Origin: Pseudomonadota bacterium
Lineage (GTDB): Bacteria; Pseudomonadota; Gammaproteobacteria; Eutrophobiales; Eutrophobiaceae
Assembly: GCA_022562175.1 (NCBI GenBank)
Contig: JADFPU010000005.1
Coordinates: 1 to 35,885 of the forward strand
Length of the DNA stretch: 35,885 bases
Reading direction: 5' to 3'
The notes beneath the pieces are model-generated. The model had not been told where the DNA came from. It saw only the letters and a list, made by a program, of their open reading frames with translations, and did no database searches. Numbering within the stretch: position 1 is the stretch's first letter; every line of letters begins with the position of its first letter. This document shows, one piece after another, positions 1 to 35,885 of this stretch. A program made the position numbers and the translations under genes.

Positions 1-1325
1 ATGATTATTATGCTATTTTGTCATTGTTGTCGTTATGGTTATCTAAGGAAGGATTTGGAGTCATGACCGCATCATCTGGTGAGGAAGCAATGACGAAACT
101 GGCAGTCAATCAAGCAAAACTGGTCATTACTGATCTGTATATGGGCGGCATGAGTGGCATAGAACTTCTTGCCAAGATACATGGAGAGAATCCTTTACTA
201 CCGGTCATCATGTTAAGTGGCCAGGCCAAAATCCCTGATGCTGTCAAGGCAACTCACCTGGGGTCCGCTGCATTTCTGACCAAACCTTTAAAAAAGGAAG
301 AGTTAATTGAAAATGTAAATCATGCCCTGCGCATTTCAACTGATGAACAATCAGACAGTAAAATAAGCAAGCATATTATTTATCAAGGCAAGGAAATGAC
401 AGAATTGATGGATCTGGTGCTTATGGTTGCTGATAGCAATATCACCGTCTTTATAAGTGGCGCAACCGGAACCGGCAAGGAAGTCATCGCCAAGGCAATA
501 CATGATGCGAGTCCACGTCGTGATGGTCCTTTTGTGGCGGTGAATTGCGGAGCTATTCCCGAACAGTTACTGGAGTCGGAATTATTTGGCCATGAAAAAG
601 GCGCGTTTACAGGCGCCAATATAAAACATGAAGGTCTGTTTCAATCTGCAAATGGCGGCACATTGTTTCTGGATGAAATAGGCGATATGCCACTAGCCTT
701 GCAGGTAAAGCTGTTACGTGTGTTACAGGATCTGCAAGTCAGGCCGGTTGGGTCAACTAAATCTTATCCTATTGATATCAGAATTATCTCTGCAACCCAC
801 AGAGATCTGGATGCCGTTGTTGAGGAAGGTGCATTTAGAGAAGACCTTTATTACAGATTAAAGGTCGTGCCTCTACACATGCCATTATTATCAGAGCGTC
901 GAGAAGACATTCCTGCATTACTTGCCTATTTCTTGCGGAAACAGGCCGGTGATAATAAAAATAACGTCAAATATTTCGCGCCGGATGCCGTTGATTATCT
1001 GCTCTCGGCACCCTGGCCGGGCAATATCAGGCAGCTTAATAATGTTGTGGATTTATGTGCTACGCTTTGTAAGACAAAGACAATACCTTTAAGTCTGGCT
1101 CGCAAGGCACTGCAGGATCGTCCCGGGGGATTTCAGACCTTGAAAGATGCCAAACAGGCTTTTGAGAAGAATTATCTTGTCAGTGTATTACGTATTACAA
1201 GTGGGCATGTCGCCAATGCGGCCAGGATTGCGGGAAGAAACAGGACGGAATTCTATAAATTATTAAATCAGCATGATATTGAGCCGGCACAATTTCGTGC
1301 CAATAAAGCAGCCTCCAGAGACTGA
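1..1325 (+). CDS. glrR: GlrR-like sigma-54-dependent response regulator, 5' partial
   Basis: This is an NtrC-family two-component activator that remodels sigma-54 RNA polymerase at enhancer-dependent promoters. The reading frame is open to the window edge: codons before the first possible start (TTG at 18) read D-Y-Y-A-I, which fits the receiver start of GlrR, so the true start lies upstream. Visible in order: a receiver with phospho-acceptor Asp in VITDLYM, an AAA+ domain with Walker A GATGTGKE, the sigma-54-contacting GAFTGA loop and Walker B GGTLFLDEIGD, then a Fis-type helix-turn-helix ending in AGRNRTEFYKLL. Similarity to E. coli GlrR runs along the whole length by recall. The usual partner kinase GlrK is not in the window. 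An Hpt gene and a hybrid kinase follow within 350 bases, so this regulator may be their output. Family is certain; the GlrR subgroup is likely. Confidence 0.9.
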   Translation, partial: DYYAILSLLSLWLSKEGFGVMTASSGEEAMTKLAVNQAKLVITDLYMGGMSGIELLAKIHGENPLLPVIMLSGQAKIPDAVKATHLGSAAFLTKPLKKEELIENVNHALRISTDEQSDSKISKHIIYQGKEMTELMDLVLMVADSNITVFISGATGTGKEVIAKAIHDASPRRDGPFVAVNCGAIPEQLLESELFGHEKGAFTGANIKHEGLFQSANGGTLFLDEIGDMPLALQVKLLRVLQDLQVRPVGSTKSYPIDIRIISATHRDLDAVVEEGAFREDLYYRLKVVPLHMPLLSERREDIPALLAYFLRKQAGDNKNNVKYFAPDAVDYLLSAPWPGNIRQLNNVVDLCATLCKTKTIPLSLARKALQDRPGGFQTLKDAKQAFEKNYLVSVLRITSGHVANAARIAGRNRTEFYKLLNQHDIEPAQFRANKAASRD

Positions 1326-1354
1326 TTTAATAATATCCGATGTGAGGTCAAATA

Positions 1355-1660
1355 ATGAGTGATGAAAAAATAATTGTAAATGTCGACATTGATCTGGAAG
1401 ATTTGATCCCCGGTTTCCTGCACAACAGAAGCAAGGAGCTTGAGTCATTGCGTGATGCCCTTGAACGTCAGGATTTTCAATCAATTCAATCTATCGGCCA
1501 TAGTTTAAAAGGTGTCGGCGGTGGCTATGGTTTTGATGGAATGTCGGATTTGGGTGCGAAGATTGAGAATTCAGCCAAGGCTCAGGAGCTTGATGAACTC
1601 ACGGATATTATTAAACAATATGAAAATTATCTTGAGCGCATTGAGGTCGTTTTTGAATAG
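1355..1660 (+). CDS. Hpt histidine phosphotransfer protein
   Basis: This small stand-alone phosphotransfer protein of 101 residues would pass phosphate between receiver domains in a His-Asp-His-Asp relay in the cytoplasm. The Hpt signature is visible as SIGHSLKGVGGGYGF with the phospho-accepting His at residue 49, flanked by amphipathic helices, and the length equals a single Hpt domain. A GAGG Shine-Dalgarno precedes the ATG. It sits 29 bases after the sigma-54 regulator and 9 bases before the hybrid kinase, which itself lacks an Hpt domain. The natural inference is that it connects the kinase receivers to the upstream regulator. The partner assignment rests on gene order only. Confidence 0.85.
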   Translation: MSDEKIIVNVDIDLEDLIPGFLHNRSKELESLRDALERQDFQSIQSIGHSLKGVGGGYGFDGMSDLGAKIENSAKAQELDELTDIIKQYENYLERIEVVFE

Positions 1661-1669
1661 AAAACTTCT

Positions 1670-4276
1670 ATGAGCACGCAGCAACAGGATGAAAAACAAA
1701 CTGCCCTCTGGTTTGTTTATCTTGTAACCATATCACTCGGGATGGCTTTCACTGCCATTCTAATCTCCATAGCCTGGGATAACTCACTGGACCAAAACAA
1801 ACGTGTGTTTTCCCTGGAATCAGTCTCTTTAAAGGAATCAGTTAGCCGCAATGTGCGTGCTGCAGATAATGCAATCAGTAATCTTTCTGCATTCCTGGTG
1901 GCAAATCAGGCGTTTACACAGCGACAATTCGAAATAGTTGTCAATTCAATTCTGAATCAACATCCTTTTATTGAGGGGGTGATTTATAGTCCGCTAATAG
2001 AACATATTGATAACACTATCTATGCAGATGAATCAGAAGGCAATATTCATTTTCCCGTCCATTACCAGGTAATGCGATTGGGGCAGCAGGTAGTTTTTAC
2101 TGACGGTTTCGATTTATCTCAAGTCGATAATTTCAAGGATGCCATGCAGACCATGCTATCGGTAGACAGGGTTGTGACGGCAGCATTTGCTGATAAAGGA
2201 AACGGCATTAGAAATTACTGGATGTTCAAGTCACTCAGAGATAAAGATTTTATTGAAAATAATGCAGAGAGTTCGTCTGAAAATATCCAGGGACTGGTAG
2301 CGCTTCTGGTAAATACCAGTAAGTTACTTGGCATGACAGCATCAAATTCGGATCTGTCAGTCACCATGTTTAATGATTATATCAGGCTGAGCAGCCGCCA
2401 ATTGCTGTATGACAAGAAAACACAGGCATCGACAACTGACAGCTGGTCAGTGCTTTTCTTGAACGATGCAGGCCTGACACAGTTTCCAATGTATTCGGTA
2501 AAATTTAGCATAAGTAAAGATATTCACTGGCAGGAAGTTGAAAAAATCGCAGTATATATAGCATTATTGATCGGTATTGGCATGACGCTCCTGCTTACCG
2601 CCCTGGTCAGGGCAAAGGACCAGCAAGCAACGGAACTACGTGAGAGAAACATTGTTATCGAACGCAAAGTAGAAGAACAAACCAAGCAACTGGCGCTGGC
2701 CAGAGATCAGGCACTGGATGCATCGAAGATCAAGTCTGAGTTTCTTGCCAGTATGAGCCATGAGATTCGCACACCATTGAACGCAATCATTGGCATGGCT
2801 GAGCTTTTATCAGAAACGCCGCTGACTAACGAACAGACTAATTATATTGGTGTTTTCAGAAAGGCTGGGGATACTTTATTAAGTCTGGTAAACGATATTC
2901 TTGATTTATCGAAGATCGAGGCAGACCAACTTGTTCTGGAACATATAAGTTTTAATCTCATTGAAAATATTGAAGAATCAGTAGAGATTTACGCGTTAAA
3001 AGCAGCAGAGCAGGGCATCGAATTATTAACCAGTATTGATGATGACATTAGTCCTGTCAGAACAGGCGATCCGGCCAGGTTAAGACAGATCGTTCTCAAC
3101 CTGATAAGTAATGCATTAAAGTTTACAGATCATGGAGAAATTGTTGTCCGAATACACAAGGCCCAGGAAAAGAATGATGATAACTATCTTCACTTCTCTG
3201 TGTCGGACACTGGCATAGGTATCCCTGAAAAGAAACTGGAAGCAATATTTGCCAGCTTTTCCCAGGTAGACTCCTCGACTACCCGCAAATATGGTGGTAC
3301 CGGTCTTGGTTTAACCATATCACGTAAATTAACAGAAAAGATGGATGGGAAGATCTGGGTAGAAAGTGAAGAAGGTAAAGGCAGTACGTTTAACTTTATA
3401 ATCAGGCTGGTTGTTAGTGAAATGCCAATCTCAACCCAGAAGGTCACTGGCAGTGTTGATCTACAAGGCAAACACATTCTGATTGTCGACGATAATGCTA
3501 CAAATCTTCTTATACTTGCTACTCAACTAAGCTCAAGAGGGGCAGTCGTCAAACAAGCTGACAGTGCACAAACTGCTCTGGATATATTATACGGTCAATC
3601 AGCAACGCAGAATTCCTTTGATGTAATCCTGACTGATTGTCATATGCCAGACATGGACGGATTTGATTTGATAGAAACCATGCAAGCAAAAGGAACTGAT
3701 TTGAACATGATTATGATGCTTAGTTCTGCCGACCTTAATCAACATATGTCAAGAGCGGATGAGTTGGGTATTGGCGGCTATCTTATAAAACCGGTAAAAC
3801 GTGAAGCACTGATCACGCAGCTTGGAAAAGTACTATCAGAGACGGAGACTGTTGATAGAAAACAGGTTGTCATTGATGCTGAACAGGATGACATTGTTCC
3901 ATTAAAGATTCTTCTTGTAGAAGACAACCCTGATAATAGATTATTAATCAGGGCCTATTTAAAAAAATTACCTTATCAGTTGGATGAAGCGGAAAATGGA
4001 CAGATCGCAGTAGAGATGTTCCAGCAGTCAGACTACGATCTGGTCTTTATGGATGTGCAAATGCCTGTTATGGACGGTCATCAGGCCACCCGAATAATCA
4101 GGGCATGGGAAGCAGAACACGCCAGGAAATCTACTCCTATCATTGCATTGACAGCTCATGCCATCAAAGAAGAGATTGATAAATGCATGCAAGCCGGATG
4201 TGACACTCACCTAAGCAAGCCGGTAAAAAAAGCAACAATACTCGATACAATCAAGACCTATGCAAGCGGACTTTGA
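1670..4276 (+). CDS. Membrane hybrid sensor histidine kinase (CHASE-like, HisKA, HATPase, REC-REC)
   Basis: This 868-residue inner-membrane sensor kinase has a membrane segment near residues 13-35, a periplasmic CHASE-like sensor of about 250 residues (FLVANQAFTQRQF, then HPFIEGVIYSP) and a second membrane segment near 293-313. A short coiled coil leads to HisKA with SMSHEIRTPLN (His364). The ATPase domain shows the N box around 477-481, DTGIGIP and GGTGLGL. Two receivers follow, with acceptors Asp656 (ILTDCHMPDMDG) and Asp795 (VFMDVQMPVMDG). There is no C-terminal Hpt domain; the gene just upstream encodes one. The ligand cannot be read from sequence. The 3' end is 5 bases from the convergent stop of the next gene, leaving no room for an intergenic terminator. 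Confidence 0.9.
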   Translation: MSTQQQDEKQTALWFVYLVTISLGMAFTAILISIAWDNSLDQNKRVFSLESVSLKESVSRNVRAADNAISNLSAFLVANQAFTQRQFEIVVNSILNQHPFIEGVIYSPLIEHIDNTIYADESEGNIHFPVHYQVMRLGQQVVFTDGFDLSQVDNFKDAMQTMLSVDRVVTAAFADKGNGIRNYWMFKSLRDKDFIENNAESSSENIQGLVALLVNTSKLLGMTASNSDLSVTMFNDYIRLSSRQLLYDKKTQASTTDSWSVLFLNDAGLTQFPMYSVKFSISKDIHWQEVEKIAVYIALLIGIGMTLLLTALVRAKDQQATELRERNIVIERKVEEQTKQLALARDQALDASKIKSEFLASMSHEIRTPLNAIIGMAELLSETPLTNEQTNYIGVFRKAGDTLLSLVNDILDLSKIEADQLVLEHISFNLIENIEESVEIYALKAAEQGIELLTSIDDDISPVRTGDPARLRQIVLNLISNALKFTDHGEIVVRIHKAQEKNDDNYLHFSVSDTGIGIPEKKLEAIFASFSQVDSSTTRKYGGTGLGLTISRKLTEKMDGKIWVESEEGKGSTFNFIIRLVVSEMPISTQKVTGSVDLQGKHILIVDDNATNLLILATQLSSRGAVVKQADSAQTALDILYGQSATQNSFDVILTDCHMPDMDGFDLIETMQAKGTDLNMIMMLSSADLNQHMSRADELGIGGYLIKPVKREALITQLGKVLSETETVDRKQVVIDAEQDDIVPLKILLVEDNPDNRLLIRAYLKKLPYQLDEAENGQIAVEMFQQSDYDLVFMDVQMPVMDGHQATRIIRAWEAEHARKSTPIIALTAHAIKEEIDKCMQAGCDTHLSKPVKKATILDTIKTYASGL

Positions 4277-4281
4277 ACGTA

Positions 4282-4851
4282 TTAACGGACCAGTGCCTGC
4301 AAGGTTTTGAAGCCTTCGTGTTTTGCATCAGCTATCCATTCAAACATTATTGCTTCGGCATCAGTAATAATTACCTCGGCCTGTCGTAACCGCGACAGGG
4401 CAGTTTCATAACTCTCACGGTGCCTGGAACAGATGCCATCAGCAGCAACAAATACCTGATAGCCCAGTTTCAACAGTTGTAGTGCGGTCTGCATAACACA
4501 GATATGGGCTTCAATGCCGGCAAGTACGATTTGTTTACGCTCCAGTTGCGCCAGGTCTGCAACAAAATTATCGGCGCCGGTACATGAAAAACTCGTTTTC
4601 TGATATCTTTTTGTATGTTCCGGCAGAAGCCTTGCAATATCAGGTTCGATATTTCCCAGGCCTTGAGGATATTGCTCGGTGGCGAATACCGGGATATCCA
4701 GTGTTTTTGCGGCGTTGAGTAACAGGCCTGTATTACGTTGTAACCTTGCCAGCACTTTTACGGGCATTACAGCCGTTAAATGTGTCTGGATATCAATGAT
4801 AACAAGGACCGAATTTTCCGGTTCGAGTATTGCAGTATTTTCATTAGACAT
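4282..4851 (-). CDS. Isochorismatase-family cysteine hydrolase
   Basis: This 189-residue cytoplasmic hydrolase of the isochorismatase/nicotinamidase superfamily carries the catalytic triad: Asp20 in VLVIIDIQ, Lys85 in KRYQKTSFSC and nucleophile Cys118 in AGIEAHICVMQTALQLL. The length and the AGIEAHICV wording match the YcaC-like branch, whose substrates are mostly unknown, so neither nicotinamidase nor isochorismatase activity should be assumed. An AAAGG Shine-Dalgarno lies 10 bases before the ATG. It is co-directional with tolC behind it but separated from it by about 30 bases, so it may be the last gene of the pcm-like/tolC transcription unit. Family is secure; substrate is unknown. Confidence 0.85.
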   Translation of the reverse strand: MSNENTAILEPENSVLVIIDIQTHLTAVMPVKVLARLQRNTGLLLNAAKTLDIPVFATEQYPQGLGNIEPDIARLLPEHTKRYQKTSFSCTGADNFVADLAQLERKQIVLAGIEAHICVMQTALQLLKLGYQVFVAADGICSRHRESYETALSRLRQAEVIITDAEAIMFEWIADAKHEGFKTLQALVR

Positions 4852-4885
4852 TATTAATGTACCTTTTTCCTGATGGGTTAAATTC

Positions 4886-6229
4886 TTAATTCAGCCAGTG
4901 GTTGACGTTAGCAAGATCCTCTAACGACAGGATCCCGGCTGAGCGTTTTAAACGGAGCGTATTTAATATGTAATCATACCTTGCCCGGGCATAATTGCGA
5001 CGTGACTGTGAGGTCGCACGCTCCGAAGCGACTACATCAACGGCAGTACGGGTGCCGACTTCAAAACCTGCTTCAGTCGCCTGCAAGGCCGTCTCGCTGG
5101 AGATGACGGCCTGTTTTAATGCCTTCACCCGGCTGATGCCTGATATCACGCCCAGATAGGCTTGCCTGGTAAGTCGTTGAGCCTGTCTACGTACTTGTTC
5201 GAGCCGTTGCAACTGCTCTTCAAGACGGTGACGGGACTCACTGGTTCTGGAGCTGACCAGCCCGCCCTGAAAGAGAGGCACATTCAATTCCAGCCCTATA
5301 CTCGACGAGTGGATCTGTATGGCGCCAAAGCGACCGCCGGTCTGATTAAAATCACGCCTGCCTACCACATCCAGGGTAGGTAGATGACCGGATTGTTGCA
5401 CTTTTATTTCTTTACGCGCTGTTTCAACGGCGCTTAATGTTGCGATGACATCCAGGTTTTGCTGCAGAGATATCTCGGTCCAGGCGTCAATATCTTCAGG
5501 CTCCGGTCTGATTAGCGGCAGGAATTCACCCAGCGCAGAGAACTCAGCCGGGTAGCTGCCTGTGATTTCTCTTAATTCTTCACTGCTATTATCGACATTA
5601 TTTCGGGCTTCAATTTCCTCGGCAACAGCCATGTCATATCCCGCTTGTGCTTCCTGAACATCCGTTATTGCCGTCAAGCCTACTTCAAATCGTTGTTTTG
5701 CCTGCTCAAATTGCCGGCCAAGCGATCTTTTTGCGACATAGGCAAACTCAAGATTATCCTTGGCCGCCAGTACATTAAAATAATTTTCAGCAACCCTGAC
5801 GATTAAGTCCAGTTGTGCAGCGGTCAATTCTGCGTCTGCTTGCTTGATATGACTGCTGGCTTGCCTGAGTTGTATGAAGCGATCCAGCCGAAACAGAGGC
5901 TGTCTCATATCGAGAGACCAGCCATGGCTATTAAATTCGATATCTCCCTGCTCACCGAAGCCCTGTGTACTGATGTCTTGATCATTTGTGCGGGTATTGG
6001 CGCTCAGGTTGATTGAAGGCAGTAATTGAGACAACGCCTGTGGATACTGTTCGAGAGTTGCCAGTTTGGCCGCAGCAACTTGTCTGTATTGAGGATCGCT
6101 ATTGATGGCCATGTCATAGACATCAAGCAGATCGGCAGCGATGGCAGGATTCCCCGTAACTGTGAGCTGTGCCATAGCCAATACAGACAACAGCATATTC
6201 CTGCGTAAAAACAGATTGATAGAAATCAT
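4886..6229 (-). CDS. tolC: TolC-family outer membrane efflux protein
   Basis: This is the outer-membrane channel of tripartite efflux pumps and type I secretion. The 447-residue protein begins with a signal peptide (positive RR near residue 9, hydrophobic core, cleavage around AIA-AD at 31-32). Two outer-membrane-efflux repeats follow, with the typical LYDVYDMA-like N-terminus (LLDVYDMAINSDPQYRQ), a central GGRFG segment and a C-terminal helix region ending in YDYILNTLRLKRSAG, all characteristic of TolC rather than NodT/OprM lipoproteins: no lipobox Cys is present. A Pcm-like methyltransferase gene lies 46 bases upstream in the same direction, an arrangement common in gammaproteobacteria. No adaptor or inner-membrane pump gene is adjacent, which fits a general-purpose TolC. 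Confidence 0.92.
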   Translation of the reverse strand: MISINLFLRRNMLLSVLAMAQLTVTGNPAIAADLLDVYDMAINSDPQYRQVAAAKLATLEQYPQALSQLLPSINLSANTRTNDQDISTQGFGEQGDIEFNSHGWSLDMRQPLFRLDRFIQLRQASSHIKQADAELTAAQLDLIVRVAENYFNVLAAKDNLEFAYVAKRSLGRQFEQAKQRFEVGLTAITDVQEAQAGYDMAVAEEIEARNNVDNSSEELREITGSYPAEFSALGEFLPLIRPEPEDIDAWTEISLQQNLDVIATLSAVETARKEIKVQQSGHLPTLDVVGRRDFNQTGGRFGAIQIHSSSIGLELNVPLFQGGLVSSRTSESRHRLEEQLQRLEQVRRQAQRLTRQAYLGVISGISRVKALKQAVISSETALQATEAGFEVGTRTAVDVVASERATSQSRRNYARARYDYILNTLRLKRSAGILSLEDLANVNHWLN

Positions 6230-6275
6230 GAGTGTATTAGTATTGTACAGATGTAATACTTTTCATATAAGGATT

Positions 6276-6926
6276 TTAGAATTCGAATTTTTTCTTACTT
6301 GCACCAACCAGCGCTGGAAAATCTGTCTCAAACAGGCTTTCTTTAGCCCATTCCTGCTCACCGATGCGTGTGATTAACATGGCCTCCATCACCGGTGATT
6401 CACCGACAATAATAAACAGGCGGCCGTTTATCCTCAGTTGTTGTCTGAAACTGTTGTCCACTACAGGCACGGAACCTGTCACGACGATCACATCGTAGCG
6501 GTTTCCATCCTGCCAGCCATGACTGGCATCGCCGTTATGCAAGTGAATATTGTTTAACCGGTATCCAGCAAATTTTGATCTGGCCTGCTCGGTAAATACA
6601 GGAAAAATATCGACACTGTGTACTTCATCCGCGCTGCGCGCCAACAGTGCGGTCAAATAGCCGCAACCCGTACCGATTTCCAGCACCTTTTCATTGTCCT
6701 GCACGGACAGGCTTTGCAGCAAGCGAGCTTCAACTTTTGGGGTCATCGTGACTTGATCATGTAATAGAGGGATATTGACGTCTGCCAGGGCAAGCTGCTT
6801 GTATGTGTCAGGGAAAAAATCTTCCCGATGAATCTCAGCGAAAAGATCAAGGGTGCGTCGATCCAGTACTTGCCAGGTTCGGATCTGCTGTTCAATCATA
6901 TTAAAGCGTGCTTGTTCAAAATTCAT
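6276..6926 (-). CDS. Protein-L-isoaspartate O-methyltransferase-family protein (Pcm-like, tolC-linked)
   Basis: This 216-residue class I SAM-dependent methyltransferase shows the SAM-binding motif VLEIGTGCGYLTALLA and the PCMT-family N-terminus with MIEQQIRTWQVLD. Canonical Pcm methylates isoaspartyl residues to start repair of damaged proteins. Here the family's substrate motif, usually a T-I-S-Q-P stretch, reads HDQVTMTPKVEARLLQSL, so activity on isoaspartate is uncertain. The ATG at 6926 has AAAGGA seven bases upstream. It is divergent from thiC, with the riboswitch leader between, and probably co-transcribed with tolC downstream. Family membership is secure; the exact substrate is not. 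Confidence 0.85.
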   Translation of the reverse strand: MNFEQARFNMIEQQIRTWQVLDRRTLDLFAEIHREDFFPDTYKQLALADVNIPLLHDQVTMTPKVEARLLQSLSVQDNEKVLEIGTGCGYLTALLARSADEVHSVDIFPVFTEQARSKFAGYRLNNIHLHNGDASHGWQDGNRYDVIVVTGSVPVVDNSFRQQLRINGRLFIIVGESPVMEAMLITRIGEQEWAKESLFETDFPALVGASKKKFEF

Positions 6927-6944
6927 GCAGGTATCCTTTAAGTA

Positions 6945-6980
6945 ATTGCTAAATTTAGTCGAGTGATGGTGCTATTATAT
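6945..6980 (+). promoter_or_regulatory. Possible sigma-70 promoter of thiC leader
   Basis: An AT-rich TATTATATA stretch (6973-6981) lies just before the riboswitch and could be a -10 element, with a weak TTAGTC-like -35 about 15-17 bases upstream. It is placed mainly because transcription of the leader must begin just before 6988. Weak match, so low confidence. Confidence 0.3.
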
Positions 6981-6987
6981 AGCATGA

Positions 6988-7068
6988 GTGCCGCTAGGGG
7001 CGCCCTTGAACGGGCTGAGAGTGACCCTTGAACCTGAACCGGTTAGTACCGGCGTAGGAAAGCAAGCA
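6988..7068 (+). ncRNA. TPP riboswitch (THI element)
   Basis: This leader RNA binds thiamine pyrophosphate and represses the gene behind it. The conserved core is present in order: a GGGGCGCCC helix, GGGCTGAGAGTGACCC, CCTTGAACCTGAACC, then GGTTAGTACCGGCGTAGGAAAGC. The CTGAGA and ACCTGA blocks are the pyrimidine- and pyrophosphate-binding elements of the class. It lies about 130 bases upstream of thiC in the same direction, its usual position. Confidence 0.93.
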
Positions 7069-7120
7069 CCTGCCTGTCCGAGAGCGCTCATTTTCCAGAG
7101 GCCGTCCCAAACAATATTAT

Positions 7121-7152
7121 CTATAACTGGCTGTATTTCAATAGCCTATAGA
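7121..7152 (+). promoter_or_regulatory. Possible expression-platform hairpin between TPP riboswitch and thiC
   Basis: The stretch CTATAACTGGCTG ... CAATAGCCTATAG contains nested complementary parts (CTAT with ATAG, GGCT with AGCC). It lies between the aptamer and the thiC ribosome-binding site (GAGGAG at about 7186-7191) and has no following T-run, so it could take part in translational rather than terminator control. This is inference from the pairing alone. Confidence 0.35.
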
Positions 7153-7187
7153 TGGACAACTTGTTTCAGGCGGTTTTATATTGATGA

Positions 7188-9077
<1,890 letters not shown>

Positions 9078-9156
9078 AAAAAAATAACATGGAAATTCGG
9101 TCACCGCTAGGACAGACTCCTGGCCGGGTTGATTTTGTACTGGCTCCTGTCTCGTC

Positions 9157-10461
9157 ATGAAAACAGTTCTTGATCAACTGATAGAATCTTCTGCTGATCC
9201 GCAAGCAACGGCACTACGTATTGAACGGATGTATGAAGATGCTGAGATACGCAAAAGGATAGAATCTCTGCATACTTCGTTGCTTGCTGATCTGGTTTCA
9301 ATCATCAGTATTTCCAATTTTATGTTTCATTTCCTGTGCCGGCGTCCTCCGGCAATCTCTTTGCTGGGACAAAAATCATCCCCCTGCATCACAGCAAAGC
9401 ACACTATCCCCGATCTGGATGCACTGCGACTGTTTAAGTATCAGGAGCTATTGAAAATCACCTGGATGGATGTGTCCCGGACCTGCGAATACCCTGAGGT
9501 TCTCGACGCACTCAGCACCTTGGCGGTAACAATCGTCAGGCAGGCAATACGGTTGTCTTTATCTGCCGAGTCCTACCATGATGTTGCGGAATCATTGGCT
9601 GTCCTGGCGCTGGGAAAACTTGGCGCGCACGAACTTAATTACAGTTCAGACATTGATCTCATCTTTGTTTCAAGGAATTTGCGTGACCAGGAAGAAGATG
9701 CTCATGCACTGCAAAAAAAACTAACCGATAGTATCAGGTGTTTAAGCCGGACACTTGAAGAGAAGACTGCGGACGGTTTTCTCTACCGGGTTGATTTAAA
9801 ATTACGTCCCTGGGGGCGTAGTGGTCCACTTGTTTTATCGATTGATGACACAGAGTATTATTACGAAGCGAGCTCAGAACCGTGGGAGCGGTTTGCCTGG
9901 ATACGGGCGAGAGCGATCGCCGGCTCAGAAAGCGTTGCATCCGAATTACTGAGCCGCATACGACCATTTGTCTTCAGGCGTTCATTGAGCACAGATGATT
10001 TGGACAGATTTGTGCAAATCAAAAATGATATGAGCAAGGCACGCAAGCGGCATGGGCACTGGAATGTTAAAGTCGGGGAGGGCGGTATAAGGGATATAGA
10101 ATTTTTTATCCAGGTGTTACAGATCGTTAATGCAGCGAAACACAAGCAACTACAGACCACCAATACACTGACTGCATTGGCTAATCTGGAGAAAACGAAT
10201 CTCATTACAGCAGAACAGAGTCAGCAGTTATATGGCAGTTATAATTATTTAAGACGCCTGGAAAATCGTCTGCAAATGATTGATGAACAACAAACTCATG
10301 ACTTGCCGGACGACAAGAAACAACGCTATCTGATCGCACGTTCTTTAGGGGTCAACGGCAGCTCTATGAACGAAGTACTGGATAACTTTGAAAATGAATT
10401 ATTTGCACATCGCTCTATAGCACAAAATTATTTTGATCAGGTGTTACCTCAGGGCGTCTGA
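9157..10461 (+). CDS. glnE: Glutamine synthetase adenylyltransferase/removase, N-terminal half (adenylyl-removase domain)
   Basis: GlnE adenylylates and deadenylylates glutamine synthetase in response to nitrogen supply through PII. The bacterial enzyme is normally one chain of about 950 residues. This 434-residue ORF matches only the N-terminal adenylyl-removase half: nucleotidyltransferase motif ALGKLGAHELNYSSDIDLIF with Asp165 and Asp167, then KLRPWGRSGPLVLS, RPFVFRR and VGEGGIRDIEFFIQV. An in-frame TGA at 9130 leaves ATG 9157 as the only good start, although its Shine-Dalgarno is weak. The stop TGA at 10459 is followed after two bases by the ATG of the C-terminal half in another frame. 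Both active sites look intact, so this is either a natural split with coupled translation or a recent frameshift. Confidence 0.88.
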   Translation: MKTVLDQLIESSADPQATALRIERMYEDAEIRKRIESLHTSLLADLVSIISISNFMFHFLCRRPPAISLLGQKSSPCITAKHTIPDLDALRLFKYQELLKITWMDVSRTCEYPEVLDALSTLAVTIVRQAIRLSLSAESYHDVAESLAVLALGKLGAHELNYSSDIDLIFVSRNLRDQEEDAHALQKKLTDSIRCLSRTLEEKTADGFLYRVDLKLRPWGRSGPLVLSIDDTEYYYEASSEPWERFAWIRARAIAGSESVASELLSRIRPFVFRRSLSTDDLDRFVQIKNDMSKARKRHGHWNVKVGEGGIRDIEFFIQVLQIVNAAKHKQLQTTNTLTALANLEKTNLITAEQSQQLYGSYNYLRRLENRLQMIDEQQTHDLPDDKKQRYLIARSLGVNGSSMNEVLDNFENELFAHRSIAQNYFDQVLPQGV

Positions 10462-10463
10462 CC

Positions 10464-11777
10464 ATGGAACTTAATGCAGCCATAAAGTCGACACTCGACA
10501 GCGCATGGCACAGAGATTCTGCACACGCGAGCATACAACGGTGGCTGGAAGTATGTGAAAAAGAAGGCTGGGGAAATATCCCTGAAAAAATTTCCCTGCT
10601 CGTCAACTTGTTCGGCGCCAGTTGGTATTTCACCCGTCTTGTTTTCTACCGGGGGCGCACAGCTGCGAGTCTTATCGATCAGGCAGAGCCGGATAAACTC
10701 ACTCGATCTGCTATGGCGAACTGTTTTAAGGTGGCGTTAGAACAGGATGATATGGAATATCAGCTGGAACAATTGAGAATGCTCAAAAATGAAACCATGT
10801 TGAATATCCTGATCTGCTACCTCGACAATCAGTTTAATCAGCAACAGACAGAGCAAGCCTTGACAGCATTGGCGGAGCTTAGTCTGGGCATGGTGATGGA
10901 AATATCAGGTCTTCGGTCTGACTCTTCAGGATATCAGCTTGCAGTGTTGGGTATGGGCAGAATGGCGGGTGAAGAGATGACGTTTGGCTCGGATCTGGAC
11001 CTGATCTTTCTTTTTGATCGTCAGTCGATAAGTGATGTTACAAAACTGACAAGAACCATCCAGCGGCTTTTAAGAAACCTTACCTCTCTGGCGCCATTCG
11101 GAACATTTTATGAAGTTGATATGCGCTTGCGTCCACATGGAACAGCCGGGTCTCTGGTCACCTCGACAAATGCATTTCTTGAACATCACCAGCACAGGCG
11201 AGAGATTTGGGAGCGGCAAATGATGACTCGTTGCCGTCCGGTAATAGAAAATGCTGATATAGGAAGAAGCAGCCTGGAAAAAATCATGCCTTATATCTAT
11301 GCAGACTACGATCATGATTATTTGCAACAGGAAATTACAGATATGCGCAGGCTTGTGCAGAAAGAAAAAGGCAGCCTCAGGGATAAATTTGATGTCAAGT
11401 TCGGTAGAGGCGGGATTATGGATATCGACTTCATGACCCATTACTTTCAATTGCGCTATGGACACGAACAGGAATCATTGCAGACATGCAGTACCCGAGC
11501 AGCGCTGGAACAACTTAAACAATTAGAGATCCTTGATGCAGATCACGCGGATACGCTACTTGCAGCCTACGACTTCCTGAAAGGAATCGAGACCCGCCTG
11601 CGTCTGTTTGACATGAAGGCGATCAGCGCCTTCCCGCAGGAACCCGCCGCACACATCCCCCTGGCCCGGGCAATGGGCTACTTCGATGAAGACGAACCCC
11701 ACTTCGTGGAAAAATACCTGTCAGTCTCGGACAAGGTACGGACGTTGTTTAATCATTATTTAAAAGGGATTGATTAA
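10464..11777 (+). CDS. glnE: Glutamine synthetase adenylyltransferase, C-terminal half (adenylyltransferase domain)
   Basis: This 437-residue ORF corresponds to the C-terminal adenylyltransferase half of GlnE, which attaches AMP to a tyrosine of glutamine synthetase. The second nucleotidyltransferase motif is visible as VLGMGRMAGEEMTFGSDLDL with Asp177 and Asp179, followed by YEVDMRLRPHGTAGSLVTS, WERQMMTRCRPV and KFGRGGIMDIDFMTHY. Its frame is shifted relative to the upstream half, and its ATG lies two bases past that stop, with AGGG about 10 bases upstream as a possible ribosome-binding site. One extra base near 10451-10454 would fuse the two frames into one chain of roughly 870 residues. 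No nonsense codon or decay is seen inside either half. Confidence 0.88.
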   Translation: MELNAAIKSTLDSAWHRDSAHASIQRWLEVCEKEGWGNIPEKISLLVNLFGASWYFTRLVFYRGRTAASLIDQAEPDKLTRSAMANCFKVALEQDDMEYQLEQLRMLKNETMLNILICYLDNQFNQQQTEQALTALAELSLGMVMEISGLRSDSSGYQLAVLGMGRMAGEEMTFGSDLDLIFLFDRQSISDVTKLTRTIQRLLRNLTSLAPFGTFYEVDMRLRPHGTAGSLVTSTNAFLEHHQHRREIWERQMMTRCRPVIENADIGRSSLEKIMPYIYADYDHDYLQQEITDMRRLVQKEKGSLRDKFDVKFGRGGIMDIDFMTHYFQLRYGHEQESLQTCSTRAALEQLKQLEILDADHADTLLAAYDFLKGIETRLRLFDMKAISAFPQEPAAHIPLARAMGYFDEDEPHFVEKYLSVSDKVRTLFNHYLKGID

Positions 11778-11876
11778 GTGAATCACATGGGGCCTTTTTC
11801 TTCACAGGTGAAACTGACTCGTGACTCAATAAAAATTAAAAAGAATCATGGTCTGTTCCTATTAATACTATTAATT

Positions 11877-12195
11877 TTACAAGGTGGAGCGTCTTGTTAG
11901 ATCTGTTTTCCTGCGAACCATCTTTATTTCTAAAATACAGCCAACAGCTTCCGCATACTTTCTTAGTGTTGCAATAGACGGCGAATGCTTCCCGGTTCCA
12001 AGAGCTGACTCAAGACGAGTAACAGCCGGAGGTTTCGTTCCCCTTCGCTTGGCAATTTCCGCTTGACTAAAACCCGGCTTGCTTTCGAGCAAGAAGCATG
12101 TTTCGTAACAGGCTAAATTCAGGCTCTATGGCCTCATATTCAGACCTGACACTTTCCTTATGGAGTGCCTTCGATTTCAGTTGATCATGCCTCAT
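11877..12195 (-). pseudogene. higA: Frameshifted XRE-family antitoxin (HigA-type)
   Basis: The antitoxin can be rebuilt in two frames. From ATG 12195 the frame reads MRHDQLKSK and continues through LLARKQAGF to a TAG at 12067-12069. A one-base shift at the A4 run 12069-12072 (TTTT on the coding strand) restores SQAEIAKRRGTKPPAVTRLES, a classic helix-turn-helix, and continues through TLRKYAEAVGCILEIK to the stop at 11877. The family's antitoxins join exactly these two pieces as ARKQAGFSQAEIAKR. The frame is therefore broken by one extra T. The remaining downstream part could only start at a TTG (12092). It overlaps the toxin's 3' end by 11 bases, as expected for this toxin-first module. Family clear; inactivity inferred. 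Confidence 0.75.
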
Positions 12196-12367
12196 TTTTC
12201 TTTACCTCGACTAAGCGTTTTCGGGCTATTCGTAGTTCCCGCCGGGGTGTTTTTTGAGTTTTCTTCACAAACACATGTAGCATCACGATTCGCTTGCCCA
12301 CTGACGTGCAGTAGAAAACCCGGGCAATTCCTTGTTTGCTTTTGAGTCTGAATACAAGCAAGTCCAC
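12185..12367 (-). pseudogene. higB: Truncated RelE/HigB (Gp49-like) toxin remnant
   Basis: The 60-residue frame carries the C-terminal half of a Gp49/HigB-type mRNA interferase: KSKQGIARVFYCTSVGKR and LHVFVKKTQKTPRRELRIARKR are near-consensus for the family, whose members have about 100-110 residues. The first 50 or so residues are missing from this frame. Just upstream (12363-12405) another frame reads LASSGLAHISAQW, which resembles the family's central G-x-x-L-S-A-Q stretch, so a frameshift together with loss of the N-terminus is likely. The toxin precedes the antitoxin and ends inside its first codons. The 5' end is close to the end of putP (12455), leaving no space for the full gene. Almost certainly non-functional. 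Confidence 0.7.
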
Positions 12368-12454
12368 TGCGCAGAAATGTGAGCAAGGCCAGAAGACGCC
12401 AAACGGTTTCTCATTAAAATTGTTGGATCTTGTTGATCAAAAGGTCTGAAGGCA

Positions 12455-13891
12455 TTAGCTTGATTTTATTTGTGTGTTACTCACAACAATGATAGCGATA
12501 AGCGAGAAGACAAATCCAGGCACCAGTTCATACAACTCAAATAGTCCTCCTTGTAACTGGCTCCAGATTATAACTGTCAACCCCCCGGTGATTATTCCTG
12601 AAATTGCGCCTGCCTTTGTCATGCTTTTCCATAACAGCGATAACAACAATGTCGGGCCGAAAGCGGCACCGAATCCTGCCCAGGCATAACTGACCAGTTC
12701 CAGTATTTGTTGTTCGGGATTCAAGGCAATAAGTGTCGCAATGATAGCCACGCAGATAACGGCCAGTCGCCCGACCAGCACCAGTTCTTTTTCACCGGCA
12801 TTGGGTCGAAATATGGTCTTGTAGAAATCTTCTGTTACTGCCGATGAAGCAACCAGTAGTTGTGAATCCGCGGTACTCATTATGGCAGCCAGGATCGCCG
12901 CCAGACATATTCCGGCAATGACCGGATGAAAAATGACCGAGGCCATCATGATAAATACCTTTTCACTATCAGGGCCGGCAAGTGGCTCGGCAAGGTATAC
13001 GGTACCGGTCAAACCGATAACGATGGACGCTAACATAGACAAGGCAGTCCAGGTCACTGCAATACGGCGTGCATCGGCAATCATTGTACTGGACCGAATC
13101 GCCATAAACCGGACAAGGATATGGGGTTGTCCGAAATAACCCAGTCCCCAGCCCAGTAACGATATCAACGCAATAATGGATAGGGTGTCGCCGGTTCCGG
13201 TTTTTAACGGATTGAGAAAATCCGGGTTAACTCTTGTAATGATACTGGTCGCCATATGGTAACCACCCAACTCGTTCACGGCAAAGATGGCGACAGCCGA
13301 CAATGCAATAATCATCAGTAATCCCTGCAACAAGTCAGTCCACGACACGGCGAGGAACCCGCCGATGGAGGTATAAAGGAGAATCACCGCTGCGCCAATC
13401 AATACCGCCCAGTGGTAAGGCAGTCCAAATACCGATGCAAATAATTTCCCGCCGGCCACCAGCCCGGAACTGGTGTAAAACAGGAAAAACAATAATATAA
13501 AAAAAGCGCTCACAAAGCGTAATACATGGCTGGTATCGTTAAACCGGTATTCAAAATATTCCGGCAAGGTCAGGGCATTGTTCAGGGATTCACTTCGATC
13601 CCTGAGTCTTGGTGCAATCAGCAACCAGTTGGCATATGTTCCGATTAATAATCCAATGGCAATCCAGATTGCCTCAAGACCAGCCACATAAGCGTAACCG
13701 GGAAGTCCCAGTAACAGCCAACCGCTCATGTCAGACGCTCCGGCGCTAAGTGCGGTGGTCCAGCGTCCAAGCTGACGTCCACCCAATATGTAGTCAGACA
13801 GGTTGTTTGTTTTACGGTATGCGATCCAGCCGATGTAAAAGACCAGCAGGAAATACATTCCGAAAGTGATGCTTGTTATGATTTGATTCAA
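12455..13891 (-). CDS. putP: Sodium/proline symporter PutP (SSS family)
   Basis: This 478-residue inner-membrane protein has about 12-13 hydrophobic segments and belongs to the sodium:solute symporter family. PutP-specific features include an N-terminus with YIGWIAYRKTNNLSDYILGGRQLG, the ALSAGASDMSGWLLLGLPG stretch, which holds sodium- and proline-binding residues in the E. coli protein, and the loop GYFGQPHILVRFMAI. Length is near the usual 500 residues. It would import proline with sodium for nutrition or osmoprotection. No putA or proline regulator is adjacent. It is preceded by the radical SAM gene in the same direction with a 131-base gap, so it probably has its own promoter. Confidence 0.93.
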   Translation of the reverse strand: MNQIITSITFGMYFLLVFYIGWIAYRKTNNLSDYILGGRQLGRWTTALSAGASDMSGWLLLGLPGYAYVAGLEAIWIAIGLLIGTYANWLLIAPRLRDRSESLNNALTLPEYFEYRFNDTSHVLRFVSAFFILLFFLFYTSSGLVAGGKLFASVFGLPYHWAVLIGAAVILLYTSIGGFLAVSWTDLLQGLLMIIALSAVAIFAVNELGGYHMATSIITRVNPDFLNPLKTGTGDTLSIIALISLLGWGLGYFGQPHILVRFMAIRSSTMIADARRIAVTWTALSMLASIVIGLTGTVYLAEPLAGPDSEKVFIMMASVIFHPVIAGICLAAILAAIMSTADSQLLVASSAVTEDFYKTIFRPNAGEKELVLVGRLAVICVAIIATLIALNPEQQILELVSYAWAGFGAAFGPTLLLSLLWKSMTKAGAISGIITGGLTVIIWSQLQGGLFELYELVPGFVFSLIAIIVVSNTQIKSS

Positions 13892-14022
13892 GCCAAGCTT
13901 CCTGTCTCTATGTATCCCATGATGATGAGTCTGTTGCCGTGTTTTATGTTCAGGTTGACGGGATAGTAGTGGTCTCGTTTAGAAACTGCACAGAATTTTC
14001 GCTGCACGATTCGTGCGACGCT

Positions 14023-15021
14023 TCACAGTATGTCTTCACAGGGAAAGAATATTTCTTGCGGGATATATTCGAGTATCTGGTCGCGGCAAAACTCCAGCAT
14101 TTCGTTATTGAATTGCTGTTTATATGAAATCATGCCTTTGCTTTCTACCAGGGGCGAAGCAAATAAGGGTTCATCCGGGTAAAGGCGAGACATAGAACGA
14201 AAGAAATCCCGTGGTAAACGAAAACTTCCCAGACTGACAGAATGAATGCTGTCAGGGTCAAGCTGTGTAAATATGTTGTTGAACAGTTGTTTGTATTGTT
14301 CACGAAAGTCATGCTGGTATATTAGTGGATCAAAGCGCAGGCCAATCCGCCAACCTTGTGCCTGCAACTTTTGCATGGCTTCCAGTCGCCGTTGTGGGGC
14401 AGGTGTTTTGTGTTCCAGTGCATCAGCTATCGCCTCAGGTGTAAAACTGTAGGCGATAACAATGTTGTCTAATACCTCTGTTGCCAGAAGAGAACGTATC
14501 TGGGTGCTCTTGGTGCGTATTTCCAATAAGGCTTTTGGGTTACGTGCAAATACCGGCAGAAAGTATTCAACAAAGTGAGTAACCGGTTCAAGTGCAAGAC
14601 TATCGCAATCATAACCCGAGAAAAAATGAATATCCTGACCGGCATTTTCCTGTATGACATCTTCGATGGCAGATTCAAAGCTTTCAAAATTCACAAAAAA
14701 AACATAATGTGCAGACCGATACATACCCTGTAAAAAACAATAGCGGCAGTCATAGATGCAATTAAGCATGTGGGAAAAGTAGAAATTTTGTTTCGCACCG
14801 ATGTTATAAGCCTCAGGCGCCGGCATGACATGGTTCCTGAATTTTTCTGCCAGAATGATGGCAGGGTTATCTTTTTGTAATCTGAAGTTTTGTGCCTTGC
14901 GGTTAAATATCTCTGTGTAGCGCCGGCAAGGAATAATCATTGCCTTGGGAAACCTCGCAACTATTGCAACTGTCCTGGGGTGATGCCTTATTGACTCCTC
15001 GATATATATAGTATCGAACAT
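14023..15021 (-). CDS. Spore photoproduct lyase-like radical SAM protein
   Basis: This 332-residue protein belongs to the SPL family of radical SAM enzymes. The iron-sulfur motif is C88-I-Y-D-C92-R-Y-C95 with the family's spacing C-x3-C-x2-C and the following FLQ, and a C-terminal barrel half contains RIGLRFDPLIYQ. Bacillus SPL repairs the spore photoproduct in DNA using a Cys hydrogen donor in its ACTSD stretch. The equivalent here reads FFSGYDCDSLALE: Tyr137 sits at the donor position and a Cys two residues later (139). Gammaproteobacteria form no spores, so the true substrate is unknown. The gene starts 5 bases after the nucleosidase-like gene, making tight co-expression very likely. Confidence 0.85.
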   Translation of the reverse strand: MFDTIYIEESIRHHPRTVAIVARFPKAMIIPCRRYTEIFNRKAQNFRLQKDNPAIILAEKFRNHVMPAPEAYNIGAKQNFYFSHMLNCIYDCRYCFLQGMYRSAHYVFFVNFESFESAIEDVIQENAGQDIHFFSGYDCDSLALEPVTHFVEYFLPVFARNPKALLEIRTKSTQIRSLLATEVLDNIVIAYSFTPEAIADALEHKTPAPQRRLEAMQKLQAQGWRIGLRFDPLIYQHDFREQYKQLFNNIFTQLDPDSIHSVSLGSFRLPRDFFRSMSRLYPDEPLFASPLVESKGMISYKQQFNNEMLEFCRDQILEYIPQEIFFPCEDIL

Positions 15022-15026
15022 GCTGA

Positions 15027-15851
15027 TTAATCTGCTTTTGGCGACAATGATATTTTATCCAGTTCGCCCTCAAGGTATGTCAGGATATCATTGGCGCGCC
15101 TTATTTTAGTCAACTTTGCTTCAAACAGGCTTTCATCCGGCCTGAGAGTTTGCCAGCGTCTCAATAAACGCTGCAAAATACCTTTCTGGTATTGAGTGAA
15201 GTGCCATCGCTGCAGGCATTGTTCATAGTGTTGCGGAACAGACGTTACTGATTCGAGCCGGGATGACAAAGCCTGTATTTGCTCAAACAATGCATTTATT
15301 TCAGCTGTTTTGTCGGCAATCAGTTCTGATACAAATTTTTCAGCCAGTTTTAGTACCGGTTTTGTCTGATTATCTGAAATTATTTTGAGGCAGTGGATCA
15401 GCTCGGCGGTCGCAAAACGGCTTGCCGTTGCAAAAAAACCTGAACCTTCCATGTCATACATGATCTCATCGTAACTGTTGAGGGCCTTGTCGAGTGTCAA
15501 CAGGCCGGCACAGGATATCTTGCTTTTAAAGATGATTTGCGGGTACCAGATCTGACCATTGCTGGCATCTTCGATACGGTTTGCCAGGACAAGTTGTCCA
15601 ATTGCCAGCGTTTTGTGTCCAGCCACACCGATATTTATCCATGCATCACTGCTTTTGGCATCCAGCAGCATTCTGGCATGCATGGTCGCCGCGATGGAGG
15701 CCTGCTTGCCAATGCCGCTGATGGTCAGTGATATACCCCGTGCTTCGTTCAGGCAGGTATAAAACAACTCGGCTTTTTTGACATGCTTTAGTTGAAAATG
15801 ATGCTGTAACGGTCTGGCCTCGCATTTCAATGCACAGATTATGTGAATCAT
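15027..15851 (-). CDS. Nucleoside phosphorylase/MTA-SAH nucleosidase-fold protein
   Basis: The first 165 residues of this 274-residue protein follow the MTA/SAH nucleosidase fold: IICALKCEARPL (Glu11, matching the catalytic Glu12 of E. coli MTAN), SGIGKQASIAATMHARMLL, INIGVAGHKTLAIGQLVLANRI, YDMEGSGFF (Glu135, ribose-binding Glu174 equivalent) and KIISDN (Asp160, catalytic Asp197 equivalent). All key acids are kept, so hydrolysis of a purine nucleoside is plausible. The domain is shortened in the middle, and a helical tail of about 95 residues is not found in MTAN. It is directly upstream of the SPL-like radical SAM gene. The substrate could be 5'-deoxyadenosine or an adenosylated product, but this is inference. 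Confidence 0.78.
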   Translation of the reverse strand: MIHIICALKCEARPLQHHFQLKHVKKAELFYTCLNEARGISLTISGIGKQASIAATMHARMLLDAKSSDAWINIGVAGHKTLAIGQLVLANRIEDASNGQIWYPQIIFKSKISCAGLLTLDKALNSYDEIMYDMEGSGFFATASRFATAELIHCLKIISDNQTKPVLKLAEKFVSELIADKTAEINALFEQIQALSSRLESVTSVPQHYEQCLQRWHFTQYQKGILQRLLRRWQTLRPDESLFEAKLTKIRRANDILTYLEGELDKISLSPKAD

Positions 15852-15904
15852 GATTAAGTGTATGGCAACTTTGTCAGGGCTTGCAGGTGTATTTATCCAA
15901 CAAG

Positions 15905-16753
15905 TTATGTTTGCATGTGTTCATATTCCGAGATCTGACGTGCCAGTAGCGGTTCAAATTTCGAAACGAGTTCATGGTTTTGATATTTCCTTGCACCTTT
16001 CAGGACTATCTGCAGCTTTTCCCTCATTGTGTTAAAGGCTGTTTTTTTATGCTCAACTGAAAGTTCCGGGTCAGATAATATCTTTTCTAGTGCCCTGATT
16101 CTGAATCGATCCATGCCCCAGTATCTGCGTGATAATTGATCGGCATGGCCACCATATTTTATGATCAATTCACTATCAAGAAACAGCACAGGGTAGCGGG
16201 CACAGATCCGCAGCCACATATCATAATCCTCACACACCGGCAATGTTTCATCAAACAACCCGACCTTGGCAAAGACACTGCGATGGATAATTGCTGAAGA
16301 GGGTGAGATTACGCAAAGCGGCAAACAATGTCGAAATATATGGCCACCATATTTGTGGTGTTTTTTCATCTGCTTTACCTGAAGTCCATTCCTTATCCAG
16401 GTCTCATTGGTATGACAGAATAAATAATGCGGATTTTCCTGCAAAGCCTGCATTTGCTGCTGGAGCTTGTCTGCCAACCATTCATCGTCTGAGTCGAGCA
16501 AGGCCAGCCAGTCAGCTTTTGCCATTCGGATCCCTGCATTTCGTGCAGCACTAATCCCCATATTTTTCTGTGATAATAAACGAACCGCCGGATAGTTGGT
16601 TGTTATCATGGCAGCGGTCTCATCCGTTGAGCCATCATCTATCACTATCACCTCAGTGGGCGGAAACGTTTGCCGGAAGACCGAATCCAGCGCGCGTTGA
16701 ATAACAGACACCCTGTTATATGTAGGGATGATTACTGATATGCCTGTGCTCAT
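15905..16753 (-). CDS. Family 2 glycosyltransferase
   Basis: This 282-residue GT2 (GT-A fold) enzyme starts with ISVIIPTYNRVSVIQRALDS and shows the nucleotide-binding VIVIDDGSTDE, then the LLDSDDEW DxD-type metal site, and LFDETLPVCEDYDMWLR with the acidic catalytic region. There are no membrane segments, so it is cytoplasmic or peripheral. Acceptor and sugar are unknown. It stands first in a probable operon with the nucleosidase-like and SPL-like genes (53- and 5-base gaps), with no polysaccharide genes nearby. Its ribosome-binding GGAG (16761-16764) belongs to the terminal repeat of a small inverted-repeat element. Confidence 0.88.
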   Translation of the reverse strand: MSTGISVIIPTYNRVSVIQRALDSVFRQTFPPTEVIVIDDGSTDETAAMITTNYPAVRLLSQKNMGISAARNAGIRMAKADWLALLDSDDEWLADKLQQQMQALQENPHYLFCHTNETWIRNGLQVKQMKKHHKYGGHIFRHCLPLCVISPSSAIIHRSVFAKVGLFDETLPVCEDYDMWLRICARYPVLFLDSELIIKYGGHADQLSRRYWGMDRFRIRALEKILSDPELSVEHKKTAFNTMREKLQIVLKGARKYQNHELVSKFEPLLARQISEYEHMQT

Positions 16754-16760
16754 GCTAGTA

Positions 16761-16902
16761 CTCCGTCAAGGTTGTAGTGGTGGATTCCAGTTGACCTGTC
16801 AGCGTTCATGGCAAGGCACGTCTTGCAGTGAATGGCAGCGTCCTTCGCAAGAGAGGTAACGCCGCCATGGATGCTGAACCCATCAATACAACTTTGACGG
16901 AG
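16761..16902. repeat. MITE-like element with about 28-bp terminal inverted repeats
   Basis: The left end (16761-16790) begins CTCCGTCAAGGTTGTAGTGG. The right end, read on the other strand from 16902, begins CTCCGTCAAAGTTGTATTGA, and similarity continues through TGGGTTCAG, giving about 24 of 28 matching positions. The 142-bp interior has no transposase and only weak further symmetry. No clear target-site duplication is seen. It lies between the divergent glycosyltransferase and parC genes and touches the ribosome-binding site of the former. Probably a non-autonomous mobile element, family not recognised. Confidence 0.6.
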
Positions 16903-16933
16903 AACCAGTGCCTGCTCGGGTCGGGCAAAGAGC

Positions 16934-16942
16934 TGGTATAAT
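16934..16942 (+). promoter_or_regulatory. Extended -10 promoter of parC
   Basis: TGGTATAAT is a perfect TATAAT box with a TG extended -10 element, 50 bases upstream of the parC ATG. No good -35 is seen at the usual 17-base spacing, which extended -10 promoters tolerate. The arms CGGGTCG and CGACCCG near 16917 and 16963 bracket it and could be an operator or chance. Confidence 0.5.
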
Positions 16943-16991
16943 AACCGTGTCCTCAGTCTTAATCGACCCGAACTTCGCAGGTAACTGATCA

Positions 16992-19262
16992 ATGAATAAC
17001 AATTTAACCCTGGATTTTGAACGCAACGAGCAGCGGCCCATACACGAATTTTCTGAACAGGCATACCTGGATTATTCCATGTATGTGATCCTTGATCGCG
17101 CCTTGCCAAATATTGCCGATGGCTTGAAACCTGTACAACGCAGGATCATTTATGCGATGTCCGAATTGGGACTGAAGGCAACGGCAAAATTCAAAAAATC
17201 GGCACGTACCGTCGGTGATGTAATTGGCAAGTTCCATCCGCATGGCGACAGCGCCTGTTATGAAGCCATGGTGTTGATGGCACAGGGTTTCAGTTATCGC
17301 TATCCGTTGATAGATGGCCAGGGTAACTGGGGGTCACTGGACGATCCGAAATCGTTTGCCGCGATGCGCTACACCGAATCAAAACTGACTTCCTACGCTG
17401 ATACCTTATTATCTGAATTGTCACAAGGCACCGTTGACTGGACCGCAAATTTTGATGGTACTTTGAGTGAACCACAATTGTTACCCGCCCGTTTGCCGAA
17501 TATTCTGTTAAATGGCACCACCGGTATCGCGGTCGGCATGGCGACGGACATTCCGCCGCATAACCTGCGGGAAGTTGTAGCGGCCTGTGTGCGCTTGCTG
17601 GAAGCGCCCAAAAGCACGGTGGAACAACTGTGTGAGCATATCAAAGGTCCGGATTTTCCCACCCATGCAGAGATCATTACACCTGCCGAAGAACTGTTGG
17701 AGATCTACAAGACCGGCACTGGCTCGGTGAAGATGCGTGGACTATGGGAACGGGAAGATGACAATATAGTGATCACTGCTTTGCCACATCAGAGCTCCGG
17801 CAGCAAAATTCTGGAACAGATTGCTGCACAAATGCAGGCGAAGAAACTACCCATGCTTGAGGATCTGCGTGATGAATCCGATCATGAAAACCCGACTCGT
17901 CTGGTGCTGGTGCCCCGTTCCAACCGGGTCAACTGTGAGGAGCTTATGTCACACCTGTTTTCTACGACTGATCTGCAGCGCAATTATCGCGTTAATATGA
18001 ATATCATCGGCATCGACGGGCGGCCTCAGGTCAAGGATTTAAGAACGATTTTAAAAGAGTGGCTGCAGTACCGGATGGAAACCGTGCGGCGCAAGTTGCA
18101 ACACCGTCTCGACAAGGTCGAGACACTGATGCATATATTGCAAGGGCTGTTGATTGTCTATTTAAATATCGATGAGCTCATTGCCATCATTCGCGCTGAA
18201 GACAAGCCCAAGCCGGTGTTGATGAAACGCTTCAAACTCAGTGATGAACAGGCAGAGGCGATACTGGAATTGAAACTGCGTAAACTGGCCAGGCTCGAAG
18301 AGATGAAGATCAAGGCAGATCTGCAAGCACTGCAAGATGAGCGGCATGGCTTGCGACAGATGCTGGGTTCCAAACAACGTTTGACCAGCCTGGTCAAGAA
18401 AGAAATTATCGCCGATGCGGAGCAACACGGCGATGACAGATGTTCCCCCATTGTCAAGCGCGAACAAGCCAGGACGATAGAAGTGACCGAGCTACTGCCG
18501 ACCGAACCGGTCACGGTGATACTGTCAGAGAAGGGCTGGATCAGGGCAGCCAAGGGACATGAAATCGACCCTGAATCACTGAATTATCGGGCTGGCGATG
18601 CCTTCAAACAGGCCGACAAAGGACGCAGTAATCAATATGCTGTATTGCTGGATTCCACCGGGCGTTGTTATTCCCTGCCCGTGCATGATCTGCCTTCTGC
18701 CCGCAGCCTTGGGGAACCCTTATCCAGCCGGGTGACGCCACCGGACGGCGCTACTTTCGAAGGCATCATGTTGGGCGCGCCGGATTCGCTGTTTCTGCTG
18801 GCTAGTGATGCGGGTTATGGCTTTATGGCCAGATTGGCAGAACTGTATGCGAAAAACAAAAATGGCAAACTGGTATTAAGTGTGCCAAAGGCTGCCAAGG
18901 TACTGCAACCGGCATTGGTCAGTGACGCTAACAATGATTACGTTGCTGCGATCAGTTCCACCGGACGTTTATTGGTCACGGACATTAACGAATTTCCGCT
19001 GCTGGCCAAAGGCAAGGGACTGAAGATCATCCAGATACCGACAGCGAAACTCAAATCAAGAGAGGAATATGTCACGGCCGTGGCAGTATTTTCAGAAGGT
19101 GATTCATTGCTACTGGATTCCGGTAAACGACATATGACACTGAGGCCCAAAGATATCGACGCTTATTACAGTGATCGGGGTCTGCGCGGAAATATGTTGC
19201 CCAGAGGTTTTCGCCAGGTCGACAGGATGCTGACATTAAAGGATAACAAGGCGGAAGAATAA
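16992..19262 (+). CDS. parC: DNA topoisomerase IV subunit A
   Basis: ParC is the DNA-cleaving subunit of topoisomerase IV, which decatenates daughter chromosomes. The 756-residue protein has the ParC length and N-terminus ([32 protein letters not shown] in overlapping pieces). The winged-helix region shows [15 protein letters not shown] with Ser87 and Glu91, the quinolone-sensitive residues of this position, and the active-site Tyr127 in [11 protein letters not shown]. The shortened beta-pinwheel C-terminal domain distinguishes it from GyrA, with no GyrA box. parE is not in the window. It is monocistronic: a tandem repeat and terminator follow. Confidence 0.96.
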
Positions 19263-19270
19263 CGGCATCT

Positions 19271-19368
19271 CGTCGTGACAGACATACTGTCTTCCCGCGA
19301 CATAAGCACTTCCCTGTACTCGTCGCTACAGACATCCTGTCTTCCCGCGACATAAGCACTTCCCTGTG
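19271..19368. repeat. Tandem 50-bp repeat, two copies, downstream of parC
   Basis: Units 19271-19318 and 19321-19368 differ at only three positions before their last base. Each contains ACAGACATMCTGTCTTCCC followed by GCGACATAAGCACTTCCCTGT. Within each unit two stems can form: GTCGY with GCGAC outside, and ACAG with CTGT inside. The block lies between the parC stop and the bidirectional terminator, so it is transcribed in the parC 3' untranslated region. Confidence 0.8.
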
Positions 19369-19403
19369 CAAAAAAAAAAGGCGCACTATGAAAGTGCGCC
19401 TTT
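19369..19403. terminator. Bidirectional intrinsic terminator between parC and porin gene
   Basis: An 11-bp perfect stem AAAGGCGCACT / AGTGCGCCTTT with loop ATGAA is preceded by a run of ten A bases. On the minus strand this gives a GC-rich hairpin followed by a long T-run, a strong terminator for the porin gene. On the plus strand it has only a short T tract and could also stop parC transcription. Confidence 0.85.
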
Positions 19404-19443
19404 ACAAGTTCGAGGTGAACTTTTCTTGTTTTAAGCTAACAGC

Positions 19444-20655
19444 TTACCAAAGCAGGAAACCACCGATTGAGAAGGTATCAACATCTTCGAAGCCGAAGAA
19501 ATCAGACTCATAGCTGCCATATTCGGCAATGACCTTCAGCCAGGAGTTGACATCATGATAGACACCCACCGTCCACAGTTGGTTGGTGGTCTTGACTGCA
19601 CCAGGAGTTTGATCATTGGACTCACCGTAGCTGATACCGAGCTTGGTGGTACCATTAAAGGTGTATGCACCCTGGATAATGTAACCATCACTGTCTGATT
19701 CAACACAGGAAGCTGCGCAAGCAGCATCACCAGCACCACCCAGGTTAAATAAGACGCTGCCTAGTGCCTCACCATCATAGTAGCTCCCCATGAAATTAAA
19801 ACCACCAAAATTGATATCAACACCGATGTTGTAGCCAAAGGAGGTCGATTCAGTCGTTGTGGTACCTACGGTGATTTCCTGTTCCTGCCAGAGAAAACCG
19901 ACCCAGACACCAAAACTACCACCATCAAACGCGGTATTGTAGTTGGCTTCTGCCTGAAACTGGGGGGTGTCCGTTTCACTTATGTTACCAACACCAATTG
20001 GCTCTTGGGGATCAAAGATAGCGATATCCAGCACAAAGCCATTGATATCCGGCGTGGTATATTTGAACTGAGTACGAAAGTCAGGGTAGACATAACCGAA
20101 ACCGATTCGGCCTAAGCCCGTACCAGAACCATCAGGCCCTGCTAAGGCACCCATACCAAACAAGGTATAATCCTTGAGGATGGCCTGACGCTGGAACAGT
20201 GATAGAGTACGACCTGCAGTGATGGTACCGAAGTCACCTGAGACACTGAAGAATACTTCACGCATATCGATCGAAGGACCTGAACCAAACAGGCCGGCTT
20301 TATTGAGACGTCCGGTTTTATTCAATGATGAATCCGGGGCAAAAGTAATCTGACCCGTACCCTTCAGCCCATTGATCTCCGGGGACTTGACAGTGAAGGT
20401 GTGGAATGCTGGCAACAAGCCTTCTTGCAAGTGGGCACTGTCCTCTTGACAGTTAGTTGGGCTAAAACAATTAGCACCAGGACTAAATTCAAAATCGGAT
20501 TGTGTATAGAACAGATTGACGAAGCCGCCGTAGCTAACTTCCCAACCATTGTCACCGCCTAATACGATGGCAGCATTCGCTGGCACACTCAGCGCTGTTG
20601 CCAACACGACGGAACCGAAAGCGGTAGCCAACTTTATTTTATTAAATTTTTTCAT
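19444..20655 (-). CDS. Outer membrane porin (gram-negative porin, Porin_4-like)
   Basis: The protein of about 403 residues starts with a signal peptide (KKFNKIKLATAFGSVV..., cleavage near VPANA-AIVLGG) and continues as alternating beta strands, for example VSYGGFVNLFYTQSDFE and FGTITAGRTLSLFQRQAIL, ending in a C-terminal aromatic residue (FSIGGFLLW) as OMP assembly by BAM requires. A Cys-containing loop (CFSPTNCQ and CAASC) may form disulfides. It would be a passive trimeric channel. Two start codons are adjacent (ATG at 20658 and 20655). AGGAGG at 20662-20667 is 3 bases from the first and 6 from the second, favouring 20655. A strong terminator follows. Confidence 0.88.
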   Translation of the reverse strand: MKKFNKIKLATAFGSVVLATALSVPANAAIVLGGDNGWEVSYGGFVNLFYTQSDFEFSPGANCFSPTNCQEDSAHLQEGLLPAFHTFTVKSPEINGLKGTGQITFAPDSSLNKTGRLNKAGLFGSGPSIDMREVFFSVSGDFGTITAGRTLSLFQRQAILKDYTLFGMGALAGPDGSGTGLGRIGFGYVYPDFRTQFKYTTPDINGFVLDIAIFDPQEPIGVGNISETDTPQFQAEANYNTAFDGGSFGVWVGFLWQEQEITVGTTTTESTSFGYNIGVDINFGGFNFMGSYYDGEALGSVLFNLGGAGDAACAASCVESDSDGYIIQGAYTFNGTTKLGISYGESNDQTPGAVKTTNQLWTVGVYHDVNSWLKVIAEYGSYESDFFGFEDVDTFSIGGFLLW

Positions 20656-20661
20656 CATTAT

Positions 20662-20667
20662 CCTCCT
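20662..20667 (-). promoter_or_regulatory. Strong Shine-Dalgarno of the porin gene
   Basis: AGGAGG is a perfect anti-16S match, consistent with an abundant outer-membrane protein. Its spacing argues for the second of two adjacent ATG codons as start. Confidence 0.6.
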
Positions 20668-21050
20668 AAAAGAAAATAAACGTACTAATTTTTAAAACGT
20701 TTTAAACTTAACTCTCGATATTAAGTTTGGCCTCCCCAGCCTAATTACCCCTTAACATATGTTCGGTGAGTCCCCAAGGCACCAAGAGACTGAATATTTC
20801 TAGTAGTCTTCTCTTCTGCACAGACGTAGTGGAAAAATACACTCATTTCAACGCCATTGCAACATTAAGAAACATATATACAACATCAATGCCGGATAGT
20901 GTTACAACTGTATCAATTCAGCAACACACAGGCCTGTTATAGCGACGAATCATTGATTGCAGAGACGGCCGTTATTTATCGTTGTTGACAGCCTGGAATT
21001 TAGCCCAAGCCACTGATTTGTAATATGTTAGTTTCAAGAAAATGCGCCTC

Positions 21051-21160
21051 AGCAAGCTGACAGAGTATTAACACGTCATGCCGGGCCCCAACAAAATAAG
21101 CAACCGCTGAAGCTTGTCCCGTACTTGATACGGGAGCGGACTTTGCTCACTGGGCAATGA
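21051..21160. repeat. Degenerate copy of the dispersed repeat at 31657-31775
   Basis: CAAGCTGACAGAGTATTAAC-ACGTCATGCCGG here matches CAAGCGGACAGGGTATTAATAACGTCATGCCGG at 31660, and CCGCTGAAG ... GAGCGGACTTT matches CCGCTGAAAGCGGACTTT. In this copy the small CCGCTGAAAGCGG hairpin is opened by an insert containing its own hairpin, CCCGTACTTGATACGGG (21118-21134). It carries no coding potential. Confidence 0.6.
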
Positions 21161-21263
21161 TTGTTCGACTTTATATTCCTAACAAAGTCTACCTCCTCCA
21201 TCGGCTTTGGCTGGAAAAAGCTTCCGCTCCTCGGCAAGTGTTCCTGCGTCCGCTGTCGGTCTC

Positions 21264-21340
21264 CGTTCCAGACTCGACTCTACCGATTCCTTGCCTGGAA
21301 TCGTGCCGCCTACTTTGTATAGGCGTCCCTGGAGTCGTCT
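21264..21340. repeat. Palindromic-module repeat, copy A
   Basis: CGTTCCAGACTCGACTCTACC (21264 on) followed by GATTCC-TTGCCT-GGAATC and CGTGCCGCCTACTT aligns with 23582-23632. The stem sequence differs between copies while complementarity is kept. A further stem GCCTAC-TTT-GTATAGGC follows at about 21306. Confidence 0.6.
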
Positions 21341-21524
21341 CACGACACTCATACTTCACATATATAATGTCCATGGCAGTCATAACAAGCCCTCTCTGCC
21401 TATATAGCAAGATACTTTCCATAGAATAGTCTAATGTAGAAAGTGAGTGGTACCGGTATGTATGAAATGAATGATAAAACAAAATAAATTCTTGTTTACG
21501 GTGGTTTGGAAGGAACCCGCAGGG

Positions 21525-21725
21525 CGACTGAAATATTACGACAATCAATGCCCCGACAGGAATTTCTGCAGCATAAAGGCCAATGCCAGTGGCGGATACA
21601 GTATGAAGGAGATTGGTGAATACTATCGGTTACACTACTCGATAATCAGTTGTATTATTAATAAGTATTGTGTAGGAAAAAAGCAGGACTTGGCCCATTT
21701 ATTTCAGTCCTTGCTTGTTACTTAA
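21525..21725 (+). pseudogene. Remnant of REP-associated tyrosine (Y1) transposase C-terminus
   Basis: The frame reads YDNQCPDRNFCSIKAN, then ASGGYSMKEIGEYYRLHYSII and ends GKKQDLAHLF. This is the DnaA-like helix-turn-helix tail of REP-associated Y1 transposases (consensus GYSxKEIGxxFGLHYSxVSRI). The catalytic HUH/Tyr domain is absent upstream, where the sequence changes to repeats. It is therefore a 3' fragment only, and the Shine-Dalgarno and start of any 84-residue ORF (21471) are not convincing. Palindromic repeats lie directly upstream, as expected for RAYT neighbourhoods. The catalase gene begins 26 bases later. Confidence 0.6.
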
Positions 21726-21751
21726 TTCAACTATATATACAGAGTAAAATA

Positions 21752-23227
21752 ATGAGCAAGCACACCTTAACAACCGCTACAGGCTCACCTGTTGCAGATG
21801 ATGACAACAGTATCAGTATTGGAGAGCATGGAGCTTTAACTTTTGATAACCACTATACCTTTGAAAAACTAGCTCATTTTAATCGTGAACGCATCCCTGA
21901 GCGTGTAGTGCATGCGAGAGGAACCGGAGCTTATGGTACCTTCACAGTCAGCGACTCACTAAAAGATTACACTATTGCAAGCTTCTTGCAGGAGAAAGGA
22001 CAGAAAACAGATGTTTTTGTGCGCTTTTCTACAGTAGGTGGTGGCCAGGATTCAAGTGATTACGCCCGCGATCCCAGAGGGTTTTCTATTAAATTTTATA
22101 CTGACCAGGGCAATTACGATATGGTCGGCAATAACACGCCTGTTTTCTTTTTGCGTGATGCGATTAAGTTTCCAGACTTTATTCATTCGCAAAAAAAGAA
22201 TCCACGAACTAACTTGCCTGACCCGGCCGCCATTTATGAATTCTGGGCGAATCATCCACAATCGTTGCATCAAGTAACTATTTTGATGTCAGATCGAGGT
22301 ATTCCGGCATCCTACCGGAATATGCACGGCTTTGGTTCACACACTTTCAGTTTTTGGAATGATAAAGCTGAGCGTGTCTGGTTCAAGTGGCATTTTAAAA
22401 GCAATCAGGGCATTAAATGCCTGAGTAATGAAGAAGCCGCCGTCGCGTCTCCTTCCGGTGCACAACAAGATTTGGTTGAGGCCATCGATCGGGGTGATTT
22501 TCCGAGCTGGACAGCTAAAGTGCAGATCATGACCGTAGAAGAAGCACGCAATTATTCAATAAATCCCTTTGACCTTACCAAAATATGGCCGCATGCTGAT
22601 TTTCCATTGATTGAGGTCGGACAACTCGAATTGAACCGCAACGTTGATAACTACTTTGCAGAAACTGAACAGGCATGTTTTGCACCGAGTAATCTAGTGC
22701 CTGGCATAGGAGTTTCTCCCGATAAGATGTTGCAGGGTCGATTACTGGCTTATCAAGATGCACACCGCTACCGCGTCGGCGTGAATGCAAACCAGCTGCC
22801 TGTCAATGCTGCCAGATGCCCCGTTCATCACTATCAAAAAGATGGCGCAATGGCCGGTATGTGTACAGCCCAGGGTGACACGAAAATTCAAGGCCCAGGT
22901 GTTAATTATTATCCAAACGACCAGATCAATCAGGGTGCACCGGTCCCCCAGCCGTCAATTGAAGAACCACCTTTGCCAGTATTGGAAAATGCATGGGTTA
23001 AACGCTATGGCATATCTGATGATGAAGATCACTATAGCCAGGCGGGTGATTTATTCCGTCTTATGAATGAATCACAAAAAAGTCAACTAGCAACCACCAT
23101 TGCAGAAGGCCTGGTGAATGCAACAGAGTCAGTGCAGCAACGAATGCTTGAACAGTTTAGAAAGGCTGATCCTGACTATGCTGATCGCATTGATTCTATA
23201 ATGGGTACTTTAGGACAAAAAACATAA
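21752..23227 (+). CDS. katA: Monofunctional heme catalase (small subunit, clade 3)
   Basis: This enzyme disproportionates hydrogen peroxide to water and oxygen. The 491-residue protein starts at ATG 21752 with MSKHTLTTATGSPV, the typical start of clade 3 catalases; the frame is open further upstream only through the transposase remnant. Catalytic His54 lies in ERVVHARGTGAYG, distal Asn127 in YDMVGNNTPVFFLRD, and the proximal heme ligand Tyr334 in GRLLAYQDAHRYR. Residues near 180-210 bind NADPH in the family. No signal peptide is present, so it is cytoplasmic. Shine-Dalgarno is weak (AGAGTAA). No OxyR gene is adjacent and no clear operator was recognised. Confidence 0.95.
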   Translation: MSKHTLTTATGSPVADDDNSISIGEHGALTFDNHYTFEKLAHFNRERIPERVVHARGTGAYGTFTVSDSLKDYTIASFLQEKGQKTDVFVRFSTVGGGQDSSDYARDPRGFSIKFYTDQGNYDMVGNNTPVFFLRDAIKFPDFIHSQKKNPRTNLPDPAAIYEFWANHPQSLHQVTILMSDRGIPASYRNMHGFGSHTFSFWNDKAERVWFKWHFKSNQGIKCLSNEEAAVASPSGAQQDLVEAIDRGDFPSWTAKVQIMTVEEARNYSINPFDLTKIWPHADFPLIEVGQLELNRNVDNYFAETEQACFAPSNLVPGIGVSPDKMLQGRLLAYQDAHRYRVGVNANQLPVNAARCPVHHYQKDGAMAGMCTAQGDTKIQGPGVNYYPNDQINQGAPVPQPSIEEPPLPVLENAWVKRYGISDDEDHYSQAGDLFRLMNESQKSQLATTIAEGLVNATESVQQRMLEQFRKADPDYADRIDSIMGTLGQKT

Positions 23228-23874
23228 CGAATAATAACAATAAGTGGGGTTACCTATTAGCCGACCCCGGTCAACAAGGCGCAGAAATATCTGAGGATAA
23301 ACACCCAGTATAATGTATTTAATTAACCCCAGCCTTGTACTCGGGTCCGAATTTTCAATTAAAGAAGCGCAACAGTCACCGTTTTTTGCTCCTGCAAAAA
23401 CGGCATACACTACATCCTGGTAGATAACCCTTCTGGATTAAAGCTTTGGTAATCAGCATCATTCTATGATCCTAGAATCCGCAGTTGGGCCGGTTTTTTG
23501 CTAGATAACATGTTGGAAAACTAGTTCCAGACGTTTTCACCCGAATATGTCCTATATTCGTCCAGACGTTCTCTCGACCTTCGTTCCAGACACGGCTCTA
23601 CCGATTACATCCCTGTAATCGTACCTCCTCCTTCCATGCAGTCGTCCTGCGTCCATGCAGTCGTGTTTGCCTGGCTGGCGTAGTGAGGCGTGGTGCAGGG
23701 ATGCACCGTTAACAGAGCGAAGGATGCAAAAATCGAGCTAATGGCCGCTGCCTTAGTGAGTTGACGTGCAGGGACCTCGGTACCCCCTTGTGGGTGTGCA
23801 CAAATATCGCGAGCGCAGGAGCGATGATTTCACATAGCCAGGCGGGCAAACCCGTCAACAAACAAGCTTATGAA
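23228..23874. other. Gene-free interval between catalase and purA, with palindromes
   Basis: No gene is supported in these 647 bases. Short hairpins are frequent: ATTCTA-TGATCC-TAGAAT (23461-23478), CGAATA-TGTCC-TATATTCG-like (about 23542-23560), GATTACA-TCCC-TGTAATC (23603-23620) and GGTGCA-GGGA-TGCACC (23691-23706). The convergent TGGGGTTA / TTAACCCCA near 23245 and 23320 may be a loose inverted repeat. No classic terminator with a T-run was seen after either gene. Confidence 0.6.
23582..23632. repeat. Palindromic-module repeat, copy B
   Basis: CGTTCCAGACACGGCTCTACC followed by GATTACA-TCCC-TGTAATC and CGTACCTCCTCCTT corresponds to copy A at 21264. The hairpin arms differ from copy A (GATTCC/GGAATC) yet remain complementary. 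Adjacent TCCATGCAGTCGTCCTGCG and a second CATGCAGTCG continue the modular pattern. Confidence 0.6.
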
Positions 23875-26455
<2,581 letters not shown>

Positions 26456-26460
26456 CTCTC

Positions 26461-26646
26461 TCAGCGAATAAAATAAAGCAGACAAAGCCCCAGTATCATG
26501 CTGGACAAGCCAATGAATCTCAGCGTGGCATTACTAAGTTGCACAGCCATCATAAACATCTTACGTAACGCGTCGGGATTTATAAACGGCGTGATTCCTT
26601 CCAGGATAAGAACCAGCGCGATTGCGCTCAACAGTTCAGTCCACAT
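26461..26646 (-). CDS. DUF2065 small membrane protein (YjeT-like)
   Basis: This 61-residue protein matches the DUF2065/YjeT family, found between hflC and purA or hisZ in proteobacteria. It has two hydrophobic segments, residues about 5-22 (LLSAIALVLILEG) and 42-60 (FIGLSSMILGLCLLYF), joined by a basic loop with NPDALRKMF, the family's conserved part. Its function is unknown. The stop is 5 bases before the hisZ ATG, suggesting coupled translation. Confidence 0.85.
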   Translation of the reverse strand: MWTELLSAIALVLILEGITPFINPDALRKMFMMAVQLSNATLRFIGLSSMILGLCLLYFIR

Positions 26647-26713
26647 CTGCCAAGTGATAAGTCATATGTGGTTTTACGGCATAAAGCCGGTGTTCCGCTC
26701 CGACTTTATCGAC

Positions 26714-27592
26714 TTATTCCCCTAGCCCTAATTTACCATCTGGATGATTGAAATATTTAAAAAATTCGGTATTCGGCTGCAATATAAGGATGTCTCTAGT
26801 ACCACTGAAAGTGGTTTTATAGGCATTTAAACTACGGTAAAAGGCATAGAACTCCTCATCCTTGCCAAACGCAGCGGCATAGATCTCGGTTGACTGTGCA
26901 TCACCTTCACCTTTAACTATTTCTGCATCACGATAGGCGTTCGCCAATATCACTTCGCGTTCACGATCCGATTTCGCCCGGATTCTTTCTGCAGCTTCCG
27001 CCCCTCTGGCGCGGAAACCCTTGGCAACGCGTGTACGCTCAGCCTGCATGCGGCTGTAGACAGAGCTGCTCACTTCTGCAGGCAGATCAATTCGCTTGGT
27101 CCGAACATCCTCGACTGTGATGCCCATTTCTTCAGGTAATTTGGACGTGGTGATTCTGACAATCTCCATGATCTCGTCACGATCACCTGCAACGACCTCC
27201 TGTACAGTACGTTTACCAAACTCATTACGTAAACCACTATTTATCCGCTGCCCAAGCAGGCCATTGGCATACGTTACGTCACCACCGCGTGTAGCGTTGT
27301 AGAATTTAGCCACATCGGAGATACGCCACTTTGCGTAATAATCGACTATCACGTCTTTTTTCTCAGCGGTCAGAAACCGTTGCGGTTCCTGATCGAGGTT
27401 TAACAGGCGAATGTCAAACTTCCGCACCGTGTTGACCCAGGGAAATTTAAAATACAAGCCGGCTGTATAATCGGATCGCGTAATCTCACCAAACCTAAAC
27501 ATGATCGCCTGTTCCCATTGTTGTACCCTGAACAATGAAAATGAAGCAAGGATGGCAATTGCTATAATAGGGATAAAAATCTTTGCATACAT
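26714..27592 (-). CDS. hflC: HflC, FtsH protease modulator (SPFH family)
   Basis: HflC forms with HflK the large periplasm-facing membrane cage that surrounds and modulates the FtsH protease. The 292-residue protein has an N-terminal membrane anchor (IFIPIIAIAILASFSLFRV), an SPFH/prohibitin domain (FPWVNTVRKFDIRLL, LLGQRINSGLRNEFG) and a charged helical region RVAKGFRARGAEAAERIRAKS typical of HflC. It starts one base after the hflK stop (TAA-T-ATG), so translation is almost certainly coupled. Confidence 0.95.
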   Translation of the reverse strand: MYAKIFIPIIAIAILASFSLFRVQQWEQAIMFRFGEITRSDYTAGLYFKFPWVNTVRKFDIRLLNLDQEPQRFLTAEKKDVIVDYYAKWRISDVAKFYNATRGGDVTYANGLLGQRINSGLRNEFGKRTVQEVVAGDRDEIMEIVRITTSKLPEEMGITVEDVRTKRIDLPAEVSSSVYSRMQAERTRVAKGFRARGAEAAERIRAKSDREREVILANAYRDAEIVKGEGDAQSTEIYAAAFGKDEEFYAFYRSLNAYKTTFSGTRDILILQPNTEFFKYFNHPDGKLGLGE

Positions 27593-27593
27593 A

Positions 27594-28736
27594 TTATCTT
27601 AGCCCCCGGTTTCTGCTATCCAGACGTCCACGTAGCTGCCCCGCTTGCGTTACATTGCTATCCAGGTTGAAGTCACGTGGAATGTTAAAAGATTGGGTTC
27701 TACCCGGATCATTTATCAATCGATCAATGGGTATATACATCAGGTTGTTACTGCCCTCGGTGTCAAGCAATACCTTATTGGTGCTTGATAAGACTGCTTC
27801 AATCGATTCCAGATACAGGCGTTGCCGCGTGATTGCCGGCGCCCGTTGATACTCCGTGAATAATTGCTCGAACCGCGATGCCTCACCTTCCGCCATGGCA
27901 ATGACTCTTGCCTTGTAGCCAGTTGCTTCTTCGCGTAAGCGTGCCGCCGCACCACGCGCCTTCGGAATAATATCATTGCGATAAGCCTCCGCTTCGTTGA
28001 CCAGGCGCTGTTCATCCTCGCGCGCCTTGATCGCATCATCAAATGCCGCCTTGACTTCTTCCGGGGGTTTTGCCGGTTGCATTTCCACTGTTGATATCGT
28101 GATACCTATGCGGTAATCATCCAGGGTTTCCTGAATAAGTACAAATTGCTGTTGCGCGATCTGGCTGCGCCCTTCAGTCAGCACAAAATCCAGTGTACTT
28201 TTACCGATCACCTCACGGACTACACTCTCGATCACCTGGCGCAGTGTCGCAGTCGGGTCGGCGACATTGAACAGGAAAGCCGATGGATCATCGATCCGCC
28301 ACTGCACCGCCATCTCAACATCGACAATATTTTCATCCTGGGTGAGCATGTGGGCCTTGTGCGTCAGCGGTCGTACCTGTTCGACATTAACAATCATGAC
28401 TTCCTCGATCGGTCTTGGTAACCGTACGTTGAGGCCTGGCTGCCAGGTCTGTTGATAGGCACCAAAACGTAACACCACGCCCCTGTCCTGCTGGTCAATA
28501 AAATAGACCATGTCAGTGGCTGCGAAGATACCGACAATCAGCACGATCAGCACCCATAGTAAAGCTGGTGGTTTGCCACCACTGCCAACACCCGTCGATC
28601 GTTTGCCAAACAAGCCGCCCAGGCCTTGCTGCATTTTACGGACGATTTCGTCCAGATCCGGCGGCCCCTCTCCGTTACCCCGTTTACCCCAGGGATCTTT
28701 ACCTTTATTACCGTCAGGCGGTTCATTCCAGCCCAT
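27594..28736 (-). CDS. hflK: HflK, FtsH protease modulator (SPFH family)
   Basis: The 380-residue HflK has a cytoplasmic Gly/Pro/Asn-rich N-terminus (MGWNEPPDGNKGKDPWGKR), a single membrane segment near residues 56-76, and an SPFH domain with DQQDRGVVLRFGAYQQT, LPRPIEEVMIVNVEQVR and MLTQDENIVDVEMAVQW. The following coiled-coil arm, rich in Ala and Glu, ends near VLLDTEGSNNLMYIPIDRL. It partners with HflC and modulates FtsH-dependent degradation of membrane and regulatory proteins. It lies 84 bases after hflX. Confidence 0.95.
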   Translation of the reverse strand: MGWNEPPDGNKGKDPWGKRGNGEGPPDLDEIVRKMQQGLGGLFGKRSTGVGSGGKPPALLWVLIVLIVGIFAATDMVYFIDQQDRGVVLRFGAYQQTWQPGLNVRLPRPIEEVMIVNVEQVRPLTHKAHMLTQDENIVDVEMAVQWRIDDPSAFLFNVADPTATLRQVIESVVREVIGKSTLDFVLTEGRSQIAQQQFVLIQETLDDYRIGITISTVEMQPAKPPEEVKAAFDDAIKAREDEQRLVNEAEAYRNDIIPKARGAAARLREEATGYKARVIAMAEGEASRFEQLFTEYQRAPAITRQRLYLESIEAVLSSTNKVLLDTEGSNNLMYIPIDRLINDPGRTQSFNIPRDFNLDSNVTQAGQLRGRLDSRNRGLR

Positions 28737-28820
28737 TCAATTTACTCCCGATAACAGCTGTTTAGAAATACTACAAAAATATGTTCATGATGCGAGCTAA
28801 GATCTAATAGTATCACAAAG

Positions 28821-30101
28821 TCATTCCTGTAACAGACTCACATCCAGATCATGATCACGACAGAGTTTTTCCAGCGAGGCTGCATCAATATTAATGTGCA
28901 TGACCCAACCGCCAATCTCATCCAGATGTTCTTCAGACACTGTGCCATAGGTAAACAGACTTGCGCGCAGTTTACTGGCGCTGACCGGGATCCTCAATAT
29001 ATGTTGCTGCCTCAGTGGTGCGACATGGCTGCATATTAATGTCTTTAACTGCTCAAGCCCGTCACCGCTTGCAGCCGATAACCAGATACTCGGTGTTTCA
29101 TCCGGATACTGTTCCACACGTGTGGTCATATCAGGGTTTTGATCAATTTTGTTAAACACAAGAATTTGTGGGACCGTTGCCGCACCGATTTCGTCGATCA
29201 CCTTATCTACCTGTTGCATATGTGAAGACCGCTCCTCGTCATTAACGTCAATGACATGTAACAGCAAATCCGCCTCTTTAATCTCATCCAATGTAGCATG
29301 GAAGGCGTTAATGAGATCATGCGGGATATGCCGGATAAAACCGACCGTGTCACTCAGGATCAGCGTTTGTCCGGGACCAATATCGAGCTTACGCAGCGTC
29401 GTATCCACAGTCGCGAACAACTTGTCAACGGCGTACACAGAGGCACCTGTCAGACTGTTAAACAATGTCGATTTACCTGCATTGGTATAACCCACCAGGG
29501 AAACCAGCGGGGTCATTGTACGCTTGAGCAAGCGCCTGCCCTGATGACGCTGTTGACTGACTTTCCGCAGGCGGGAATTGATGGTTTTTATACGTTTGCC
29601 TATCAACCTGCGATCTGTCTCCAACTGCGTCTCACCTGGACCACGTAAGCCGATACCGCCTTTTTGTCTTTCCAGGTGTGTCCAGACTCGAACCAACCGA
29701 CTCGATAGATATTGTAACTGGGCAAGCTCCACCTGCAGTTTGCCTTCGTGGCTTTTTGCCCGTTGGGCAAAGATATCAAGTATCAGTCCGACCCGGTCAA
29801 TGACACGACACGTCAATTCACGTTCCAGATTGCGCTCCTGTGCAGGACTTAGAGCGTGATTAAAAATGACTACATCGGCCGCTACAACGCTAAGCAGATT
29901 TTTTAGTTCTTCAAGCTTGCCAGTGCCAATAAAATATTTTGCATTGGGGACATCGCGTTTACCGGTCAGGGTTTGCTGTATGCACAAGGCTGCTGATTCA
30001 ACCAGTTGGATGAATTCATCGAATTCCTCATTAAACTGAGCAGCTCGAAAATCGATATGAACCAGGACGGCTTTTTCTGCGCCTGTCACAGCTTCGTTCA
30101 A
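28821..30101 (-). CDS. hflX: Ribosome-associated GTPase HflX
   Basis: HflX splits stalled 70S ribosomes, for example after heat stress. The 426-residue protein has an N-terminal HflX domain (VLVHIDFRAAQF, NHALSPAQERNLERELTCRVIDR), a middle glycine-rich RGPGETQLETDRR motif, and the G domain: Walker A GYTNAGKSTLFN, DTVGFI and NKID. The frame begins with TTG at 30101 (LNEAVTGAEKAVLVHIDF); a GTG four codons on is the alternative. An in-frame TGA lies ten codons upstream and no good Shine-Dalgarno is visible. An imperfect 25-bp inverted repeat with the 3' end of hfq ends 33 bases before this start. Confidence 0.95.
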   Translation of the reverse strand: MNEAVTGAEKAVLVHIDFRAAQFNEEFDEFIQLVESAALCIQQTLTGKRDVPNAKYFIGTGKLEELKNLLSVVAADVVIFNHALSPAQERNLERELTCRVIDRVGLILDIFAQRAKSHEGKLQVELAQLQYLSSRLVRVWTHLERQKGGIGLRGPGETQLETDRRLIGKRIKTINSRLRKVSQQRHQGRRLLKRTMTPLVSLVGYTNAGKSTLFNSLTGASVYAVDKLFATVDTTLRKLDIGPGQTLILSDTVGFIRHIPHDLINAFHATLDEIKEADLLLHVIDVNDEERSSHMQQVDKVIDEIGAATVPQILVFNKIDQNPDMTTRVEQYPDETPSIWLSAASGDGLEQLKTLICSHVAPLRQQHILRIPVSASKLRASLFTYGTVSEEHLDEIGGWVMHINIDAASLEKLCRDHDLDVSLLQE

Positions 30102-30134
30102 ACTAATAGACCAAACAAAGAAAATATCTCAACT

Positions 30135-30304
30135 GCCAGAAGCCTGTCCGGCAATAGAAGCCGTAGCGAGGCAAAGCTGTTTTGAGTCAGATTTTTTCAT
30201 AATGTGAGACGAATAACACCGCTATTTAACGAATATGTCGGGGCATATCCGGCTAAAATCAGCTGTTCCGCAGGTGTCTTTCTATTGCCGGACAGACTCC
30301 TGGC
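30135..30304. repeat. 25-bp inverted repeat joining hfq 3' end and hflX leader
   Basis: Arms 30135-30159 and 30280-30304 are complementary at 23 of 25 positions, including 16 perfect base pairs in a row (CTGTCCGGCAATAGAA core). In RNA the two remaining mismatches are G-U pairs, so the transcript could form a complete 25-bp helix closing a 120-base loop. Arm 2 covers the last hfq codons and stop TAG; arm 1 lies in the hflX leader. Confidence 0.65.
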
Positions 30305-30545
30305 TACTCTCTCCAGCTTCTTCATCCATCCTCGGCATCTTGACGTTTCGGGCAGGCACGATAGTTGAAATGGCATGCTTATAGACCAGTTGGCTAACCG
30401 CATTCTTTAATAACACAACAAATTGATCGAATGATTCTATCTGTCCTTGCAGTTTTATCCCGTTAACCAGATAGATAGCGACTGGAACGCGCTCTTTTCT
30501 CAGGGTATTTAGGAATGGATCCTGCAATGAATGCCCCTTACTCAT
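30282..30545 (-). CDS. hfq: RNA chaperone Hfq
   Basis: Hfq is the hexameric Sm-like protein that helps small RNAs pair with mRNAs. The 87-residue protein has the invariant Sm1 motif ([29 protein letters not shown]) read in overlapping parts, and Sm2 [12 protein letters not shown]. The short C-terminal tail ([14 protein letters not shown]) is much shorter than in E. coli. AAGGAG lies 7 bases before the ATG. It stands between miaA and hflX, as in many gammaproteobacteria. Confidence 0.97.
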
Positions 30546-30572
30546 GGAATTTCTCCTTCTTATTATCTTTTC

Positions 30573-30618
30573 TATTTATTTTATTAGACCTTATTTTATA
30601 TTTATTTTATTAGACCTT
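30573..30618. repeat. Perfect 20-bp direct repeat in the hfq leader
   Basis: TATTTATTTTATTAGACCTT occurs at 30573-30592 and again at 30599-30618, a 26-base period. It lies in the AT-rich 112-base gap between the miaA stop and the hfq start, upstream of the hfq ribosome-binding site. It could be a duplicated regulatory element or a replication-slippage product. Confidence 0.7.
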
Positions 30619-30657
30619 TACCCTCCTGAGGGTTCCGTTGGATCAGTACTAAGTATA

Positions 30658-31608
30658 TTACACTCTGAGTGATAAATTGGGGTCTTTCAACAGAAATTTC
30701 AATATTTTAGCCCCAAAACCCCTGTGGTTACTGTCAAACCATATGCCATTCTGCTCTGAACGCAGCCAGGTCATCTGTCGTTTAGCTAATTGTCGCGTTG
30801 CAACAATTGCATGCTCCAGCATCGTCTGATGATCAATTGCACCATCCAGATAACGCCAGATCTGCCGATAGCCCACCATGCGCATGGCCGGCAATGCGGC
30901 GTGGATCGCCTGGTTTTGGTAAAGAACCCGGACCTCTTCAAGCAGACCAGCGTTTAGCATGTCCATAAACCGCTGTTGCACCCGTGCGTGGATCACATGA
31001 CGATCGTCGGGGGCAATAATGATCTTCACCGGTGCATAAGGCAGTGGTGTCTGCCTGCCTTGAGAAAAGAAATCAGACAATGGTTTACCGGTGATCGCAT
31101 ACACTTCCAATGCACGCTGGATCCGCTGCGTATCGTTCGGATGGATCCTGTGCGCCGATTCAGCGTCTATTGCAGCCAAACGTTCGTGCATCCCTCGTCG
31201 ACCAACCTGCCTGGCCTCTGTCTCAAGCGCCGCCCGTATCACCGGGTCGGCCGGCGGTAATGCGGAAATTCCCTGTTCGAGTGTGCGGAAATACAAACCC
31301 GTGCCCCCCACTAGCAGGGGGATCTTCTGTTGCGCATGGATTGCGCTGATAGCCGCTATCGCATCCTCACGAAATTTACCGGCGGAATAACTCTCTACCG
31401 GATCACAGATATCAATCAGGCGGTGCGGTACCTGTTTCAAGGTTTCAGGGTCTGGTTTAGCGGTACCGATATCCATACCACGATACACCATGGCCGAATC
31501 AACACTGATTATCTCCACCGGCAGTTGTTGATGTAACGCCAGCGCCAACGCGGTCTTGCCACTGGCCGTGGGGCCCATCAGAAAAATAACAGGTAAAGTT
31601 GTGTCCAT
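30658..31608 (-). CDS. miaA: tRNA dimethylallyltransferase
   Basis: MiaA adds the isopentenyl group to adenosine 37 of tRNAs reading UNN codons. The 316-residue protein has the P-loop GPTASGKTALALALHQ, the DSAMVYRGMDIGTAKP catalytic segment, GGTGLYFR, and the RIQRALEVYAITGKPLS stretch. Length is typical. It is the fourth gene of the amiC-mutL-miaA-hfq block. Confidence 0.96.
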   Translation of the reverse strand: MDTTLPVIFLMGPTASGKTALALALHQQLPVEIISVDSAMVYRGMDIGTAKPDPETLKQVPHRLIDICDPVESYSAGKFREDAIAAISAIHAQQKIPLLVGGTGLYFRTLEQGISALPPADPVIRAALETEARQVGRRGMHERLAAIDAESAHRIHPNDTQRIQRALEVYAITGKPLSDFFSQGRQTPLPYAPVKIIIAPDDRHVIHARVQQRFMDMLNAGLLEEVRVLYQNQAIHAALPAMRMVGYRQIWRYLDGAIDHQTMLEHAIVATRQLAKRQMTWLRSEQNGIWFDSNHRGFGAKILKFLLKDPNLSLRV

Positions 31609-31656
31609 TTTTTAAGTGATCGCTTTAGCGAGTTGCGTGTCTAAAATAAACATCCC

Positions 31657-31775
31657 TCCTGCAAGCGGACAGGGTATTAATAACGTCATGCCGGACTTGA
31701 TCCGGCATCCAGTGAAATATTGAGCCGCTGAAAGCGGACTTTATCTGACTGGATTCCGGCTTTCGCCGGAATGAC
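31657..31775. repeat. Dispersed palindromic repeat (CATGCCGGACTTGATCCGG type) between mutL and miaA
   Basis: A stem GTCATGCCGG-ACTTGAT-CCGGCATCCAGT at 31685 is mirrored by ACTGGATTCCGG-CTTTCG-CCGGAATGAC ending at 31775, with an inner CCGCTGAAAGCGG hairpin at 31724-31736. This layout is the widespread GTCATnCCGG...CCGGAATGAC intergenic repeat of proteobacteria. A degenerate relative is at 21051-21160. Confidence 0.8.
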
Positions 31776-31821
31776 ATCAACGCAGCAAACTTTTCAGAGA
31801 TGTGCCTGACAGATACAGACT

Positions 31822-33576
31822 TCACGCTTCACGTATGATTGACTCCATATCCTGAACATCCAGACTGCGCCAGATAGCGGCATGCTGACATGCCCCGGTA
31901 TCGATGCCTGTGCTGTCAAGTGCTCGCAATACATTCATCATCTCATCAACAGTGAGTGATTGACTGGCTGCATCACAGACATGCCTGGCCATGATTGAAA
32001 TGATATCAGCCTGTAAGGATTCATCTGCTTCTGTATGTTCATCAAGCCTCAACAGGATGTCCGCGATGAGCGCCTGGATATCGGCATCCTGCAGTGATGC
32101 CGGCATACTGCGCACGATCACTGATTCGATCGACATGCGATCTAATGACAAACCAAGCCGCTTGAGCAAGCCCGAATGCTGCGCCAGCCTGTTTGCCTGC
32201 TGTTCAGAAACCTTTATGTTAACCGGCACCAGTAAGGGTCGATGGCGAACTGCGTCATCCTCAGCCGCTGTACGCAAGCCTGTTTGAAAAATATGTCTTT
32301 TCGCTGCATGTACATCGATCAGGACAAAGGTCTCATCCCGTTTACTGATAATAAATCGCCCATGCACATGGCTAACAGCCTGTCCCAGTGTAGCTAAGCC
32401 GTTGCGTGACGGGGAGTTGCTGCCTGCGCCCAGCAATGCGCCGTAGTGTGCAGTGGCCTGTTTGATACGTTGCCCCGGCATAGGCTGCAGCCGCTGGTTT
32501 ACATTAGCCTGAACAACACCGGAATTTTCAATGTTGCCGCCACTATCACGCCGGTAAAGTTGTTGATCTTCATTCAAGCTACTGCGCAGACTCGCATAGA
32601 CAAAATCATGTACGTTCCTTGCGTCCCTGAAACGCACCTCTTGTTTGGTCGGGTGAACGTTGACATCGGTTGCGGTCGCATCCATCTGCAGATACAGCAC
32701 ATAGCTAGGATAGCGTCCGGCCGGCAAGTCATCATCAAAGGCCAGACGAATAGCATGATTCACGCGCTTATCACGCACCATCCTGCCATTCAGATAAAAA
32801 TACTGTCGATCCGTCTGGTTTCGAGACAGCTCAGCAGTGCCCAGCCAGCCCCATAAACGCATAGTGTCCACCGTGTAATCCAATGCCAGCGCCTGACGGC
32901 TAAAGGCCCGCCCCATAATATTTTCAATGCGTTGAGTTAAATCATGCTGCGCGTTACGACAGGACAATACCGTTTTACCATTATGAGACAAACGCATCGT
33001 AACGCCGAATCGACTCAACGCCAGATACCGCACTATCTCCAGTATATGCAGAAATTCAGTACGCTCTGTGCGCAGAAACTTGCGTCTGGCGGGAATGGCA
33101 TGAAACAGATTTCTGATTTCAATAGTCGTCCCTGGCGGGTGTGCAGAAGGTGTGTAATCGCTACCATCGAGCATCGGATCGAGGCTTAAAGTCCATGCTT
33201 GTTCGCAGCCAACGTAGCGGGAAGTAAGCTTGAATTGTGCGATTGAGGCGATGCTGGGCAAGGCCTCACCGCGAAAGCCAAGGCTGCTGATACCACTCAG
33301 ATCAGATTGTTTGTGTAGCTTGCTGGTGGCATGTCTTTGCAATGCCAGCTTTATGTCATCGGCATGTATACCGAGACCATTGTCCGTCACCCGGATAAGC
33401 TGACTGCCGCCTTTTTGCACATCAATATCAATAATCGTCGCACTGGCATCGAGACTGTTTTCGAGCAGTTCCTTGACAATTGAAGCAGGCCGTTCAATGA
33501 CTTCGCCCGCCGCGATTTGATTAGCGAGGACTTGTGGAAGTTTATGAATCCTGAGAGGCTGTTCATTGCTGGACAT
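31822..33576 (-). CDS. mutL: DNA mismatch repair protein MutL
   Basis: MutL couples mismatch recognition by MutS to strand excision. The GHKL ATPase is complete: ANQIAAGEVIERPASIVKELLENSLDA, TDNGLGI and LGFRGEALPSI. A linker of low similarity leads to the C-terminal dimerisation domain. There, the endonuclease site that most bacteria carry as DQHAxxE reads DVHAAKRHIF, and the CPHGRP site reads CQHAAIW, so the latent nuclease seems lost, as in E. coli where MutH does the cutting. ATG 33576 (MSSNEQPLRIHK) is preferred over the GTG two codons earlier; no strong Shine-Dalgarno. About 584 residues. Confidence 0.95.
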   Translation of the reverse strand: MSSNEQPLRIHKLPQVLANQIAAGEVIERPASIVKELLENSLDASATIIDIDVQKGGSQLIRVTDNGLGIHADDIKLALQRHATSKLHKQSDLSGISSLGFRGEALPSIASIAQFKLTSRYVGCEQAWTLSLDPMLDGSDYTPSAHPPGTTIEIRNLFHAIPARRKFLRTERTEFLHILEIVRYLALSRFGVTMRLSHNGKTVLSCRNAQHDLTQRIENIMGRAFSRQALALDYTVDTMRLWGWLGTAELSRNQTDRQYFYLNGRMVRDKRVNHAIRLAFDDDLPAGRYPSYVLYLQMDATATDVNVHPTKQEVRFRDARNVHDFVYASLRSSLNEDQQLYRRDSGGNIENSGVVQANVNQRLQPMPGQRIKQATAHYGALLGAGSNSPSRNGLATLGQAVSHVHGRFIISKRDETFVLIDVHAAKRHIFQTGLRTAAEDDAVRHRPLLVPVNIKVSEQQANRLAQHSGLLKRLGLSLDRMSIESVIVRSMPASLQDADIQALIADILLRLDEHTEADESLQADIISIMARHVCDAASQSLTVDEMMNVLRALDSTGIDTGACQHAAIWRSLDVQDMESIIREA

Positions 33577-33653
33577 GGGCACATAGAGTAGCCCGTAAAA
33601 CGCATCGGGTGAAGTGTGAAACGCCTTGCTGTATTAATTAATGTACTATGCGT

Positions 33654-34958
33654 TCATCCACCACTGCTGCCGTTCGGAATCGACAATACCTGCCCCACCT
33701 GCAACAAATCACCTTTCAGACCGTTCAAGGCCCGTAACTGATGCATGCTGACCCGATAGTCTTGTGCAATAGCCGAGAGTGTCTCACCACGATTGATGAT
33801 ATGCTTACGTGCTGCAAGAATAGTTCCCTCCGGTGCGTTCTCATTAAAATAACTAAGCAAACCTTTCAGGATAGAGTTGGCAATCTTATATCGATGTGCC
33901 TTGTTACGCAGGTTCTTTTCCTCAGTCGGATTTGAAATATACGCGGTTTCAATCAATATTGAAGGGATGTCCGGTGACTTGAGCACGGCAAAACCGGCCG
34001 CCTCGACCCGGCGCTTGTGCACCTTGCCAACTTGCTTGAGAGTGCCCAATACCCTCTCGGCAACATCAATACTCGCCTCCAGGCTGGCGGTTTGCGACAA
34101 GTCCAGCAACACGGACGCGAGCACATCATCCTTGTCCTCCAGGCTGACACCACCGATCAGATCCGATGCATTTTCCCGCTCAGCCAACCACAAGGCATGT
34201 TCACTGCTGGCGCCTTTTTTTGACAACACATAAACCGATGAACCGTGTACGCGTGGATCCTTGAAGGCATCGGCATGTATGGAGATAAACAGATCAGCAT
34301 TGTGCTGGCGGGCCGTTTTGAGGCGTTTACGTAAACGCACAAAGTAGTCGCCTTGCCGGGTCATGACCGCACGCATACCGCGTTCCCGATTAATCAAGTT
34401 GCTCAATACTTTGGCCAGTTGCAGTACGACATCCTTTTCATAGGTGCCATTTTGTCCTCTGGCGCCGGGGTCTTCCCCACCGTGGCCGGGGTCAATCACA
34501 ATGACAATATCACGCATATGCCTGGCGGGCACTTCTGAGTCTACGGTATCGGTGTTTACCCGTTCTTCAGCCTCGGTAGTGAAGATATCGACCACCAGAC
34601 GGTCGCCGTAATGCTTGTTTGGTTTGAGCTGAAAACTCCTGGCACGGGAATATTTTTTCAGATCGAGTACCACGCGCAAATCGGTTGCATTGCGTCGGGC
34701 GCCACGTAGTCGTTGCAGGAACTTATCATTTGCGCTCGGTTGGCCAAATGAGCTCATTGCCACGGCATCCTTGATATCGATGACGATACGATAAGGATCT
34801 GTCAGCTTAGTGAGCTGATACTGTACCGGGCCGCTCACATCGAAGACTACACGGGTACTATCAGGCGCTGCCCAGATACGAACATTTTTGATCTGGGTCG
34901 GCGCGGCCCAAAGCAGTGCCGTCTGACTAACTAATAGTAAGCAAAGTAATAAGCGCAT
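33654..34958 (-). CDS. amiC: N-acetylmuramoyl-L-alanine amidase (AmiC/AmiB type)
   Basis: This periplasmic zinc amidase cleaves septal peptidoglycan during division. The 434-residue protein has a signal peptide (MRLLLCLLLVSQTALLWA), an AMIN targeting domain (about 22-130, KNVRIWAAPDSTRVVFDVS), an Amidase_3 domain with zinc ligands His159 (VIDPGHGGEDPGA), Glu174 (GTYEKDVVLQ) and His228 (ISIHADAF), the catalytic Glu in ILIETAYISN, and a C-terminal LysM domain (RGETLSAIAQDYRVSMHQL). It resembles AmiB of E. coli in order but the LysM is more typical of AmiB than AmiC. Exact symbol is uncertain. Confidence 0.93.
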   Translation of the reverse strand: MRLLLCLLLVSQTALLWAAPTQIKNVRIWAAPDSTRVVFDVSGPVQYQLTKLTDPYRIVIDIKDAVAMSSFGQPSANDKFLQRLRGARRNATDLRVVLDLKKYSRARSFQLKPNKHYGDRLVVDIFTTEAEERVNTDTVDSEVPARHMRDIVIVIDPGHGGEDPGARGQNGTYEKDVVLQLAKVLSNLINRERGMRAVMTRQGDYFVRLRKRLKTARQHNADLFISIHADAFKDPRVHGSSVYVLSKKGASSEHALWLAERENASDLIGGVSLEDKDDVLASVLLDLSQTASLEASIDVAERVLGTLKQVGKVHKRRVEAAGFAVLKSPDIPSILIETAYISNPTEEKNLRNKAHRYKIANSILKGLLSYFNENAPEGTILAARKHIINRGETLSAIAQDYRVSMHQLRALNGLKGDLLQVGQVLSIPNGSSGG

Positions 34959-35149
34959 AGCTGTTCCGAGAAATCCTGAAAATCCTTGATTTATTAGTCG
35001 TTATATGAATAGTTTCAATTTTAGTTTAAGAAATCAAGCTATATTGCTGTTTTAAATGAAATTAATGAATATAAGATAGTGCTGGAACAGGCTGTAGTCA
35101 AGCCCTGCACATTAAAAAAAAGCTTAGATATCAATAGAGTAACGCTTAT

Positions 35150-35605
35150 TCAACAGAAATGGAGCGACTCCAGTATAATTTTTCCGGGATTTGAAACTGC
35201 TCGCAACGTTACATCACGTAGCGCCTGCCGATGTTCAATGTGAATCATTACATCCGGTTCACCCAGTAACTGCGCAGCCTTTTCCGGCCATTCGACAAGA
35301 CAGATAGCTTCGCCATCGAAATAGTCCCGCAGGCCAATGGCTTCCAATTCCAGCGGATCATGTATGCGGTACAGATCGAAGTGATAAACTGTTGCCTGCG
35401 TCAATTCATAGGGCTCGACTAATGTGTAGGTCGGGCTTTTCACCTTGCCCTGATAGCCCATCCCCAACAAAAAGCCACGCACGAAAGTGGTCTTGCCGGT
35501 ACCGAGCTGTCCCTGCAGATACAGTCTGCTGCCGGATGGACAATTGCCAGCCAACTGTTGACCAAGCTGTTGCATGGCCTGTGCGTCAGGGATCGTGAGT
35601 TTCAT
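35150..35605 (-). CDS. tsaE: tRNA threonylcarbamoyladenosine ATPase TsaE
   Basis: TsaE is the ATPase of the TsaBDE complex that puts threonylcarbamoyl on A37 of tRNAs reading ANN codons. The 151-residue protein has the P-loop LQGQLGTGKTTFVRGF, the SPTYTLVEPYEL segment that binds the adjacent subunit, and VYHFDLYRI with LVEWPEKA, all diagnostic. It lies between nnrD and amiC, in the conserved E. coli order. The 190-base gap to amiC holds no gene. Confidence 0.96.
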   Translation of the reverse strand: MKLTIPDAQAMQQLGQQLAGNCPSGSRLYLQGQLGTGKTTFVRGFLLGMGYQGKVKSPTYTLVEPYELTQATVYHFDLYRIHDPLELEAIGLRDYFDGEAICLVEWPEKAAQLLGEPDVMIHIEHRQALRDVTLRAVSNPGKIILESLHFC

Positions 35606-35666
35606 TTAAATACGAATATCGCTGTAGGACATACCATCTAAGTAGTGTCCATTCAGCAAGAATAAT

Positions 35667-35885
35667 TCAAGGATTAACCAGCTTGCGCAACCAGGGCATC
35701 AGATCAGTCGCCAACATTCCCCGTTCACCTTGCCGCGCCGCCGCATCTGCCGCGGCTGCATGTAAGCAGACACCCAAACGCGCTGCATCATCAATATCAA
35801 GCCCCTGTGCCAATAAACCGGCTATCACACCGGTCAGTACATCGCCCATACCGCCTGTTGCCATACCAGGATTGCCGGCATCACA
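35667..35885 (-). CDS. nnrD: NAD(P)H-hydrate dehydratase, C-terminal end, partial
   Basis: This is the C-terminal fragment of the enzyme that dehydrates damaged NAD(P)H hydrate with ADP or ATP. The frame is open to the window edge: codons before the first Met read C-D-A-G-N-P-G, giving the [16 protein letters not shown] nucleotide-binding signature of the NnrD/YjeF C-terminal domain. Only about 73 residues are visible; the rest, possibly fused to the NnrE epimerase domain, lies beyond. It is followed by tsaE, as in E. coli. Confidence 0.93.

Follow-up and report, generated by a model that had tools for sequence, protein, structure and literature searches.

This study focused on three adjacent genes, encoding a family 2 glycosyltransferase (GT2), a protein of the MTA/SAH-nucleosidase fold (NUC) and a radical SAM protein resembling spore photoproduct lyase (SPL), found in a window of 35,885 nucleotides (the term is used here for the whole stretch of DNA analysed). 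Together with a short-chain dehydrogenase (SDR) that accompanies them in most other lineages, they are best explained as a single conserved module for biosynthesis or modification. This type of SPL is present in about one in seven of the gammaproteobacterial genomes sampled, nearly always with NUC. Searches of open-access papers returned no description of the pair or of the operon, and the GT2-NUC-SPL(-SDR) unit appears to be undescribed in the open literature searched; all of its enzyme families are known.

Gene layout and distribution of the unit

The three genes of the window are as follows.

14023–15021, minus strand: SPL, spore-photoproduct-lyase-like radical SAM protein, 332 aa (wider family Pfam PF20903, 67.5 bits against a cut-off of 27; by Foldseek, the AF2 model resembles SPL crystal structures over its full length, TM 0.83, 15% identity)
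15027–15851, minus strand: NUC, MTA/SAH-nucleosidase-fold protein, 274 aa (PF01048, 28 bits; AF2 model, pLDDT 89; Foldseek match to MTAN, E 2e-11)
15905–16753, minus strand: GT2, glycosyltransferase family 2, 282 aa (PF00535, 125 bits)

Transcription runs in the order GT2, NUC, SPL, with a gap of 53 bases between the first two and of 5 bases between the last two. The two same-direction reading frames described earlier from the sequence are indeed present, on the minus strand and with NUC first. Rfam and promoter/terminator scans of the region returned nothing informative.

Among 96 related genomes, 45 encode NUC, and in nearly all of these a close SPL lies beside it. The pair also appeared in a scan of GTDB genomes, in gammaproteobacterial MAGs (Chromatiaceae-like ones and others) and in one MAG each of Opitutales, SAR116 and Rickettsiales. 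The SPL profile (E 1e-40) matched 53 of 369 gammaproteobacterial genomes, representing 40 of 274 genera and including 49 clear members, as well as 6 of 289 alphaproteobacterial genomes (one of them, G664, being a weaker partial match) and 5 of 241 Verrucomicrobiota. Neighbours were tallied at 56 SPL loci, all outside the window's own family and spanning at least 20 gammaproteobacterial families, marine alphaproteobacteria, Verrucomicrobiota, gut bacteria and Fusobacterium. NUC lies directly upstream of SPL and in the same direction at 47 of these loci (three of the NUCs being degenerate), about 3 kb away with genes between at two, and is not adjacent at seven; five of the seven genomes concerned encode it elsewhere, and NUC is present somewhere in the source genome or record for 54 of the 56. 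In Fusobacterium vincentii the two proteins are fused into one of 623 residues. Pairwise distances of SPL and NUC are correlated across 66 loci (r 0.88, uncorrected for the species tree), which fits joint inheritance, and chance adjacency is ruled out by the same order and strand recurring across tens of families. No relative turned up among the viral contigs scanned, and two records labelled as phage (MT835514 and MT835770) are probably bacterial contigs, carrying bacterial-looking transporter and housekeeping genes.

A survey for conserved pairing had been set as the test of the sequence-only reading, which saw in the two genes an unrecognised two-step pathway. The pair is not confined to the window genome: it turns up across several phyla and tens of families, and as a single protein in Fusobacterium, and an unrecognised pathway is therefore well supported. 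The two-gene scope did not stand, as GT2 belongs to the same conserved unit and an SDR follows SPL in most relatives, both of which had been overlooked. About half of the genomes sampled have GT2 ahead of NUC on the same strand. SPL is followed by a specific SDR, scoring E 1e-48 or better against about 1e-30 for background SDRs, in Chromatiaceae, Methylococcaceae, SAR116, the Rickettsiales MAG, gut contigs, Fusobacterium and many gammaproteobacteria; at 33 of the 56 loci this gene lies directly downstream. The window genome has no specific SDR, its best match (2e-29) being at background level, and the window's family is without one. Gene order is GT2-NUC-SPL-SDR with the sole exception of gut contig L073, where SDR comes first; either SDR or GT2 is missing in some lineages. 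In three genomes (G096, G233 and G398) the unit is split, with GT2 plus NUC and SPL plus SDR kept as sub-pairs within one genome. Such partners suggest that the product is processed further and not merely disposed of.

Folds and active-site residues

Six features within the two proteins bear on their function.

14737–14760, minus strand: SPL [4Fe-4S] motif C88-x3-C92-x2-C95 (CX3CX2C), with Y94 inside it and F96 just after
14602–14613, minus strand: SPL Y137-D138-C139-D140, at the place of the H-donor cysteine of true SPL in the alignment to 4k9r
15819–15821, minus strand: NUC Glu11 codon, the water-activating acid of MTAN-type enzymes, aligned with a Glu of HpnG
15447–15449, minus strand: NUC Glu135 codon, in the Asp-Met-Glu motif (ribose 2'-OH), aligned with the DME of HpnG
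15372–15374, minus strand: NUC Asp160 codon, in the Ser-Asp motif (purine N7), aligned with the SD of HpnG
15054–15341, minus strand: NUC C-terminal helical tail, residues 171–266, six helices in the AF2 model

SPL shares with SplB (TIGR04070; PDB 4fhc/4k9r) the full-length fold, the CX3CX2C cluster and the tyrosine within the cluster motif. It differs in its low identity (about 15%) and in its score of 82.8 bits against the SplB equivalog model, below the 400-bit cut-off. The AF2 model has a pLDDT of 81 and is weak around residues 96–108, next to the cluster. Across 79 distinct sequences, C88, C92, C95, Tyr94, Asp138, Asp140 and Arg169 are constant. Tyr137, at the position of the H-donor cysteine C141 of B. 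subtilis SPL, is found in 78 of them, and Phe96, at the position of the relay tyrosine Tyr99, in 76, so that on this alignment the family of the window SPL lacks the H-donor cysteine and usually the relay tyrosine. B. subtilis SPL no longer regenerates SAM when C141 or Y99 is mutated, and one 5'-dA is then formed per turnover (PMC3742179). Lacking the Cys/Tyr relay, SPL should likewise spend one SAM per turnover, a prediction from its residues that fits a dedicated adenine-removing partner. The 79 sequences contain no fourth invariant cysteine. Cys139 lies two residues away from the donor position, occurs in 72 of them and is missing in seven; it may be a displaced H donor if the alignment is off by two. 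In C. acetobutylicum SPL the donor cysteine is located elsewhere (PMC5368176).

These residues also bear on whether the unit serves DNA or RNA repair or modification, with SPL acting on a damaged or modified nucleobase, NUC as an accessory and GT2 and SDR processing the base. The full-length SPL fold (TM 0.83) would suit such a role, and two loci have suggestive neighbours: gut contig L073 (1235–3333) lies near an uncharacterised TIGR03915/TIGR03916 putative DNA-repair pair, and in Fusobacterium (L075) a UDG-4-like gene is found two genes downstream of SDR. Against it, the conserved H-donor cysteine of SPL is missing, usually along with the second tyrosine, repair enzymes do not usually come with a glycosyltransferase and a reductase, and no repair gene recurs among the gammaproteobacterial neighbours. 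A repair function is the most doubtful of the explanations weighed here, and plain UV repair is unlikely given the residue losses and the occurrence of the genes in a Fusobacterium and in contigs from human faeces.

NUC is a remote member of the nucleosidase superfamily, as judged from its scores against PF01048 (28.1 bits, cut-off 25.1, the match lying mainly in the first 100 residues) and against the MTA/SAH nucleosidase model TIGR01704 (22.6 bits, under the cut-off of 73.8). Its AlphaFold model (mean pLDDT 89) resembles MTA/SAH nucleosidases and futalosine hydrolase in the PDB (E about 1e-11, TM 0.5–0.6); TPR matches in the PDB were dismissed as repeat artefacts. The fold and the catalytic Glu, Glu and Asp are common to NUC, MtnN/Pfs and futalosine hydrolase, whereas the helical tail of about 100 residues and the genetic linkage to SPL set NUC apart from both. 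A role as general MTA/SAH nucleosidase is not supported, given the score far under the TIGR01704 cut-off and the presence of both proteins in Fusobacterium. The three acids named in the sequence-only reading (Glu11, Glu135 and Asp160) are all in place, match the motif residues of HpnG and are unchanged in 76 of 76 distinct homologues, a set defined by scores of at least 100 bits and leaving out degenerate copies by construction. The tail is likewise real, with helices over residues 171–266, but it is a feature of the family and not new to this genome.

Degenerate copies exist outside that set. In two genomes of one gammaproteobacterial genus (G110 and G342), the frame between GT2 and SPL encodes 220–240 residues in which Glu11, Asp-Met-Glu and Ser-Asp are lost and the YPxI strand and the tail are kept; the two genomes share 72.5% identity in SPL and 67.9% in GT2 against 34% in the NUC remnant. 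The NUC of gut contig L073 has a core decayed in much the same way, with the final Asp alone left and the tail kept. Two alphaproteobacterial loci (L185 and L186) show the reverse, a NUC of 195 aa that retains the acids and has no tail. Since core-less and tail-less copies both exist, the halves of NUC are separable and catalysis is not needed everywhere. In two further genomes, G099 and G118, which may both be incomplete, no NUC was seen. Elsewhere, NUC occurs without an adjoining SPL in G018 (contig C1, 315977–316777; L023) and in G030 (contig C335; L035), and in the latter a stop codon interrupts the tail.

The persistence of the tail and the YPxI segment beyond the catalytic core in G110, G342 and L073, with an intact SPL alongside, is what would be expected if NUC were mainly a structural or regulatory partner that engages SPL through its tail, nucleosidase chemistry being secondary or inherited. 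The NUC-SPL fusion would also suit such a partner. This is nevertheless improbable, only a little less so than repair, as the three acids are constant in every full homologue, and L185 and L186 retain those acids and lose the tail.

A proposed adenosylation route

Starting from the observed genes, their order and conservation, the folds, the kept and lost residues and the fusion, the following route is proposed. SPL would cleave SAM to the 5'-deoxyadenosyl radical and add the 5'-deoxyadenosyl group to an unsaturated acceptor; NUC, kept near SPL by its helical tail (or by fusion in Fusobacterium), would hydrolyse off adenine to leave a ribosyl product; SDR, where present, would reduce the ribosyl aldehyde; and GT2 would glycosylate the product. 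For this reading of the whole module, in which we infer every chemical step, the complex and the order of steps, we see somewhat less than an even chance.

Adenosylation is favoured because the unit has the same set of activities as the hopanoid route, where side chains are built by radical SAM adenosylation, adenine removal, reduction and glycosylation (HpnH-HpnG; PMC12583986). HpnH and HpnG, with the glycosyltransferase HpnI, likewise combine a radical SAM/nucleosidase-fold pair, a reduction step and a glycosyltransferase, and the motif residues of HpnG align with E11, DME and SD of NUC, so that the comparison with this pair, made already from the sequence, proves apt. It has its limits, as SPL belongs to the SPL fold family, unlike HpnH, and NUC has a tail of its own, unlike HpnG. 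NUC had no match to the HpnG model TIGR03468 at E up to 1, and a separate HpnG is encoded in the window genome (G000, contig C129; TIGR03468, 172 bits against a cut-off of 187) next to a squalene-synthase-like gene, which rules out NUC as the hopanoid nucleosidase. Two other pathways offer parallels. MqnE and MqnB likewise combine radical SAM adenosylation with subsequent adenine removal by a nucleosidase-fold partner, and the arsenosugar pathway, with radical SAM adenosylation and a glycosyltransferase of TIGR04283, follows the same enzyme logic as proposed here. The likeness of the window GT2 to TIGR04283 is merely generic, since its score of 71 bits is below the cut-off of 182 and other, generic GT2 models score better.

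In the main rival explanation, SPL abstracts hydrogen and frees 5'-deoxyadenosine, NUC clears it and so relieves product inhibition, and GT2 and SDR carry out other steps. 5'-Deoxyadenosine inhibits radical SAM enzymes and needs removal (PMC8102628), and in microcin C maturation a dedicated nucleosidase relieves product inhibition (PMC10491745). Loss of the SAM-regeneration residues predicts stoichiometric 5'-dA, and in 22 of 23 SPL- or NUC-bearing genomes or records searched, the window genome included, no canonical MtnN (TIGR01704) scored above cut-off. That G110, G342 and L073 tolerate a NUC with decayed catalysis is in keeping with an auxiliary role, and these copies fit clearance better than the adenosylation route. 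On the other side, the one exception among the 23, Fusobacterium, has a canonical MTA/SAH nucleosidase besides its NUC-SPL fusion, an MTA-phosphorylase-like protein in the window genome could itself clear 5'-dA, and in the split units GT2 stays with NUC and not with SPL. A nucleosidase of its own is not a usual partner for an ordinary radical SAM enzyme, which also counts against clearance. On balance this explanation is unlikely, though considerably less so than a repair or a structural role.

The adenosylation route draws on the co-directional order in many families and several phyla, the fusion, the sub-pairs of the split units, the invariant acids and MTAN fold of NUC, and an SPL that keeps its cluster and fold but has Tyr137 and Phe96 in place of the relay residues. 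It is harder to reconcile with the decayed NUC core of G110, G342 and L073 and with the NUC-less genomes G099 and G118, as a deadenylation step that is obligatory ought to persist unless some other enzyme takes over from NUC; the tail-less alphaproteobacterial NUCs, the lineages without SDR or GT2 and the presence of Cys139 in 72 of 79 sequences also count against it. The wider proposal, that of a broadly conserved pathway in which an SPL-fold enzyme would adenosylate, a tethered nucleosidase would turn the adenosyl group into a ribosyl group, and this would be elaborated by a reductase and a glycosyltransferase, is held more tentatively still. If true, the SPL family would contain an adenosylating enzyme, and the ribosyl-derived metabolite or modification would belong to a new class. 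With such chemistry, the DNA-repair fold of spore photoproduct lyase would have been recruited for biosynthesis, and the metabolite or modification would be common to distant bacteria. The whole unit consists of three or four small genes and is thus directly testable.

Neighbouring genes and other enzymes of the window genome

Some neighbours are isolated and do not recur widely, among them queCED and genes for TmcA, an EF-G paralogue and a carbamoyltransferase of the NodU type. In alphaproteobacterium G679 (L186, 3513–8135), NUC and SPL are separated by the genes of this NodU-type carbamoyltransferase and of a TPR protein, a possible clue to a carbamoylated or glycan-like product. In alphaproteobacterium G449 (L185, 250–4749), GT2-NUC-SPL lies just downstream of genes which, from reading their sequences, we take to be queC, queE and queD-like (queuosine precursor). 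Three loci of one gammaproteobacterial family (L156, L167 and L169) have the tRNA acetyltransferase gene tmcA followed by GT2-NUC-SPL.

Besides NUC, the window genome encodes the MTA-phosphorylase-like protein, a DeoD (both recognised by reading the sequences) and the HpnG mentioned above. It also has a second, more distant protein of the SPL superfamily (contig C273, 2867–3589; L197, 2378–3775), of about 465 aa, which scores 154 bits against the SPL profile and is not paired with a nucleosidase. Within the window itself, glnE (glutamine synthetase adenylyltransferase) is split at a domain boundary into two adjacent reading frames on the plus strand (9157–10461 and 10464–11777). This looks like a real gene fission, since the glnE of the relative G030 (L035) has a stop codon at the same place; in L051 the gene appears continuous there.
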